From positions 62,001 through 126,000 of the forward strand of contig JAIOPN010000062.1 in assembly GCA_021413865.1 (NCBI GenBank): a DNA stretch of 64,000 nucleotides. The letters run 5' to 3'. Each line of letters begins with the position of its first letter. Position 1 is the stretch's first letter. Below the pieces are notes generated by a model, which was given only the letters and a program-made list of their open reading frames with translations, made no database searches and had not been told where the DNA came from. The position numbers and the translations under genes were made by a program. This document shows, one piece after another, positions 1-64,000 of the stretch. Source of the DNA: Planctomycetota bacterium (GTDB lineage: Bacteria; Planctomycetota; Phycisphaerae; Phycisphaerales; Phycisphaeraceae).

Positions 1-852
1 CTGAACAGCGGGTCGCTCGTCGTCACCGGTAACACCGGCAGCGTCAACGACCTGGTCCTGGACGACGGCAACATCATCCGCAACCAGTCCACCACGCCGA
101 CCCTGCCCATGACCTTTTCCAAGAGCCAGTCCTCCGACGGCGAGTCGGTCCGCACGACGTTTGTCGCCTTCGATTCGCTGGGCACGCCGATGAACCTGGA
201 CCTCTCGGTCGTTCTGGAATCCAAGGACAACACCGGCACAAGTTGGCGCTTCTACGCCCAGAGCGAGGACGACACCGACGTCAACCGCGTCCTGGGCAAC
301 GGCACGCTCGCCTTCGACACCAACGGCCAGCTCATCTCCGCGGGCAACAACACCGTCGTCGTGGACCGTGCCGGCACCGGCGCCTTCACGCCCCAGTCGA
401 TCAGCCTGAACTTCAACAACCCCTCGGGCGCGCTCTCGGCCCTCACCGACGTGACCTCCCAGATCGCCGCCACGAGCAAGGACGGCACCTCCATCGGCAC
501 GCTCCAGGACTTCAGCGTCAGCTCCGACGGCACCATCTCGGGCGTCTTCTCCAACAGCGAGATCCGCACGCTCGGCCGCGTGGTGGTCGCCAAATTCGCC
601 AACCCCGCGGGCCTGATCGAGACCGGGAACAACCTCTACAACGTCAGCAACGCCAGCGGCGACGCCGCCGTCGTCGCCCCCGGCACCGCCGGCACCGGCC
701 GCATCATCGGCGGGGCGCTGGAGCTCTCCAACGTGGACCTCTCGCAGGAGTTCATCAACCTCATCTCGGCCAGCACCGGCTTCACGGCAAACTCGCGCGT
801 GCTGACGACGAGCGACCGGTTGATCCAGGAGTTGCTGTCGACGCTGCGTTGA
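1..852 (+). CDS. flgE: Flagellar hook protein FlgE, C-terminal part (5' end outside window)
   Basis: The frame is open from base 1, so the gene begins before the window; 283 residues are visible. FlgE polymerises into the extracellular hook that joins the flagellar rod to the filament. The end of the protein carries the conserved rod/hook C-terminal motif (SNVDLSQEFINLI, then TGFTANSRVLTTSDRLIQEL), which forms the coiled-coil core of the hook. The preceding part is the variable outer domain. FlgF and FlgG share the C-terminal motif, but the large Ser/Thr/Asn-rich insert, including a FDSLGTPMNLDL segment, favours FlgE. No other flagellar gene is visible downstream. Confidence 0.88.
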   Translation: MNSGSLVVTGNTGSVNDLVLDDGNIIRNQSTTPTLPMTFSKSQSSDGESVRTTFVAFDSLGTPMNLDLSVVLESKDNTGTSWRFYAQSEDDTDVNRVLGNGTLAFDTNGQLISAGNNTVVVDRAGTGAFTPQSISLNFNNPSGALSALTDVTSQIAATSKDGTSIGTLQDFSVSSDGTISGVFSNSEIRTLGRVVVAKFANPAGLIETGNNLYNVSNASGDAAVVAPGTAGTGRIIGGALELSNVDLSQEFINLISASTGFTANSRVLTTSDRLIQELLSTLR

Positions 853-1180
853 AGACGCATTTCGTGACATCTTGAGACAACGCGATTAAGCGAGCGTAGG
901 CCGCCCCGGCCGGGCGCTCTGGCAATGCCGCGCCCTCCCCGGCTCGATCGGCTTCGCCGCCGCCATCGGCGTCCACCCGGTCATCGGCTACACCGACACC
1001 GGCCACCTCGTCCCGGCGTATTTGGGGGCGGGGAGGTTTGTGACGGCGGTGGTGTTGTTGGGAAGAGAAATGGGGAAGGATGTGGGGGAGTCGGCAGTTG
1101 ATATGAGTGGCGGGTGACTGGGGCCGAGTCTATGATGTAGATTGAAAAGACAAGATCCAAGTCTGCATAGGCTTGAAGAG
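853..1180. other. Non-coding gap with a possible gene remnant
   Basis: This 328-base gap lies after the flgE stop. A plus-strand frame is open from about 890 to 1117 and reads as plausible protein (ALPGSIGFAAAIGVHP, then VIGYTDTGHLVPAYLGAG). It lacks an obvious start codon and I do not recognise the family. It may be the tail of a decayed gene. The last 60 bases are G-rich and featureless. No RNA gene is seen. Confidence 0.35.
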
Positions 1181-1741
1181 ATGCAAGAATTGGTAAAAAG
1201 CTTCGGAGTTGCTTCTGTCGCAGGCTTATTGAGTGGGCTCGTCGTGCATCTCAGCAGCCGGCTATTGGATCATCGACTCCAGAAAGCCATTGAGGACTAT
1301 AAGCACACCCTTGACATATTGGCTAAGCGGCTCGACTTCCTCCATCAAGAACGCGGCAAGGCGAGTCTTGCACTGGTGCGACTGTTAAAAGTCGCCAAGA
1401 TGCATGTCAAACTACTCGTTGATCCAATGCAACTCGGCCCAGTGGATACAAAAACAGCGTGGAAGAATGCCAATACTGCATGCACTGACGTTCAGAACCT
1501 GATCGCGGAAACGAGCTTCTTATTTCCGACTGCGCTTGAGGAAAAGATGCTGAAAGCACGTACGGCGCTTTGGTCTGTTGTGGATAAGGCCACCACCTAT
1601 TTGCAGACGGCAAAGGGCGAAAGTCCCTTCAATGACCCGGGGTTTCGTGAACTTTGGAAGGAATTGCGTGCAGAGTTCGATCCGTTGGAGAGTGCCTTGA
1701 TTGCAGAGATACGTTCTCTTCTGGCAGCAACCTCGGAATAG
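1181..1741 (+). CDS. Hypothetical membrane-anchored protein with coiled-coil helices
   Basis: The product is 186 residues and of no family I recognise. Residues about 8-25 form a hydrophobic segment (ASVAGLLSGLVVHL) that could anchor the protein. The rest is charged and helical, with a likely coiled coil around DHRLQKAIEDYKHTLDILAK. I prefer the ATG at 1181. A TTG at 1142 would add 13 residues, and neither start has a clear ribosome site. Base composition is clearly more AT-rich than the neighbouring genes, which suggests acquisition by transfer. It stands alone between flgE and a creatininase-type gene. Confidence 0.6.
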   Translation: MQELVKSFGVASVAGLLSGLVVHLSSRLLDHRLQKAIEDYKHTLDILAKRLDFLHQERGKASLALVRLLKVAKMHVKLLVDPMQLGPVDTKTAWKNANTACTDVQNLIAETSFLFPTALEEKMLKARTALWSVVDKATTYLQTAKGESPFNDPGFRELWKELRAEFDPLESALIAEIRSLLAATSE

Positions 1742-1926
1742 CTTTTCCTACGGATGACTGAGGCAGAGTCTTCGATACCCCAATGGGAAAGGGATTGGGC
1801 ACGCGATGTGTCAGAGGCATTTCGGGTCAGTCTGATCACGGGGTGCGATGTACTTGCGTGTCGATGGGGGCGTGTGCGGTAGGGAGCGTCCGGCGAGCCC
1901 CGACGGCTAACGCGCGGAGGCGGAGC

Positions 1927-1967
1927 GCCCTCACCCCTGCCCTCTCCCGGGGGGAGAGGGGGTGGGC
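1927..1967. repeat. Palindromic CTCTCCC/GGGAGAG repeat, copy 1
   Basis: The sequence begins GCCCTCACCCCTGCCCTCTC and runs into the complementary GGGGGAGAGGGGGTGGGC, so it can fold on itself. The same unit recurs inside miaB (23988-24051), and a short form lies at 19630-19657. This is a dispersed REP-like repeat placed here in the leader of the creatininase-family gene. Confidence 0.65.
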
Positions 1968-2023
1968 ATCCATTACAATCCGTGGCGCATTTGGAACCAC
2001 CCTTCACGCGAGGAGATGCGCCC

Positions 2024-2887
2024 ATGGACTGCTACTGGATCAATCAAACGGACGCGACGTTCCCGGAGTTGCGGCGGGTCGCGGGGCGGGTGGCGTTGAT
2101 CCCGCTGGGGAGCATCGAAAGCCACGGGCCGCACCTGCCGCTGGGGTGTGACCCGATCAAGACGGACAACCTCGTGCGGCACATCCTGCGGCGCGAGCCG
2201 GTCGCGGTGCTGCCGACGATTCCTTACACCTTCGTGGCGGCGGCGCGGGCATTGGCCGGGGCGGTGCACATCCGGTCGGAGCTGCTCATCGACTTCGTGG
2301 AGAACATCTGCGACGAGCTGCACCGCAACGGGTTCGACAAGATCATCCTGCTGCAGGGGCACGGGGGGAACACGGCGCTGCACACGATGTTCTGCAACCG
2401 GATGCACGAGCGGGAGAAGCCCTACATCGTGTACAGCCTGAGCGCGCAGGCGGACCAGTGGTCGAAGATGATCGAGATGACGGAGAGTAAGGAGTGCGGC
2501 CACGCCTGCGAGTGGGAGACGAGCATGGCGATGCTGGCCTGCCCGGGGCTGGTGCGGATGGATTTACTCGGAGACCGGACATTCCCCGCGCGGAAGGAGC
2601 CGGACACCCGGCCTGCGCTGACGGCGGCGGACTGGATCGGGAAGTACCCGGACATGGCGGTGGGCAAGCCGCAACTGGCGAGCAGGGAGAAGGGGGAGAA
2701 GTTCCTGGAGATGGTGGTGACGGCGGTGGTGGATTGCATCCGGCGGATCAAGAAGGACAAAGAGACGGCCAAGGTGTTGAAGGAGTATGTGCGGCGGGCG
2801 CACTCGGTGCACGAGGATTTCGAGGGATTGGGGAAGGTGGGGCCGGGGAGGGGTACGAAGAAGAAGAAGAGGAAGAGCGGGCGCTAA
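2024..2887 (+). CDS. Creatininase family protein (metal-dependent amidohydrolase)
   Basis: The product has 287 residues, the usual length for the creatininase/mycofactocin MftE superfamily of metal-dependent amidohydrolases, which open small cyclic or linear amides. The family's metal and active-site motifs are present: LGSIESHGPHLPLGCD near the N-terminus, LLQGHGGN in the middle, and CGHACEWETSMAML later. The ATG at 2024 is chosen because GAGGAG lies 8-13 bases upstream; a GTG at 1982 would add 14 residues of repeat-adjacent sequence. The Lys/Arg-rich tail and the stop codon come from a palindromic repeat shared with ispH. The substrate cannot be deduced. No redox or peptide genes of the mycofactocin pathway are nearby. 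Confidence 0.85.
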   Translation: MDCYWINQTDATFPELRRVAGRVALIPLGSIESHGPHLPLGCDPIKTDNLVRHILRREPVAVLPTIPYTFVAAARALAGAVHIRSELLIDFVENICDELHRNGFDKIILLQGHGGNTALHTMFCNRMHEREKPYIVYSLSAQADQWSKMIEMTESKECGHACEWETSMAMLACPGLVRMDLLGDRTFPARKEPDTRPALTAADWIGKYPDMAVGKPQLASREKGEKFLEMVVTAVVDCIRRIKKDKETAKVLKEYVRRAHSVHEDFEGLGKVGPGRGTKKKKRKSGR

Positions 2888-2925
2888 GCCGCGAGCGGCT
2901 TGAGGCGGGCCGCTTGCGGCTTAGC
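2883..2925. terminator. Bidirectional hairpin carrying both convergent stop codons
   Basis: The arms GCTAAGCCGCGAGCGGC (2883-2899) and GCCGCTTGCGGCTTAGC (2909-2925) pair over 17 positions with one mismatch around a 9-base loop. The TAA in the left arm ends the creatininase gene, and its mirror image in the right arm ends ispH. There is no U-tract, so the terminator role is an inference from position. The left arm with its upstream GAGCGG recurs at 4435-4459 inside a glycosyltransferase gene, so the element is also a dispersed repeat. Confidence 0.6.
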
Positions 2926-3874
2926 GCGACTTGACCGCGCCGCCGTCGCGGAGGACGCGGAGGCTCAGGGGGAGTTCGAAGTGTTCGTCTTCGTTGATGA
3001 TGTGGCGTTCCTCGACGGAGCCGCTGTAGGTGGCGATGAGTTCGTCGAGGATTTCCTGGACCAGGTGTTCGGGGGCGGAGGCGCCGGCGGTGACCAGGAC
3101 GGTCTTGGCGTCTTTGAGCCAGGAGTGGTCGATCTCGCTCTTGTCGTCCACGAGGTAGGCGGGCGAGCCGGTGTTCTGCGAGATTTCCGTCAGGCGGATG
3201 GAGTTGGAGCTGTTGCGCGAGCCGACGACCAGGACGACGTCCGCCTCGGGGGCGATGTCGCGCACGGCCTGCTGGCGGTTGGTCGTCGCGTAGCAGATGT
3301 CGGAGCTGGGCGGCTCTTTGACGTGCGGGTAGCGCTCGCGGATGGCGTTGATGATGACGTTGGCGTCGTCGAGGCTGAGCGTGGTTTGCGTGAGGTAGGC
3401 GAGCTTGTCCTTGTCGGTGAAGGAGAGCTTCTGCACGTCCTCGGGGGACTCGACGATGACGATGGCGTTGGGCGCCTCGCCGACGGTGCCGACGACCTCG
3501 TCGTGACCCGCGTGGCCGACCAGGAGGATGTTGTAGCCCTGGCGTGCGTAGCGGATGGCCTCCATGTGGACCTTGGTGACCAGGGGGCAGGTGGCGTCGA
3601 TGAGGGTGCAGCCGCGCGCCTTGGCGGCGTTGCGGACGGTGGGGGAAACGCCGTGGGCGCTGAAGATGACGGTCTGGTTGCCGGGAACCTCATCGATGGA
3701 GTCCACGAAGATGACGCCCTTCTTGACGAAGTCGTTGACGACATGGCGGTTATGGACGATCTCGTGATAGACGTACAGCGGGGCGCCGACGATCTTGAGG
3801 GCCTCGTCCACGGTGTGGATGGCCATGTTGACGCCGGCACAGAACCCGCGGGGGTTGGCGAGGATGATCTTCAT
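2921..3874 (-). CDS. ispH: 4-hydroxy-3-methylbut-2-enyl diphosphate reductase IspH
   Basis: This is the last enzyme of the MEP isoprenoid pathway; it reductively dehydrates HMBPP to IPP and DMAPP in the cytoplasm using a 4Fe-4S cluster. The protein is 317 residues, a normal length. All three cluster cysteines are visible: C12 (PRGFCAGV), C96 (DATCPLVTKVH) and C194 (SDICYATTNRQQAV). The catalytic glutamate E126 lies in GHDEVVGT, and the substrate-binding motifs GSRNSSNS and TAGASAPE are intact. It is convergent with the creatininase gene, and the stop codon lies in their shared palindrome. No other MEP gene is nearby. Confidence 0.97.
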   Translation of the reverse strand: MKIILANPRGFCAGVNMAIHTVDEALKIVGAPLYVYHEIVHNRHVVNDFVKKGVIFVDSIDEVPGNQTVIFSAHGVSPTVRNAAKARGCTLIDATCPLVTKVHMEAIRYARQGYNILLVGHAGHDEVVGTVGEAPNAIVIVESPEDVQKLSFTDKDKLAYLTQTTLSLDDANVIINAIRERYPHVKEPPSSDICYATTNRQQAVRDIAPEADVVLVVGSRNSSNSIRLTEISQNTGSPAYLVDDKSEIDHSWLKDAKTVLVTAGASAPEHLVQEILDELIATYSGSVEERHIINEDEHFELPLSLRVLRDGGAVKSR

Positions 3875-3933
3875 ATGCCTGCATGATAGCAGTTTTTCGG
3901 GGTGATCTCCCTTGGTGGGTGATTAGGAAAGGG

Positions 3934-3971
3934 AAGACCCCGACGACTCGCGGACTCGTCATCGGGCTTGG
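3934..3971 (-). repeat. GAGTCCGCGA-loop hairpin, copy 1
   Basis: Read on the minus strand, CCCGATGAC pairs with GTCGTCGGG around the loop GAGTCCGCGA (stem 3939-3966), with one G-U pair. It is flanked by the family's 5' CCAAG and 3' GGTCTT. The stop codon of the GT9 gene lies within it (3959-3961). Other copies are at 45077, 53228, 60228 and 61768. Confidence 0.75.
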
Positions 3972-4876
3972 CTTGGGGAGGATTCAGAGAGGAGGGAGAG
4001 CGTTGCGGCGAGGGCGGCAGCCGGGGCGAGCCAGGTCATGTCGCGCGGGGTCGGCGGGGCGAGGAGGCGGACGCGCGGGCCGAGGGGGGACCAGACCGCG
4101 GAGTCAGTGGGGCCGAAGAGGACGAGGGTGGGGAGGCCGAGCTGCGCGGCCAGGTGGGTGGGGCCGGAGTCGTTGCCGATGTAGGCGCGGGCGGTCATGA
4201 AGATGTCGCAGAGTTGGTCGAGGGTGGTGACGGCCGTGGCGTGGAGGTCATGTTGCCAGCGGTCTATGGCGGTGCGGGGCCAGGTGTCGAGCTCGGCCTC
4301 GCCGAGGATGGGTTGCACGGGGATTTGTTGGTCACGCAGGGCGGTGATGAGGGACTCGAAGTTTTCGCGTGGCCAGCATTTGGTCCGGCCGCCGCTGCCG
4401 GGGTGGAGGAGAAGAGGAAATGAAGAAGAGCGAGGAGCGGACGCTAAGCCGCGAGCGGCGGGGGGGAGGATCAGATTTTGTTCGATGAGTTGTTCGCGGT
4501 GCCACTGGGTGACGTGGATGCGGCTGCCTTGCGGCGGGCGGGGGTCGATGAAAAAGTGCTGCGCGTGCGGGAGGAGTCGGCAGGTGTTGGCGGACCAGGC
4601 GTCGTCGCCGCGGCTAATGAATGAGATGACCCGGCGGATGTCGCGGATGAAGGGGAAGAGGGCGGGCGGCAGTGCGGCGTCGGAGGCGTGGAGTGCGGAC
4701 CAGCCGGGGGATTCGATGTCGATCGGTTGGACGTGCGGGAAGAGCCGCGCGGCGAGGCGGGCCTTGGACCCGTGGGCGACGACGAGGGTCGCGCCACCAT
4801 CGGCAGCGAGCGATTGCAGGAGGGGGAACGTGAGCACGAAATCCCCCAGCGCGGCCTGATGGACGAGGATGTTCAT
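3959..4876 (-). CDS. Glycosyltransferase family 9 (heptosyltransferase-like)
   Basis: The 305-residue protein has the GT-B layout of family 9, whose members add heptose or related sugars from nucleotide donors to lipopolysaccharide cores. The N-terminus MNILVHQAALGDFVLTFPLL is the usual acceptor-domain start. LLHPGSGGRTKCWP and IGNDSGPTHLAAQLGLP followed by LFGPTD are the donor-site motifs. It is somewhat short because the N-terminal half is compact. Residues near 140-155 (ILPPAARGLASAPRSSS) are encoded by a dispersed palindromic repeat inserted in frame just before the HPGSGG motif. The acceptor is unknown, and no other envelope-sugar genes are adjacent. Confidence 0.85.
   Translation of the reverse strand: MNILVHQAALGDFVLTFPLLQSLAADGGATLVVAHGSKARLAARLFPHVQPIDIESPGWSALHASDAALPPALFPFIRDIRRVISFISRGDDAWSANTCRLLPHAQHFFIDPRPPQGSRIHVTQWHREQLIEQNLILPPAARGLASAPRSSSFPLLLHPGSGGRTKCWPRENFESLITALRDQQIPVQPILGEAELDTWPRTAIDRWQHDLHATAVTTLDQLCDIFMTARAYIGNDSGPTHLAAQLGLPTLVLFGPTDSAVWSPLGPRVRLLAPPTPRDMTWLAPAAALAATLSLLSESSPSQAR
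4435..4459. repeat. Half-copy of the GCTAAGCCGCGAGCGGC repeat inside the GT9 gene
   Basis: These 25 bases match 2875-2899 at 24 positions, including GCTAAGCCGCGAGCGGC. Both copies are preceded by a similar purine-rich run (GAAGAAGAG type). Here the element lies inside coding sequence and adds residues in frame. Confidence 0.7.
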
Positions 4877-5060
4877 CGTGTTGAGTGTGGCGGGCGCCTA
4901 GCGGCGCGGCAAGCGGCCATTATTCATTAAGGGGAACTACACAAGGTATGCGCTTTCAACTGCGTGCGACGATCTCACCCCCCTACCCGTCGTTTTTGGA
5001 GATCAGCGACAAAACGTGGGGATTTCGCGGTATGAATCGTGAAGAATAATGGTGCGATCT

Positions 5061-5085
5061 GGGGGCTGTAGGGATGATGCGCAAT
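5061..5085. repeat. Partial copy of the GGGGGCTGT...GATGCG(C/T)AAT repeat
   Basis: GGGGGCTGTAGGGATGATGC followed by GCAAT closely matches the right end of the element at 6495-6636 (GGGGGCTGTGGGAATGATGC followed by GTAAT). Only one end is present, so this is a remnant or solo end. The surrounding gap (4877-5116) shows nothing else that I can support. Confidence 0.55.
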
Positions 5086-5116
5086 TTCCGCCGGGAGAGA
5101 GATGATCAGACGGTTT

Positions 5117-5476
5117 CTAATCCACCACCACCGAAACGATCCCTTTGCGCATCATCATCTGGATGAACGCCACGACGGCCTGCTCGGCCTCGTGCGGGTT
5201 CAGGCTGTGCGTCTTGGCAAACCTCTGGGCGATGTAGCGGACCGACTTCTGCCCGTCGCACATCGCCAGCACCTCGACGCCCATCGGGTCCAGGTCGAAG
5301 CGCTTGGTCGCCGTCTCGGGGACCCGGAGCAGCCATTTATAGACCCCCGAGGGGTGAAACGGCACCTTGATGCGCTCGCCGCCGCCGGGCAGCGGTTCAC
5401 GCGCGACGACCCTCGCCGCGACGGGCTTGGCGTTCATCGCCTGGTCACGGGTCAGTGCTGGTGGCTTAGGCGCCAT
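5117..5476 (-). CDS. PqqD family protein
   Basis: The product has 119 residues. The C-terminal 80 match the PqqD fold (RiPP-recognition-element type): RFDLDPMGVEVLAMCDG, then VRYIAQRFAK and AVVAFIQMMMRKGIV. PqqD-like proteins bind precursor peptides for radical-SAM enzymes in PQQ and other RiPP pathways; stand-alone copies in other contexts are mostly uncharacterised. No radical-SAM maturase or short precursor gene is visible nearby, so a role in PQQ synthesis is not supported. The start overlaps the end of the upstream gene by 11 bases, which indicates translational coupling. An internal ATG at 5437 is an alternative start. Confidence 0.78.
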   Translation of the reverse strand: MAPKPPALTRDQAMNAKPVAARVVAREPLPGGGERIKVPFHPSGVYKWLLRVPETATKRFDLDPMGVEVLAMCDGQKSVRYIAQRFAKTHSLNPHEAEQAVVAFIQMMMRKGIVSVVVD

Positions 5477-6449
5477 GGGGTTGACACCAGTGTAGGCCTT
5501 CCAGGACTTGGCGGAAATAATCCTCCGTGCGGTCGGACGGCACCGCGAGTTGTACGCCGATGAGGCGGTCCACCCCCGTGTCGTGGATCATCCAGACCCG
5601 GGCGTCGTGCGCGGCACTGCGGTAGAGCAGCCCCAGGGGGAACTTGAGGCGGCCGGGGGTGGTCAGCGCAGGGCCGCGCGGGGTGTCGATGGGTTCGGCG
5701 ACCGGGTCGCCCTTGCCGAAGCGACGCGTGTGCGGGACGAGGTAGTTGTGCGTGATCGTTTCGATCCAGTCGCGGTGCCATTTTTCGAGCGGCTGGCGGG
5801 TGAGCGCCAGCGAGGCGGGATAGACCTGCCGGATCGTAAGCTGATCGCCCGAGAGTTCGCGGGCGCCGGTGAGGAACTGGACGCGGCAGTCGCCCAGGCC
5901 GAGGGTTGATTTGTGGCAGCGGAACCCCGCGGGGACCGTGAAGCTGGTGTCGTAAACCGCCCAGCGCTGCGGCGCATCGGCGGGCTGATCCTCCAGCGAG
6001 GGCAGGACCGTGCGGCGGAACTGCTCGTCCTCGCGCGGCTGGCCGCGGTTGTAGAGCAGCTCGATTTCGCGACCGTGCGGGGAACGAGCGAAGGCGTAGA
6101 TCATCTCCGGCTGATCCGGGGTGTGGAGCAGCGCCGGGCCGAGCCGCGGGATGGCGACGGTCTCGAAGGCGGGGCTTGGACTGCGCGGGGCGAGCCTGAG
6201 CTTGACGAGCCGTTTCGCGGCGACGCCCGCCGGGTCGCCCGGCCGGCGCGGCGTTTGGGACCATTGGAGCCGCAGGCTCACGCGCTGATCCTCGGCAAAG
6301 ACGATCGCGCCGTTGGCGGCGTCGCCGAGGACACGGACCAGCCGCCACGAATCGGGGACACGCAACATCCACCCCGCCCAGGCGAAGACCACGCCGGGAG
6401 GCCGAGGGCCATCGGAAACGGGTGGGTTGGTTTTGGGCGTAGTGGCCAT
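5466..6449 (-). CDS. Hypothetical protein coupled to the PqqD-like gene
   Basis: The product has 327 residues from the ATG at 6449; earlier in-frame starts at 6482 and 6515 run into a repeat element. I see no signal peptide or membrane segment and do not recognise the family. The protein begins FAWAGWMLRVPDSWRLVRVL and has two similar-looking halves, each with a VPAGF/VPDSW-type opening followed by beta-rich sequence (FRCHKSTLGLGDCRVQFL in the second half). This suggests a duplicated beta domain. The 11-base overlap with the PqqD-like gene implies that the two act together. Confidence 0.7.
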   Translation of the reverse strand: MATTPKTNPPVSDGPRPPGVVFAWAGWMLRVPDSWRLVRVLGDAANGAIVFAEDQRVSLRLQWSQTPRRPGDPAGVAAKRLVKLRLAPRSPSPAFETVAIPRLGPALLHTPDQPEMIYAFARSPHGREIELLYNRGQPREDEQFRRTVLPSLEDQPADAPQRWAVYDTSFTVPAGFRCHKSTLGLGDCRVQFLTGARELSGDQLTIRQVYPASLALTRQPLEKWHRDWIETITHNYLVPHTRRFGKGDPVAEPIDTPRGPALTTPGRLKFPLGLLYRSAAHDARVWMIHDTGVDRLIGVQLAVPSDRTEDYFRQVLEGLHWCQPHGA

Positions 6450-6494
6450 TGGCTGTATGAGGATGTTTCTTACCGCCCTCTCCATCTGGAGGAC

Positions 6495-6636
6495 ATTATG
6501 CATGCTCCGTCCCATAGCCCCCGGCTCCGCCGGGGGGTTCTTCGTTGGATCAACGTACTCGCGATGTTTTACGATTGCCGGTGATCGCTCGCGGAACCCC
6601 CCGGCGGAGCCGGGGGCTGTGGGAATGATGCGTAAT
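6495..6636. repeat. MITE-like 142-bp inverted-repeat element
   Basis: The 30-base core arm at 6511-6540 (CCCATAGCCCCCGGCTCCGC and on) is mirrored at 6594-6623 with one or two differences, and the similarity extends outward to ATTATGC/GCGTAAT ends. Each arm is itself a hairpin (CCCCCGGC/GCCGGGGG). The 53-base interior carries no gene. It separates the OPT-like operon from the hypothetical/PqqD pair and may act as a terminator. Confidence 0.7.
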
Positions 6637-6663
6637 GCCCCGGAGCCGCCGGCGCATCCCCGC

Positions 6664-8805
6664 TCAATAGCGGTTGAGCGTGATATTGCCGGTCTTGATG
6701 TTGAAGATCAGGGAGACCGCGCCCCAGAAGAAGATGGAGAGCAGTTCGCCCATGATCAGGCCGATGAAGATGTCGCGCACGCGGTCGAAGGTCTGCTTGC
6801 CGCCGAACTTGACGACGATCTTCTTGGCGATCCACCCGATGAAGAAGCTGAACCAGAGCTGGCTCATCAGGGGGTTGATGAGCATGATGTAGCCGACGGG
6901 GTGGGGGAACCAGAAGAAGGCGGTGCGTAGCCAGAGGGAGAGCGCGACCCACGCCGCCCCGACGCCATACCACGCGGTGGTGGTGGGGTCGAACTTGGGG
7001 ACGGCGGTGGTGGCGTCGTAGGCGGTGGACATCAGGCTCAGGGGGCCCTGGGAATAGAACCAGCCCTCCATCTGCTGGGCGCCGCGCATGTGGGCGAGAA
7101 AAATCGCGAAGGCCAGCGATACGAAGACGCTGACGACGATGCAGACCGCAAGGTTCAGGTGGAACTTGCCGCGCGACGTGCTGGTGACGCGCTGCATCTC
7201 GCCGGCGTTGAGCAGGTTGGGGGCCATGAACGTCTTGATGTCCAGGAACAGCACCGAGTAGATGGGCAGCAGCGGGCCGACCAGAGCCGGCGAGACGTTG
7301 TGGAAGTACCGCCCCAGGCCGAGCATTTTGTACACGTGGAAGAAGCTGGTGTGCGCCTGGAGCCAGTACACGCCGCCCTCGGCGACGATGCGCATCATCC
7401 CGACCGTCATCAGCGTGACGAAGCCGATCATGACCAGCGCCCACCAGAACCCGATCCGGCTCTGCGCCAGCCAGAGCGTCATGATGAGGATGCAGATGAC
7501 CAGGCCGATCACGGGGATGGCGATCTTGAGCCGTTCACCCACCGACTTGCCGCGCGCCAGCGCGATGTAATCCTTCATACAGCGGTAGAGCGCCATCAGG
7601 CTGAAGAACAGGAACCCCCCGCCGCCCTGCGCGGTGACGGGGCTGTTGAGCCAGAGCCAGTCCGTCGGGAAGTTTGCCTCCGTCTGGCCGTAACCCAGCC
7701 ATGTGTGGACCAGGATGATGGCGCGGCCCACCACGAAGTAGAACCAGATGGAGAAGCTGATCTCCAGCGGCAGCAGGAAGGCGATGCCCACCGCGGTGAA
7801 GATGATGATGAACATCGTCGCGTAGTCGTTGCCGCCGGTGATGCCGGTGAACATCGAACCCGACAGCAGCGCGGTCACCACCTGCCGCCCCATGCCCAGC
7901 CCGATCGCCGTAAGCCCGGGGAGCCACCCGGCGGCCACCATCGCGTTCCACGCCAGCACCCCGGCGCTGATGGTGAAGCCCAGCCAGAAACCGGGGGACT
8001 TGAAGATCAGCGGGACCCTGCCTAACCCTTTGCTGTCGTCGGGCATTAGCGCGATGGGCAGCTGCGCCAGGGGGAAGATCAGCTTCTCACGCTGCGCCCA
8101 GTAGCCCAGGACGACGTATGTCAGGCAGTAGAACATGCCGTACGTCGCGAAGATGAACACGAGCCAATATGAGACCGGGCCGGCCCACGCGTGCCACGGC
8201 GTGGCGCGGGCGACGTCCATCCAGTACGACGCCCGTTCGGCCAGCGGCGCGCCTTCCAGCGGGGCCTTGACGTGCACACCCCCGCGGAACACGCGCACCA
8301 CCTCGGGGTCGGTCAGGTAGAGCCCGGAGTTCATCATGTTGGGGGTGAGGTTGTCGTTCCAGCCCTTTTGCGGCGTGTTCCACTCGGGGTTGAAGGGGGT
8401 GGCGATGATCGGGATGAGCTGCTCGGTCAGGCCGAAAGCGGAGATGCCGGCGGTACACATCATGGCGGCGAAGATGCAGACCAGCTCGGGTCTGTTGAGG
8501 GGGCGGAGGAGCCCCGCCGTGACCGCGCCAAGGACGCGCAGAATCGGGTTGAGCATCAGCACGACGATCACCAGCACGCCGAAGCCGAACACCGGGATCA
8601 GCGTGGAGGTGACCGCCACGCCCGAGACGTTGTTGGCCAAGAGGGTGATGATGGCCTGGAGGACGCAGAGCAGGATGGACAGCGGGATCACGAGCCACCG
8701 CACACGGACGGCGGCGGCCTGGGCGTGGTCCGCGCGCGCGGCGGCCCCCGCCGGCGCATGCGCCAGCGATGCCGTGTTGATCCTCTGATATGCGGTCCGC
8801 GTCAT
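6664..8805 (-). CDS. OPT-like (DUF6785-type) polytopic membrane protein
   Basis: The 713-residue protein has about 14-16 hydrophobic segments and no soluble domain. It resembles the oligopeptide-transporter-like family annotated as DUF6785/DUF6784 in planctomycetes. Recognisable stretches are VYWLQAHTSFFHVYKMLGLG and WFPHPVGYIMLINPLMSQLW, with a polar WNTPQKGWNDN loop facing one side. The ATG at 8805 is preferred because it starts 14 bases after the upstream stop; a start at 8841 would overlap by 23 bases. It is the last gene of the ABC/OPT operon. The substrate is unknown. Its partner immediately upstream is a distinct member of the same broad family, so the two may form a heteromer. Confidence 0.75.
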   Translation of the reverse strand: MTRTAYQRINTASLAHAPAGAAARADHAQAAAVRVRWLVIPLSILLCVLQAIITLLANNVSGVAVTSTLIPVFGFGVLVIVVLMLNPILRVLGAVTAGLLRPLNRPELVCIFAAMMCTAGISAFGLTEQLIPIIATPFNPEWNTPQKGWNDNLTPNMMNSGLYLTDPEVVRVFRGGVHVKAPLEGAPLAERASYWMDVARATPWHAWAGPVSYWLVFIFATYGMFYCLTYVVLGYWAQREKLIFPLAQLPIALMPDDSKGLGRVPLIFKSPGFWLGFTISAGVLAWNAMVAAGWLPGLTAIGLGMGRQVVTALLSGSMFTGITGGNDYATMFIIIFTAVGIAFLLPLEISFSIWFYFVVGRAIILVHTWLGYGQTEANFPTDWLWLNSPVTAQGGGGFLFFSLMALYRCMKDYIALARGKSVGERLKIAIPVIGLVICILIMTLWLAQSRIGFWWALVMIGFVTLMTVGMMRIVAEGGVYWLQAHTSFFHVYKMLGLGRYFHNVSPALVGPLLPIYSVLFLDIKTFMAPNLLNAGEMQRVTSTSRGKFHLNLAVCIVVSVFVSLAFAIFLAHMRGAQQMEGWFYSQGPLSLMSTAYDATTAVPKFDPTTTAWYGVGAAWVALSLWLRTAFFWFPHPVGYIMLINPLMSQLWFSFFIGWIAKKIVVKFGGKQTFDRVRDIFIGLIMGELLSIFFWGAVSLIFNIKTGNITLNRY

Positions 8806-8818
8806 CCCAGTGCGCCCT

Positions 8819-10831
8819 TCAATAACCCAGCGTCGAGACACTCTTGGCGATCAGCGCGATTGCCACGGCCGCCATGCCGATTAGTCCCATCCCCGCCCCG
8901 AAACCCGCGCTCACGATCATCATGTATTTGAGGAACTGCTCTCGCCCGAAACGTTTTTGCATGTAGAACTTGCCGATCAGTGCCCCGATCATCGTCGGGA
9001 TCACGCCGCCGGGGATCACCTGGCCCAGCCCGCCGACGAAGCCGAACACCAGCAGCGTTGGGAGGTTGAGCAGGCTCAGGACGCCGAACGAGACCAGGCC
9101 GGCGCCGGCGCCCCACGCGATGAGGTGCGGCTTGATCGCCTCCAGGAACGGGCTAGCGCCGTCGAGGGTGGAGGTGATGGTCAGGCTCTGGTTGAGCGCG
9201 TTGAGGTGCCAGACCTCCTTGGTGTAGGGGTAGGCCTCGCTGGGGATGGCCGCCATGCGCCAGATCAGCTCGCTGAAGAGCAGGCTGGTGACGATGACGA
9301 CGGGCAGGAGGAGGAACTCGGTCTTGATCATGCTCGAGAGGCGCGTGCCGGTGAGCTCCATGACGCGGAAGCCCGACGCCGAGCCGCCGTAGTCGTTGAT
9401 GGGGATGGGCGCGAACCAGATGGCGGCGCCCTTGTAGCCGCAGAGGATGTAGGACGCCTCGCGCACGAGCGGGATGGAGACGGACATGCCGAGCATGCCG
9501 GCGAGCTTGGCGTTGATGTAGCTGATGATCGGCGTGTAGATGAAGCCGAAGCCCAGGAAGAAGACCCAGGGGAAGGCGTCCTGGTAGTTGTGCTCGGGGG
9601 TGCCGGGCATCATCCAGCAGCAGATGAGGATGTAGCTGATGGTGGAGAAGACGTAGATGCTCAGCGCGGTGAGGATGGAGAGGTCGCCGCGTTCGATGTT
9701 GCGTTCGCGCAGCACGCCCCATATGTCGGAGAGCGATAGTTTCTTCTTCCGCTCGCCGCCCAGGCCCGGGATCACCCGCATCAAGGGCCCGATGACCGGG
9801 ACCATGCTGACGACGAAGATCGCCAGCATGAGACCGATACCGAAGGAGAGGTAGAAGTCGATGTTGTTGGAGTAGAGGGTGTCCACCAGGCCCATGCCCG
9901 GCTTCCACGTCGTGAGCTGGCCCGAGCGGTAGAGCATCGGGTTCATGATGATCGTCATGAAGAAGCCCAGGATGCCGCCGACCGCCGCCCAGAACGGCAC
10001 GATCATGCCGACCATCAGCGCGCCGGCGTCGAAGACGATGTTCAGCGGCACGGCGGGGAGGAACTCCTTGGTGCTCAGCGCCGGCGTCAGGTCCAGCCAC
10101 GGGATGGGCACGACCTGCACCGCCTTGCCGAAGAGCGCGCCCGTCACCGCGGGGATGCCCGTGTAGATCACGCCCCAGCCCAGCCCCAGCACCGAGCCCA
10201 GGCAGAAGCAGCGCCACTTCCAGCGGCTGCCCTCCTCCTTGGTCTCCGCCAGCGCCGTAATGCCCATCGCGCCGGCGGGCGCCAGCGGGAAGGGCAGCTT
10301 CTCGACGTGCGCCGTCAGCCGGTACAACGCGTAGCCCAGGCCCAGGTGGTCGATGCGGCCCAGGATCATCATGCCGATCATCAGCATGATCGGCTTGACC
10401 CAGTAGGGGTTGAGGAACGTGCGGCCGTATCGTTCGAGGACCTCGGCCTGTGGGGCGACCCACGAGGGGATCTCCGCCGCCACGCCGTTGCCGATCGCCG
10501 CCGGCGAGCGCACGAAATACTGGCTCCAGAGCAGGCCCTGGCCGCCGCCGCCCATGACCATGCCGGTCATGTAGAACAGGACGTAGATCTCCTGCTGCTT
10601 GAGGCTCTTCATGGAGCGCTTGACGATCTCGGCAAAAAGGATGACCGTCACCCACTGCGCCGCGCCGCCCAGGCCGCCGCCCATGAAGAGCGACAGGTAC
10701 ATCGACGCGGGCACCATGAGGAAGCCGATGAAGAGCGCCCCGATGACCGTCTTGATGCCGAAACCATCTTCAAAATGGTCCGGCGGCGGCATCATGTCGC
10801 GGTAGAGTTGGAGGTCTTTATCCAGCTTCAT
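8819..10831 (-). CDS. OPT-like polytopic membrane protein
   Basis: The 670-residue product has many transmembrane helices. Glycine-rich helices (SLFMGGGLGGAAQW, GMVMGGGGQGLLW) and the conserved loop LPFPLAPAGAMGITALAETK recall OPT-family peptide or metal-chelate transporters. The ATG at 10831 has AGGAG 11-15 bases upstream; a GTG at 10840 is too close to that site. Only one base separates the upstream stop (10833-10835) from this ATG, so translation is coupled to the giant permease. Pairing of two OPT-like genes behind an ABC exporter is unusual. The function beyond transport is not known. Confidence 0.75.
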   Translation of the reverse strand: MKLDKDLQLYRDMMPPPDHFEDGFGIKTVIGALFIGFLMVPASMYLSLFMGGGLGGAAQWVTVILFAEIVKRSMKSLKQQEIYVLFYMTGMVMGGGGQGLLWSQYFVRSPAAIGNGVAAEIPSWVAPQAEVLERYGRTFLNPYWVKPIMLMIGMMILGRIDHLGLGYALYRLTAHVEKLPFPLAPAGAMGITALAETKEEGSRWKWRCFCLGSVLGLGWGVIYTGIPAVTGALFGKAVQVVPIPWLDLTPALSTKEFLPAVPLNIVFDAGALMVGMIVPFWAAVGGILGFFMTIIMNPMLYRSGQLTTWKPGMGLVDTLYSNNIDFYLSFGIGLMLAIFVVSMVPVIGPLMRVIPGLGGERKKKLSLSDIWGVLRERNIERGDLSILTALSIYVFSTISYILICCWMMPGTPEHNYQDAFPWVFFLGFGFIYTPIISYINAKLAGMLGMSVSIPLVREASYILCGYKGAAIWFAPIPINDYGGSASGFRVMELTGTRLSSMIKTEFLLLPVVIVTSLLFSELIWRMAAIPSEAYPYTKEVWHLNALNQSLTITSTLDGASPFLEAIKPHLIAWGAGAGLVSFGVLSLLNLPTLLVFGFVGGLGQVIPGGVIPTMIGALIGKFYMQKRFGREQFLKYMMIVSAGFGAGMGLIGMAAVAIALIAKSVSTLGY

Positions 10832-10832
10832 C

Positions 10833-13800
10833 TCACGCACGCTCCTGACGCGACGGGGCCGAACCCACCGATTCCACGCCCGTCACGGGGAGGTCCGGTG
10901 CCCCGGCGAACAACTGCTCGCCCTCGCGGTAGTAAGACTCGTGCGTCGCCGCCTTCTGTGAACGCCAGCCCAGCAGCCGCTTGCGCAGCGACTCGAGGAA
11001 CGGCTGGTTGACCGTCACCCAGTTGCTGGTCTCCCCCGTCATGCGGGTCAGGTGCACGCTGAGCATGTGCGCCTTGACCCGCTTGTCGAAGTAGGCGTAC
11101 ACCTCCATGGTCTGGTTCACGCCCAGGTCGAACGGCGCCGGCGCGATGTCGAACACCATGACGTACGCGCGGTCGGTCTCATCCACCCCGCCCGACATCG
11201 GCACGCGGCCGACCGTCCCCAGCTTCGCCAGGAATTTGCCCGTCGAGGCCTCCGAGTTCTGCTTCATGTAGTCCCGCAGGTAGGCGCAGACGCCAAGCAC
11301 GCGCTCCGCGTCGTAACAGAACGGGAAGTGCACGTGGATCTGGTCGCCCTGCGGCTGCGGCAGGCTCCAGCGACGCTGCCCGCTGGGCACCGCAGCGCGG
11401 GCCGCCATCATCGCCGGATAGACCGTGGAGAGCAGCACCGTCGCGATGGTCAGGAAGATCACCACCATGACGCTCAGCGACGAGTAGTTGAGGTTCAGCC
11501 CGGGGATCAGCCGCGTGACGATGAGGCTGAGCGTCTGCCCGATCAGGTAGCCGGCCACCGAGCCGACCACGCCGAACACGAACGACTCGGCCAGGAAGAA
11601 CATCATCACGTGGCCCGGGTTCAGGCCGATCGCGTTGTAGATGCCCACCTCGCGGCGGCGCTCCATCACCGAGCCGAGCATCGTATTAAGAATGATCGTG
11701 GCCGCCAGGATGATGGGGATGGCGATCTTGAGGATCCCGCCGACCTGCGTGGCGTTGCTCGACGCCATCGCGTACTGGCCCGGCTCGATCTTCCGCTCGC
11801 TCTTGGACGCGGCGTCCCCCGACCCCTCGTTCGCGTTCACAGGCTCCTGCACCCCGACGAAGACCCGGGCGTAGTGGAACTTGATTAGGTCCTTGGCCGC
11901 CGACCAGGCGCGCTTGGAGGCGAGCGCCTTCGCATCGATCGAGCCCTCCTCCCCCGCGCGGGTCTTGTCGAACTTGACGCAAAGCGTGCGGTAGTCGGCC
12001 GTGCCCAGCGAACGGGCGAAACCGATCGTCACGAAGGCCACGTCGATCGGCCTGGCGAGCTGCACGCCCGGGCCGAAGATCGACCCGCTCGATGAATCGA
12101 TCGAGGAGGCCTCCTTCGCCGCGGCCGCGCCGGCGCCCTTCTGGCTCGCCGCCGACAACATCGGCAGCAGCGGCACCTCCGACAGGTCCCGCGTCTGGGT
12201 CAGATCATCGTCCTTGAGCAACCCGACCAGCTCCACCTGCCGGCCCGCGATCGAGAACCTGCGCCCCGCGAAGTTCTGGGGGGTGATCCCGAGCAGTTCC
12301 GCCCCCTTGACCGACAAGAGCATCTCCGGCGCCGAGGGCGAGGAAATCCACCGCCCCGCCGTCACCGGCATCTTCCTGATAAACCCGTCTTCGCCCGGCT
12401 CCACGCCGACCAGCACCTTGGCGGTGAGCGCCGGGACGGCGGCCCCTTCGACCGGGTCCACCGGCGTCATCTCGTAGCCCAGGTATTCCCCGAACTCGCC
12501 CAGCCGTTGCGCCCAGGCGCGGGCGATCACCTGCGCCTCGCCCTCGTAGTGCGCCCGCAGCCGCGCGACCTGGACCGGGTCCAACGCGCCCAGGCCGGGG
12601 CTGGCGTAGAGGAACCCGTTGTAGGGCGCGTCCTGGCCCGTGCGCACCGTCGTGGGCTCGGCGTCCTGCCCCACGCTGATCACCGATAGCATCGTGAACG
12701 TCACCAGGATCACCGTCACGCACGTCAGCGTGGTGCGGATGCGGCGACGCTTCATGTTGTTCACACCCACCACGAACGCCACGCCAGCCAGGCGGCCCTG
12801 CGGCGCCTCGACCGACTCGGCCTGCAGTGATGCTTCGACCGCCTGCGTCATCAGCGAGTTGAACCGGCCGATCAACACCGAGGCGACAAAGCCCGCCAGC
12901 CCCATGATCACGAACGCGAGGATCACGACCTCGGGCGTCCTGGCCACCTCGAACGCCGGGTGCACGAACCTCAGCAGCAGCGCCATCAGCGCGAACACGC
13001 CGGTGAAAAACACCAGGTTGCGGTTCACGTCCGTGTACGGCGAGATCAGCTTGGTCAGGAACACGCAGAACGGGATCACCAGCGCGAGGAAGATCACCAC
13101 CGCCTTGATCAGGTCGTTGATCGTGCCCAGCGCCCGCGTGTAGGCCTGGTACGACAGGCCCTGCGCCGCCTCGGCGTTGATCAGAACCTGGTCGTTCCGG
13201 CCCGCCTCGGCGGCACTGGCCGCGGCGTCGATCAACTGCTTGGCGTATTTGTTGAAGTCCGTGGCCGTGTCGTTTTTGACGCCCTTCTCTTTGAGCAGCT
13301 TCAGACGCCCGTCGGTGAGCAGCCACATGTCGTTGGCGCTGGTGAGCACGAGGTTGCTTAGACGGCCCACGTCGGCGGGGAAGCCCTTGCCCTGGATGTT
13401 CTCCGCGGTGGCGTTGATCGCCAACCCCGTGCCGGCGCGGAGCTTGAACCGCGTGTCACGCTGCAGGAAGATGCTGGCCGTGCCGTCCTTCTGCTGTGGG
13501 ATGATGTAGGTGCCCGCCGCCGACTCCACCCCCACGCTCGAGTAGTGCTGCGGCAGGCTCTCCTGCAACGCGTCGATGAGCTGCAGCGTCGGCACCGGTG
13601 CCAGCGACAATGGCTCGGTCAACCCAAATAGATCGACCTTGATCGCGTCCACGGCGACCATCGACTTGGAGACGTACTCCACGTTCGCCCCGGCGGAGAT
13701 GGTCGAGACGAAGGTCTTCTGCCCGTCGCCCTTGTCGCCGGCGTAGAAGATGGTGCGGTAATCGCTGTTTTCCTCGCCACGCTTGATGTATCCGAACATG

Positions 13801-16559
13801 CTCACGCCCGCGCCGCGCCACATCGAGCCCCGCACCACCGCAGCGGCCCGGTCGTCGGTCATCGTCACCCCCCACGGGCGGACCTGGCCGAGCATCGGGG
13901 CGTTGTTCGACAGCGTCTGCCCGGTGGGCTGCAGCACCATCAGGCAATTGGGCAGGTTGAGCTTGGGAACCCCCACCGTGAACTCGTCGAGCTTCAACAG
14001 GCGGACCTCGGTGCTCAGCGGCGTCGCCGTGCCGACGGCGTGCTTGATCTCCGAGAGCTCGGGCGCGTTGATCAGCGTGGGGAGATAGCCCTCGGCGAAG
14101 CGCATGACGGCGTCGAAGTTCTTCCGGTCGATCCGCGAGGGCAGGTCGTCGGGGGTGAAGTCGTAGGGCCGCATGTCCCGCACGGTGGCCAGCGTCAGCG
14201 CCGGGACCAGGAACGCGTGCAGCGGCTTGGCCGCCAGCGCCATTGAGCCACCCAGGTGCGCCGACCAGGGCAACCCGCCGACCATGCGCACCGTGTCCGT
14301 CAGCAGGTTCGGCTCGCCGCTGCTGCCGGCGTAGTTGTTGGCGAGCTGGATCGCCGTCCGCGCCAGCCGCGACACGCGGTCCCTGGCGTTGGCCTCATCG
14401 GCGTCCCCGCCCAGGCTGTCCCAGTGGAAGAAGCCCACGTGGTCCGAGCCGAAGCCCAGGTCCAGTGTGATCGCGGTCAACGCGGGCAGCGCCCGGAACC
14501 TCAGGAGCTGCGCCTGGGCGAGCTTGGTCGGTTCCACGTCCTCGGGCGTGCGGGACAAGCGGATCAGGCGGCGGCGCAGCTGCATGTTCGCCAGCAGCGC
14601 GTCACGCGACCGCTCGAGCATGCGGGCATTGGCCTGCGCGGCCTTGTGGACGTTCGCGAACGCCTCCGTGACGACCGCGAGCTGATCCGTGCTCAGGTCT
14701 TCCAACGTCGCGCGCGCGCCGTAGCGGTTGAACAGCTTGAGCACACTGTTGAAGAGCTGTGCCCTGGCGTCGTGCCGGACGCGCTCCTCCTTCATCGCGG
14801 CGACCTTCTCGGGCGACAGGGGAACGTCGGAGAGGCGGTCGTTCTCGTTGATCTTAAAGGTGATGCGGTTGTATTCCGCGCGGGCCTCGTTGCGGAGCTG
14901 CGTGAAACGATCCTCGAGGGATTCCTTCACCTTCACGTTGCGGCCGGCGACCCAGGGGCTCCAGTCACGCATCTTCTCGATCAGGTCGTGCGACGGGCCC
15001 TGGCCATGGACCTGGACGATGAACCGCTCCTTGGCGAGTTGGGCCTCGATCTCGTCCAGCTCCGCGCTAACGCCCGCGGGCGTGGCGAAGGCGGCGTGGT
15101 CAAAGTTCTGCTCGCCCAGCAGCGCGTTGGTGTGATCGTTCACCACGCTGATCAACACGGGGCGCGCCGGCGGGTGGGCCCGGAAACCTTCGATCAGCCT
15201 CATCATCAGGACGAGGTTGGAGGCGCTGCCCGCCCCGGGCGCGAGCTCGGGGACGATCGACAGGCTGTCTTTATAAGTCTGGATGTGGACGAGCTGCCTG
15301 GCGGGGTCGTCGGGTTTATCGACCGCCGCCGTGGGGCCGGGGATGAACAGCCAGTCCGCGGCGACCTTCCGCGGCTCCCAGCGGCTGGGCTGCTGGGTCA
15401 GCGTGATCTGGGGCTTGGCGCCGACGGCATCCAGCCATTGCTCGCCGAACGCCTGCGCCAGCGCGTCGCGCTTGAGATAAAAGCGTGGCACGCTCAGCGT
15501 GGCGACGGCCATCTTCTGCGCCGCCTCGGCGAAGATCGTGTCGCGCCCCGGCGTCGGCTCCAGGATGATCACGGCCTTGGCGCCCAGTTGCACGGCGTTG
15601 AGCCAGCGGCGGCCGCTGTTGAACTCCATCAGCACCGCCGCCCCCTCGACCTTCTGACCCGACAGCTCCGTGGGGCCGCCGTCGCCGACATACACGAGCG
15701 GGCCTGTGAACCCCTCGGCCGGCAGGTTCGCCGGCTCCACGAGGTTGGGCGCGAGCACGTGGACTCGTACTTTTTTGCCGCCGACGCTCAGCCACGCCTC
15801 GCCGGGGATGAAGGCCACCGTGCGCCATTCGATGCGGCCCGATTGCCACATCCCGTCGAGCGCCTGCGACGCGGTGAGGTCCGCCTTCAACGCCTGCTTC
15901 GCGGAATCGAGTAACTGCTCCTCGCCGGGGTTGGTCGCGCCCTGGACGGCGCTCTTGCCCTGCTTCGCGAGTTCGGCGGGTGTATCGACGTACCTGGCAA
16001 GGAAAAACAGGCCCACCGACAACGCCACCGCCACCGCCGCGCCGTAGCCCAGCGCCTTGCGCTTCTGGACACGCCACACCAGCAGCAGCACCACCGCCAG
16101 CACGAGCAGGCCGGCGATCAGGGTGCCGGGCTCCTCGAAGAGCATGTACACCAGGAGGGAGCTCTCCAACGCCTCGGCGGCCTCGGAGTACCCCAGTTGG
16201 CCGTCGCGTGAGGCGGTGAACTCGGCGTCGGCCTTGTCCGCTGCGGCGACGGCCTCCCGCGCGGCGGCGATCCGGGCCTCGCCCAGGTGCGCGTTCTGCT
16301 CGGCGGCGACGCTCTCGAAACGCTCGCGCACCACCGCGTCGATCTTCTCGTTGCCGGGCTGGCCCACCTGACGCGAGGGCGCCGCCCGGAGCAGCGCCTC
16401 GAGCTGCGAGAACGCGTCGCTCCCCTGCGCCGCGGCCGGCGCGGGAGCGGGCGGCTCGTCGGCGCGGAGCGGAGCGGCGGGCATGAGGCAGAGCGTCAGC
16501 GACGCCAGCAACGCCGCCGCCCAGTGCCGCCGGATGGTTGGAGCGGGTTTCACGCTCAT
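10833..16559 (-). CDS. Giant FtsX/MacB-type ABC permease with PA- and M28-like periplasmic region
   Basis: The product is about 1908 residues, four times a normal MacB permease. The start is the ATG at 16559 (ATGA overlap with the ATPase gene), which gives a signal-like N-terminus ending PAAPLRADEPP. Two membrane helices follow near residues 135-185. A large region then contains a PA-like segment (GPLVYVGDGGPTELSGQKVE, then GAKAVIILEPTPGRDT) and a part resembling an M28 aminopeptidase without obvious zinc ligands (PVLISVVNDHTNALLGEQNF). FtsX-type helices appear only after about residue 1200, with NNMKRRRIRTTLTCVTVILV and later IILNTMLGSVMERRREVGIY, the classic permease coupling motif. The C-terminal 170 residues are soluble. 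With its ATPase it should form a type VII ABC exporter or mechanotransmitter. Confidence 0.85.
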   Translation of the reverse strand: MSVKPAPTIRRHWAAALLASLTLCLMPAAPLRADEPPAPAPAAAQGSDAFSQLEALLRAAPSRQVGQPGNEKIDAVVRERFESVAAEQNAHLGEARIAAAREAVAAADKADAEFTASRDGQLGYSEAAEALESSLLVYMLFEEPGTLIAGLLVLAVVLLLVWRVQKRKALGYGAAVAVALSVGLFFLARYVDTPAELAKQGKSAVQGATNPGEEQLLDSAKQALKADLTASQALDGMWQSGRIEWRTVAFIPGEAWLSVGGKKVRVHVLAPNLVEPANLPAEGFTGPLVYVGDGGPTELSGQKVEGAAVLMEFNSGRRWLNAVQLGAKAVIILEPTPGRDTIFAEAAQKMAVATLSVPRFYLKRDALAQAFGEQWLDAVGAKPQITLTQQPSRWEPRKVAADWLFIPGPTAAVDKPDDPARQLVHIQTYKDSLSIVPELAPGAGSASNLVLMMRLIEGFRAHPPARPVLISVVNDHTNALLGEQNFDHAAFATPAGVSAELDEIEAQLAKERFIVQVHGQGPSHDLIEKMRDWSPWVAGRNVKVKESLEDRFTQLRNEARAEYNRITFKINENDRLSDVPLSPEKVAAMKEERVRHDARAQLFNSVLKLFNRYGARATLEDLSTDQLAVVTEAFANVHKAAQANARMLERSRDALLANMQLRRRLIRLSRTPEDVEPTKLAQAQLLRFRALPALTAITLDLGFGSDHVGFFHWDSLGGDADEANARDRVSRLARTAIQLANNYAGSSGEPNLLTDTVRMVGGLPWSAHLGGSMALAAKPLHAFLVPALTLATVRDMRPYDFTPDDLPSRIDRKNFDAVMRFAEGYLPTLINAPELSEIKHAVGTATPLSTEVRLLKLDEFTVGVPKLNLPNCLMVLQPTGQTLSNNAPMLGQVRPWGVTMTDDRAAAVVRGSMWRGAGVSMFGYIKRGEENSDYRTIFYAGDKGDGQKTFVSTISAGANVEYVSKSMVAVDAIKVDLFGLTEPLSLAPVPTLQLIDALQESLPQHYSSVGVESAAGTYIIPQQKDGTASIFLQRDTRFKLRAGTGLAINATAENIQGKGFPADVGRLSNLVLTSANDMWLLTDGRLKLLKEKGVKNDTATDFNKYAKQLIDAAASAAEAGRNDQVLINAEAAQGLSYQAYTRALGTINDLIKAVVIFLALVIPFCVFLTKLISPYTDVNRNLVFFTGVFALMALLLRFVHPAFEVARTPEVVILAFVIMGLAGFVASVLIGRFNSLMTQAVEASLQAESVEAPQGRLAGVAFVVGVNNMKRRRIRTTLTCVTVILVTFTMLSVISVGQDAEPTTVRTGQDAPYNGFLYASPGLGALDPVQVARLRAHYEGEAQVIARAWAQRLGEFGEYLGYEMTPVDPVEGAAVPALTAKVLVGVEPGEDGFIRKMPVTAGRWISSPSAPEMLLSVKGAELLGITPQNFAGRRFSIAGRQVELVGLLKDDDLTQTRDLSEVPLLPMLSAASQKGAGAAAAKEASSIDSSSGSIFGPGVQLARPIDVAFVTIGFARSLGTADYRTLCVKFDKTRAGEEGSIDAKALASKRAWSAAKDLIKFHYARVFVGVQEPVNANEGSGDAASKSERKIEPGQYAMASSNATQVGGILKIAIPIILAATIILNTMLGSVMERRREVGIYNAIGLNPGHVMMFFLAESFVFGVVGSVAGYLIGQTLSLIVTRLIPGLNLNYSSLSVMVVIFLTIATVLLSTVYPAMMAARAAVPSGQRRWSLPQPQGDQIHVHFPFCYDAERVLGVCAYLRDYMKQNSEASTGKFLAKLGTVGRVPMSGGVDETDRAYVMVFDIAPAPFDLGVNQTMEVYAYFDKRVKAHMLSVHLTRMTGETSNWVTVNQPFLESLRKRLLGWRSQKAATHESYYREGEQLFAGAPDLPVTGVESVGSAPSRQERA

Positions 16560-17341
16560 TCGTGCTTCCCGTCGATGCTGCCGACCTGGATGTCCAGGTC
16601 CGCGCGGTGTTCGATGCGTTCGATCCTGCCGTCGCGGATCCAAACCACGCGGTCGCAGATGTTGAGCATCTTGTGGTCGTGGGTGGCGCTGATGACCGTC
16701 ACGCCCAACTGCCGGCTCAGTTCCTTGAGCACGGCGATGATCTCGGCGCCGGTGCGCAGGTCGAGGTTGGCGGTCGGCTCGTCGGCCAGGACGATGGCGG
16801 GGTTGTTGGCCAGCGCGCGTGCGATGGCGACGCGCTGCTGCTGGCCGCCGGACATGCGGCCGGGCCGGTGGCTCCACCGGTCCCCCAGGCCGACCTTCTT
16901 GAGCAGCTCGTAGCCATGCTCGCGTGCGTCGTCCGGGTCCACGTTGGCGAAGATCATCGGCATGGTCACGTTTTCGAGCGCGGTCAGCGTGGGCAGCAGG
17001 TTGAAGGACTGGAAGATGTAGCCGATCTTCCGGCACCGCATCCACGCCAGCTCGTAGCTGTCCAGCGCGGCCACGTCCACCTCGTCGATGAAGACCATGC
17101 CGTCGGTGGGCTTGTCCAGCCCGCCGACCATGTTGAACAGCGTGCTCTTGCCCGAGCCCGACGGGCCCATGATGGCCATGTACTCGCCGCGGAAGATGTC
17201 CAGGTCCACCCCGCGCAGGGCGTGCGTCTGGGTGTCGCCCATCTGGTACACCTTGGTGACGCTCAGCGTGCGGACGACGACGTCGCGCGACATCTCGGCG
17301 CGTTCGGTCGGCCCGGTCTGTGGTGTGCTTCCCTGGCTCAT
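16556..17341 (-). CDS. ABC transporter ATP-binding protein (MacB/LolD type), second copy
   Basis: The 261-residue ATPase is complete: Walker A GPSGSGKST, Q-loop IGYIFQSFNLLP, signature MSGGQQQRVAIARAL, Walker B IVLADEPTANLD and the switch histidine in ISATHDHKML. The family powers MacB/LolCD-type exporters that work on substrates in the periplasm. It overlaps the permease genes on both sides by ATGA, so it most likely drives the giant permease. It differs from the first ATPase of the operon in its C-terminus and inserts, so the two are paralogues rather than a recent duplication. An internal ATG at residue 17 could be the true start. Confidence 0.95.
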   Translation of the reverse strand: MSQGSTPQTGPTERAEMSRDVVVRTLSVTKVYQMGDTQTHALRGVDLDIFRGEYMAIMGPSGSGKSTLFNMVGGLDKPTDGMVFIDEVDVAALDSYELAWMRCRKIGYIFQSFNLLPTLTALENVTMPMIFANVDPDDAREHGYELLKKVGLGDRWSHRPGRMSGGQQQRVAIARALANNPAIVLADEPTANLDLRTGAEIIAVLKELSRQLGVTVISATHDHKMLNICDRVVWIRDGRIERIEHRADLDIQVGSIDGKHE

Positions 17342-18660
17342 TCGTCCACCCTCAGGGCATCGACGGGCCGCATGCGCGACGCGGAATAGGCCGGGTACAC
17401 CGCGCCGACCACGGACAGCACCACGCCGCCCAGGATCGAGAGCAGGATGACGACCACGCCGTCACGCACCGGGAAATTGCCGATGCCGTGCCCCTTGAAC
17501 TGGAGCACCGCGCCCAGCAGCGTGACCAGGACGCCCAGCACGATGCCGATCAACGCACCGACGACGCCCAGCACGCCCGACTCCAGCAGGAAAAGCTTGA
17601 CCACCAGGTTGTCCTGCGCACCCAGGCACTTCATCGTGCCGATCTCGCGGAAACGCTCGGTGACGCTCATGAGCATGGCGTTGGCGATGCCCACGGCGCA
17701 GGTCATCATCGCCATGACGATGAGCCAGACGTCCATCGCGTTGGCGCCCCCGGACTTCTGCTTCTCCTCGATGTTCACGCCCGACTGCACGAGCAGGCCC
17801 CGCAGCTCGCCGCCGTCGCGCTTGGTGTACTCCACCGCGACGGCCTCGCGCAGCTTCGCCGTCTCGGGCAGCGACGCCACGGCCGGCAGCGTCAGCAGAT
17901 TGTCCCGTAGTTGCTTCAGCCCCTCGGGGGTCAACCGGCCCGGGTTTCGCATCGCCCCGACCGTCGCGCGGAAACGGTCTTCGATCTGGCGTTCCAGCCG
18001 CGCGGGCAGGTCGTCGGCGTGGCCCGCCTGCCCGGAGCGGACCCACTGCGCCAACTGCATCTGCTCCTGCACCGACTTGAGCGCCTCCTCCTGCCCCTGA
18101 ACCTGGCGGTTCAGGTCGTCGAGGCTGCTCTTGGCCATCTCCACGTCCACGCGCAGGGCCTTGGCGTCCGCCTTGGTCTCATTGAACTTCTTCTCGGCCT
18201 CGTCGCGCTTGGCCTTGGAGGCGCGGATCACCTCCGGCAGCGTGAAGCTCTGCGACTGCAGCGCCATGTCGTCGTCCATGCCCAGGTCACGCGCGAGCTG
18301 GAGCCGCTGCTCGATCGGCACGCCCTCCAACGGTTTGGCCGCGGAGAGGGCCAACGCCGCGGCCGCGACATCCCGCGGCGGGAGCGGGCGCACGGCCTCC
18401 AGCGCCTCGAGCCGGACGACCAGCCGGTACGTGAGCTGGTTGCTCAGCCCCGTGTAGGTCAGGAACGCGATCGCCAGAACGATCGAGAACATCGTCACGA
18501 TCGATCGCGTCAGCCGGACGCGCAGACCGCCCAGCGCCAGGGCCATCAGCGTGGCGATCGGCAGCGGCTTCCACCCCTGCTGGAGCTGGAGCATCATCGC
18601 GTCGCCATGCAGCGACGGCGGGCCGAGCTTCTCGCCCGGGTCCTGGGTGAACTCGGTCAC
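17338..18660 (-). CDS. FtsX-like ABC permease with coiled-coil periplasmic domain
   Basis: The 440-residue protein has a transmembrane helix near residues 53-75 (IVTMFSIVLAIAFLTYTGLS), a long charged helical periplasmic section with coiled-coil character (residues about 160-220) and three C-terminal helices. The permease motif is ANAMLMSVTERFREIGTMKC, followed by LLESGVLGVVGALIGIVLGV. This is the usual MacB/LolC topology, though with a coiled-coil rather than a standard MacB core domain between helices 1 and 2. It overlaps both flanking ATPase genes by four bases, so stoichiometric translation is expected. Confidence 0.93.
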   Translation of the reverse strand: MTEFTQDPGEKLGPPSLHGDAMMLQLQQGWKPLPIATLMALALGGLRVRLTRSIVTMFSIVLAIAFLTYTGLSNQLTYRLVVRLEALEAVRPLPPRDVAAAALALSAAKPLEGVPIEQRLQLARDLGMDDDMALQSQSFTLPEVIRASKAKRDEAEKKFNETKADAKALRVDVEMAKSSLDDLNRQVQGQEEALKSVQEQMQLAQWVRSGQAGHADDLPARLERQIEDRFRATVGAMRNPGRLTPEGLKQLRDNLLTLPAVASLPETAKLREAVAVEYTKRDGGELRGLLVQSGVNIEEKQKSGGANAMDVWLIVMAMMTCAVGIANAMLMSVTERFREIGTMKCLGAQDNLVVKLFLLESGVLGVVGALIGIVLGVLVTLLGAVLQFKGHGIGNFPVRDGVVVILLSILGGVVLSVVGAVYPAYSASRMRPVDALRVDE

Positions 18661-19529
18661 TTCTCACCCCCGGGTTGGGCGTCGGCGCCGCCGGGCGCGC
18701 CGCCGCCGATGCTGCCGATCTTGATGTTCAGCTCGGAACGCAGCTCGATCTTGTCGATCGCCCCGTCGCGGATGGTGACCACCCGGTCGGAGACGGCGAG
18801 CATCTTGTGGTCGTGCGTCGCGGAAATGATCGTCACCCCGCGCTTGCGGCTCAGCCCGCTGAGGTATTCGATGATCTGCTCGCCCGTGCGCGTGTCGAGG
18901 TTTCCCGTCGGCTCGTCGGCGAGAATGATCGCCGGGTCGTTCGCGAAGGCGCGGGCGATGGCGACGCGCTGCTGCTGCCCGCCCGAGAGCTGGTCCGGCC
19001 GGTGGTGGCCTCGTTCGCCCAGGCCGACCGCCTCCAGCAGCTGCTCCGCCTTCATGTTCGCCGAGGCCACGTCCATCCCCCCCAGCAGCATCGGTAACGC
19101 CACGTTCTGGATCGCCGTCATCACGGGGATGATGTTATAGCTCTGAAAAATGTACCCGATGCACTTGTTCCGCAGCCGCGCCTGCTCCACCCGCGTGAGG
19201 TTGGCGAGCGTTACGCCGGCGACGACGACGCTGCCCTGCGTGGGCGTGTCCAGCCCGCCGACCATGTTGAATAACGTGCTCTTGCCCGAGCCCGACGGGC
19301 CCATGATGGAGAGGTATTCGCCGGCGTAGATGTCCAGGTCGATGCCCTTGAGCGCGCGCACCACCTCGCCGCCGACGCGGTACTCACGGGTCACACCCCG
19401 CGCCGAGACGATCACGCGCCTGCCGCGCGCATACGCCTGGTGAGACGGCGGAACCGCGAGCGTCCCGGCCGCCTGGTTGGACTCAGCACTTTCCTGGCCT
19501 GCCACGCCAGTCTCCTGCGCGGACGACAC
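18657..19529 (-). CDS. ABC transporter ATP-binding protein (MacB/LolD type), first gene of operon
   Basis: The 290-residue ATPase has Walker A GPSGSGKST, signature LSGGQQQRVAIARAF, Walker B IILADEPTGNLD and the H-switch ISATHDHKMLA. The first 35 residues and the last 25 are low-complexity extensions outside the fold. The GTG start at 19529 is the longest option, and the domain proper begins near VIVSARGVTREYRVGG. It is the promoter-proximal gene of a six-gene minus-strand operon running to 6664, in which genes 1-4 overlap by four bases and genes 4 and 5 are one base apart. Confidence 0.94.
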   Translation of the reverse strand: MSSAQETGVAGQESAESNQAAGTLAVPPSHQAYARGRRVIVSARGVTREYRVGGEVVRALKGIDLDIYAGEYLSIMGPSGSGKSTLFNMVGGLDTPTQGSVVVAGVTLANLTRVEQARLRNKCIGYIFQSYNIIPVMTAIQNVALPMLLGGMDVASANMKAEQLLEAVGLGERGHHRPDQLSGGQQQRVAIARAFANDPAIILADEPTGNLDTRTGEQIIEYLSGLSRKRGVTIISATHDHKMLAVSDRVVTIRDGAIDKIELRSELNIKIGSIGGGAPGGADAQPGGEK

Positions 19530-19629
19530 GTCCGCTACGCCCCTGCCCTGTCCCCCGGAAAAGAACCTCCCGCATTGAGCCGGGCATCATAACACGATCG
19601 CAACACCGAGCCACCCCGGAAGCCACCAC

Positions 19630-19657
19630 TTTCCCCTCTCCCTTCGGGAGAGGAAGG
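19630..19657. repeat. Short CCTCTCCC-TTC-GGGAGAGG hairpin
   Basis: A perfect 8-bp stem with a 3-base loop (19635-19653) lies between the ABC operon and the dipeptidase stop. It belongs to the same family as the repeats at 1927 and 23988. It could serve as a terminator for the dipeptidase gene, although no U-tract follows. Confidence 0.55.
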
Positions 19658-19667
19658 TCTTAATCAC

Positions 19668-20852
19668 TCACCTTGCGGCCACGGCCTTCTGTTTCGTACC
19701 GACATGGCCCGCCGGCAATGATTCCCTGAAAAATCGCAGCCAGTTGCCGTAAAAAATCGCCTCCACGTCGGCCTCGCTGTACCCGCGGCCGCGCAGGATC
19801 GGATCGAGCTTGTGCAGGTCGTAAATCGTGTCCAGATCACACGGCGACTGCTCCGTGCCGAACCCGCCGTCAAGGTCGCTGCCGATCGCGACCCCGCCCA
19901 CGCCCCCGGCGACCTGACAGATATGGTCGATATGATCCGCCACCGCGCTCAGCGCCACCGGCGGGTTGTCCTTGGCGTTGTGCCGCCAGCCCGCGTGCAG
20001 CATCCATATATCCATCACCACGCCCACCACCCCCCCGCGCGACGTGATCGCCTTGATCTGCCCGTCGCTGAACTGCCGATCCCCCGGCACCAGCGCCCGG
20101 CAATTCCCGTGGCTCACGAAGACCGGTCCATGGAACAGGTCCAGCGCCTCCGCCACCCCGCTGTCCGACGTGTGTACCAGATCAAGAATCATCCCGAGTT
20201 CGTTGAACCGCTTGAGCAGCTCCCGCCCGCGCGGCGTCAACGGCCCGTCGCCGCCCGTGCCCATCGCGTAAGCGCTCCACCCGTAATGCGCCAGGCAGGC
20301 GGTGCGCAGCCCCTCGTTCCACCACCAGCCGGCGTCCTCCATATCAAGGATCGGGTCCGCACCCTCCATGCTCAGGATGTAGCCGATGGGCAGCTTCGCG
20401 CGCTCAGCATCGCTCTTCGCCGCCGTCCACATCGACCAGATTTCATCCAGCCCGGCGCGGTCCACGATCTGCCGCAACTGCCCGCGGCGTTCCAGGATGC
20501 GGTAGTACGCCATCTGCCCCCGCGCCGCGGCGCTGCAGATCTCCTGGTTCGCAAAGTCGAGGTTCTCGCGCAGGATCGCGCCCAGGCGCGTGCGCTTGAC
20601 GATGTCCGCCACGTTCGCGTCGCGCAGGTTCGCCCCGCCGTCCGACGGCATCGCACGGCAGATCACCGTCGCCAGACACACCCCGATCCCCGCCCGCCGC
20701 ATCTCCGGCAGGCTCACCGTGTTATGCCCGCGCGTCCGCCCCTCCATGCCGACCTCGCTCTTGCGCAGCTCGGCAACGGGGAGCGTCTGGTCCCGGTCGT
20801 GCGACAACGCGTTCCACGACAGATCGAGGTGGCCGTCAATCATCAGTTTCAT
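19668..20852 (-). CDS. Peptidase M19, membrane (renal) dipeptidase family
   Basis: The 394-residue protein matches the M19 zinc dipeptidase family, which hydrolyses dipeptides, including some with a C-terminal D-residue. The binuclear zinc ligands are visible as DGHLDLSWN (HxD) at the N-terminus, SMEGADP (bridging Glu), VSHGNCRALVPGDRQ (His) and GSDLDGGFGTEQ. The ATG at 20852 (MKLMIDGHLD) is chosen because the longer frame up to 20921 reads into a repeat element and lacks family similarity. No signal peptide is seen, so it is probably cytoplasmic. It stands alone, with repeats on both sides. Confidence 0.92.
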   Translation of the reverse strand: MKLMIDGHLDLSWNALSHDRDQTLPVAELRKSEVGMEGRTRGHNTVSLPEMRRAGIGVCLATVICRAMPSDGGANLRDANVADIVKRTRLGAILRENLDFANQEICSAAARGQMAYYRILERRGQLRQIVDRAGLDEIWSMWTAAKSDAERAKLPIGYILSMEGADPILDMEDAGWWWNEGLRTACLAHYGWSAYAMGTGGDGPLTPRGRELLKRFNELGMILDLVHTSDSGVAEALDLFHGPVFVSHGNCRALVPGDRQFSDGQIKAITSRGGVVGVVMDIWMLHAGWRHNAKDNPPVALSAVADHIDHICQVAGGVGGVAIGSDLDGGFGTEQSPCDLDTIYDLHKLDPILRGRGYSEADVEAIFYGNWLRFFRESLPAGHVGTKQKAVAAR

Positions 20853-20907
20853 GGCGGAATGTCCGTAAAAACGGGGAGAGATGAGATTAGCAGCAAAATC
20901 AAAGACT

Positions 20908-21012
20908 AACCACAGAGACACAGTGAAACACAGAGGCGCACAGAGAAAACCATCTGAAAATAAAAAATCCTGAACTCTTCTCTCCTCCTCCGACCTCTGT
21001 GTCTCTGTGGTT
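20908..21012. repeat. MITE-like 105-bp element with ACCACAGAGACACAG ends
   Basis: AACCACAGAGACACAG (20908-20923) is exactly mirrored by CTGTGTCTCTGTGGTT (20997-21012). The AT-rich interior holds no gene. It fills most of the gap between the dipeptidase start and the lipoprotein stop. Confidence 0.75.
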
Positions 21013-21036
21013 CAATTGATTGAACAGCAAATCCAC

Positions 21037-22335
21037 TCACTTCAACCGTTCCGCCACCGCGTCTTCGAGCATCCGATACAGCAGCCCCTGATCCACGCCG
21101 CTCACCGGGGCCATGAAGCCCGGCTCGAAGTCCAGCTTCACCTCCGCGTCCGGCATCGTCCACGACTGCTCGATCCGCACCGCGGCGTCGGGGGCGTTGT
21201 TCGCCTCGTTCGTCGTGTCCGGCGTGAAGCTCACGACGCGCTGCAGCTTCATCGCCTTCATCGGCGTGTCGTAATCCTCCATCGTCGTCTTCACGCCCAT
21301 GTAGCCGAAGAACACCATCACGTCGCCGGGCTTGAGGTTTTCCTCGAACGCGACAGAGCTGTGCCAGACGACGTTGAACGGCTTCATGGGCGTCCGCCCG
21401 CTGAGGAAGATTTCCTGGAGCAAAATGTGCGTGCACGACGCCACCCCCACCGTCCCGCCCGCCTTGATGTGCGACGCGATCAGGTCCGCCGCCGCGTTGA
21501 TCTGCCCACGCGTCTTGTCGGAAGTCAGCGAATCCATCAGCACGTCCAGCCGCGTGTAGTACGCCTTGGCGTACTCACCGGCGGGGACCGCGCGGGTGGC
21601 TTTGCCCATCGTCCTCCGTGTGTCGTAGCCCTGGATCGCGTGGTCAAACTCCATCCCGCCGGGCAGGAAGATCGACTTGAGCACGGCGGGCGTCTGCCCC
21701 TGCCGCGTCAGCGCGGCCGTGTACTCCAGGCACCAGACCCACGCATTGGTGATGTTCATCACGGCATTGACCGCCCCCTCCTCCTTGCCGCCGGTCGGCG
21801 CGCCGTTATCGATGATCGCATCCACCTTGATGTCGGGCGGGATGCCCGCGCGCGAGCCGAAGACGATGTTGTACGACCCGTTCGAGCCGTAGAGCTTGAT
21901 CATCTGCCTCGCCTTCTCCGCGTCCTCCTCCCACGACCGCACGCTGAGCAGGAGCACGTCCTGTGGCGTCATAAACTTGGGCCGTTCCTCCGGAGGAAAC
22001 GCGTTGGCCAAGCCGCCGGCACGGTTGACGATCTCCTCGGCGAAGGAGGATTGCAGGCCGTAAGGCACGTTGACGAGCATCAGCGGGTTCTGCTTCGTGC
22101 GCTGCGCCGCGACCTGCGACGAGACGAGGACGGATTGCAGGTTCTTCCTGGTTAGTTCGAGCCGCTGCACATAAACCGCAAGCGTGCCGGTCGGCGCGGC
22201 GTGCGCGATCTTGGGCGCGGCCGCCGGCGCGGTTTCTGATTTTGTTTTATTTGAAGAACAGCCGACCAGCGGCATCGCCGCCAGGACCAGCGATACCACA
22301 AGCCCAAACACCGCGGATAGTTTTCGCGTTTTCAT
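21037..22335 (-). CDS. Lipoprotein of unknown function, C-terminal half SIS-like
   Basis: The product has 432 residues. The N-terminus is a lipoprotein signal (LAAMPLVGCSS, cysteine near residue 26), so the mature protein should be membrane-anchored outside the cytoplasm. The C-terminal half (from TRGQINAAADLIASHIKAG through GVASCTHILLQE to KPGDVMVFFGYMG) has the rhythm of a sugar-isomerase (SIS) or DUF2529-type fold. That would be odd for an exported protein and is only an inference. There is no operon partner; the nearest genes are a dipeptidase and a small unknown gene. Confidence 0.7.
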   Translation of the reverse strand: MKTRKLSAVFGLVVSLVLAAMPLVGCSSNKTKSETAPAAAPKIAHAAPTGTLAVYVQRLELTRKNLQSVLVSSQVAAQRTKQNPLMLVNVPYGLQSSFAEEIVNRAGGLANAFPPEERPKFMTPQDVLLLSVRSWEEDAEKARQMIKLYGSNGSYNIVFGSRAGIPPDIKVDAIIDNGAPTGGKEEGAVNAVMNITNAWVWCLEYTAALTRQGQTPAVLKSIFLPGGMEFDHAIQGYDTRRTMGKATRAVPAGEYAKAYYTRLDVLMDSLTSDKTRGQINAAADLIASHIKAGGTVGVASCTHILLQEIFLSGRTPMKPFNVVWHSSVAFEENLKPGDVMVFFGYMGVKTTMEDYDTPMKAMKLQRVVSFTPDTTNEANNAPDAAVRIEQSWTMPDAEVKLDFEPGFMAPVSGVDQGLLYRMLEDAVAERLK

Positions 22336-22421
22336 GTTTATCTCACCAACGCGGCCCCGGACGGCCGCGGGCGGAGATTGTAGTGATATTTACCCGTATA
22401 CCTAAAAAGGAACAGCAGAGG

Positions 22422-22700
22422 TCATGCATCATTCAGCGCATAGCGAATGAGCCGCTGACTTCGCTCACCCAATGACGGGGTCTCTCTTTGACTTCGAGCC
22501 CAATCCACAAGGAAATCTCGGGCAATCGACACTTCAAGGAAATACGTCATCCCGCGATTAGACGCAGCGACTGGTAGGCCGCCTGCCGGTGGTTCAAAAT
22601 CCACCATGGCCAGCGAATCTGATTGCCACGGCTCAACCGCGTAGATCGTCGCATTCACATCGAACGATTCCAATTCGTTTACGATGTCAACGAGCCTCAT
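22422..22700 (-). CDS. Small hypothetical protein downstream of HicBA
   Basis: The product has 92 residues, is soluble and acidic, and belongs to no family I recognise (MRLVDIVNELESFDVNATIY at the N-terminus). It lies 36 bases after hicA on the same strand and has similar, less GC-rich composition, so it may belong to the same accessory module. It has no membrane segment or catalytic motif. Confidence 0.55.
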   Translation of the reverse strand: MRLVDIVNELESFDVNATIYAVEPWQSDSLAMVDFEPPAGGLPVAASNRGMTYFLEVSIARDFLVDWARSQRETPSLGERSQRLIRYALNDA

Positions 22701-22736
22701 CAGTCATCCCCTACCCTAAGTTACGAGCATCTGGGG

Positions 22737-22943
22737 CTAAATATCCTGCTCTTCCAAGCCGGCAGATTTGAGCAGATGACGAAGCAGGCCGAGTTTGAGC
22801 GGTTGATTACCGTGAACGGGGACCGACAGCCGCACGGTGACGCCGGGCTTGCCGAAGATGTGATGACTGCCATGGACCCGTAAAAGAATCCAGCCGTGCC
22901 GCTGGAGCGCCCTAACCAGTTGCTTCCCGGATATCTGCTTCAA
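22737..22943 (-). CDS. hicA: Type II toxin HicA family mRNA interferase
   Basis: The 68-residue protein has the double-stranded-RNA-binding-like HicA fold with the catalytic histidine in VHGSHHIFGKPG and the typical start ISGKQLVRALQRHGW. HicA toxins cleave mRNAs and tmRNA independently of the ribosome. The gene overlaps hicB by four bases (22940-22943), so toxin translation depends on antitoxin translation. The order hicB-hicA is one of the two known arrangements. Confidence 0.9.
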   Translation of the reverse strand: MKQISGKQLVRALQRHGWILLRVHGSHHIFGKPGVTVRLSVPVHGNQPLKLGLLRHLLKSAGLEEQDI

Positions 22944-23161
22944 ACCACGATTTCCACCACACGGTTTTTCTTTGCACCGGGCTTTGATCCACGGCGTTTA
23001 CTTACGGGCACGTCAACGGAAAGACAGCCCTCTACAGCCTCGTAGATGTTCTTGAGCAGTTCCTCGAACGTCTCCCCCTGCGTGGCGCAGCCGGGGATGG
23101 CGGGGACCTCGGCCCAGTAGCCGCCTTCTTCCGCTTCGTGGACAACGACTTTGAGCTTCAT
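22940..23161 (-). CDS. hicB: HicB family antitoxin (short form)
   Basis: The 73-residue protein has the partial RNase H-like HicB fold (HEAEEGGYWAEVPAIPGC, then TFEELLKNIYEAVEGCL). It lacks a C-terminal ribbon-helix-helix or HTH domain, so it may neutralise HicA without autoregulating through its own DNA-binding domain. The tail is lysine-rich (KRRGSKPGAKKNR). It is the first gene of the pair, directly downstream of miaB on the same strand. Confidence 0.88.
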   Translation of the reverse strand: MKLKVVVHEAEEGGYWAEVPAIPGCATQGETFEELLKNIYEAVEGCLSVDVPVSKRRGSKPGAKKNRVVEIVV

Positions 23162-23194
23162 AGGTTCAATTCCTTAGACCTAATTCTACTCCGA

Positions 23195-24832
23195 TCACCG
23201 GCTCGCGGCCGAAACCTGCTCCACCCGTCCAAACAGCGTCAGCGGCGCGGAGCGTTCGATCTTCACCTCGACGATCGAGCCGATCATCGACGCGTCGCCG
23301 TCGAAGCAGACGATCAGGTCGCCGTCGGTCCGGCCGGTGAGTTGGGTGACGCGTTGGGGCTTCTGCCATCCGAGGGAGACCGTGGAACCGGAGCCGGGGA
23401 GGCCGCCGTCGAGCTCGCGCTGGGAGTGCTCGCTGATCGACTCGACGAAGACGCGCACCGTCTGGCCCACGCAGGCGGCGTGGACCTGCCCGCTGATGTC
23501 GATCTGGAGGGCGAGCAGCTCATTGTTCCGCCTCCTCTTCACGTCGTCGGGCACGTCGTCCTCGAAGCGGTCGATCGCCGCGGTGCCGGGGCGGGGGGAG
23601 TATTTGAAGATGAAGGCGTTCTTGAACCGGCAATACTTCAACAGCTCGACCGTGGCGGCGTGGTCCTCCTCCGTCTCGGTGGGGAAGCCGCAGATGATGT
23701 CGGTGGCGATCTGCACGTCCGGCAGGAACGCGCGGGCGCGGTCGATCAGGTCGCGGTACTCCCGCACCTCATACCCGCGGTTCATCAGCTTGAGCATGCG
23801 GTTGGAGCCGGACTGCACGGGCAGGTGGAGGTAGCGGCAGATGCGCGGGCTGTCACGCATGACTTGGAGGATGTCGTCGCCGAAGTCGCGCGGGAAGTTG
23901 GTGACGAAACGCAGGCGGCGGAGGGCGGGGACCTCGTCGTGGATGCGGGCCAGGAGTTCGGCGAAGGAGGTGATTGAAGAGGAAGACGCCCTCACCCCGG
24001 CCCTCTCCCGGACTTTCTCCCCACGGGAGAGGGGGGAAGAGAGATTCACTACGGAGCCGACCTGCGGCTGCTGGAGGCCGTTGATCGTCACGGCGGCGGC
24101 GTGGTCATAGTGGTAGTGGTTGACGGTTTGTCCGAGCAAAGTCACCTCGACCACGCCGGACTCCACGAGCTTGCGGCACTCCTCCACAATATGGTCCGGC
24201 GGGCGGTGGACCTCGGCGCCGCGCGTCATGGGGACCACACAGTAGGTGCAGAACTTGTTGCACCCGCGCGTGATGCGGACATACGCGGAGCCCTTGTGCT
24301 CGTCCGGATCGAACGATCGCGACAGGTCGAGCATCTCCAACTGGTCTTCGGCGGCGGCGAGCGTCGAGGAGCGGCGGTGCATGTTGCCCTGCAGCGCGAC
24401 CTGGGCGTTGAACTTCCCCCCGCGGCGCTTCGGGTCGGTCTTCATCACGTTATCGATGAGCATGGGCACCTTGTCGAGCTCGCCCGGGCCGCAGATCAGG
24501 TCGATCTGCGGGTGGCGGCGGGTCATGTCCACGCCGTCACGCTCGGCCATGCAGCCGATCACCCCCAGCACGACGCCCGGCCGTTCCTTCTTGAGCATCC
24601 CGACCTCGCCCACGCGGCTGAGCGCTTTGTTCTCCGCCTGCTCACGCACCGAACAGGTGTTGTAGAGGATGACGTCGGCCTGTTTCCAGTCGTCGATGAA
24701 ACGGTAGCCCAGCGCCTGCAACTGGCCGCGCACGAGCTGGGTGTCCAGCACGTTCATCTGGCAGCCGAAGGTCTCGATATAGACCGTGGGCGCGGCGGCG
24801 GCGGTCGGGATGGCGGCGGCGGGGTCGGTCAT
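23195..24832 (-). CDS. miaB: tRNA-2-methylthio-N6-dimethylallyladenosine synthase MiaB, with repeat-derived insert
   Basis: MiaB is a radical-SAM enzyme that adds the 2-methylthio group to i6A37 of tRNAs reading UNN codons. The N-terminal UPF0004 cluster cysteines are in ETFGCQMN, NTCSVREQAENK and VIGCMAERDG. The radical-SAM motif is GCNKFCTYCVVPMTRG, and a TRAM domain ends the protein. At 545 residues it is about 80-100 longer than usual. Part of the excess is an Ala/Pro-rich N-terminus. The rest is an insert around residues 245-285 (NLSSPLSRGEKVRERAGVRA) encoded by a dispersed palindromic repeat, in frame, between the radical-SAM motif and the rest of the barrel. Both flanks are intact, so the enzyme may still work. 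Confidence 0.95.
   Translation of the reverse strand: MTDPAAAIPTAAAAPTVYIETFGCQMNVLDTQLVRGQLQALGYRFIDDWKQADVILYNTCSVREQAENKALSRVGEVGMLKKERPGVVLGVIGCMAERDGVDMTRRHPQIDLICGPGELDKVPMLIDNVMKTDPKRRGGKFNAQVALQGNMHRRSSTLAAAEDQLEMLDLSRSFDPDEHKGSAYVRITRGCNKFCTYCVVPMTRGAEVHRPPDHIVEECRKLVESGVVEVTLLGQTVNHYHYDHAAAVTINGLQQPQVGSVVNLSSPLSRGEKVRERAGVRASSSSITSFAELLARIHDEVPALRRLRFVTNFPRDFGDDILQVMRDSPRICRYLHLPVQSGSNRMLKLMNRGYEVREYRDLIDRARAFLPDVQIATDIICGFPTETEEDHAATVELLKYCRFKNAFIFKYSPRPGTAAIDRFEDDVPDDVKRRRNNELLALQIDISGQVHAACVGQTVRVFVESISEHSQRELDGGLPGSGSTVSLGWQKPQRVTQLTGRTDGDLIVCFDGDASMIGSIVEVKIERSAPLTLFGRVEQVSAASR
23988..24051. repeat. CTCTCCC/GGGAGAG repeat inside miaB, copy 2
   Basis: GCCCTCACCCCGGCCCTCTC is followed by a 20-base spacer and ACGGGAGAGGGGGGAAGAGAG. 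The left part matches 1927-1946 almost exactly. The element is translated in frame within miaB as SPLSRGEKVRERAGVR. Confidence 0.75.
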
Positions 24833-24919
24833 GGGATAAGCGGGCCATTATAGAGGGGGATCGCCGCGCGGGGCGGACATTCAACACCGGCGGGCCGACG
24901 TGCCGATAGATCACTCCTG

Positions 24920-25735
24920 ATGTTCCGCGCCCTGCACCAGTTCGTTGAACGCGTCGCCTCGCCGCTGCCGGGGTGGATATTCCTCTCGGCCGGGCTGGCG
25001 CTGGTGGGCATGGCGGTGCTGGTGCCGGCGTGGGCGGACGTGCGCGAGATGGATTGGCAGGTGCACGTGATGCGGCTGCAGGCCGAGGCGCTGCAGGAGC
25101 AGGCGGGCAGCTACCGCGAGTTCCACGCCGCGCTGATGGCGGACGACCCGGTGCTGCTCGAGCGGCTGGCGTACTACCACCTGCGGCTCAAGCCCGCCGG
25201 CTCGCAGCAGGTGCTCCTCTCCAGCCATTCGCCCAACCGGAACACGGTCGAGCCGCACATCCCCACCGTCGAAGAGCTCCTGCACCGCCCGGTGCCCACG
25301 CCCGGCGTGAACATGCCCTCTTACAAGGCGCTGGATACGCGGCTGATACGCCTGACCCGCAACGGCGTGACGCGCACGGCCATGATCGCCGCGGGGTTCT
25401 TCTGCCTGCTCGCCGGCATCACCGCCATCCCGCTCCGCATCAGGGACGACGCGGACGAGAACGCCTCGCTGGGCCTGATCGATGAGACCGCGCTGCCCAC
25501 GGGCCAGAGCGACGAAACCGAACCAATCGTCGCGCAGCTCGACGAGCAGGCGGAATCAGAGATCGAAGAAGACGCGGCCGTCGCCGTGGCACAGGCCGAC
25601 GACGATCAAGCCACCGAAGCCGTGGAAGAAATCACGGATGCCCCCGCCGAGGCGACGCCGTCCTGGCGTGACCGCCTCAAGAACAGGGTGGGGTCACTTC
25701 CCGCCATCGACTGGCTGCGTCGCCGCCGCGGCTGA
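24920..25735 (+). CDS. Hypothetical two-helix membrane protein with acidic tail
   Basis: The product has 271 residues. One helix lies near residues 17-38 (PGWIFLSAGLALVGMAVLVP) and a second near 155-175 (MIAAGFFCLLAGITAIPL), with a coiled-coil-prone loop between them. The last 95 residues are strongly acidic, then end in a basic patch (NRVGSLPAIDWLRRRRG). The topology resembles a septum- or envelope-associated coiled-coil protein, but I do not recognise a family. It is divergent from miaB, and its 3' end overlaps the convergent rhodanese-like gene by 42 bases. Confidence 0.7.
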   Translation: MFRALHQFVERVASPLPGWIFLSAGLALVGMAVLVPAWADVREMDWQVHVMRLQAEALQEQAGSYREFHAALMADDPVLLERLAYYHLRLKPAGSQQVLLSSHSPNRNTVEPHIPTVEELLHRPVPTPGVNMPSYKALDTRLIRLTRNGVTRTAMIAAGFFCLLAGITAIPLRIRDDADENASLGLIDETALPTGQSDETEPIVAQLDEQAESEIEEDAAVAVAQADDDQATEAVEEITDAPAEATPSWRDRLKNRVGSLPAIDWLRRRRG

Positions 25736-26182
25736 TTCGACCCTTCCACCCTCGCTCTTCCAGAGCTCCAACCCGCCGCGGAAATCGAACACGTTGTGAT
25801 ACCCGACCGCCATCAGCCGCTTGGCGGCCGCGGGCGAGCTGTAGTCCATCCAGCCCGTGCCGTACACGATGATGTTCTTGGCCTCCGCCAGGTCCTTGTG
25901 GCCGGCGACGATCTGCGGCAGCGGTATGTTAACGGCACCGGGGATGTGGCCCTGCTCGAACTTCTTGGCCGGCCGCGGGTCGAGTACGACCGTGGCCTCG
26001 TTGCCCTTGCCCAGCACGTCAAAGAGGCTCTTGTTGCGGGGCTTGTTCTGCATCATCGTGACCATGTCTTTGTACTGGATCTGCTTGATGTCCTCGTCGC
26101 TGACCTTGATGTTGCGGTCGCAGGCGGCCGGGGCGAGGAGACAGACGGCGAGCAGGGCACGGAGCAGCGGGCGGGTGAGCAT
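25694..26182 (-). CDS. Rhodanese-domain lipoprotein, catalytic cysteine missing
   Basis: The 162-residue protein has a lipoprotein signal (LLAPAACDRN) and a rhodanese-like domain: VVLDPRPAKKFEQGHIPGAV, then the loop IIVYGTGWMDYSS and RLMAVGYHNVFDFRGGLELW. The active-site cysteine that should follow the IIVY strand is replaced by Gly/Thr, so sulfur transfer is unlikely. Exported inactive rhodaneses may bind ligands or partners. The gene is convergent with and overlaps the membrane-protein gene at its 3' end. Confidence 0.82.
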   Translation of the reverse strand: MLTRPLLRALLAVCLLAPAACDRNIKVSDEDIKQIQYKDMVTMMQNKPRNKSLFDVLGKGNEATVVLDPRPAKKFEQGHIPGAVNIPLPQIVAGHKDLAEAKNIIVYGTGWMDYSSPAAAKRLMAVGYHNVFDFRGGLELWKSEGGRVESAAAATQPVDGGK

Positions 26183-26279
26183 GGCGGGCCTCGGTGGGAA
26201 GAATGGGGGGATGCACAGGATAGCTTGCGGCGGGTGGTAGGGTGTGACGTGGCATAGCGTGGCGCCGCGTCCGGCCGCC

Positions 26280-28283
26280 TCACACCCGGATCGGCAGGAT
26301 CATGAAGGGCACACCGCGCAGGTAGAACTTGCGCTGCAGGGCGAAGACGGTGTAGTTGTGCAGCATGCGGATCATCCACGAATCATTGGGAAACACGAGC
26401 TGACCGCCGAAGAAGATCGCCTGCGGGAACTTCTCCTGGATCGTGGGGGCGAGCTCGACCGCCTCCTCCACGATGTCTACCCCGATCGCCGAGTAGCACT
26501 CGGCGTAGTAGCCGTTCTGTTGCATGAACTCGACGTACTGCTTGACCTCTTCGGCGACCTTGGTGCGGAGGTGGTCGATCTCGTCGGCGCCCTTGAACAC
26601 GCCCGCGTCGATGGCGCCGATCTGGACGAAGACGAAGTTCTTGAAGATGCCCGAGAAGAGCCGCACGACGGTGAAGAGCGTGTGGAGGCCCACGCCGGAG
26701 AAGCCGTTGACCAGGAGGACGGCCGTGCGCCCGTTGGGGTCGAAGACCGGCGCCCCGGCGGTGGCGGGCTGCATGGGGGCGGCGGCGCGGGCGACGCGCA
26801 CCAGACCGTCCAGCCGGCGTAGCACGACGGCGGTCTGCCGGTAGTGCCGGCGGATCAGGAACACGACGCCGACGAACGCACCGGTGACGACCAGCGTGAC
26901 CCAGCCGCCCTCGTGGAACTTGATGGCGACGATGGAGACCAGGATGCCGATCGAGAGCGCCAGGCCCACGCCGTTGATGACGAACTTGGAGAACCACCCC
27001 GCCTCTTCACGGCGGACCTGCCACCAGTGCTTGACCATGCCCGTCTGCGAAAGGCTGAAGGTGATGAAGACGTTGATCGAGTAGAGGATGACCAGGAACT
27101 TGACGATCCCGGCGGGGTCGATCAGGTGCGCCATGAAGAGCACGAACGCGGCGGCGCCGCCCATCACCAGCACGCCGTTCTGCGTCACGAACCGGTCGGA
27201 GAGCGAGGCGAAACGCTTGGGGAGCCAGGAGTCCAGCGCCATGTTGGCGGCGACACGCGGGCCGTCCATGAAGCCGGCCTGGGCGGCGATGCCCAGGAGC
27301 AGGGCCGCCGAGCCCAGCGTGATGAACATGAAAATGTTCGCCACCCAGGGCATCTCCCAGCGGTCGGACATGGTTTTGAAGAGCACGGCGTTGAGGGTCA
27401 TGCCCGGCTGCGCCTTCACGTCGTAGAGAAGGTAGGCCGTCATCAGGCCCACGACGGTCAGCGCCAGCGACGTGGCCATGTAGTTCATGGTGCGCTTAGC
27501 GGTCTTGACGCGCGGCTCGCGCAGCATCTGCACGCCGTTGGAGACGGCCTCGATGCCGGTATACGTGCCCGCGCCCATTGAATACGCCTTCAACAGAATG
27601 ATGAAGAGCCCGAACACGCCCCACGAGCCCGAGCTGGCCGCTCTGATATCGCCGCCGGTGTTCTCCACCACCGTTGCAACGGTCATCGGGTGGTCGAAGA
27701 TCGCGTAGAAGATCCCGAATACGTGCGTGATGAGGAACGCCAGGAAGACCGGCACGAGCGGGATGACCGATTCCTTAACCCCGCGCAGGTTCAGCAGCGA
27801 CAGCATGAGCACGCCGATCAACGCGACGAGGAACTTGTACGCCTGCCACTTGGGGTCGAAGAACGAAAACGCCGCGTCGCACCCGCTGGCGACCGAGATC
27901 GCGATCGTCAGCACGTAATCCACCAGCAGCGCGCATCCGGAGAGGGCACCCAGCCCCGGCGAGAGCAGCTTGGTCGCCACGAGGTAGCCGCCGCCCCCGG
28001 TCGGGAAGAGCTGGATGATCTGCTTGTAGCTCGTGCTGATGATGAAGATGGTGACGACCGTGCCCAGCCCGACGAAGAGGATCAGGTGGGGATAATCGTG
28101 GAGGTTGAGGAACGCCTCCTCCGGGCCGTAGCAGGAGGACGACAGCCCGTCCGCCCCCAGGCCGACCCAGGCGAAAAAGGCGATCAGCGAGAGCGAGTGG
28201 AAGAGCCCCTGGTCCTCGACGCTCTTGGCACGTCCGACCACGAGACGACGCACCCGCTCAAAAAATGTCGGTGTAGGTTCCAT
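26280..28283 (-). CDS. APC-family amino acid permease with C-terminal soluble domain
   Basis: The product has 667 residues. About 12 transmembrane helices occupy the first 480 residues and match the APC superfamily: FAWVGLGADGLSSSCYGPEE in helix 1 and PTGGGGYLVATKLLSPGLG in helix 3. The final 150 residues are soluble (LLVNGFSGVGLHTLFTVVRL to the end) and recall the cytoplasmic domains attached to planctomycete and deltaproteobacterial APC permeases. The ATG at 28283 is preferred over a TTG at 28286. It probably imports amino acids or a similar cation-coupled substrate. It is on the same strand as nuoF but separated by 42 bases, so a link to the nuo operon is uncertain. Confidence 0.88.
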   Translation of the reverse strand: MEPTPTFFERVRRLVVGRAKSVEDQGLFHSLSLIAFFAWVGLGADGLSSSCYGPEEAFLNLHDYPHLILFVGLGTVVTIFIISTSYKQIIQLFPTGGGGYLVATKLLSPGLGALSGCALLVDYVLTIAISVASGCDAAFSFFDPKWQAYKFLVALIGVLMLSLLNLRGVKESVIPLVPVFLAFLITHVFGIFYAIFDHPMTVATVVENTGGDIRAASSGSWGVFGLFIILLKAYSMGAGTYTGIEAVSNGVQMLREPRVKTAKRTMNYMATSLALTVVGLMTAYLLYDVKAQPGMTLNAVLFKTMSDRWEMPWVANIFMFITLGSAALLLGIAAQAGFMDGPRVAANMALDSWLPKRFASLSDRFVTQNGVLVMGGAAAFVLFMAHLIDPAGIVKFLVILYSINVFITFSLSQTGMVKHWWQVRREEAGWFSKFVINGVGLALSIGILVSIVAIKFHEGGWVTLVVTGAFVGVVFLIRRHYRQTAVVLRRLDGLVRVARAAAPMQPATAGAPVFDPNGRTAVLLVNGFSGVGLHTLFTVVRLFSGIFKNFVFVQIGAIDAGVFKGADEIDHLRTKVAEEVKQYVEFMQQNGYYAECYSAIGVDIVEEAVELAPTIQEKFPQAIFFGGQLVFPNDSWMIRMLHNYTVFALQRKFYLRGVPFMILPIRV

Positions 28284-28325
28284 CAAATCGGTTCACATCG
28301 TTTACATACGGTGGTCGCGCCGGTT

Positions 28326-29687
28326 TTACCTGGCCCCGACGACCGAGAGGGAGACGAAACGCTCCTTGCGGACGCGCTTCTCGAAGTCGCCCCAGAACTT
28401 ATTGAGCATGGTGCGCACGGCCCAGTTCGCGCCGTCCGCCAGGCCGCAGATCGTCGTCCCGGGCATCGCGCCCATCGAGCCGGCGATCTCCGACAGCAGG
28501 TCCAGGTCGCGCGTCGTGCCATCGCCCGCCTCGATGCGGTGCAGCATCTTCGACAGCCAGCCCGTGCCCTCGCGGCAGGGCGTGCACTGCCCGCACGACT
28601 CATGGGCGTAGAACCGGATCATGTTCCGCAGCGCCTTGACCATGTCGGTGTCCTCGTCCATGACGACGACGCCCGCGGTGCCCAGGCCCAGCACGGCGTA
28701 CTTACGGCCGATGTCAAAATCCAGCTCCGCGTGATATTGATCCGTGCCCAGCACGCCCATCGAGATGCCGCCGGGGATCGCGGCCTTGAACTTCTTGCCG
28801 CCGCGCATCCCGCCGCCGTATTTCTCGATCAGTTCCGAGCACTTGATGCCCAGGTTTTCCTCGAAGACGCCGGGTGTGTTCACGTGGCCCGAGATGCCAA
28901 AGAGCTTGGGGCCGAACGACGCGGGCACCGTCGGCGGCACGCCCTCGGCGCGGCCCTTGCCCATGGTCTTGAACCAGTCGGCGCCCCTGTCCAGGATCGG
29001 GCCGACGATGGCGAGCGTCTCGACGTTGTTGATGATCGTCGGCCGGCCGAACGCGCCGGCGACGGCGGGGAACGGCGGCTTGATCCGCGGCCAGCCGCGC
29101 TTGCCCTCGAGCGATTCCAACAGGCCCGTCTCCTCGCCGCAGATGTAAGCCCCCGCGCCGCGGTGCATGAAGCACTCCGCGTCGCGGCCGTTGATCTGCC
29201 CGAGCATCGAGCCGGCGCCGAAGATTTTGTTCGCGTACGCTTCGTCGATGGCGCGCTGCAGCGTGGCGGCCTGGGCGTGGTACTCGCCGCGGATGTAGAT
29301 GTAGGCGGTGTCCAGACGGCAGGCGTGCATGCAGATGGCGATGCCCTCGAGCATCAGGTGCGGGTCGAAGTCGAGCAGCATGCGGTCCTTGAACGTGCCG
29401 GGCTCGGACTCGTCGGCGTTGACAGTGAGGAAGCGACGCTTGCCGTCCTCGGGCGGGAGGAAGGACCACTTCATGCCGGCGGGGAAGCCCGCGCCGCCGC
29501 GGCCGCGCAGCTCGCTGGCCTTGACCACCTCGATGACCGCCTTGGGCTCCATCGCCAGCGCCTTCTTCAGGCCGGCGTAACCGCCCGTCGCCACGAAGGC
29601 CTCGTAGTTCACGTACTTCCGGTCGCGCGGGTCGCCCCAGGGCGCGGTCGGGATTCGTTTGCACAACACCGGTTCAAGTAGCGGCAT
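28326..29687 (-). CDS. nuoF: NADH-quinone oxidoreductase subunit F (51 kDa)
   Basis: The 453-residue subunit holds the NADH site, FMN and cluster N3 of complex I. RGRGGAGFPAGMKWSF binds FMN/NADH, CGEETGLLESLEGKRGWPR is the second nucleotide motif, and SCGQCTPCREGTGWL with TICGLADGANWAVR supplies the 4Fe-4S cysteines. It follows nuoE and a 65-residue gene on the minus strand. A partner NuoG is not in the window, so the gene order is broken up. Confidence 0.96.
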   Translation of the reverse strand: MPLLEPVLCKRIPTAPWGDPRDRKYVNYEAFVATGGYAGLKKALAMEPKAVIEVVKASELRGRGGAGFPAGMKWSFLPPEDGKRRFLTVNADESEPGTFKDRMLLDFDPHLMLEGIAICMHACRLDTAYIYIRGEYHAQAATLQRAIDEAYANKIFGAGSMLGQINGRDAECFMHRGAGAYICGEETGLLESLEGKRGWPRIKPPFPAVAGAFGRPTIINNVETLAIVGPILDRGADWFKTMGKGRAEGVPPTVPASFGPKLFGISGHVNTPGVFEENLGIKCSELIEKYGGGMRGGKKFKAAIPGGISMGVLGTDQYHAELDFDIGRKYAVLGLGTAGVVVMDEDTDMVKALRNMIRFYAHESCGQCTPCREGTGWLSKMLHRIEAGDGTTRDLDLLSEIAGSMGAMPGTTICGLADGANWAVRTMLNKFWGDFEKRVRKERFVSLSVVGAR

Positions 29688-29723
29688 GATTCAACCTTGT
29701 TACACGTCCAATGCTTCCGCCGG

Positions 29724-29921
29724 TCAGGGCTGCTGCTTCCGCACAATCACCTCATCGATCGTCGTCCTCCGCAGCGTCACGGTCTCGTCAACCTTCTTTT
29801 CCTCCACCGTCTTGCTCACCACCCGCTTCCTGGGCTCCTCCCCGGGGTCGATGATGTTGTGCACCATCAGCCCGGCATTGCGGCAGAAGCGGGTGAACCA
29901 GTTTCCCATCGTTCCCGTCAC
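29724..29921 (-). CDS. Small hypothetical protein between nuoE and nuoF
   Basis: The 65-residue protein starts with an ATGA overlap (29918-29921) on the nuoE stop, which strongly supports translation. It has a short N-terminal helical part (NWFTRFCRNAGLMVHNII) and a charged tail with a repeated basic/acidic pattern (KTVEEKKVDETVTLRRTTID). No cofactor motif is present apart from one cysteine. Its position between two hydrophilic-arm subunits suggests an accessory or assembly role for complex I. That is an inference from context only. Confidence 0.7.
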   Translation of the reverse strand: MTGTMGNWFTRFCRNAGLMVHNIIDPGEEPRKRVVSKTVEEKKVDETVTLRRTTIDEVIVRKQQP

Positions 29922-30442
29922 GGGAGCGAATCAATGATCCGCTCCAGGTTCTCCGCCGTCAGGTTCTCGTGCATCGTCTCGCTCACCAGGGCGCACGGCG
30001 CGCCGCCGCAGGCGCCCAGGCACTCGGCGTGCATCAGCGTGATCTTCCCGTCGGGCGTCGTCTCGCCCGGCAGGATGCCCAGCTTCTCCTCCAGCCCGTG
30101 CATCAGCTTCTCGTGGCCCAGCAGTTCGCAGGAGATCGACTGGCAGACCCAGACCACATACTTGCCGCGCGGCTGGGTGAAGAACATCTCGTAGAACGTG
30201 CAGGTGTCCAGCACCTCCGACGCGGGCAGGCCCAGGAACGCCCCGATCTCCTCGATCGCCTGGTGCGGGATGTAGTTGTACTTCTCCTGCACGGCATGAA
30301 GACAGGGCAGCGTCGAGGCGCGGCGCGTCGGGTAACGCACCACCACCTTCGCCTCCAGGTCACGCTTCATCTCGTCCGTCAGGTAGGGCTCGGTGCGACG
30401 CTCGATCTGCATCGTGCCGGAGTTTTTCGTGATCCACGCCAT
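29918..30442 (-). CDS. nuoE: NADH-quinone oxidoreductase subunit E (24 kDa)
   Basis: The 174-residue thioredoxin-like subunit carries the 2Fe-2S cluster N1a. The ligands are visible as WVCQSISC and CLGACGGAPC. The N-terminal helical part (LPCLHAVQEKYNYIPHQAIE) is typical. I use the ATG at 30442, since the 11 extra codons up to 30475 come from a short repeated sequence (CCAGAGT units). It lies downstream of nuoD and overlaps the next small gene by four bases. Confidence 0.95.
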   Translation of the reverse strand: MAWITKNSGTMQIERRTEPYLTDEMKRDLEAKVVVRYPTRRASTLPCLHAVQEKYNYIPHQAIEEIGAFLGLPASEVLDTCTFYEMFFTQPRGKYVVWVCQSISCELLGHEKLMHGLEEKLGILPGETTPDGKITLMHAECLGACGGAPCALVSETMHENLTAENLERIIDSLP

Positions 30443-30450
30443 TTCAGGAT

Positions 30451-30487
30451 TCCAAGTCCAGAGTCCAGAGTCCAAGGTCCAGAGTCG
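30451..30487. repeat. Short CCAGAGTC direct repeats
   Basis: TCCAAGTCCAGAGTCCAGAG followed by TCCAAGGTCCAGAGTC contains three CCAGAGTC-like units and a repeated TCCAAG unit. It occupies the nuoD-nuoE spacer and would be translated if nuoE began at 30475. Confidence 0.45.
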
Positions 30488-30502
30488 GGAGAAGCAAGAG
30501 AG

Positions 30503-31783
30503 CTAGCGGTCGAGTTCCGCCGCGATGATGTTCAGGCTGCCCAGCACGGCGACCGCGTCGGCGAGCAGGTGGCCTTCGAGCATCTTGGGGAAGACGGAAA
30601 AATGGATGTAAGACGGTGGCCGGCAGCGGGCACGCCAGGAGCGCGGCGAACCGTCACCGACGACGTAATAGCCCAGCTCACCGTTGGCGGTCTCGTTGGC
30701 GGCGTAAACCTCGGCGACCGGGGCCTTCCAGCCGCGGTTCCACATCACCATTTCAAAGTGCTGGATCAGCCCCTCGATCGAGCCATACACCGACGCCTTG
30801 TCGGGAAGCTTCACCTTGCCGTCGTCGCCGACGTTGATCGGCCCACCGGGGATGTTGTCGATGAGCTGCTCGATGATCGCGATCGACTGCTTGAACTCCT
30901 CGAGCCGGACCATATACCGGGCGTAAACGTCGCCGCCGTGCGAGATCGGCACCTTGAACTTCACGGCCTGCGCCCCCTGGCCGTCCCAGTTGTCGGCGTA
31001 GCACAGATAGGGCTCGTCCTTGCGCACGTCGCGCACCACACCGCTGGCGCGGGCGAGCGGGCCGGTGAGCGACCAGGCGATCGCCTCTTCCTTGCTGATC
31101 GTGCCGATGCCCTCGGTGCGGTCGCGGAAGATGCGGTTGCGGTTTAGGAGCCCCTCAATGTCCGCGACGGCCTGCGGCGCCTGCTCGCGGATGAACTTCT
31201 TGACCATCCGCTTGAAGACCTCGTCGTCCGGGATGTCCCGCATCACGCCGCCCACGCGGGTGTAGTCCGGGTGGAACCGCTGGCCGGAGATGTATTCGAG
31301 GATGTCGTAGATCCGCTCGCGCTCATTAAACCCGTAAAGGAAGGCGGTGAACGCCCCCAGGTCCAGCGCCGCGGCCCCGATGCAGAGCAGGTGGTTCTGG
31401 ATACGGCCCAACTCGGCGAGGATCGTGCGGACGACCTTGCAACGCGGGGTCAGGTCGATGTCGAACAACTTCTCGACGGCCGTGTGCCAGGCGATGTCGT
31501 TGCAGATCGGCGAGATGTAGTCCATCCGGCTGACGATGGTGACGTACTGGTTGTAATCCAGGTGCTCGCCGAGCTTCTCGAAGCCCGAGTGGAGGTACCC
31601 GATGTGGGGTACGGCCCGGACGACCCGCTCGCCGTCAAGCTCCATGACGATGCGGAGCGTCGTGTGCGTGGCCGGGTGCTGGGGGCCGAAGTTGAGCGTC
31701 CAGCGGTCGCCCTGCGCGGGCGTGTCCTTGAGGTAGGGCGTGGTCTCGATGTCCACGTCGAGGGGCTTAAGGTCGTAGGGCAT
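30503..31783 (-). CDS. nuoD: NADH-quinone oxidoreductase subunit D (49 kDa)
   Basis: The 426-residue subunit lines the quinone pocket of complex I. Family motifs are clear: LNFGPQHPATHTTLRIVMEL at the N-terminus (the HPATH loop), GYLHSGFEKLGEH, SRMDYISPICND, and a C-terminal FSVFPKMLEGHLLADAVAVL ending near LNIIAAELDR. It is the first gene of the nuoD-nuoE-small-nuoF group. The expected upstream nuoABC genes are absent; the divergent neighbour is queG. Confidence 0.96.
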   Translation of the reverse strand: MPYDLKPLDVDIETTPYLKDTPAQGDRWTLNFGPQHPATHTTLRIVMELDGERVVRAVPHIGYLHSGFEKLGEHLDYNQYVTIVSRMDYISPICNDIAWHTAVEKLFDIDLTPRCKVVRTILAELGRIQNHLLCIGAAALDLGAFTAFLYGFNERERIYDILEYISGQRFHPDYTRVGGVMRDIPDDEVFKRMVKKFIREQAPQAVADIEGLLNRNRIFRDRTEGIGTISKEEAIAWSLTGPLARASGVVRDVRKDEPYLCYADNWDGQGAQAVKFKVPISHGGDVYARYMVRLEEFKQSIAIIEQLIDNIPGGPINVGDDGKVKLPDKASVYGSIEGLIQHFEMVMWNRGWKAPVAEVYAANETANGELGYYVVGDGSPRSWRARCRPPSYIHFSVFPKMLEGHLLADAVAVLGSLNIIAAELDR

Positions 31784-31908
31784 GGTGGTGCGGGTGTGAA
31801 ACCTGCTCCAAATAAAGACGGCTTACGCCGCCGGGGGGTCGGTCGGGGACCAATGAAGGGAGCAATTCTATCCATTTAGCCAAGGTTGGAAAGAGCACCC
31901 CTCCCCCC

Positions 31909-31939
31909 AAAGCCCAGGCATGGCAATGCTTGGGCTTTT
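31909..31939. repeat. AAAGCCCAGGCATGGC palindrome, copy 1
   Basis: AAAGCCCAGGCATGGCAATG followed by CTTGGGCTTTT is a near-perfect palindrome of 31 bases just upstream of queG. A perfect version lies at 63825-63854 inside another gene, and a longer relative is at 35681-35764. It could act as a terminator or leader structure for queG. Confidence 0.7.
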
Positions 31940-31960
31940 GCCCCCATCTACACTGTCTCC

Positions 31961-33055
31961 GTGCCCCCTCCCCCCGCCCAACGCGCCGCGACCGTCCGCC
32001 GCCTGTCGGAACGATTGGGTTTCGCCATGCTCGGCATCGCCCCCGCCGACGCCGCCGACCACGCCGACCACGTCAAGCAATGGCTCGCCGCCGGCCGGCA
32101 CGGTGAGATGACCTATATGGAGGCGGCCCTGGCGGAACGCCTCGATCCCCGCCGGCTCGTCCCCGGGGCCAAATCGATCATCTGCGTGGCGGACCTCTAC
32201 GCCGACCGCGCCGCACCCGAGCCGCCCCTCCCGCCCGCCCCCGCAGGCCGGATCGCCCGCTACGCCTGGGGCGACGACTACCACAAGGTGATGAAGAAAC
32301 GCCTCCACCGCCTCGCGGACGACCTCCGCGAGGTCTGGCCGGACGAGGAGTATCGCACCACCGTCGATACCGCCCCGATCCTCGAGCGCGAGCAGGCGCT
32401 GCGGGCGGGGCTGGGCTGGGTAGGCAAGAACACCATGCTCATCCACCCGCGGCTGGGGTCCTACATGCTGCTGGGCGAGATCGTGACGACCCTCGCGCTG
32501 GAGACCGCCGGCGACGCGGGGCAGGCCATCTCCGACCACTGCGGCACCTGCACCCGCTGCATCGACGCCTGCCCCACCCGCTGCATCGACCCGGCCGGCT
32601 ACACCCTCGACGCCTCGCGCTGCATCAGCTACCTCACCCTCGAACACCGCGGCCCGATCGCCCCCGAGCTCCACGCCCCGATCGGCGACTGGCTCGCCGG
32701 CTGCGATGTCTGCCAGGAGGTCTGCCCCTTCAACGCCCCCTTGGACGCCCCACCGCCCGCCGCGATCCACCCCGCCCACCGCCCTCGCCCGCCAGCGCCG
32801 GCGATCCCGATCCTCGACCTGCTCCAGTGGGACGCCGACGCCCGCCGCGAAGCGTTCGAGCGCTCCGCCCTCAAACGCATCCGGCTCGATCAGCTCAAAC
32901 GCAACGCACTGATCATCGCCGGCAATTATTTAGGTGTGGCAACCGGACACCCCGACCCCGCCCTGCTCGCCCGCGTCCGCGCCATCGCCAACGACCCGGA
33001 TGAGACTGAACTCGTCCGCACCACCGCGCGGCAGGTTTTAGAACGCATGGAGTGA
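31961..33055 (+). CDS. queG: Epoxyqueuosine reductase QueG
   Basis: QueG is a cobalamin-dependent enzyme that reduces epoxyqueuosine to queuosine at tRNA wobble position 34. The 364-residue product has the N-terminal cobalamin-binding region, AWGDDYHKVMKKRLHRLADD, VDTAPILEREQALRAGLGWV and two 4Fe-4S motifs: CGTCTRCIDACPTRCID and CDVCQEVCPFN. The GTG at 31961 is chosen because the frame further upstream (to 31886) runs through a palindromic repeat. No other queuosine genes are in the window. Confidence 0.95.
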   Translation: MPPPPAQRAATVRRLSERLGFAMLGIAPADAADHADHVKQWLAAGRHGEMTYMEAALAERLDPRRLVPGAKSIICVADLYADRAAPEPPLPPAPAGRIARYAWGDDYHKVMKKRLHRLADDLREVWPDEEYRTTVDTAPILEREQALRAGLGWVGKNTMLIHPRLGSYMLLGEIVTTLALETAGDAGQAISDHCGTCTRCIDACPTRCIDPAGYTLDASRCISYLTLEHRGPIAPELHAPIGDWLAGCDVCQEVCPFNAPLDAPPPAAIHPAHRPRPPAPAIPILDLLQWDADARREAFERSALKRIRLDQLKRNALIIAGNYLGVATGHPDPALLARVRAIANDPDETELVRTTARQVLERME

Positions 33056-33056
33056 A

Positions 33057-33536
33057 ATGCGCACAATCATGGCAATGAAACGAATCACTGGCACCGGCCC
33101 CATCACTCTACCGCCATCCACGATAGCGCCTGCGGTTCCGCCTTACACGTATTTCGGTGTCGCCCAGAGCATGTTGCCCGGAGTGAAGATACTTGCCCTC
33201 GCGTCGCCTACTTCCCCTCTCTCGCTAGCCTTCGTAGCCGCGCACGTCCTCGAGTGTTTGCTAAAAGCCTATCTCTCGAGAGATGGATCGGACGCTCCCC
33301 TAAAAAAGCGAGATGTGTGCCACGACCTGAACGCATTGTGGGCAATGGCCTTCACCCAAGGCCTGCGGATTGAGCAGTCGCCACCTCACTGGGTGGATCG
33401 CCTGAGCGGTCTACATAAAACGCCCTACCATCTTCGGTATTCAGAAGGCGTTCACGGCATCGTGTTACCAAGTGTCGATCCAATGACCTCCGAGTTGGCA
33501 GCCCTTCTTGAGATCGTTCGGAGCCAGCTTCGCTAA
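33057..33536 (+). CDS. HEPN-like hypothetical protein
   Basis: The product has 159 residues and more AT-rich composition than the flanks. The pattern of an all-helical HEPN fold is suggested by LSLAFVAAHVLECLLKAYLS, then CHDLNALWAMAFTQGLRIE (the H-D-L pair) and a conserved-looking PYHLRYSEGVHG. A canonical R-x4-6-H motif is not certain (RDVCH is the nearest). The gene begins two bases after queG but differs in composition, so it is probably an insertion and not an operon member. It precedes a clearer RiboL-PSP-HEPN-type gene. Confidence 0.6.
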   Translation: MRTIMAMKRITGTGPITLPPSTIAPAVPPYTYFGVAQSMLPGVKILALASPTSPLSLAFVAAHVLECLLKAYLSRDGSDAPLKKRDVCHDLNALWAMAFTQGLRIEQSPPHWVDRLSGLHKTPYHLRYSEGVHGIVLPSVDPMTSELAALLEIVRSQLR

Positions 33537-33596
33537 AGCATACGAACCAGATCACCCTACTTACCAAGCCACCTACTTTTCTGCCATAGGACGCAT

Positions 33597-34274
33597 ATGC
33601 CTTCACAGTCCCACATGACATTTAATGCCAATAAAACAGATATTTTGATACTCTGGCAAATCCAGAGGGATATCTCTGGACCCGGTCATCCTCGAAGGCA
33701 TCGCGTCGACATCCTAAATCGCGCCACCATCATCTTTGTTTCTGCATGTTGGGAATCATATATCGAGGACGTTGCCGCCGAAGCTTTCGATTTTCTGCTT
33801 GCAAATGCAGCTACATGCGATGCCATCCCAACAAAAATTAGAACTTTAGCCTCACGAGAGTTGCGAGAAGCTAAAGATGAACGGCGAGTATGGGAATTAG
33901 CTGGAAATGGGTGGCAGAAGGTTCTTCAAGACCATCGGGATCTAACAAAATCCAAATGGCTCAAGGATTTCAATACACCCAAATCATCGCAGGTCCGCGA
34001 TCTTTTTTTGGGATTACTGGACATAGACATTACTTCACTTTGGCATTGGGAATCCATGAGCACTGATCAAGCTTGCACGGAACTGGATGAGTATATGACA
34101 ATCCGTGGCAATATTGCCCATCGCACCAGACACCATGCAACGGTCCCAAAGTTGCAAGGCAAGAAGTTCTTATTGCATATTGGACAGCTCGTTGATAGAA
34201 CAGATAATGCCATTACAAACCACTTAAATTCGCTAACTGGAAAGCTTCCGTGGCAGATAAAAAACATTTCCTAA
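33597..34274 (+). CDS. RiboL-PSP-HEPN domain protein
   Basis: The 225-residue protein resembles the RiboL-PSP-HEPN group: IIFVSACWESYIEDVAAEAF in the first helix pair and TELDEYMTIRGNIAHR, which contains the R-x4-H catalytic motif of HEPN ribonucleases. HEPN proteins of this type occur in RNA-targeting defence and toxin systems. The AT-rich composition stands out sharply from the 60-70% GC surroundings, consistent with recent transfer. The neighbouring HEPN-like gene upstream may be a partner. No nucleotidyltransferase antitoxin (MNT) is adjacent. Confidence 0.75.
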   Translation: MPSQSHMTFNANKTDILILWQIQRDISGPGHPRRHRVDILNRATIIFVSACWESYIEDVAAEAFDFLLANAATCDAIPTKIRTLASRELREAKDERRVWELAGNGWQKVLQDHRDLTKSKWLKDFNTPKSSQVRDLFLGLLDIDITSLWHWESMSTDQACTELDEYMTIRGNIAHRTRHHATVPKLQGKKFLLHIGQLVDRTDNAITNHLNSLTGKLPWQIKNIS

Positions 34275-34358
34275 TATATATTGGCCGAGGTCCGTCGCCT
34301 ACGATTTTTGACCATGAATCACCTGGCCCCTACGTACGAAGCGGGACGGCCCGGCTCC

Positions 34359-35180
34359 CTACCTCCGCGCCGACTCCGGGATCGCCCACGACGCCTGCGG
34401 GTCGGGGTATTGCCTCAGCACATCCTGGTATTCGTCGTAGAGCTTCGACATCTCGGGCGTGAGCGCGCGGGTGAAGGCCTCGTGCAGGCCCGCGAGTCGT
34501 GTGACGTAAAAATGCCAGGTGGGCGGGAGGTCCTTGCGGGCGTAGCCGCTGTGGTAGGTCACGCGCTTTTCATGCCGGGCGTTGTGGCCGCGGTGGATGA
34601 TGTTGTTGTTGTAGAAGACGCACTGGCCGGCCTTGAGGTCGATGGGGATCGCGCCGGGCATCTCCACCGTGTCGGCGGTGCTGTGCTTCGTGCCGGCGAA
34701 GGCGGCCGCCTCCGCGGGGGTGAGCGGGCGGTTGTGGCTGCCGGGCACGGCCCAGAGCGAGGCGTCGTCGTAGAAGCCCATGTTGAGCTGGATGTTGTTG
34801 AAGAAGACGCCGGGTGTGAACCAGTCGTCGTCGATCTTGTCCTGGGGAATCTGCAGGACGTCGCGGTGCCAGCCCTGGGTGTAGGCGGGGGCGGAACAGA
34901 GCAGCGCCGCCCCCTCCCAGACCAACGGCCCGCCGAGGATTTGCTCGATCACTCCGGTGATGCGCTTGTCGTAGGCGAGGTAGGCGAACGGGAGCATGGG
35001 GCTGCCGGGCTCGAGGAACGGCTGCACGTAACGCCCGGACTTGTCGCCGGTGGTGAACCCGTGGATGGAGTCGTAAACAACGTCGGCGGCCTGCTGGATG
35101 CGTGCGAGTTCATCGCCCTGAAGCACCTGCGCGATGTAGTAGCCGTCACGTTCAACCTGTTGTCGCGGGGAGAGGGGCAT
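34359..35180 (-). CDS. Phytanoyl-CoA dioxygenase (PhyH) family protein
   Basis: The 273-residue protein is a 2-oxoglutarate/Fe(II)-dependent oxygenase of the PhyH family. The iron triad is visible as GWHRDVLQ (HxD) and the distal histidine in NNNIIHRGHNARHEKRVTYH, with the following arginine for 2-oxoglutarate. The ATG at 35180 (MPLSPRQQVERDGYYIAQVL) is chosen, since the longer frame to 35348 reads a repeat. PhyH families are expanded in planctomycetes and act on varied small molecules, so the substrate is unknown. No operon partner is seen. Confidence 0.88.
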   Translation of the reverse strand: MPLSPRQQVERDGYYIAQVLQGDELARIQQAADVVYDSIHGFTTGDKSGRYVQPFLEPGSPMLPFAYLAYDKRITGVIEQILGGPLVWEGAALLCSAPAYTQGWHRDVLQIPQDKIDDDWFTPGVFFNNIQLNMGFYDDASLWAVPGSHNRPLTPAEAAAFAGTKHSTADTVEMPGAIPIDLKAGQCVFYNNNIIHRGHNARHEKRVTYHSGYARKDLPPTWHFYVTRLAGLHEAFTRALTPEMSKLYDEYQDVLRQYPDPQASWAIPESARR

Positions 35181-35265
35181 GGTCGTGGGTCCGGGTTCCG
35201 GGGTCGGTGCGGGCGTGTGGGGAAAGGAACATGATACCGGGGGATTGACCGACTCTCTCCATCCA

Positions 35266-35288
35266 GGGGCAGGCGTCCCGCCTGCCCC
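35266..35288. repeat. GGGGCAGGCG-TCC-CGCCTGCCCC hairpin
   Basis: A perfect 10-bp stem with a 3-base loop lies in the leader between the PhyH gene and the divergent membrane-protein gene. This is one of several palindrome families in the window. It has no coding role if the PhyH gene starts at 35180. Confidence 0.6.
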
Positions 35289-35363
35289 ACCGGACTGAAC
35301 CGCGCGGCAAAACCGGAGACGCGGCGGTATCATGCGTAAGGTAATCACCTCCGCGAGCCAACC

Positions 35364-35675
35364 ATGCCCACCTCAACCATCGCCCGTATCCGCCCCATCG
35401 TGACGATCCTCGGCACGGTCGTGGCCCTGTTCATGGCCTCCAGCATGTTCAGCCTCGGCGGCGCAATGCCTCCGCTATCTGTCATTGTGCCGGTCATCGC
35501 CGTCACCCTCATCAGCCTCTGGCTGATCCAGTTCACCGACCTGATGCGCTCACCCGAGTCGCGTTTCCCCTCGCGCTGGGACAAGCCGATCTGGGCGGCC
35601 GTCTTCATCCTCCTCTTCCCGATCGCCCCGATCGCGTTCTGGGTATGGAAGCAGGCGTGCGAAAACGAGCGGTGA
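35364..35675 (+). CDS. Small hypothetical membrane protein (3 helices)
   Basis: The 103-residue product has three hydrophobic segments (near residues 12-32, 38-58 and 75-95). A short amphipathic piece RFPSRWDKPIWAAVFILLFP before the last helix recalls small phospholipase-D-nuclease-N-terminal-like proteins, but the match is weak. It is followed by a 32-bp inverted repeat that could terminate it. Confidence 0.62.
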   Translation: MPTSTIARIRPIVTILGTVVALFMASSMFSLGGAMPPLSVIVPVIAVTLISLWLIQFTDLMRSPESRFPSRWDKPIWAAVFILLFPIAPIAFWVWKQACENER

Positions 35676-35680
35676 GTTTG

Positions 35681-35764
35681 CCCGGAGCCCCGTCATGCCA
35701 ATGCGGGGCTTCCGTATTCGCGGATGAAACAAGAAGCCCCGCATTGGCATGACGGGGCTCCGGG
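35681..35764. repeat. Perfect 32-bp inverted repeat with 20-base loop
   Basis: The left arm 35681-35712 begins CCCGGAGCCCCGTCATGCCA, and the right arm 35733-35764 is its exact complement. The loop is 20 bases. The core resembles the AGCCC..CATG..GGGCTT palindromes at 31909 and 63825. It sits between two small membrane-protein genes and overlaps the longest reading of the second. Confidence 0.8.
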
Positions 35765-35771
35765 AATAAAA

Positions 35772-36290
35772 ATGCAACACCTCCCTCCCGTGCGCCTCCG
35801 GCAGATCGCCACCATTCTCATCCGTGTTTTCACGATCCAGTTTGCGTTCTACACCTTTAGCTATTTCCTGGAAACGGCCCTCCTTTATCGAGGCGAAGGC
35901 AGCCATTGGGCCGCACTTGCGCTGATGGGAGTTTGGGTCATTGCGATGTGGGGGTTCTCCCCGCTGATCGCGCGGTGCATCACCTTCAATCAGGACGCCG
36001 CTTTTGAGGCGAGCGTCCTGACGCTCAGAGACCTCTACCGCTTCGCCTTCCTACTTGTGGGGCTGTACTACGCCATTGCACCGGTGGGACCCCTTGTCAC
36101 GGAGTTTGTCGCTGTATTGCACCCGGATACCCTTGATCGTCCCATCCTGGGGACCTTGATCACCACACCGCTGCTCCAGAACGGCATCCGCGTGCTCCTT
36201 GGCGTCGCGCTCCTGATTTACGGCTCCAGGCTCGCGGACATGCTCATCAAACGCCAGGACGAGGCCGCCGATCCGCCGCCCGAGGCGTAG
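35772..36290 (+). CDS. Hypothetical four-helix membrane protein
   Basis: The 172-residue product starts at the ATG at 35772; the frame is open further upstream to 35724, but only through the inverted repeat. Hydrophobic segments lie near residues 14-34, 44-62, 90-112 and 140-160. An acidic C-terminus (KRQDEAADPPPEA) ends the protein. I do not recognise the family. It is 69 bases before ligA, on the same strand. Confidence 0.65.
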   Translation: MQHLPPVRLRQIATILIRVFTIQFAFYTFSYFLETALLYRGEGSHWAALALMGVWVIAMWGFSPLIARCITFNQDAAFEASVLTLRDLYRFAFLLVGLYYAIAPVGPLVTEFVAVLHPDTLDRPILGTLITTPLLQNGIRVLLGVALLIYGSRLADMLIKRQDEAADPPPEA

Positions 36291-36350
36291 CTCCGTCACA
36301 CGAATGAGGCCCGCGCGGCGAGGCGTCGGGCATCGCAGCCGCGCATGTAG

Positions 36351-38426
<2,076 letters not shown>

Positions 38427-38460
38427 GGCGTGCCCGTCATTTTCCCAAAAACGCTTGCGG

Positions 38461-38603
38461 TAGGGTGCGTGGAGCGCAGCGCAACGCACCATTCCCATCA
38501 CCAGACAACACAACCAGTCCACGGCAACACCCCCGCGGGCTTCGTACGCGCCTCGCGCGAGGGGCGTGGCATTGGTGCGTTGCGCTCCGCTCCACGCACC
38601 CTA
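38461..38603. repeat. MITE-like 143-bp inverted-repeat element
   Basis: The 31-base left end (38461-38491, starting TAGGGTGCGTGGAGCGCAGC) is mirrored at 38573-38603 with a single mismatch. The interior is about 81 bases without a gene. The element separates ligA from the DUF4091 gene, and its right end seems to supply that gene's start codon and first residues. Confidence 0.8.
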
Positions 38604-41489
38604 CTGACGGCCATCATTTTTTTCTTCGCCTTGCAACCCTTGCGCGCCGACGAGCCCCTCCGTCTCGACGTCACGCGCGACACCTGGGTCTCCGCGTTCC
38701 CCGGCGAGCAGGACGCCAACCTCGGCGGCGCGGCCAGGCTCAAGCTCAAGGGCATCCAGGAGATGGCGGTCATCGACATCGACCCCGCGCCGCTGCGTGG
38801 CCGCGTGGTCACTGCCGCCACGTTCCACTTCCACCCGCTGACCAACGAACGGCCGCGCCGCGTGAGCGTCTCCACGCTCGCCACCGACTGGGTCGAGGGG
38901 ACGTCCAACGGTTACCGCAAAGAGATCGGCTCGGCTTCCTTCAAATGGGCCAAACAGGACCAGCAGCCCTGGGCCTTCCGCGGCAGCGATCTGACCGCCG
39001 CGATGAACGGCGGGGGCAACACCATCTGGTCTTTCTCCGACGCGACCGACCCGGACGCCAACGGCTACCAGTCGCTGACGGTCGATCCGCGCGTCGTCGC
39101 CGCACGCGTCGCGGGGATCAGCCACGGCTTCGTGCTGTTCGACGACGTGGGCTCCGAGTGGTCGCGCGACGGGAATCATTTCACCTTCACGGTCTTTCTT
39201 AACCGCTTCATCGCCAGCCGCGAGGCCGGCCGCGGGCAGGCCCCCTACCTCACCGTGAGCCTGGGCGAGAAAGACGGCGACGCGCCCGACGCGGTGACCG
39301 AACTGCACGCGACCAGCGACAGGCTCCCGCCCGGCGAGGCGACGGTGACATGGCTCACGCCCAGCGACCACGGCCCAGCCGGTGTGATCGGATTCGAGGC
39401 GCGGTACAGCGACAAGCCCGCGCTCAACTGGGCGACGGCCGCGGTCGTGCCGCGCTACCTCATCCCCATGGCGGGCAAATCAGGCGTGCCGGTGACCATG
39501 CACCTGCGCGACCTCGTCGGCGTCGCGCCCGGCACGACCATCAATGTCGCCGTCCGCGCCATCGACGCGGCGGGGAACATCGGCGACATGGCGGTGACGC
39601 GCGTAGCCCTCGCCCCCGAGCCGGCCTTCAAGCTCGACGACCCGCCCGTGCAGCCGTTCGAGGAGCTCGCGCTGCCGCCGACCCTCGGCGGCGTCGCCGG
39701 CGTCGAGGTCTCCGTCATCGACGCGCTGGACAAGGTGAACCCCGTCAGCGGCGTGTTCATCCCCGACCGGCCCGAGTCCTACACGATGGCCAACCACATC
39801 TGGTCGGCGTCGAAGAAACTCATCCGCCTGCGGGCGGCGCGCGGCGAGGCGGTGGATTTCCAGGTTCTGCTGCGCGGCCGGAGTTCGGGCGTCTCCGTCT
39901 CCCTCCAGTTCGACGACCCCGCGCCCGGGCAGACCGCCCTCTTCGTCGCGCGTCACGTCAACACGCCGCTGGGCCCGTTCCCCGATCCGCTCCTGCCGAT
40001 CACAAAACCCGTCGCTCTGCCCGACCCGGCGCAGAACCTCCCGCTGCAGCGCTGGGCGTCGCTCTTCGCCGAGGTGCAGGTGAGCAAAGACGCCGCGCCG
40101 GGGGTACATACAGGAACGCTCACCCTCGCCGCCGGTGCACAGCGCCTCGTGCTCGCCGTCGAGTTGACCGTCCTCCCCTTCGCCCTGCCCGATGAGCTTT
40201 CATTCATCCCGCAGATGAACTGCTACGGCCTGCCCGACCCGCCGGGCAGCATTCTCAGCCTCGCCTGGTACCGCATGGCGCACCGCAACCGCGTCTGCCT
40301 CAACCGCCTGTGCTACAACTGGCGCGGCGAGCCCAACCCCGCCGTCATCCCCGACACGCGACGCAACGAGTGGGACTGGTCCGACTTCGACCGCTCCTTC
40401 GCCGGCATGTTCGACGGCTCGGCGTTCGCCGACCTGCCCCGCGCCGGCCAACCCGTCGAGGCGTTCTACCTCCCGCTCAACGAGAACTGGCCCGCCGCGA
40501 TCGACCAGGGCTACCGCGGCGGCTACTGGGCGGACCTGGCGCTCACGCCGGGCTACCGCCGGAAGTTCAGCGGCGGCGCCGAACAGTTCACGCGCCACTT
40601 CGACCAGAAGAAGTGGACGCGGACGATGTTCGAGTTTTTCATGAACACCAAGGTCTATTTCAAGCGTGACGGCTGGGACCGGACCAGCGCGCTCTGGGTC
40701 TTTGATGAGCCGGTGAACACGCAGGACTTCTACGCCCTGCGCTGGTACGGCACGGCGTTCCACCGCGGGGTCGCTGATGCGCGGCAAGGGTTCGCCGGCG
40801 AGCCCGCGAAGATGCTCTTCCGCGCCGACATCTCACGCCCGCAGTGGCAGCGCGACCTGCTCGACGGCGTATTGGATGTGAACGTAGTCGGCGGGCCGTT
40901 CCGCGACTACAACCGCATGGTCAACGACCGCAAGCGCGACCAGGGCCACGTCCTCTACAACTACGCCAGCTCCAACACCGTCGAGCAGTCCAACATCCAG
41001 CCGACCGCATGGTGCATCGACACGTGGACGCTCGGCGGGGACGGCGTGGTGCCGTGGCAGACCATCGGCAACGATCAATCGTGGCGCGAGAGCAGCGACG
41101 AGTCGATTTTTTACCCCGGAGAGGCGGTCGGCCTGACCGGGCCGGTCGCGAGCCTGCGGCTCAAGGCGTACCGGCGCGGGCAGCAGGACGTGGAGTACCT
41201 GAACATGCTCTGCGCGGCGACGGGCCTGCCCCGGTGGGAGGTCGCGGCGCGGGTGCGCGCGTTCCTGAAACTGCAGGCCAAGCTCACCGGCGCGGGTGAC
41301 GACGCCGCGGGCACGGTGCAATTTGAGTCGCTCGACCCGGTCCTGCTGTGGAAGCTCCGCGTGGCGGTCGGCGCGATGCTCGCCGCGGGCGATAAACCCA
41401 TTCCACCGGCGACGGACCGCTGGAAGATGCCGCCGCGTGACCCGGAGGTGTGGCAGGAGATCCTGCCAATGCGGAAGGCGCTGGAGTGA
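38580..41489 (+). CDS. Secreted DNRLRE / fibronectin-III-like / DUF4091 protein
   Basis: The product has about 969 residues from a TTG at 38580, which gives a good signal peptide (RTLLTAIIFFFALQPLRADE). A GTG at 38430 would instead begin before a repeat element. The order is a DNRLRE-like beta domain with disaggregated WVSAFPGEQDANLGGAARLK (residues about 30-220), a fibronectin-III-like segment (DAVTELHATSDRLPPGEATV) and a large C-terminal region ending in a DUF4091 glycoside-hydrolase-like domain (LRLKAYRRGQQDVEYLNML). Such proteins are exported and thought to act on polysaccharides, but the activity is not established. It has no regulatory partner nearby. Confidence 0.8.
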   Translation: MRSAPRTLLTAIIFFFALQPLRADEPLRLDVTRDTWVSAFPGEQDANLGGAARLKLKGIQEMAVIDIDPAPLRGRVVTAATFHFHPLTNERPRRVSVSTLATDWVEGTSNGYRKEIGSASFKWAKQDQQPWAFRGSDLTAAMNGGGNTIWSFSDATDPDANGYQSLTVDPRVVAARVAGISHGFVLFDDVGSEWSRDGNHFTFTVFLNRFIASREAGRGQAPYLTVSLGEKDGDAPDAVTELHATSDRLPPGEATVTWLTPSDHGPAGVIGFEARYSDKPALNWATAAVVPRYLIPMAGKSGVPVTMHLRDLVGVAPGTTINVAVRAIDAAGNIGDMAVTRVALAPEPAFKLDDPPVQPFEELALPPTLGGVAGVEVSVIDALDKVNPVSGVFIPDRPESYTMANHIWSASKKLIRLRAARGEAVDFQVLLRGRSSGVSVSLQFDDPAPGQTALFVARHVNTPLGPFPDPLLPITKPVALPDPAQNLPLQRWASLFAEVQVSKDAAPGVHTGTLTLAAGAQRLVLAVELTVLPFALPDELSFIPQMNCYGLPDPPGSILSLAWYRMAHRNRVCLNRLCYNWRGEPNPAVIPDTRRNEWDWSDFDRSFAGMFDGSAFADLPRAGQPVEAFYLPLNENWPAAIDQGYRGGYWADLALTPGYRRKFSGGAEQFTRHFDQKKWTRTMFEFFMNTKVYFKRDGWDRTSALWVFDEPVNTQDFYALRWYGTAFHRGVADARQGFAGEPAKMLFRADISRPQWQRDLLDGVLDVNVVGGPFRDYNRMVNDRKRDQGHVLYNYASSNTVEQSNIQPTAWCIDTWTLGGDGVVPWQTIGNDQSWRESSDESIFYPGEAVGLTGPVASLRLKAYRRGQQDVEYLNMLCAATGLPRWEVAARVRAFLKLQAKLTGAGDDAAGTVQFESLDPVLLWKLRVAVGAMLAAGDKPIPPATDRWKMPPRDPEVWQEILPMRKALE

Positions 41490-41553
41490 GTCGATCCCAC
41501 GGCGATCGCAGCCTGACGCGCCGATCGGATCGTGCACAAAAAAGGAAACCCGG

Positions 41554-42249
41554 ATGACCGACGAAACCGTCCGTGCCCGCTACCACAGGACGCTCGCGAC
41601 GGACCTGACGGGCCTGCGGTGGTGGCGTCGCTGGTACCGCGAAAGCGTCAAGCGACGGAGGGCGCGCGGCTGGAAGCGCGTCGCCAAATGGTTCGCAATC
41701 ATTGTGATTGCCGTGGCGTTCCAGATGCTGATCGAGAGCCGGCACGCTTATCTTTTGACGCCGATCATCACAGTGGGGGTGAAGCTGCTCATGATGTTGC
41801 TCGTGGTGGCGCTCTCCCTGATGCTCCTCACCAAATGGACCTTCAGGCGACAGAGCAAGAGCCGGATCGACCTAAACCTGGACGTGGAATGGACCCTCGC
41901 GCCGCAGGGGCTGACGTCCCAGACGCCCTACATCCGCTCGGAAATAGCCTGGCTGGGGCTGGCGCGCATCGTTAGCACACGGGACGGCTTGCTGCTCTTC
42001 TATAACGAGAACGTGTACAGCTGGCTGCCCCGTTCGGCGTTTGCTCCCGGTGATTACGGCCGTGCGGCCATGCTCGCGCGGCTGCATGCCCGCGAGTTCG
42101 TCCCCCTGGGGAAAGACCCGACGCGCTGCCCCGCCTGCGGCTATGACCTCCGCGGTGCGGCGCCCGGCGGCACGTGCCCGGAGTGCGGGGCGGAGCGGGA
42201 GCCCCGCTCAAAAGGACCCCCAGCCGCTCTCCCGCCGGCCACAGATTGA
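41554..42249 (+). CDS. Membrane protein with YcxB-like domain and C-terminal zinc ribbon
   Basis: The 231-residue product is started at the ATG at 41554 because AAGGAAA precedes it; the frame is open well upstream without coding character. Two hydrophobic helices (residues about 50-65 and 70-95) are followed by a YcxB-like beta region (SEIAWLGLARIVSTRDGLLL, then YSWLPRSAF) and a zinc ribbon CPACGYDLRGAAPGGTCPEC. The Cys-rich tail of this form is common in planctomycete membrane proteins. The function is unknown. Confidence 0.75.
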   Translation: MTDETVRARYHRTLATDLTGLRWWRRWYRESVKRRRARGWKRVAKWFAIIVIAVAFQMLIESRHAYLLTPIITVGVKLLMMLLVVALSLMLLTKWTFRRQSKSRIDLNLDVEWTLAPQGLTSQTPYIRSEIAWLGLARIVSTRDGLLLFYNENVYSWLPRSAFAPGDYGRAAMLARLHAREFVPLGKDPTRCPACGYDLRGAAPGGTCPECGAEREPRSKGPPAALPPATD

Positions 42250-42313
42250 CGATATGAATTGATGGCGCGATGGATATAATCCCCCGTCTTTCGCGCACCC
42301 GGTAGTTCCCACC

Positions 42314-42868
42314 ATGCTCCGCCACGCCAGCATCAACGACATCCCCGCCATCGGCAAGATCATCAATGATTGCGCCGAGAGCGGCCTGATGCTGCACCGC
42401 TCCATGGCGGACCTCTACGAGAACATGCGCGACTTCCACGTGGTGATCGAGGACCACAAGGTCGTCGGCGTCTGCGGGCTCAAGATCGTCTGGGCGAGCA
42501 TGGCCGAGGTGTACGCCCTGGCCGTCGCGCCGGAGTACCGCGGCCGCGGGCTCGGCCGGCAGCTCGTGCTCTCCGTGATCGACGAGGCGGAGGAGCTCGG
42601 CCTGCCCAAGCTCATGACGCTCACGTACGAAAAAGAGTTCTTCGCCCGCCTCGGCTTCGAGACGGTGGACCGGCAGTCGCTCCCGCTCAAGGTCTGGAGC
42701 GAGTGCGTGCGCTGCCCGAAGAACCAGGCGTGCGACGAGGTGGCGATGGTGCGCACCCTGGAGACCCCGGAGAACACCGTCCCCGCCGAGCCGCCGCGGC
42801 CGGTGCAGGTGGACGTGCCCGTGCAACTGACGGTGTACGCCGGCCAGCACCGGCAGAATGTGGATTGA
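42314..42868 (+). CDS. argA: GNAT N-acetyltransferase, short ArgA type
   Basis: The 184-residue protein is a GNAT acetyltransferase with the acetyl-CoA motif VAPEYRGRGLGRQLVLSVID and the sequence SECVRCPKNQACDEVAMV near the C-terminus, which is typical of the short N-acetylglutamate synthases that start arginine synthesis. The gene symbol is a best guess; a different amino-acid substrate is possible. It ends with a proline-rich tail of about 30 residues. No arginine genes adjoin it, so the assignment rests on sequence only. Confidence 0.8.
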   Translation: MLRHASINDIPAIGKIINDCAESGLMLHRSMADLYENMRDFHVVIEDHKVVGVCGLKIVWASMAEVYALAVAPEYRGRGLGRQLVLSVIDEAEELGLPKLMTLTYEKEFFARLGFETVDRQSLPLKVWSECVRCPKNQACDEVAMVRTLETPENTVPAEPPRPVQVDVPVQLTVYAGQHRQNVD

Positions 42869-42979
42869 CATGTCCGCGACATTGATGCTGAATGCTTTCT
42901 CTCGATAACCGGCCTGACGACCGGACGCTCAAGTTGTTCGATGATCCAACGGCTTCCACGAAATCTCAAGGAGTGCAGC

Positions 42980-43780
42980 ATGGAGTTTGCTTTGCGCCAT
43001 CGTTTTTCGCAGCTTGGGTTCATAACATTTTTCTGCCTGACGGCCACACTCTTCGCCAGCGCGGCCTGCCTGGCCGAGACCAAGGGAAAATTCAAGCCGT
43101 TCTACGAAGAGCCCAAGAACCCGGAGTATGCCGAAGCCCAGAAGACTTTCCGCAAAGAAAAACTACTCGAATCCATCACTCAACAATGGAACGCGAGCAT
43201 CATCATTCCCCAAGACATCTGTGTCGGGTTCGTCGAGCTCGGCCAGCCCAATGCTGTGTACGTCCCGGAGACTCACCGCATCCTGTTTGGATATGAATTA
43301 TTTGAGAACCTTGACGAGCGTTTTCAAGATGTTGAAGCCGATGACGACGTACGTATGGAGCACATAGTGGGAGCAATGATGTTCATTCTTCACCATGAGC
43401 TAGGCCATGCTCTGGTCGATGTGCTAAGTCTCCCCGTAACGGGCAAGGAGGAAGACGCCGTGGATCAACTCGCCTGCCTAATCATGCTAAATGGCGGCGA
43501 AGATGGCGAAAAAGCGGCAGCGAGTAGCGGGGAGTTTTTCCGACTCCTACAAGACGATGACGAAGATGACAGCGAAAAGGCGTGGTGGGATGAACACTCA
43601 CTAGGCAAGCAGCGCTACTACAACATCCTGAGTTGGATTTACGGATCCGACCCCGAGAAATACGCGAACATCGTCGGCGAGGATGGTCTTCCTGAAGAGC
43701 GCGCGGCCCGCAGCGTTGATGAGTACACCAAAATGAAGGCTGCTTGGAAAAAAATACTCGCCCCGCATCTAATACACTAA
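42980..43780 (+). CDS. DUF4344 zinc metallopeptidase, exported
   Basis: The 266-residue product has a signal peptide (ITFFCLTATLFASAACLAET) and the zinc-protease motif ILHHELGHALVDVLSLPVTG followed by EDAVDQLACLIML, in the DUF4344 arrangement. The ATG at 42980 has AAGGAG upstream; the earlier start at 42941 has none. The mature protein should act in the periplasm or outside. Composition is a little less GC-rich than the neighbours. It is convergent with eboD, leaving six bases between the stop codons. Confidence 0.85.
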   Translation: MEFALRHRFSQLGFITFFCLTATLFASAACLAETKGKFKPFYEEPKNPEYAEAQKTFRKEKLLESITQQWNASIIIPQDICVGFVELGQPNAVYVPETHRILFGYELFENLDERFQDVEADDDVRMEHIVGAMMFILHHELGHALVDVLSLPVTGKEEDAVDQLACLIMLNGGEDGEKAAASSGEFFRLLQDDDEDDSEKAWWDEHSLGKQRYYNILSWIYGSDPEKYANIVGEDGLPEERAARSVDEYTKMKAAWKKILAPHLIH

Positions 43781-43786
43781 GCACGC

Positions 43787-44950
43787 TCACACGCCAGTGG
43801 CGACCCGCTGGATCGCCTGCCGCATCATGGCCGGGTCGATGTCGCGCACATCCACCGGCTGGCCGGGCCCGCACACCATCGTGAGGACCAATTCCCCGCC
43901 CAGGTGCTCGCGGAAATCATCCAGGCCCGGCAGCAGCGCGTCGGCGTCGGCCAGGAGCGGGTGTGACAGGTCGAACCCCAGCGCCCTGAGGCAGTCGATG
44001 ACCCGCCGCCGGTCGCGGTCGGAGAGCAGGCCTGCGAGCCCCGCGTAGGTCACGTCGATCGCCAGCCCGATGGCTACGGCCTCGCCGTGGCGGACCGCAA
44101 AGCCCGTGAGCTGTTCCAGCCTGTGCGCCGACCAGTGGCCGAAGTCCAGCGGGCGCGACGCACCAGTCTCGAAGGGATCGCCGCCGTTGGTGATGTGCCG
44201 CAGGTGTAGCTCGGCGGAGCGCTGGATGACGGGCAGGGCCGCCTCGTCCTCGCGCCGCCGCAGCGCCGCGGCGCCCGCCTCGATGCGGTCGAACAGCGGT
44301 GCGTCCTTCAGCAGGCCGACCTTCACCGCCTCGCTCAGCCCGGCGACCCAGTCGCGGTCGGTGAGCGTGTCGAGGAATTGCGGGTCGTTGACCACGGCCC
44401 AGGGGACCGCGAAGACGCCCAGGAAGTTTTTCTTGCCGAACGCGTTCACGCCGCACTTCACCCCGACGCCCGAGTCCGCCTGCGCGAGCGTCGTGGTCGG
44501 CAGCCGCACCAGCCGGACGCCCCGGTGCGTCGTCGCCGCGGCGAAGCCCACCGCGTCCAGCACCGCCCCGCCGCCGATCGCAACCGCGTATGACTTGCGG
44601 CAGAGCCTCCCGTCGTGCATTGCCTGGAGGATGCGCTGCAGCAGCGTTGGATCGTTTTTGCAGACCTCGCCGCCGGGCACAGCGTGCAGGCCCGTCATCG
44701 GGGGCAAGCTGTGGTGGCGGGCGTACGCCTCGATCTGCCGGGAGAGTTCGGGCCGGTCCGCCGTGACACCGCTGTCGATGAAGACCGCGAGGCGGGTCGA
44801 GTCGGACTCGCGAGGGAGCAATTCGGCGAGGCAGGCGTTGTCCAAGTCGAACACGCCTCGCGTGAAACGGACGCGATGCGGGACGCGAGGCGCGACGGCG
44901 GCGTCGAGGCTCTGCGTGCGGTCGCCGGTGGTGGTTTGCTGCGATCCCAT
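43787..44950 (-). CDS. eboD: EboD, 3-dehydroquinate-synthase-like protein
   Basis: The 387-residue protein belongs to the AroB-like sugar-phosphate cyclase superfamily. AIGGGAVLDAVGFAAATTHR is the NAD-binding motif, and SEAVKVGLL, DFGHWSAHRLEQL and RHGEAVAIGLA contain the metal ligands. The ATG at 44950 is preceded by GGGGAGAG. A GTG at 44965 is the longer option. AroB itself is possible, but the nearby TatD, UbiA, EboE and phosphodiesterase genes identify the Ebo set, in which the AroB-like member is EboD. The reaction is not known. It lies on the minus strand, separated from the rest of the set by mfd. Confidence 0.85.
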   Translation of the reverse strand: MGSQQTTTGDRTQSLDAAVAPRVPHRVRFTRGVFDLDNACLAELLPRESDSTRLAVFIDSGVTADRPELSRQIEAYARHHSLPPMTGLHAVPGGEVCKNDPTLLQRILQAMHDGRLCRKSYAVAIGGGAVLDAVGFAAATTHRGVRLVRLPTTTLAQADSGVGVKCGVNAFGKKNFLGVFAVPWAVVNDPQFLDTLTDRDWVAGLSEAVKVGLLKDAPLFDRIEAGAAALRRREDEAALPVIQRSAELHLRHITNGGDPFETGASRPLDFGHWSAHRLEQLTGFAVRHGEAVAIGLAIDVTYAGLAGLLSDRDRRRVIDCLRALGFDLSHPLLADADALLPGLDDFREHLGGELVLTMVCGPGQPVDVRDIDPAMMRQAIQRVATGV

Positions 44951-45076
44951 GACTCTCCCCCACACGTTATGTGCCCGTGATCGGGGTTACAACCGGCGGC
45001 GATATTTATGCCGTCTGGGCATCCGGGATATTGATCGGGGACCGCCGCGCGGCGTGACTCTGGATTTTTGCACAAG

Positions 45077-45115
45077 CCAAGCCCGATCCCTGAGTCCGCG
45101 AAGGGTCGGGGTCTT
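45077..45115 (+). repeat. GAGTCCGCGA-loop hairpin, copy 2
   Basis: CCCGATCCCT pairs with AGGGTCGGG (one bulged T) around the loop GAGTCCGCGA (45082-45110), with CCAAG before and GGTCTT after. It lies just beyond the mfd stop, between mfd and eboD, so it may end mfd transcription. Confidence 0.78.
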
Positions 45116-45124
45116 CGCCGCGGC

Positions 45125-48442
<3,318 letters not shown>

Positions 48443-48622
48443 TCGGGTCACGGTTAGGCATAGGGCGAGGCGGGTGGAGTGTATCGCACCGCGTTTTCGC
48501 GCCATAGCCGGGCTGTGAACAATATGCGTCGGCGATGGCCGTGACCGCGATAAACCATGGCCGACAACCGCCCCGTTCCGCCGCTCGACTATCATGTCCC
48601 ACACGCCCGCGGAGGAGCGGCC

Positions 48623-48934
48623 ATGCCGCACGACGTCACCGATCGCAACCGAACCCGCACGCAGGTCGCCGATCTCTATTTCATGGAGCACCGCGCCAAG
48701 ACGCTGGACGTGGCGGCCTTTCTTGACCGCCACGACCGCGCGGCCGGCGACGAGGATTTCCGCGTGGCTCAACTCCGTCAGGCGGCGGCGATCCTCACCG
48801 ACGGAAAGCCCGACCGCGCCAAGCGTATCCTTGAGCTGATGAGCGACCCGACACTCGAGCCGATCGCCAGGGCGGGGAGCAAGGGGGCGACCGGGGCGTA
48901 CGCCCCGACAACCACGGAGCGGGCGAAACCCTGA
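48623..48934 (+). CDS. Small conserved-looking protein leading the eboB operon
   Basis: The 103-residue protein starts at the ATG at 48623, preceded by GGAGGAG. It is helical ([20 protein letters not shown], then [20 protein letters not shown]), soluble and without cysteines. I do not see the longer EboA sequence in it. The last base of its stop is the first base of eboB, so translation is coupled. It could be a structural or regulatory partner of EboB, or a planctomycete-specific replacement for EboA. Both ideas are inferences. Confidence 0.75.
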
Positions 48935-49740
48935 TGCGTTACATCGACCCGCACATCCACATGGTCTCGCGGACCACCGACGACTACCGCCACATGGCGC
49001 TGGCGGGCTGCGTCGCGGTAACGGAGCCGGCCTTCTGGGCGGGGTTCGACCGCTCCTCGCCGCAGGGGTTTTACGATTATTTCCGGCAACTCACCGAGAC
49101 CGAGCCGCGCCGCGCCGCCGCGCACGGCATCAAGCACTTCACATGGCTCTGCATCAACCCCAAGGAGGCGGAGGACCCCGTCTTCGCGCGCGAGGTCATC
49201 GCGTTGATCCCGGATTTCCTTGATAAGCCGAACGTCCTGGGCATCGGCGAGATCGGCCTTAATAAAAATAGTTGCAACGAACTCTCGATCCTCGAAGACC
49301 AGATCGCCCTGGCGGACAGGCACAACCAGCTCATACTCGTGCACACGCCGCACCTGGAGGACAAGCTCAAGGGGACGCGCCTCATCATCGACGCCATCCG
49401 GCGCAACACGCGGATCGACCCGGGGCGCGTGCTGATCGACCACGTGGAGGAGCACACGGTGCGGGCCGTGCTGGACGCGGGGATGTGGGCGGGCATGACG
49501 CTCTACCCGGACTCGAAATGCACCGCCCAGCGCGCGGCGGACATCATCGAGGTGTACGGCAACGAGCGCATCTGGATTAACTCCGCCGGAGACTGGGGCC
49601 ACAGCGACCCGCTCGCCGTGCCCAAGGCGGCGCTGGAGATGCGGCGTCGCGGGCATTTGGAGGCCTCCATTCAAAATGTCACGTTCGACAACCCCCAGAA
49701 GTTCCTGGGGCAGTCGCCGAGGTTCAAGATCGATGAGTGA
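48934..49740 (+). CDS. eboB: EboB, TatD-like metal-dependent hydrolase
   Basis: The 268-residue amidohydrolase-fold protein has the metal ligands H7 and H9 (IDPHIHM), E106 (GIGEIGLNK), H140 or H137 (LVHTPH), H170 (LIDHVEEH) and D220 (NSAGDW), all in TatD positions. In the Ebo clusters of other bacteria and of eustigmatophyte plastids, the TatD-like member is EboB. The substrate is unknown. It overlaps eboE by eight bases. Confidence 0.88.
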
Positions 49741-50950
49741 TTACGACCCGCTGGGCGTCGGGGTCCCGCTGGCGTACTGCACCAACGTGCACGCCGGGGC
49801 GACGCTCGAGCAAACCCTCGCCAACCTGGAGAAGCACGCCTGCGCGGTGCGCCGGATCGTCTGCCCGGACAAGACGATGGGCGTGGGCCTCTGGCTCAGC
49901 GCCGAAGCGGCGCAGCAGGTCGTAACGGAGAACCGCACCACCGAGCTGCGCGCCTGGCTCGCCGAGCGCGACCTGACGGTGCGCACGATGAACGGCTTCC
50001 CCTACGGCAATTTCCACGAGGCCGTCGTCAAGCACGCCGTCTATGAACCCGACTGGGCGGACCCGCGCCGGCTGGAATACACCAAGCACCTCATCACGAT
50101 CCTCGCCGCGCTCCTCCCCGCCAACGGCGAGGGGAGCATCTCGACGCTGCCGATCGGCTGGCGGCCGTCGTTTGCGATGTCGATGGTCCGTCAGCGTGGG
50201 GCCGCCGAGCAACTGCTCGACCTGGTGCATTTCCTGGCACGGGTGGAGCTGGACACCGGGCGGTACATCCATATTGATCTGGAGCCCGAGCCGGGCTGCC
50301 TGCTCGACACCGCCGCGGACGTGATCGGTTTTTTTGAGCGTTACCTTCTCAAGAACCCGGACGAGGTGAGCGTCCGCGCCTACCTGCGGGTCTGCCACGA
50401 CATCTGCCACTCGGCGGTCATGTTCGAGCCGCAGGAAGAGGTGATCCGGGCCTACACCCGCGCGGGATTGGGTGTCGGCAAAGTGCAGGTCTCCTCGGCG
50501 GTGCGCGTCGCGTTTGATGAATTGCCGGAGGCCCATCGCGCCCAAGCGATGGAGCAACTCAGGGCGTTCGACGAGCCGCGGTATCTGCACCAGACATGCG
50601 TCCGCGGCAAACCGACTTCCAAACCGGTGTTCCACGAAGACCTCTCCGCGGCGCTGGCGGGCGTATCGGGCGAAGTCGGCGGCGAGTGGCGGGTGCATTT
50701 CCACGTCCCGCTCTTCCTCGAACAGTTCGGTCAACTGGGCACGACGCAGGAGCAGATCCTCCCCGCCGTGCGCGCGGCCATCGCCGCGGGCACGAAACAT
50801 TTCGAGGTCGAGACCTACGCGTGGTCCGTGCTGCCGCCGGAGCTGCGCACCGGCGAGCTGGCGGAGGGCATCGCCCGGGAGATGACCTGGCTCGCGGGGG
50901 TCATGAACGCGCCGGTCAATCGCCCCACAAGGCCGCGCCCGGCACGCTGA
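49733..50950 (+). CDS. eboE: EboE, metabolite-traffic TIM-barrel protein
   Basis: The 405-residue protein has the xylose-isomerase-like fold start [20 protein letters not shown] and repeated (beta-alpha) segments such as [20 protein letters not shown] and [20 protein letters not shown], with a metal-site-like [15 protein letters not shown] near the end. This pattern is that of EboE. The ATG at 49733 lies inside the end of eboB; an upstream start at 49676 would overlap more. It is followed by eboC after four bases. Confidence 0.88.
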
Positions 50951-50954
50951 CACC

Positions 50955-51821
50955 ATGCAGACCCGCCACTGGCTCCAACTCTGTCGCGTCAGCAACGTGC
51001 CCACCGTGGTGGGCAACGTGCTCGTCGGCTGCGCCCTCAACGCCTCGTTCTCACAGGGTTTCCCGTGGTTGCGGGCGGCGGTCGTCTCCGTCGCCATCGT
51101 GCTGCTCTACATCGCGGGCATGGCCCTCAACGATGTCTGCGACGCCGGCCTCGACCGCGTCGAACGCCCCGAGCGCCCGATCCCCTCCGGAAAAATCACC
51201 CGGCAGCAGGCGGCGATCTTCGTCGCCCTCGCGATGGTACTCGGCCTGGCGATCCTCTCCGTCATCTCGTTCTTCACGCTGCTCTCCGGCCTGATGCTGA
51301 TGGCGATGATCATTGCCTACGACACGCTGCATAAGCGTGCCTCGTGGATCGCTCTGCTGATGGGCGTCTGCCGCGGGCTGGTCTATGTCACGGCGGCGGT
51401 GGCCGTGGGCTGGCCGCCGGCGTGGCCGGAGATGCTCTCGTTCGCGGTGATGCTGACGGCCTACGTCATGCTGCTGACGCTCGTGTCGCAGGCGGAGAAC
51501 GCCGAGCAGCTCGCGGGCCGTGCGTGGCTGTCGGCGGTGATCCTCCTGCTCGCCCTCTTCGCGCCGCCGATCCGCCTGCACGGCGGGCCGTGGTGGGCGA
51601 TCTTCCCGGCCGCGCTGCTGGCGTGGTGGATGTACCGCGCCTGCCGGGCCGTGTTCGCCAAACCGCCGCAGACCAAACGCGCAATCCTCACCTGGCTCTC
51701 GGGCTTGTGCCTGTTCGACGCCTACATCCTCGCCCTGCTCGGTTGGCCGTGGCCCTGCGCGGCGGCGCTGGTCTGTTTCCTCGCCACCACGCGGCTGCAC
51801 AGGCGTATCATGGGGACGTAA
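50955..51821 (+). CDS. eboC: EboC, UbiA-like membrane prenyltransferase family protein
   Basis: The 288-residue protein has about eight transmembrane helices and the first Asp-rich motif of UbiA enzymes, NDVCDAGLDRVERPERPIPS. The second motif (ATIIAYDTLHKRASW region) lacks the full DxxxD, so catalysis is uncertain. Family members transfer polyprenyl groups to aromatic or sugar acceptors. It is the EboC of the locus, between eboE and eboF. Confidence 0.88.
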   Translation: MQTRHWLQLCRVSNVPTVVGNVLVGCALNASFSQGFPWLRAAVVSVAIVLLYIAGMALNDVCDAGLDRVERPERPIPSGKITRQQAAIFVALAMVLGLAILSVISFFTLLSGLMLMAMIIAYDTLHKRASWIALLMGVCRGLVYVTAAVAVGWPPAWPEMLSFAVMLTAYVMLLTLVSQAENAEQLAGRAWLSAVILLLALFAPPIRLHGGPWWAIFPAALLAWWMYRACRAVFAKPPQTKRAILTWLSGLCLFDAYILALLGWPWPCAAALVCFLATTRLHRRIMGT

Positions 51822-51824
51822 CCC

Positions 51825-53210
51825 ATGCCCTACCCCACCGCCGTCATCAATGTCGTGGGCCTCACCACGTCGATCCTCGGCGACCACACGCCCCACCTCC
51901 TGGCGCTCGCCAAGGCCGGCTCGGTCCGCCGGCTGCGGCTAGAGTTCCCCGCCGTCACCTGCAGCGTGCAGGCGAGCATGCTCACGGGCCTGCGCCCCAT
52001 CCGGCACGGCATCGTCGGCAACGGCTGGTACGACCGCGACCTCTCCGAGGTCCACTTCTGGAAGCAGAGCAACCGCCTGGTGCACGGCGAAAAGGTGTGG
52101 GAGGCCGCCCGCGTGCGCGACCCGTCGGTCACCTGCGCGAACCTCTTCTGGTGGTTCAACATGTACTCCAGCGCGGACGTCTCGGTCACGCCGCGGCCGA
52201 TGTACAAGGCGGACGGCCGAAAGATTCCCGACTGTCACACGCGCCCCGCCGACCTGCGCGACCGGCTGCAAGCGGAACTGGGCGCGTTCCCGCTCTTCAA
52301 CTTCTGGGGGCCGGGGGCGTCGATCGTGTCGAGCCGGTGGATCGCCGACGCCGCAATGCGCGTGCACACCTGGCACAAACCAACGCTCTCGCTGATCTAC
52401 CTGCCGCACCTGGACTACGCCCTGCAAAAGCTCGGCCCGGAGCACGCGGGCGTCAAGAGCGCCGCCGCCGAGATCGATGGGCAGGTCGGGCGGCTGCTCG
52501 ATTATTTTAATAAGCACGGCGTGCGCGTGATCGTGCTGAGCGAGTACGGCATCGAGCCTGTGACGGAGGCGATCCCGATCAATCGCGTGCTGCGACAGGC
52601 CGGGGCGTTGAAGGTGCGGCTCGAAGATGGATTAGAAATGCTCGACGCCGGTGCAAGCGATGCGTTTGCCGTCGCCGACCACCAGGCGGCGCACGTTTAC
52701 GTCAACGACCCGGCGCAGGTCGGCCACCTCGCCGCCATGTGCGCGTCGATCAAGGGGGTCGCCCGGGTGCTCGACCGCAAGGCGCAGACGGAGATGGAGT
52801 TGGCCCACCGCCGCGCGGGGGATTTGGTGCTCGTCGCCGAGCCGGGCCATTGGTTCAGCTACCCGTGGTGGCTGGACGACTCCCGTGCCCCCGACTTTGC
52901 CCGCACCGTCGATATCCACCGCAAGCCCGGCTACGACCCGCTCGATCTCTTCATCAACCCGAAGCTCACCCTGCCCAGCCTGCACATCGCCTTCAAGCTG
53001 GGCCTCCGCAAGCTCGGCTTCCGAACCCTGCTGGACGTGATCCCGCTGGATACCCGGCTCGTCCGCGGGTCGCACGGCCGGGTGGACATGCCCCTGCCGC
53101 TCCAACCCCTGCTCATCACCCGCAAGCCCCTGGAAGACCCCGACGAACCCGTCCCCTGCCACCGGGTCCATGATGTCATCCTGGACCACCTTTTTCGGCC
53201 TGAATTGTGA
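51825..53210 (+). CDS. eboF: EboF, alkaline-phosphatase-superfamily phosphodiesterase
   Basis: The 461-residue protein belongs to the type I phosphodiesterase/nucleotide pyrophosphatase group. The nucleophile region is FPAVTCSVQASMLTGLRP, and metal ligands appear in YLPHLDYALQKLGP and LSEYGIEPVTEAIPINRVLR. No signal peptide is visible. It ends the eboB-eboE-eboC-eboF operon and is followed after 15 bases by the third copy of the hairpin repeat, a likely transcript end. Confidence 0.88.
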   Translation: MPYPTAVINVVGLTTSILGDHTPHLLALAKAGSVRRLRLEFPAVTCSVQASMLTGLRPIRHGIVGNGWYDRDLSEVHFWKQSNRLVHGEKVWEAARVRDPSVTCANLFWWFNMYSSADVSVTPRPMYKADGRKIPDCHTRPADLRDRLQAELGAFPLFNFWGPGASIVSSRWIADAAMRVHTWHKPTLSLIYLPHLDYALQKLGPEHAGVKSAAAEIDGQVGRLLDYFNKHGVRVIVLSEYGIEPVTEAIPINRVLRQAGALKVRLEDGLEMLDAGASDAFAVADHQAAHVYVNDPAQVGHLAAMCASIKGVARVLDRKAQTEMELAHRRAGDLVLVAEPGHWFSYPWWLDDSRAPDFARTVDIHRKPGYDPLDLFINPKLTLPSLHIAFKLGLRKLGFRTLLDVIPLDTRLVRGSHGRVDMPLPLQPLLITRKPLEDPDEPVPCHRVHDVILDHLFRPEL

Positions 53211-53227
53211 AGCCCACCCCCTGAAAC

Positions 53228-53264
53228 CAAGCCCGATCCTGAGTCCGCGAAGGATCGGGGTCTT
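53228..53264 (+). repeat. GAGTCCGCGA-loop hairpin, copy 3
   Basis: CCCGATCCT (53232-53240) pairs perfectly with AGGATCGGG (53251-53259) around the loop GAGTCCGCGA. The flanks CCAAG and GGTCTT are kept. It lies just after eboF. Confidence 0.82.
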
Positions 53265-53340
53265 ACCGGACCGCCGGGCGGGCCCCGCAGACCCCGACGC
53301 CTCGGAAGACCTCGGCATCGGGCCTGGCCTGAAAACCGAC

Positions 53341-53400
53341 TTTTCACCGTACAACCTGTACGAAAACGGGGTACTCCCACGCTAGGGAGGGTGCAGTACC
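53341..53400. promoter_or_regulatory. Two small inverted repeats upstream of the FecR gene
   Basis: TTTTCACCGTACAACCTGTA followed by CGAAAA contains the inverted pair GTACA/TGTAC inside TTTTC/GAAAA (53341-53366). Just downstream, GGTACTCCC and GGGAGGGTGCAGTACC can pair (53369-53399). They sit where an operator or leader of the FecR-ExbBD operon would be. No clear -35/-10 pair is assigned. Confidence 0.35.
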
Positions 53401-53448
53401 TATCGAACGGGATCATCTCGCATTCGATCGGCAGAAGAAGAGAGAGCG

Positions 53449-54567
53449 ATGCACGACAGGGATTTGGACCAATTTGAACGGCTGTTAGCACGGCTGGACC
53501 AGCGCAAGCCCGGCGAACCGGAGGAGGCCGCCCTCACCGAGCCCGGCGACGCGGAGGACCTGGCCTCCATGCAGGAGCTTGCCCACGCGCTGGCCGACCG
53601 GTCTCGGGGGGACGCCGCCCACTTCACGCTCGCGCAGGTCACCGAACTGGTCCGCCAGCGCCGCGATCAGGGCCAGGAATGGGTCGTGCCCGACCATGTG
53701 GCGGCCTGCCCGCTCTGCCTCGAAGCATTCGAGATCGTGCTGACGGGCTGGTCCGAGACGGACCCGGCATCGCTCGCCCGCTACCGCGCCCTCTTCCCCG
53801 GGAAGACCGAAGATGTCGCCGGCCGCATCGACCCGACCACCGCGCCGCTGATCGCCCCGCGCAGCCGCCGGCGCGTGCCGTGGGCCGGGCTGGGGCGTGT
53901 TGCCGCGGCCATCGCCTTCATCGCATTGCTCATCATCGGGTGGAACGCCTACAACAAGCCGACCGGCTCGACCAACGCGATGCTCGCCGAGGGCGGGCTG
54001 GTGATCGACGACGGCGTCATCACCGTTGACGAAGCCCTGACTCCCCCCACCGCCGCGGCGCCGGGCAACAAGCCCTCGGCCGTGAAACCGATCCCTGTCG
54101 GACAGGTCCTGGCCTCGGGCCAGCGTGCCATCGCCACCAAGCGGACCAAGCTCGCCTTCCGCGATGGCAGCACGCTGGAGATCGAGGGCAGGTCGCGCAT
54201 CGCCGTCGAGGAACCCGTGAGCGGGCAGGTCACCGTCCGCCTCCAGGCCGGCGCGGTCACCGCCTCGGTCACCAAGCGGAAACCCGGGCAGACCTTCGGC
54301 GTGTTCACCCCGCTAGGGGACGTCGCCGTCGTCGGCACGCGGTTCAGCGTCGCGTGCGAGGGCGAGGACGTGGAGGTCTTCCAGAACAACCCCGGCCTGA
54401 CGGCGCCGCACCAGAGCAGCGCGACCTTGCGGGCCGTCACCGTCACCGTCTTCGAGGGCATCGTCCGCGTCAACAACCGGCGTGACACGGTGCAGGTCCG
54501 CGCCGGCCACACCGCCACGCTCCACGAAGACCCGCCGACGATCGACATCGCGGAGACGAGGCCATGA
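53449..54567 (+). CDS. FecR-domain anti-sigma factor with HxxxCxxC zinc motif
   Basis: The 372-residue protein has a cytoplasmic N-terminus with the zinc anti-sigma motif H83-x3-C87-x2-C90 (DHVAACPLCLEAFE), a transmembrane helix at residues about 149-167 (RVAAAIAFIALLIIGWNAY) and a periplasmic FecR domain (VLASGQRAIATKRTKLAFRD, then TPLGDVAVVGTRFSV). FecR/anti-sigma proteins hold a sigma factor until a periplasmic signal arrives. The likely partner is the sigma factor at 60319. The ATG is preceded by GAAGAGAGAG. It overlaps the next gene by four bases. Confidence 0.86.
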   Translation: MHDRDLDQFERLLARLDQRKPGEPEEAALTEPGDAEDLASMQELAHALADRSRGDAAHFTLAQVTELVRQRRDQGQEWVVPDHVAACPLCLEAFEIVLTGWSETDPASLARYRALFPGKTEDVAGRIDPTTAPLIAPRSRRRVPWAGLGRVAAAIAFIALLIIGWNAYNKPTGSTNAMLAEGGLVIDDGVITVDEALTPPTAAAPGNKPSAVKPIPVGQVLASGQRAIATKRTKLAFRDGSTLEIEGRSRIAVEEPVSGQVTVRLQAGAVTASVTKRKPGQTFGVFTPLGDVAVVGTRFSVACEGEDVEVFQNNPGLTAPHQSSATLRAVTVTVFEGIVRVNNRRDTVQVRAGHTATLHEDPPTIDIAETRP

Positions 54568-57191
54568 GGGCGGCCCGCGGCGCGGCACGTGCGGCCTTGA
54601 TCGCATCGCTGGTTTTGGGATCGTTCGCCCCGCCGGCTTTCGCCGACGCCGAGGAGGCGCAGTACAACGTCGTGGTCAGCCTCTACAACGCCGGCCAGTG
54701 GCAGGCGGCGGTCTCCAAGATCGACGAACGGCTCAAGCTCGAGCTGCCCGACGCCATGCGGGCGCGCTACGTTTACGCGAAAGGCCTCGCGTTCGAGCGT
54801 GGCCAGAAGACCAAAGAGGCCCACGCCGCCTATGACGAACTGTTGACGAAATACCCCGCCGCCGCCGAGGTTCACACCGCCCGCGTGGCCATCCTCTACC
54901 TGGATTACGCCGCTGGGGAGAGCGTCGCGGTGACCGCCGGTTATCCGAAGATCGACCAGGGCAAGCTCGCCGCCGGGGACAAGCGCAACCTCACACTGAT
55001 GTACGCCGAGAGCCTCGCCACGCAGGGGCAGGCGCAGCCGGCCGTCGCCGCGTACAAGGCCGCGATCGCCGCCGGGGCGGACGCCGCACCGCTGGCACCC
55101 CGCCTCTTCGGGCTGTACCACCAGCTCGGGATGAACGCAGACCTGCTGGCGGCCTCCGCCAACGGCGTGACAGGCATCGACGCCGACACGCTGGCGCTGG
55201 TCCGCGCCGAGGCGATGCTCGCCCTCAACCAGTTCCCCCAGGCCGACGCGGAGGCTGCCAAGGTGCGGGAGTCGGGCGACCTCTACCCGCGTGCCTCGTT
55301 CATCCGCGCCCAGTCGCTGATCCGGCAGAACAAGCTCAGGGAGGCCGCCGCGCCACTCGCGATTGCCGTGGCCAGGATGAAAAACCCGGCCGCGCCCCCC
55401 TCGGCACGGCTGGCGCTGGCGGAGTGCTTCATCGAGGCGGGCAACGCCGAGGGCGCGGCCGACGCCGTCGCCGGCGCGGAAAAACTGATCGACACGCTGC
55501 CCGACGCCGACCGCGCCAAGACGCGCGCCCAGGCGTCGCTCATCAAGGTGCGCCTGGCGCTGGCGTCGAAGGACCGCAAGCGGATCGCCAAGGCCGTCGC
55601 CGACGCCCGCGCCGCCGTCCCCGCCGATCAGCTCCCCAAGCTGCTCTACGCCCGCCTCTTCGCGCTCTCGGAAGAGGGCGAGAACAAGGCGATCGTGCAA
55701 TCGATGGCCCAAGACCTGCCCGTGCTCCAGACCAGCGACGAGTACGGCCCCTCCGCGATGATCTTCGCCGCCGCCCTCCGCGCCACTGGCCAGCCCGATG
55801 AGGCGATGAAGGTGCTACAGGAGCTGATCCAGAAAAAGCCGGCCGCGCCCGAGGCGGTCAAGGCCCGCGTGGTGATCGCCAACGCCCTACTCGACAAGGG
55901 CGACACCGCCGGCGCGGCCGCGCTGCTCGACGCCGTCGTCGCCGACAAGCAGTCGCCCGAACGGTTAGGCAAGGCCGCGATGGACGAGGTGCTCTTCAAC
56001 CGCGCCGTGCTCGCGGAGAAAAACGGCAACCACGACGCCGCCATCCAATCGCTCACGGCCCTGCTCGCCTCTACCCCTACCGATGAGACCGCCAAGCAGG
56101 CCGCCCCGCTGCTGGGCCAGGCGTACGCCGCCAAGGGCGACTTCGCCAACGCCGCGGCGACGTGGAAAAAAGCCCTGGCCGACGGCCGATTCCGCGACGA
56201 GGCGGACCTGCGCGACCGCCTCTCCCGCGCCCAGTTCGCCGTGAAGGATTACGCCGGCGTGGTCGAGCAGATGGAGGCCTGGTCCAAAACGCTCAAGGAC
56301 CCGGCGAAGCTGCCGCGCGAGAGCCGTGAACTCTGGGCGCGCTCGCTCTTCTCCGCCAACCGCTTCGCCGATTCCGCCGCGATGTACGCCACGCTCGCCG
56401 AGTCGCACCGGGACACGCCCGGTTACGCCTACGAGGCGGGCGTCGCCTACGACCGCGCCAACGACGCCGCCTCCGCCGAGAAGTGGTACGGCAAGGCGCA
56501 GAGCAACAAAGAAAAACTGCCGCCCGAGTACGCCGCGGCGGTGGACGACAACCTCGCCTCCCTGCGGCTGCGCAGCGGCACGGGCGACATGGGCGCCTCC
56601 ATGTGGCTGGACCGGCTGGCGTCGGCGAAGGACGAGAAAGAGTTCGACCAGGCCTCCGCGGCGGTGCGGAAGGTGCTCCAGGCCGGCAAGCTCGGCCCCA
56701 CCGAGCGCGGCCGGCTGACGCAGATCATGAACGGCCTGCCCGTCGAGAAATCGCGCCGCTACGCCGTGGGCGCGCTGCTCCTCGAATCCCTCCTCGCCGC
56801 CAACGACCTCAAAACCGCCGGCCAGATCGCCGACGCGCTCAACGACGCCTTCACCGCCAACGAAAAGACGATCCCCGCCACCGAATCCGGCGCGACGCTC
56901 GGCCCGGCGGTCATCCACTTCGCCCGCGGCGAGTCCATGCGCGACAGGGGCAGGCCCACCGACGCCCTGGTGGAGTACGAGACCGTGCTGTCGGCCTACC
57001 CATACAACGAGTGGCCCGACGCCGCCGCCTGCGGCGCCGCCGAGTGCTACGCCGTTCTGGGCGACAAGGCCACCGCCATCACCAAGTTTCAGGAAGTCAT
57101 TGCCGTGAACCCGCCCCCGCCCGCCTCCGCCAGATGGCGGGAGCTGGCGCAGCGACGCATCGCCGAACTTCAGAAGGAGGTCAAGCCTTGA
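54564..57191 (+). CDS. Exported tetratricopeptide-repeat protein, 875 residues
   Basis: The product has a signal peptide (AALIASLVLGSFAPPAFADA) and many TPR-like helical pairs through its length (YNVVVSLYNAGQWQAAVSKI at the N-terminus, YAVLGDKATAITKFQEVIAV at the C-terminus). TPR arrays scaffold protein complexes, and exported ones often sit with TolQ/ExbB systems (as CpoB/YbgF does with Tol). It overlaps the FecR gene by ATGA and the ExbB gene by TTGA, so it is translated as part of one unit. The binding partners are unknown. Confidence 0.86.
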   Translation: MRAARGAARAALIASLVLGSFAPPAFADAEEAQYNVVVSLYNAGQWQAAVSKIDERLKLELPDAMRARYVYAKGLAFERGQKTKEAHAAYDELLTKYPAAAEVHTARVAILYLDYAAGESVAVTAGYPKIDQGKLAAGDKRNLTLMYAESLATQGQAQPAVAAYKAAIAAGADAAPLAPRLFGLYHQLGMNADLLAASANGVTGIDADTLALVRAEAMLALNQFPQADAEAAKVRESGDLYPRASFIRAQSLIRQNKLREAAAPLAIAVARMKNPAAPPSARLALAECFIEAGNAEGAADAVAGAEKLIDTLPDADRAKTRAQASLIKVRLALASKDRKRIAKAVADARAAVPADQLPKLLYARLFALSEEGENKAIVQSMAQDLPVLQTSDEYGPSAMIFAAALRATGQPDEAMKVLQELIQKKPAAPEAVKARVVIANALLDKGDTAGAAALLDAVVADKQSPERLGKAAMDEVLFNRAVLAEKNGNHDAAIQSLTALLASTPTDETAKQAAPLLGQAYAAKGDFANAAATWKKALADGRFRDEADLRDRLSRAQFAVKDYAGVVEQMEAWSKTLKDPAKLPRESRELWARSLFSANRFADSAAMYATLAESHRDTPGYAYEAGVAYDRANDAASAEKWYGKAQSNKEKLPPEYAAAVDDNLASLRLRSGTGDMGASMWLDRLASAKDEKEFDQASAAVRKVLQAGKLGPTERGRLTQIMNGLPVEKSRRYAVGALLLESLLAANDLKTAGQIADALNDAFTANEKTIPATESGATLGPAVIHFARGESMRDRGRPTDALVEYETVLSAYPYNEWPDAAACGAAECYAVLGDKATAITKFQEVIAVNPPPPASARWRELAQRRIAELQKEVKP

Positions 57192-57862
57192 ATTACTTCA
57201 TCCAGACCGTTGACCTGTTCCTGCGCGGCGGCATGTTCATGTGGCCGCTGCTGATCGCCGCCATCGCCGCCATCGTGCTTATCGTCGAGCGGCTGCTCTA
57301 CCTGCGTGAGAACCGCATCAACTGGGACCGCTTCCACTTCGAGCTTAAGAGCGCTCTCAAGGAGAACGACTTGGAGCGTGCCACGGTGCTGGCCGCCAAG
57401 ACCAGGGGCGTCATCGGCCGGGTGATGGAGGAGTGCCTCCTGAAGATCAAGGCCGGCGAGACCGACGTGGAGAGCGCCACCGAAAAGATCATCCTCGACG
57501 AGATGTCGTCGATGGAAAAATCGCGCGGCTGGCTCGCCGTCATCATCCAGGTCTCCCCGCTGCTGGGCATCATCGGCACCGTGCAGGGCATGATTGTCTG
57601 CTTCATGTCCATCGAGGCCTCCGCCACCACCGACCCCAAACTCCTGGCCAGCGGCATCTACACCGCGCTCATCACCACCTTCGGCGGCCTGGTCGTCACC
57701 ATCCCCACCGCCGTCGCCCAGGAGTACTTCCGCAAGGAGATCAACAACATCCTCCACTTCATGGACCTCTACCTCATCGAGGTCCGCGAGTGGCAGGATA
57801 AGCGGACGGGCCTGGACGACGGCCACGGCAAGGAGACCGAGCATGCGCTCCAGCACGCGTAA
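57188..57862 (+). CDS. exbB: ExbB/TolQ/MotA-family proton channel subunit
   Basis: The 224-residue protein has three membrane helices (about residues 13-35, 113-140 and 155-178) and the family core GWLAVIIQVSPLLGIIGTVQ, then YTALITTFGGLVVTIPTAVA. ExbB pentamers with ExbD use the proton gradient to move a partner protein. The start is a TTG at 57188 because AAGGAGG lies eight bases upstream and the TTGA overlaps the TPR gene stop; no ATG fits. The exbD start lies inside its 3' end. Confidence 0.92.
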   Translation: MNYFIQTVDLFLRGGMFMWPLLIAAIAAIVLIVERLLYLRENRINWDRFHFELKSALKENDLERATVLAAKTRGVIGRVMEECLLKIKAGETDVESATEKIILDEMSSMEKSRGWLAVIIQVSPLLGIIGTVQGMIVCFMSIEASATTDPKLLASGIYTALITTFGGLVVTIPTAVAQEYFRKEINNILHFMDLYLIEVREWQDKRTGLDDGHGKETEHALQHA

Positions 57863-58277
57863 GCGCCACCGCCTCGAGCCCAGCAACGGCATGGACATGA
57901 CGCCCCTGATCGACGTCGTGTTCCAGCTCATCCTTTTCTTTATGCTGACCTCGAGCCTGACGCGCCCCAACCAGATCCAGCTCGACCTCCCCGAGTCCTC
58001 CAGCGGCGTCAAGGCGCAGGAGGAGCAGTCGCTCGTGGTCTCCTACCGCATCGCCGAGGGCGGCCCCGCCATCCTGCTCAACGACAAGCCCGTCGCCCAG
58101 CTCTCCAAGCTCGGCGAAGCGATGGCCGCCATCGCCCAGCCCAGCGAAAAGCCGCGCGTCGATATCCGCATCGACAAAACCGTGCCCTACCAGGAAGTCA
58201 TCTCGCTCATGGACACGGTGCGCGACGCTGGATTCCCGAAGTTTTCCCTCCAGACCCTGGCCGGCGGGAGCCGCTAA
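57843..58277 (+). CDS. exbD: ExbD/TolR-family protein
   Basis: The 144-residue protein has one N-terminal helix with the proton-path aspartate D24 (GMDMTPLIDVVFQLILFFML) and a periplasmic domain (RVDIRIDKTVPYQEVISLMD). It overlaps exbB by 20 bases, and its stop is followed directly by the next ATG. It forms the stator complex with ExbB. Confidence 0.92.
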   Translation: MRSSTRKRHRLEPSNGMDMTPLIDVVFQLILFFMLTSSLTRPNQIQLDLPESSSGVKAQEEQSLVVSYRIAEGGPAILLNDKPVAQLSKLGEAMAAIAQPSEKPRVDIRIDKTVPYQEVISLMDTVRDAGFPKFSLQTLAGGSR

Positions 58278-60206
58278 ATGCCCCACGGGCATGACCATCA
58301 CGGGAGCGGCAACGGGAACGGGCACAGCCACGGCCCCGCGGCCAAGGTGCGCCTCGTCGGCACCGTCGCCGGCGTGGACGCCTGCCACCTGCTCACCGAC
58401 GGCGACAACCTCGTCGCCGGCTCGGCGCTCGCCTGCGACCTGGTCATCGCCGACCCCCTCGTCCCCCGCCGCGCTTTCCGCCTCCGCGAGGTCAAGGACC
58501 ACCGCGAGCGAGGCAGGGCCTGCGACTCGGGCTGGGTCTTCGAGGCGCTGCCCGGCGCCCGCGTCTTCGTCAACAACGAACTGGCCTCCCGCGAGCACCT
58601 GCACTTCGGAGACACCATCGCCTTGGGCTGCCACCGCTTCACCTTCCTCGACGGCCGGTCCGACGAGCGCGACCGCCGTGCCAACATCGACGTCGAGGAC
58701 CTCTGCACCGCACTGGTCAAACCGCTTCCCATCCCCACCGGCTTCCTCCAGGGCCAGGCGAGTTGGCGCGACCGCGTGCGCAGCCGGAAGGCAATCGTCC
58801 CCGGCATCCTGCTCGCGTTGCTCGCCGCGCTGCTGCTCTTCCTGTTCCACCAGCCGGAAAAAATCTTCGAGCAGATGCAGGAGCCGATCGAGGTGGTCAT
58901 GGCCCCGTCGGAGGTCGGCCCGCCCTCGCCCGGTGCGGTCCGCTCCATGGCGCAGGTGCAGCGGCAGACCGTCGCGACCCCCTCCGACAACGACAAGCCC
59001 GCCGGCATCCAGGACAAGACCGTCCAGCCGATACGCAACCTGAGCATCGACACCATGGCCATGAAGAACGACGCACTGACCCCGGCGCCGCCAGTGGAGG
59101 TCAGCCGTGTGATGGACCAAACGACGCCCGACCTCGCGCCGCTCGCGATGGCCGCGCCGGCCCCGGCGAAAATCGAGATGAAGCGCGATACGGCGGCCCT
59201 GAGCCGCAGCGCCCCCGTACGGCGGCTATCGGTCGCCGAGGCCGCCACACTCGCCGCAAGACAGGACGTGACTTTTGCTGACGGCGTGGCGGGCGGCACG
59301 GGCCGGGTGAAAACCAACAAGGGCACGATCCAAGCCAGCACCAGCACGGTCGTGTCATCGCAGGCCGCCCAGCAGCGTGCCACTCCGCCGCCGGCCAAAC
59401 TCGACCAGGGCAAGGCCGACGTGCTCGCCGGCCTGCGCTACCAGGCCAGCCCCGTGCAGACCGAGTCCTACATGGGCACGCGCATCCCGGTGGCGCGCAT
59501 GACCGAATCGCTCTCCGCGATCCCCGGCGCGGAAACAGCGGGCGCCGGCGGCTCCGGCAACGTCAGTGGGCCCTCCAAGAGCTACACCCTCGACGGCGAG
59601 GTCTCCGACGGCGAGATCGCCCTGAGCAACCTGAAGACCGGCCGATTCGTCGTCCACGGCCCCGGCACCCCACCCTGGGCCGAACCCGCTACGTACTGCT
59701 ACGTCGGCAAAACGGTCGTCGATGGCAAGCCGTTCCTCTACGTCTCATTCGTCTGCACCGACCCGAACGTTGACGCGATCGTGAACAGCTACGCCAACAA
59801 CCCCGGGTCTTACCGCATCGAGAAGGACGACAGCGTCGAGATATTCCTCGACACGACGTACAACCGGACGAGCTACTACCAGATGATCATCAACACGCGC
59901 GGCCTGTACTGGACGCAGTACGCCCCCGACGCAACGCGCGGCATCAACGCCGAGGGCACCGCATGGGACGCCTCGCCGCGCATCAAGACGACGATCAACC
60001 GCGCCGGCGGCCGATGGACGGTCGAGGCCCTCATCCCGTTCGATCGCCTGGGTGGGGTGCCCGCCCCCGGCTCGCGCTGGGCGGTCAACTTCGTCCGCAA
60101 CTACCGCGGCCAGACAAACCCCGGCGGCTACCAGAACTGGTTCTCGGTCTATGACGCCTCGGTCAACTACCACCACCCCCGCCTGTTCGGCGCGTTCCAG
60201 TGGTGA
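58278..60206 (+). CDS. FHA-like / single TM / CBM9 protein in TonB position
   Basis: The 642-residue protein has a His/Gly-rich start, an FHA-like beta domain (residues about 22-125, GARVFVNNELASREHLHFGD) and one membrane helix (173-190, VPGILLALLAALLLFLF). A 240-residue Ala/Pro/Thr-rich linker leads to a C-terminal carbohydrate-binding family 9 domain (from about 440; YRIEKDDSVEIFLDTTYNRT, then RWTVEALIPFDRLGG). The FHA would be cytoplasmic and the CBM9 periplasmic. The gene begins with zero spacing after exbD, where a TonB or TolA gene usually stands, and the linker resembles TonB. It may be the moved partner, but there is no TonB C-terminal fold. It is followed by hairpin copy 4. Confidence 0.82.
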   Translation: MPHGHDHHGSGNGNGHSHGPAAKVRLVGTVAGVDACHLLTDGDNLVAGSALACDLVIADPLVPRRAFRLREVKDHRERGRACDSGWVFEALPGARVFVNNELASREHLHFGDTIALGCHRFTFLDGRSDERDRRANIDVEDLCTALVKPLPIPTGFLQGQASWRDRVRSRKAIVPGILLALLAALLLFLFHQPEKIFEQMQEPIEVVMAPSEVGPPSPGAVRSMAQVQRQTVATPSDNDKPAGIQDKTVQPIRNLSIDTMAMKNDALTPAPPVEVSRVMDQTTPDLAPLAMAAPAPAKIEMKRDTAALSRSAPVRRLSVAEAATLAARQDVTFADGVAGGTGRVKTNKGTIQASTSTVVSSQAAQQRATPPPAKLDQGKADVLAGLRYQASPVQTESYMGTRIPVARMTESLSAIPGAETAGAGGSGNVSGPSKSYTLDGEVSDGEIALSNLKTGRFVVHGPGTPPWAEPATYCYVGKTVVDGKPFLYVSFVCTDPNVDAIVNSYANNPGSYRIEKDDSVEIFLDTTYNRTSYYQMIINTRGLYWTQYAPDATRGINAEGTAWDASPRIKTTINRAGGRWTVEALIPFDRLGGVPAPGSRWAVNFVRNYRGQTNPGGYQNWFSVYDASVNYHHPRLFGAFQW

Positions 60207-60227
60207 GCCCGCTTGTTTCAGGCTCAC

Positions 60228-60264
60228 CAAGCCCGATGACGAGTCCGCGAGTCGTCGGGGTCCC
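60228..60264 (+). repeat. GAGTCCGCGA-loop hairpin, copy 4
   Basis: CCCGATGAC (60232-60240) pairs with GTCGTCGGG (60251-60259) with one G-U pair, around the loop GAGTCCGCGA. It lies after the CBM9 gene and just before the sigma-factor promoter. Confidence 0.82.
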
Positions 60265-60281
60265 AAAAGCAGCTTTTGGCC

Positions 60282-60310
60282 TTGGTTTTATACCCCCGGC
60301 GTGGTATAAA
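60282..60310 (+). promoter_or_regulatory. Sigma-70-like promoter of the sigma-factor gene
   Basis: TTGGTT (60282-60287) and TATAAA (60305-60310) are spaced by 17 bases. Only eight bases lie between the -10 box and the GTG at 60319, so the transcript should be leaderless or nearly so. TATAAA matches the consensus at five of six positions and TTGGTT at three. Confidence 0.5.
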
Positions 60311-60318
60311 ATTGCTCC

Positions 60319-60873
60319 GTGAAACCCGCCCCGCAAGCGGCGCTCGACGCCCTGCTCGAGCGCATCCTCAAACACGACCGCGACGCGTGGGATCGGCTCG
60401 TCCGAGACTACTCGGGTTTTCTCACGGCCATCGCACGCAAGGTCTTCACCTCCTACGGCGCCTCCACCGCGACCCACGACGTCGAGGACGCTGTCGGCGA
60501 CGTCTGGAAGAACCTCATCGAGAACGACTGCCGCGTCATCCGCCTCTGCCTCGAGCGGAACAACTTCCTCCAGACCCTTCAGGTGATCGCCCGCAACCGC
60601 TGCGTGGACATCCTCCGCCGCAGGCAGGGGGCGATGACGCTCAACGACATACAGCCCGCCCAGCCGACCCGCCCCGAGCCCGAGTGCTCGCCCGAGGAGC
60701 TCGCACGCATCGTCGATGAACTCCCTCAGCGCGAGCGGCTGCTCATCACGCTCTTCTTTTTGCAGGGCAAGAAATACCGCGAGATCGCCGACCTCACCGG
60801 CATCCCGCAGAACAGCATCGGGCCGACCATCGCGCGAGCGCTGGCACGCCTTCGTAAAACGATCAAAGACTGA
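60319..60873 (+). CDS. RNA polymerase sigma factor, sigma-70/ECF type
   Basis: The 184-residue protein has region 2 (DAWDRLVRDYSGFLTAIARK, then HDVEDAVGDVWKNLIEND) and region 4 (LPQRERLLITLFFLQGKKYR, then EIADLTGIPQNSIGPTIARA). It lacks region 3, as ECF sigmas do. The GTG at 60319 is the first in-frame start and follows a likely promoter. It is close to the FecR-ExbBD group on the same strand but separated by a hairpin and its own promoter. The FecR protein is its likely anti-sigma partner. Confidence 0.9.
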   Translation: MKPAPQAALDALLERILKHDRDAWDRLVRDYSGFLTAIARKVFTSYGASTATHDVEDAVGDVWKNLIENDCRVIRLCLERNNFLQTLQVIARNRCVDILRRRQGAMTLNDIQPAQPTRPEPECSPEELARIVDELPQRERLLITLFFLQGKKYREIADLTGIPQNSIGPTIARALARLRKTIKD

Positions 60874-60874
60874 C

Positions 60875-61705
60875 TCACCCCACCTTGTCGTAGCTGCTGA
60901 GCTTGACCTCGCTGCCGCACGGGCCGCCGCCCTTGCTCGCGTCGAACGGGATCTCGTTGCCGTCGAAGTCGAGGATCGGGAAATAAAACCGGCTGCACGA
61001 GGCCGTCGTGCGCGGCATGTAGTGGCAGATGAACGACCGCCGCCACGTCGTCGCCGATTTGTTCGGGCCCGAGCCGTGGATCACGCTGCCGCCGAAGAAG
61101 AGCACGTCGCCGGGCTTCAGGTCCGCCGGGATCGCCTTCATCCCCTCGGGGACGGGGACCAACTCGCTCGTGAAACTCTCGCTCCCGTCCGACGCCTCCG
61201 GGCAGATCACGCCCAGACGGTGCGAGCCCGGGACGATGTTCAGCCCGCCGTTGCCGGTGGTCGAGGGATCAACCGCCAACCACGCGGCGTAGCACGTGTC
61301 CGGCTGCACCTCGAGGTAGAAATTATCCTGGTGCAGCGCCTGCCCCTTCCCGCCCGGCGGCTTGAAGTAGAACATGCTCTGGCACGCGACCAGGTCCTCG
61401 CCGACAATCGTCTCCAGCACCGAGCGGACGCCCGCGTGGAGCATCATGCGCTTGCTCAGGTCATCGAACCGGTGCGGCATCATCACACGCGGGTAGCGCC
61501 TCAGCGGGTCGTTCGCCCCGTCGCCCTCGGTGGTGGGCACCCAGTGGTTCGGGATGGGCTGACCGGCGGCGCCGATCTTGTCGAACGTCTCGGCGATCGC
61601 CTTCACCTCTTCGGCGCCGAAAAGCCCACGCACGATGAGGTAGCCGTTCTCACGGAAAAAGGCGGCGTCGGCGGGCGAGGCGTGGCGGACGGCGGAACCA
61701 GCCAT
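60875..61705 (-). CDS. Phytanoyl-CoA dioxygenase (PhyH) family protein, second copy
   Basis: The 276-residue protein is a 2-oxoglutarate/Fe(II) oxygenase. The iron ligands are in GQALHQDNFYLEVQ (HxD) and FGGSVIHGSGPNKS (His), and the C-terminal WRRSFICHYMP may bind 2-oxoglutarate. It shares little beyond the fold with the PhyH gene at 34359. It is convergent with the sigma-factor gene, one base apart, and divergent from etfA. Confidence 0.9.
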   Translation of the reverse strand: MAGSAVRHASPADAAFFRENGYLIVRGLFGAEEVKAIAETFDKIGAAGQPIPNHWVPTTEGDGANDPLRRYPRVMMPHRFDDLSKRMMLHAGVRSVLETIVGEDLVACQSMFYFKPPGGKGQALHQDNFYLEVQPDTCYAAWLAVDPSTTGNGGLNIVPGSHRLGVICPEASDGSESFTSELVPVPEGMKAIPADLKPGDVLFFGGSVIHGSGPNKSATTWRRSFICHYMPRTTASCSRFYFPILDFDGNEIPFDASKGGGPCGSEVKLSSYDKVG

Positions 61706-61767
61706 GGGCGTATCCTCAGCGAAAGGGGAATCAGGTCATTCTACCCGGCTATCTCTCTTGCCGCCGC

Positions 61768-61804
61768 CAAGCCCGATGACGAGTCCACGGTGCACCGGGG
61801 TCTG
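61768..61804 (+). repeat. GAGTCCGCGA-loop hairpin, copy 5 (degenerate)
   Basis: CCCGATGAC (61772-61780) is followed by the loop GAGTCCACG and GTGCACCGGG (61790-61799). The pairing needs one bulged base and one mismatch. Both conserved flanks (CCAAG, GGTCT) are kept. It lies between the divergent PhyH and etfA genes, so it is not a terminator for either unless antisense. Confidence 0.65.
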
Positions 61805-61874
61805 CTGCGTTCATTGCACCGCCTACCACGAAGAGCGACAATCCCCAAACCCGCGAGGGTGAGGAACGAAGTGC

Positions 61875-62831
61875 ATGTCGTCCGCCGATACCAGACTTTG
61901 GGTCATCGACACCGCGATCCGCGACGGCACGCTCGAACGCCTCGGCGATGCGCGCCGCCTGGCGGATCGGCTGGCGACGCGCGTGGGCGTTATCGCGATC
62001 TCGCAAGAAAAGCCCGACGCCGACCGCCTCGCCCGCCACGGGGCCGATCGTGTCATCCATGTCGCCGCCGAGCACGCGTCGAACCCGGCGGTATTGCCGG
62101 TGCTCTCCACGTTCTTCGATTCACACCGCCCCTGGCTCGTGATCGCCCCTGCGGACTGCCACGGCCGTGAGCTGGCGGCGCGGCTGGCGGCACGGAAAGA
62201 GTGGCGTCTGTTTTCGCCGGTGCTGATGGTGCAGGCACGCGGGAGGGAGTTCGACATCACGGCCGTGGACCGGACGGAGAAGCTCTGCCGCCGTGAGCGC
62301 ATCCCCGTGGGCGAGCCGGCCGTGGTGACGATGCGTGACGGCGTGGGCGAACCCGTGCCTGCCGCCGAACGACACGGAGATTTTTCGACCATCACGGTTG
62401 CCCATGACGCCGCTTCTGAGCGCGTCGTTGTGGAACGCACCATCCCCGCCGACCCGGCAACGGTGGACATCCGCTTCGCCCCCAAGCTCGTCGCCGGCGG
62501 GCGCGGCCTGGGCAACAAAGAAGGATTCGATGCATTGCGTAAATTCGCCGATCGCCTGGGCGCCGGCGTGGCGGCGAGCCGGGTCGCGGTGGACATGGGC
62601 TGGATCGAGCACGCCCGCCAGGTCGGCCAGACCGGCCACACCGTCAAGCCCGAGCTCTACATCGCCTGCGGCATCAGCGGCGCGTCGCACCACCTCGAGG
62701 GCATGAGCGGCGCGACGCACATCATCGCCATCAACACCGACCCGCAAGCCCCGATCTTCCGCAAGGCGCACCTGGGCCTGATCGCGGACCTCTACGCCGT
62801 GCTGCGGCACGCCGGGGAGGGCCTGGAGTGA
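61875..62831 (+). CDS. etfA: Electron transfer flavoprotein alpha subunit
   Basis: The 318-residue protein has the EtfA layout: a variable N-terminal domain and the FAD-binding C-terminal domain (APKLVAGGRGLGNKEGF, then QVGQTGHTVKPELYIACGIS and IIAINTDPQAPIFRKAHLGL). ETF takes electrons from acyl-CoA dehydrogenases and passes them to a membrane quinone reductase. The stop overlaps the next gene's GTG, which points to the Fe-S oxidoreductase as its acceptor. The beta subunit gene is not adjacent upstream, where a divergent PhyH gene lies. Confidence 0.92.
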   Translation: MSSADTRLWVIDTAIRDGTLERLGDARRLADRLATRVGVIAISQEKPDADRLARHGADRVIHVAAEHASNPAVLPVLSTFFDSHRPWLVIAPADCHGRELAARLAARKEWRLFSPVLMVQARGREFDITAVDRTEKLCRRERIPVGEPAVVTMRDGVGEPVPAAERHGDFSTITVAHDAASERVVVERTIPADPATVDIRFAPKLVAGGRGLGNKEGFDALRKFADRLGAGVAASRVAVDMGWIEHARQVGQTGHTVKPELYIACGISGASHHLEGMSGATHIIAINTDPQAPIFRKAHLGLIADLYAVLRHAGEGLE

Positions 62832-64000
62832 GATCGCTCGGCGACCCGAACGTGACGCGTGAGATTTTCGGCAACGTGCCGGCGGCGCTCCAATACGCCT
62901 TCTATTTCACCGCCACCCTCGCCTGCGGCTGGGCGGTGCTCATCTTCCTGCGCCGTGGCATGACGTGGCGGAGCGCCACGGGGGACGCCCGCGCCCACGA
63001 CCCGCGGCGGACGCGCCTCCAGAAATTATTTTCTGTTGTCGGCTACCTCACCTTCCACCGCGAGCTGCGCCGCGATCCCTTTGCCGGCACGGCCCACATG
63101 CTCATGTTCCACGGCTTCTTCATCCTCTTCATCGGCACCTGCCTCGTCGCCGCCGAAGAGTACGGCTCGAAACTCACGGGCCTCCATCCCCTCTTTTTCT
63201 ACGGTCGGTTCTACCTGATCTCGTCCCTCGTCATCGACCTGGGCGGCGTCGCGTTCCTCGTCGGCACCGGTATGTTCATCCAACGCCGGCTCTCGGCGGG
63301 ACCGACGCGCATCCTCCGGGCGTGGTGGGTGGCGGCGCTGTCGCTCCTGCTCGCGGCGATCGGCCTGAGTGGGTTCCTCCTCGAAGGGGCCCGCATCGCG
63401 CGCGACATGCCGGGCTATGAGAAGTGGAGCGTCGTCGGGTACGGCGTTGCGGTGGCGATGCGCGGCGCGGGGCTGAGCGGCGAGGCGACGCTGCCGTGGC
63501 ACCGGGCGCTCTGGGCGACACACGCGGCGTTTTGCGTCGTATTTTTCGCGCTGCTCCCTTGGGGGTCTTTCAGCCATGCGGTGTACGGGGCCGCGAGCTG
63601 GGCGAACCGCACGCTGCGTGCCCCCGGCCGGCTGCGCACACCGGTCATCGGGCAGGCGTCGCCCGGCGCGGCGGCGTGGAGCGACATGGGCTGGACCGAT
63701 CTATTGCAGGCCGACGCCTGCACGACGTGTGGCCGGTGCAACGCCGTCTGCCCCGCAGCGGCGGCGGACAAGCCGCTGCGGCCGCGCGAGGTGGTGCTCG
63801 GGCTGCGCGCGGCGATGGATGCCCAAAGCCCAGGCATGGCCATGCCTGGGCTTTCCGCCCTCATCCCCGACGACGTGATCTGGTCCTGCACCACCTGCGG
63901 GGCGTGCAATACGGCGTGCCCGGTGGGCATCGAAGTGTTCGACAAGATCGTCGAGTTGCGCCGCGGGCGTGTGGAAGAGGGCCGTGTGCCCGAGGCCGCC
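62828..64000 (+). CDS. Membrane Fe-S/heme-b oxidoreductase of the ETF:quinone type (5' part)
   Basis: The frame is open to the window end; 391 residues are visible. The N-terminus has five or six helices resembling the nitrate reductase gamma (heme b) domain, with LMFHGFFILFIGTCLVAAEE as a possible heme helix. Two 4Fe-4S motifs follow: CTTCGRCNAVCP and CTTCGACNTACPVGIE. The rest, which should contain CCG domains, lies outside. The architecture matches the ETF:methylmenaquinone oxidoreductase (EMO)/DUF224 group. The start is a GTG at 62828 overlapping the etfA stop. Between the two cluster motifs a perfect 30-base palindrome is translated (AQSPGMAMPGLSA). Confidence 0.85.
   Translation, partial: MRSLGDPNVTREIFGNVPAALQYAFYFTATLACGWAVLIFLRRGMTWRSATGDARAHDPRRTRLQKLFSVVGYLTFHRELRRDPFAGTAHMLMFHGFFILFIGTCLVAAEEYGSKLTGLHPLFFYGRFYLISSLVIDLGGVAFLVGTGMFIQRRLSAGPTRILRAWWVAALSLLLAAIGLSGFLLEGARIARDMPGYEKWSVVGYGVAVAMRGAGLSGEATLPWHRALWATHAAFCVVFFALLPWGSFSHAVYGAASWANRTLRAPGRLRTPVIGQASPGAAAWSDMGWTDLLQADACTTCGRCNAVCPAAAADKPLRPREVVLGLRAAMDAQSPGMAMPGLSALIPDDVIWSCTTCGACNTACPVGIEVFDKIVELRRGRVEEGRVPEAA
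63825..63854. repeat. Perfect 30-base AAAGCCCAGGCATGG palindrome inside the Fe-S oxidoreductase gene
   Basis: AAAGCCCAGGCATGG is followed immediately by its exact complement. The copy at 31909-31939 is nearly identical. It is in frame and codes for Q-S-P-G-M-A-M-P-G-L between two cluster motifs. Confidence 0.8.

Follow-up and report, generated by a model that had tools for sequence, protein, structure and literature searches.

A putative CBM9-headed force transducer encoded with ExbB, ExbD and a FecR-sigma pair in Planctomycetota

ExbB and ExbD normally drive TonB or TolA. In a Planctomycetota contig, the gene that follows them encodes a protein with an FHA-like domain, one membrane helix, a long linker and a CBM9 domain, which raises the question of what this motor drives and what the neighboring FecR anti-sigma and sigma factor have to do with it. 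An earlier note on the window (the whole stretch of 64,000 nucleotides analyzed here) had proposed that carbohydrate binding in the periplasm is coupled to ExbBD and reported to the sigma factor. All six genes that it had described are present where it had placed them, and Pfam backs each assignment except that of the FHA domain:

53449 to 54567, + strand: zinc-type FecR anti-sigma (PF04773, 2.2e-12)
54564 to 57191, + strand: exported TPR protein of 875 aa with an N-terminal signal peptide (TPR_16, 5.7e-20)
57188 to 57862, + strand: ExbB/TolQ-like proton-channel subunit with a TTG start (MotA_ExbB, PF01618, 9.6e-25)
57843 to 58277, + strand: ExbD/TolR-like subunit (PF02472, 1.1e-29)
58278 to 60206, + strand: FHA-like/TM/linker/CBM9 protein of 642 aa, proposed force transducer (full-length orthologs adjoin ExbD wherever found)
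60319 to 60873, + strand: ECF-like sigma factor, cognate partner of FecR (TIGR02937, 4e-20; Sigma70_r4_2, 5.9e-12)

The first five genes overlap or abut, with gaps of -4, -4, -20 and 0 bases, and the sigma gene lies outside this run, 112 bases past the FHA-CBM9 gene; the tight spacing, the export of the TPR protein encoded before ExbB and the zinc-type FecR at the head of the operon all agree with the earlier reading. An Rfam scan of the region returned no RNA family. Directly upstream, at window positions 48934 to 53210 on the + strand, lies an Ebo-like metabolite-traffic cluster with genes for a TatD-like protein, EboE (NF035939, 448.9 bits), an EboC-like UbiA prenyltransferase and a type I phosphodiesterase.

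Both domains of an ExbB-ExbD/TolQ-TolR motor are encoded, together with its pore threonines and membrane aspartate. Thr131 and Thr164 of ExbB, at the positions of Thr148 and Thr181 in E. coli ExbB, are invariant in 9 of 9 sequences, as is the membrane residue Asp24 of ExbD. In searches of the PDB, ExbB matched the ExbB structure 5sv0 (2e-10) and ExbD the ExbD structure 7ajq (1e-11). Four other MotA/ExbB-family genes and one TonB_C protein are also present in the genome.

With its single helix, its long linker and its gene beside the motor genes, the FHA-CBM9 protein follows the general plan of TonB and TolA. The following parts were distinguished:

58347 to 58649, + strand: FHA/YscD-like cytoplasmic domain (YscD_cpl in 8 of 9 orthologs, FHA in 3 of 9)
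58791 to 58847, + strand: single transmembrane helix, residues 172 to 190 (hydropathy 2.86 over 19 residues)
58884 to 58901, + strand: D-box-like motif PIEVVM, residues 203 to 208, of the pattern P[ILVM][ED][VI]x[MILV]
58902 to 59585, + strand: Pro-rich periplasmic linker, probably disordered (8 to 15% Pro; pLDDT <50)
59586 to 60203, + strand: CBM9-like C-terminal head (PF06452 in 9 of 9 orthologs; the model matches 4jpq, E 2.4e-4)

In the window protein, the N-terminal domain is matched in Pfam by Yop-YscD_cpl alone (0.0029), so that the assignment of an FHA-like domain is weak there but holds across the family. Equivalents of the canonical FHA residues GR and SxxH are absent from 8 of 8 orthologs, one Asn being retained, which makes it unlikely that the domain binds phosphothreonine. 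At the other end, the head has a CBM9_1 match of 1.8e-9. Pfam yields CBM9 and YscD_cpl only for the window protein, with no TonB_C or TolA C-terminal domain, and a PDB sequence search with the transducer gave a weak CBM9 match alone. The sugar-stacking tryptophans of CBM9-2 we take to be W71 and W175; in a weak alignment, the W71 position is non-aromatic in 8 of 9 orthologs and the W175 position is aromatic (Y/F) in 8 of 9, and sugar binding by the head appears plausible. AlphaFold models, based on shallow alignments, had mean pLDDT values of 37 and 57, and residues 191 to 471 of the FHA-CBM9 model fell below 50 throughout.

The D-box-like pattern lies within 35 residues past the membrane helix in all eight orthologs that have the region (shuffle p 0.0006 to 0.004 each). 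ExbD takes the D-box peptide of TonB, QPISVTMVTPAD, as a beta strand in which buried Ile, Val and Met alternate and prolines flank (PMC10907165). Its counterpart in the window, QEPIEVVMAP, matches QPISVTMVTPAD in the flanking Pro and the alternating hydrophobic residues. The S-x3-H (SHLS-type) motif, which joins TonB and TolA to ExbB and TolQ (PMC12215075), was found in the membrane helix of none of eight orthologs, and docking to the motor must therefore differ from that of TonB and TolA. S-x3-H does occur in the genome's three remaining tethered transducers, which belong to the vWA-headed locus L038 and the toroid-headed locus L039.

Locus L038 (G000:C14, 6419 to 12759) contains ExbB, three ExbD-like genes and two vWA-headed tethered proteins, and belongs to the published vWA transducer class. 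Locus L039 (G000:C47, 6336 to 14317) is a second TPR-ExbB-ExbD operon, whose transducer of 1159 aa combines S-x3-H in the membrane helix with an extremely long linker rich in Gly and a head that resembles an alpha/alpha toroid (weak matches to SQHop/TED). This head may be a further type that has not been described.

Among 60 relatives searched, G007 and G017 have full-length FHA-CBM9 orthologs (44 to 45% identity), which sit in a five-gene order identical to that of the window operon, with TPR orthologs 50 to 54% identical in the same place. Matches to other CBM9 proteins in the relatives span the head alone and were set aside. The FHA-CBM9 gene occurs in 3 of 51 genomes of the window's family; a scan of GTDB contigs gave one further copy, whose class, labeled Verrucomicrobia, then yielded five more (6 of 288 genomes). 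TPR, ExbB, ExbD and FHA-CBM9 are contiguous in all nine genomes carrying the gene (the copy in G789 is split across two contigs), and this linkage, which two distant groups share although their proteins are only some 40% identical, rules out chance. No FHA-CBM9 gene was found apart from the motor in the genomes sampled, in keeping with the earlier view that the protein replaces TonB or TolA beside ExbBD. That view had been staked on the FHA-CBM9 gene not being widespread without ExbBD and on joint conservation of the flanking genes, and the nine linked copies bear it out; of the six-gene neighborhood that was to be sought in relatives, TPR-ExbB-ExbD-FHA/CBM9 recurred throughout, whereas sigma and FecR did not (G1031 and G802). 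The gene set is rare but conserved. In a tree of FHA-CBM9 sequences with long branches, the window sequence pairs with that of G918 from the other class (96/96), and the three family copies do not form one clade, so that horizontal transfer of the gene is likely, with the caution that long branches demand.

On balance, we lean toward a reading in which the FHA-CBM9 protein is an ExbBD-driven force transducer of the TonB/TolA type, within a machine that is usually under sigma/FecR control via a GTACGA element. In the inner membrane, ExbB and ExbD would make up a motor driven by protons, and the FHA-CBM9 protein would take the role of force transducer held elsewhere by TonB or TolA. Its FHA-like domain would lie in the cytoplasm, probably docking a protein partner, and its membrane helix would sit beside ExbB. 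Just outside the membrane, the D-box-like strand would be gripped by the periplasmic dimer of ExbD, and the Pro-rich linker would cross the periplasm to a CBM9 head that pulls on a target, either glycan-bearing or a protein, located at the wall or the outer membrane. The exported TPR protein may serve as a scaffold; no gene for an outer-membrane target was found in the operon. The vWA- and toroid-headed versions at L038 and L039 in the same genome speak for a transducer, as do the published vWA-headed transducers with the same TPR-TolQ-TolR context; the lack of S-x3-H speaks against one.

The FecR protein consists of a cytoplasmic Hx3Cx2C segment (residues 83 to 90), one TM helix and a periplasmic FecR domain. 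The zinc motif is invariant in six of six operon-linked FecR proteins, and the FecR model resembles the PupR signaling domain 6ovk and the anti-sigma 4m0n. A cognate sigma and a membrane anti-sigma with a FecR domain are thus both at hand, as in FecI/FecR-type systems. Of the 51 family genomes, the 3 with the operon, and no others, have an ortholog of the sigma factor (Fisher p 4.8e-5); in the second class it is present in 4 of 6 operon genomes versus 3 of 282 others (Fisher p 1.8e-6), both tests treating genomes as independent and ignoring shared ancestry. The G007 ortholog is unlinked to the operon. Four loci (L134 and L145 to L147) have sigma and FecR side by side in the canonical order, and in G821 the order is sigma-FecR-TPR-ExbB-ExbD-FHA/CBM9. 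By contrast, TPR-ExbB-ExbD-FHA/CBM9 persists in G1031 and G802, whose genomes lack a sigma ortholog and whose operons have no FecR nearby, and G820, G842 and G861 have a sigma-FecR pair with no motor nearby. Sigma therefore belongs with FecR, as had been suggested from the window, and the two make up one module, without which the motor can exist. The pairs of L145, L146 and L147 are related, and those of L146 and L147 have a toroid protein and a giant protein as neighbors (with a PA14 domain in the L147 copy).

Two short features bear on the control of these genes:

53341 to 53364, + strand: TTTT-N12-TGTACGAA, proposed promoter/operator element upstream of FecR (core 53357 to 53364)
60305 to 60310, + strand: TATAAA, weak candidate for a vegetative -10 box of the sigma gene, read from the sequence and not called by the promoter scan

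Each of the genomes G000, G007 and G017 has a single exact copy of TTTT-N12-TGTACGAA, always upstream of FecR. In the second group the TTTT part is not kept, and the conserved core is GTACGA alone, found at most 135 bases upstream of FecR in 9 of 9 genes of the sigma-FecR family; in 500 rounds of a shuffle control, any 6-mer was common to at most six regions. GTACGA was found upstream of none of the sigma genes examined, nor upstream of the TPR gene in G1031 and G802, which have no sigma-FecR module. The frame of GTACGAA relative to FecR differs among loci, and we rejected it as coding sequence; a wider regulon was also rejected, matches to TTTT-N12-TGTACGAA with one mismatch being only at control level. 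A sigma70 promoter scan found nothing, and no -35 box was recognized at the GTACGA element. The sigma gene is probably leaderless, starting at GTG with the TATAAA-like box just before it. An inverted repeat, TTTTATACC...GGTATAAAA (window 60280 to 60315), overlaps this likely -10 box. Since the element lies upstream of the FecR gene that heads the operon, none lies upstream of sigma, and two genomes have the motor without sigma, the simplest explanation is that the machine is expressed under sigma/FecR control, probably from an autoregulated operon: the ECF-like sigma would recognize GTACGA upstream of FecR, and the zinc-type FecR would be its anti-sigma partner.

The same facts tell against the relay to sigma that the earlier note had put forward. 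Spelled out, CBM9 would bind a periplasmic sugar, ExbBD would energize the response and FecR would free sigma, much as in TonB-dependent signaling but without an outer-membrane receptor. Such a sensor is favored by the PupR-like model of FecR, by the co-inheritance of the cognate sigma, and by the lack of a receptor barrel in the genome, so that FecR needs some other input. However, motor and head persist without the sigma-FecR module in two genomes, the pair stands away from any motor in three, one of the two stacking Trp residues of CBM9-2 appears not to be conserved, and the element precedes FecR and not sigma, for which expression control is the simplest reading. We regard the energized sensor as doubtful, and a sugar-sensing relay to sigma as possible but unsupported. 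Hardly more persuasive is a receptor-free transducer whose carbohydrate-binding-type head handles an envelope glycan while FecR reads the tension or occupancy of the head and frees sigma; if true, it would be an energized machine for both glycan handling and sensing.

It is very unlikely that the motor energizes an unlinked outer-membrane import channel for oligosaccharides or nutrients, as TonB would. ExbBD is present, and in Fibrobacter an operon encoding TonB/ExbB/ExbD domains goes up on cellulose (PMC6851124). But the observation that no TonB-dependent receptor is encoded in the window extends to the genome, which is 95% complete and has no PF00593 barrel, and this weakens the transporter reading; moreover, the head is not TonB_C, a domain found in a separate protein of the genome, and none of the loci examined has a linked transporter. 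We give equally little credence to a machine for gliding or adhesion of the kind of Agl-Glt in Myxococcus, in which GltG (FHA-TM-TonB) links the motor AglRQS with adhesion to surfaces: the FHA-TM-linker plan and the TPR and ExbBD-like partners are shared, and AglR and GltG interact by two-hybrid (PMC3169522), but no other glt-like gene is linked and the head differs from that of GltG.

As a transducer, the FHA-CBM9 protein resembles several known systems without coinciding with any. It shares with TonB-ExbB-ExbD and TolA-TolQ-TolR the motor residues, the bitopic topology and a D-box-like strand after the TM helix, but it lacks SHLS and the TonB/TolA C-terminal domain, in a genome without a receptor barrel; since two defining features are missing, we do not class it in that family. 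Closer kin are the TPR-TolQ-TolR-vWA force transducers reported in 2025 in Planctomycetes, Verrucomicrobia and others (PMC12204202), which likewise combine TPR, TolQ-like and TolR-like proteins with a TM-tethered protein having a disordered linker and a non-TonB head, in the same phyla. Unlike these (PMC12204202), the present system has a CBM9 head, an FHA-like cytoplasmic domain, no SHLS, one ExbD where they have paired tolR-like genes, and usually a dedicated FecR-sigma module. GltG/AglRQS of Myxococcus xanthus (PMC3169522) is alike in its domain plan, with an FHA domain, one TM helix, a linker, a TolQ/R-type motor partner and TPR proteins nearby, but GltG ends in a TonB domain and is accompanied by other glt genes. 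The regulatory pair resembles FecI/FecR and PupI/PupR in joining an ECF-like sigma to a membrane anti-sigma whose periplasmic FecR domain has a PupR-like fold in its model, and differs in its zinc-motif anti-sigma domain, in the lack of a TonB-dependent receptor (PF00593 search) and in that the FecR-headed operon encodes a motor. None of the papers listed in a literature search describes a CBM9-headed ExbBD system; given the vWA-headed kin, the candidate undescribed system of the earlier note is nonetheless partly known in kind.

The CBM9 head and the GltG-like FHA domain join the short list of outputs of ExbBD/TolQR motors, and the loci of this one genome suggest motors fitted with several heads: CBM9, vWA, alpha/alpha toroid and TonB. 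A D-box-like strand without SHLS splits two docking features that are normally paired in TonB and TolA, so that their roles may be tested separately, and the sigma-FecR pair with its GTACGA element would offer a ready genetic handle on the machine.

Follow-up and report, generated by a model that had tools for sequence, protein, structure and literature searches.

Gene content and layout of the locus

Within the window, by which we mean the whole 64,000-nucleotide stretch of planctomycete DNA analysed, an uninterrupted open reading frame encodes a protein of 642 amino acids, here called the arm protein (Table 1). Its gene is the fifth and last of a tight operon with the order FecR-type protein, TPR protein, ExbB, ExbD and arm, in which the ends of the genes overlap or abut, and a gene for an ECF sigma factor lies after it. 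This context, with the FecR-type, TPR, ExbB and ExbD genes upstream and the sigma gene downstream, had been missed in a preliminary description of the DNA. The HxxxCxxC motif of the FecR-type protein, with H83, C87 and C90 invariant in all three genomes that carry the complete locus, is described as a signature used for zinc-binding anti-sigma domains (PMC7406223). Both motor genes are intact, the Asp of the ExbD motif PxIDVVF being conserved in 3/3, and the sigma factor scores 72.1 bits on TIGR02937 (cut-off 42.9).

Table 1. Coordinates of features at the arm locus, with the basis for each
Feature	Position	Strand	Basis
Promoter-like motif TTTT-N12-TGTACGAA, upstream of operon	53341..53364	+	Same motif and spacing in two relatives
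FecR-type anti-sigma, N-terminal HxxxCxxC zinc motif	53449..54567	+	Pfam FecR E 2.2e-12
TPR protein, signal-peptide-like N-terminus (by eye)	54564..57191	+	Pfam TPR_16 E 5.7e-20
ExbB/TolQ-type motor subunit, TTG start	57188..57862	+	Pfam MotA_ExbB E 9.6e-25
ExbD/TolR-type motor subunit	57843..58277	+	Pfam ExbD E 1.1e-29
Single-pass arm protein, 642 aa	58278..60206	+	ORF, domain layout, orthologues
Degenerate FHA-type domain, residues 22-125	58341..58652	+	hhalign 96.0%; key residues replaced
Arm protein TM helix, residues 172-191	58791..58850	+	Hydropathy 2.86 over 19 residues, positive-inside
Ala/Pro/Ser/Thr-rich linker, predicted periplasmic, residues 195-435	58860..59582	+	Composition; 29-31% identity
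CBM9-like domain, residues 436-642	59583..60203	+	Pfam E 1.8e-9; pLDDT 85.2, pTM 0.86
ECF-type sigma factor	60319..60873	+	Pfam Sigma70_r4_2 E 5.9e-12; orthologue in G007, G017

The arm protein consists of an N-terminal domain, one transmembrane (TM) helix, a linker rich in Ala, Pro, Ser and Thr, and a C-terminal CBM9-like domain; the preliminary description had proposed such an order on one protein, and the reading frame, the Pfam CBM9_1 match and the hydrophobic segment at residues 172-190 agree with it. Its proposals of a membrane-spanning protein and of a low-complexity linker are likewise borne out, the first by a single strong hydrophobic segment with five Lys or Arg in the preceding 20 residues against one after it (an N-in/C-out pattern found alike in 3/3 orthologues), and the second by composition (Ala 15.4%, Pro 9.5%, Ser 8.7%, Thr 8.3%). 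Given this positive-inside pattern, the N-terminus is predicted to be cytoplasmic and the remainder periplasmic. Two relatives at about 43-45% overall identity retain the entire layout, which is therefore not a product of chance. Taken part by part, the FHA section has 54-55% identity to these relatives, the linker 29-31% and the CBM9 section 53-54%, and since the ends are so much better conserved than the linker (53-55% vs 29-31%), both end domains are probably under selection.

REP-like palindromes, each a CCCGA-stem around the constant loop GAGTCCGCGA, occur in the window at 53226-53262, 60226-60262 and 45078-45113 on the forward strand and at 3939-3966 on the reverse strand. Their stem arms vary between copies with matching changes, and two of the copies flank the operon. 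A scan with Rfam gave no match within the window.

The two end domains of the arm protein

The preliminary description had called the N-terminus FHA-like, and this stands as remote homology, although not by Pfam, in which both the best match (Yop-YscD_cpl, residues 42-123) and the FHA match (residues 47-117) fall below cut-off. When a profile of three N-terminal sequences was aligned with hhalign to the genome's own seven FHA domains, the probability was 96.0% (E 4.1e-9, 84 columns), against 0.14% for FecR, 0.52% for CBM9 and 0.07% for ExbB as controls; the FHA homology of the N-terminus is remote but, at the level of profiles, real. An AlphaFold model of this domain, built from two sequences only, reached a pLDDT of 41.6, and a sequence search of the PDB with the N-terminal profile returned chance-level matches only.

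FHA domains contact phosphothreonine through the residues of their GR, SxxH and NG motifs. In 3/3 arm orthologues the Arg of GR is replaced by Ser49, and the Ser and His of SxxH by Pro63 and Ala66, such that GR reads GS, SRxH reads PR(R/K)A and NGT reads (A/S)R(V/I). The seven FHA domains elsewhere in the genome have GR in six cases and GK in one, Ser in six and Ala in one, His in all seven, and the Asn of NGT in five. Because the contacting positions are replaced in every orthologue, it is unlikely that the arm N-terminus reads phosphothreonine or kinase activity. Judged by its residues, it looks like the FHA domains of YscD and PrgH, which are described as functioning without phosphothreonine and are a precedent for a scaffold that does not bind phospho-residues (PMC3635987).

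A search with the N-terminal domain through 298 genomes of the class returned the own genome and 13 weak matches; the eight examined are FHA proteins of other kinds, with no motor-like motifs in the stretches at hand. These eight comprise FHA-GGDEF proteins, FHA proteins with phosphatase- or GAF-like parts, one coiled-coil FHA protein and one FHA-TM protein, kinds assigned by eye except for L083, which was assigned by Pfam. The same search through 392 genomes of the phylum, at E 1e-6, found the own genome alone. As a separate observation, locus L169 (G000:C1) encodes a fusion of an FHA domain with a CpaF-like secretion ATPase, the ATPase being named by eye, and in this FHA domain, too, the phospho-site Ser and Asn are replaced, here by Ala.

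The CBM9 domain placed at the C-terminus by the preliminary description is a solid assignment. Pfam CBM9_1 matches residues 487-639 at 38.2 bits, above its cut-off of 23.4, and also matches all three orthologues. The domain was modelled with AlphaFold from an alignment of 31 rows, for which 30 of 32 relative rows were taken, L046 and L053 being dropped as near copies and L051 contributing two rows. The model predicts a CBM9-type fold, with fold matches to 4jpq (Z 17.8), 7nwn (16.9), 1i82 (16.3) and 7nwo (16.3), a list that does not of itself exclude other families; Foldseek concurs (E 2.5e-9 to 7.4e-6).

In TmCBM9-2 the sugar is described as clamped between two aromatic residues, Trp71 and Trp175 (PMC8280721). 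The position equivalent to Trp71 is Glu in the window, Ile in G017, Val in the fourth copy L025 and Cys in G007, and is aromatic in 26 of the 28 other CBM9 rows; that equivalent to Trp175 is Tyr or Phe in the window, L024 and L025. One aromatic position of the clamp is thus lost in 4/4 arm orthologues. One CBM9 module without the expected residues is described as having failed to bind any natural carbohydrate on which it was tested (PMC8280721), and sugar binding by the arm domain, as read from these residues, may be weak, different or lost; since the clamp is incomplete, a glycan ligand is a guess. Elsewhere, the genome of one relative, G025, contains eleven CBM9-like matches to the arm protein.

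Relatives and a shared promoter-like motif

Full-length matches to the arm protein were found in 3 of 101 relatives' genomes, the own genome included, and a close ExbB in 3 of the 51 genomes of the family; the system is rare in its family (3/51). The relatives G007 and G017 share the gene order FecR-TPR-ExbB-ExbD-arm. The sigma gene adjoins the operon in the window and in G017, which therefore have the FecR domain and ECF sigma factor at one locus; in G007 the sigma gene (59% identity) lies on another contig. A fourth copy, L025, from a metagenome-assembled genome labelled Verrucomicrobia, preserves the C-terminal 410 residues at a contig end, with a sigma gene behind it. In a search of genome contigs covering 31 loci, L024, which corresponds to G017, and L025 proved to be orthologues beyond the CBM9 domain; L028, which also gave a wider match, was rejected when its reading frame turned out to encode a different CBM9 protein of 445 amino acids.

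Among the 30 nearest ExbB loci in the family, three belong to the arm system itself, and 10 of the other 27 were examined and have no FHA-CBM9 arm in the short stretch available. At L132 (2753-3559) a TPR gene, ExbB and a candidate ExbD precede a TM protein with a PD40 propeller; at L135 (1312-2082) ExbB and an ExbD recognised by eye do so. As motor genes in genomes of the same family here precede TM proteins with another kind of tip, the gene order suggests that the tips of such motors may be exchangeable.

The motif TTTT-N12-TGTACGAA lies some 90-110 bases upstream of the FecR start in 3/3 complete loci (the start in G017 is uncertain). Across its region 15 of 30 columns are identical in the three sequences, against a mean of 11.3 and a maximum of 13 in 200 dinucleotide shuffles, none of which reached 15, a test that was made after the motif had been spotted by eye, on sequences that are kin, and that is uncorrected for both. 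Among 175 loci the motif occurs solely at these operons (L096 and L024 being copies). It was not seen upstream of the two sigma genes examined, and a search for shared six-mer/four-mer promoter pairs gave nothing useful. The motif looks like a common promoter, judged from its sequence and position, and could be one for an ECF sigma factor.

Proposed function of the arm and comparison with known systems

The ExbB and ExbD genes lie directly upstream of the arm gene in 3/3 complete loci, and the preliminary description's comparison with TonB holds for this position and for the linker, but not for the domains, as profile searches for TonB_C and TolA domains in the arm gave no match at E 1 in 3/3 orthologues. 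The TM helix of TonB carries an SxxxH motif; this is absent from residues 161-200 of the arm protein in the window. The sole TonB_C match of the genome is on contig C23, and six ExbD matches are spread over C60, C47, C4 and C14. The TonB-receptor plug domain PF07715 had no match in the genome, which is 95.16% complete (a control search was positive in 3/14 genomes). With neither a TonB_C or TolA domain nor a plug domain found, the arm is, on sequence evidence, TonB-like by position and linker only, and since no plug domain was found, a classical TonB role is unlikely. Three consecutive ExbD matches were also noted on the minus strand at G000:C14:10431-12138.

We propose, with a probability of roughly one half, that a dedicated ExbB/ExbD (TolQ/TolR-type) motor has the arm protein as its output arm, which bears a CBM9-like tip, is regulated by the FecR/ECF pair and perhaps signals to it. 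The arm would occupy the place of TonB or TolA; its FHA-type domain, lacking a phosphothreonine site, may anchor it to partners in the cytoplasm or to other copies of itself, its helix would couple to the proton-driven ExbBD complex, and the long linker would take the tip across the periplasm, where it may hold either a glycan or a protein, for example the TPR protein. Through the ECF sigma factor and the zinc-motif FecR-type anti-sigma, expression of the system would follow the state of the envelope, and the sensor may be the arm itself. We base this reading on the tight operon, with the same order in G007 and G017, the sigma gene beside it in the window and G017 and behind the partial copy L025, the conserved ExbD Asp, the CBM9 fold and the FHA homology without a phospho-site, and further on the PD40-tipped relatives, the shared promoter-like motif and the precedents of GltG and PrgH/YscD. 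It must be weighed against the missing SxxxH, the incomplete clamp, the low pLDDT of the N-terminal model, the separate sigma gene of G007 and the lack of the motif before the two sigma genes examined, and adjoining genes need not make one machine; the contact with ExbBD is what we infer, together with the ligand, the direction of signalling and the use of the shared motif by the sigma factor.

A more specific version, which we put forward tentatively and think unlikely, is a proton-driven glycan-probing sensor, in which ExbBD would work the CBM9-tipped arm against glycans of the envelope or the surface, and the FecR-type anti-sigma would relay the load on the arm to the ECF sigma factor. Doubtful, too, is a Tol-Pal-like role in envelope maintenance, in which the TPR protein would be an analogue of CpoB/YbgF, ExbB and ExbD would act as TolQ and TolR, the arm would replace TolA with its tip bound to peptidoglycan or an outer-membrane glycan, and FecR/ECF would merely regulate. 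The best NCBIfam matches of the motor genes are indeed TolQ and TolR, and tol_pal_ybgF matches the TPR protein with 80.8 bits (cut-off 90.1), all below cut-off; but no Pal or TolB match was found among the operon genes scanned, and occurrence in 3/51 family genomes is unlike a housekeeping system.

We regard as rather improbable a force-delivering surface machine like the Glt gliding apparatus of Myxococcus, or a glycan-pulling device, with the tip gripping polysaccharide. The GltG/AglRQS plan of TPR proteins, a TolQR-type motor and an FHA-TM-TonB-like arm favours it, as does a published statement that the mechanism of selfish polysaccharide uptake by Planctomycetes is unknown (PMC6474216); against this, no outer-membrane partner was seen and the CBM9 clamp is incomplete. 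It is very improbable that the tip is a DOMON-type binder of a cofactor such as heme and the arm a redox sensor: ethylbenzene dehydrogenase gamma (Z 12.5), nitrite oxidoreductase (11.1) and the cytochrome domain of cellobiose dehydrogenase (7.8) appear in the fold list, but true CBM9 structures stand clearly higher (Z 16.3-16.9). The original suggestion that the FHA domain reads phosphothreonine, linking kinase signalling with sugar binding outside, draws on the FHA homology but is hardly tenable with contact positions replaced in 3/3 orthologues that are mostly kept in the genome's seven FHA domains.

To our knowledge, ExbBD-type motors have few kinds of output arm, and a tip of carbohydrate-binding type together with its own sigma/anti-sigma pair would widen their roles. 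In the one paper collection searched, we found no paper joining CBM9 with TonB and ExbD, and none joining FecR, an ECF sigma factor and ExbB in Planctomycetes. The locus points to an envelope motor or sensor of a kind so far little known, and offers one concrete candidate part, with a putative role in uptake, for selfish polysaccharide uptake in Planctomycetes; the glycan-probing sensor, if true, would mean mechanical polysaccharide sensing by a bacterium whose genome gave no match to the TonB-receptor plug domain.

Within the TolQR/ExbBD-with-arm kind, the system is a rare variant, neither an ordinary member nor a new class. Its N-terminus shares with YscD/PrgH (SctD) the best Pfam match, Yop-YscD_cpl, and FHA homology without phospho-site residues, but has a motor context in place of secretion-ring periplasmic domains, of which none were found. 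The predicted fold of its tip is that of Thermotoga Xyn10A CBM9-2 and Caldicellulosiruptor CBM9.3, from which it differs in the missing clamp aromatic and in having no secreted enzyme attached. Like FecI-FecR signalling, the locus has an ECF sigma factor, a FecR-type protein with a TM segment (by eye) and ExbB/ExbD genes; unlike it, no FecA-like receptor was found, FecR bears a zinc-motif anti-sigma head and the motor genes lie inside the operon. With TonB and TolA the arm shares a gene beside ExbB-ExbD, a predicted N-in single TM helix and a long Ala/Pro linker, but it lacks a TonB_C or TolA domain and plug-domain receptors were not found, and it has an extra cytoplasmic FHA domain. Among the systems compared, the closest published plan is that of Myxococcus xanthus GltG, which goes together with AglRQS and the TPR proteins GltD/GltE. 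GltG is described as combining an FHA domain with a single TM helix and a TonB-like part, and as binding the TolQ-like AglR in a two-hybrid assay (PMC3169522), and GltG and GltJ are discussed as TonB-like in a pulling model (PMC9389320). The C-terminus of GltG matches TonB, and its FHA domain is matched at E 5.3e-13 (PMC3169522), whereas the arm has a CBM9 tip and a degenerate FHA domain, with FecR/ECF genes attached at its locus. What the two have in common, at 640 (PMC3169522) and 642 amino acids, is a cytoplasmic FHA domain, one TM helix, a proline-rich periplasmic part, a TolQ/TolR-type motor and TPR proteins, the arm's topology being as predicted here.
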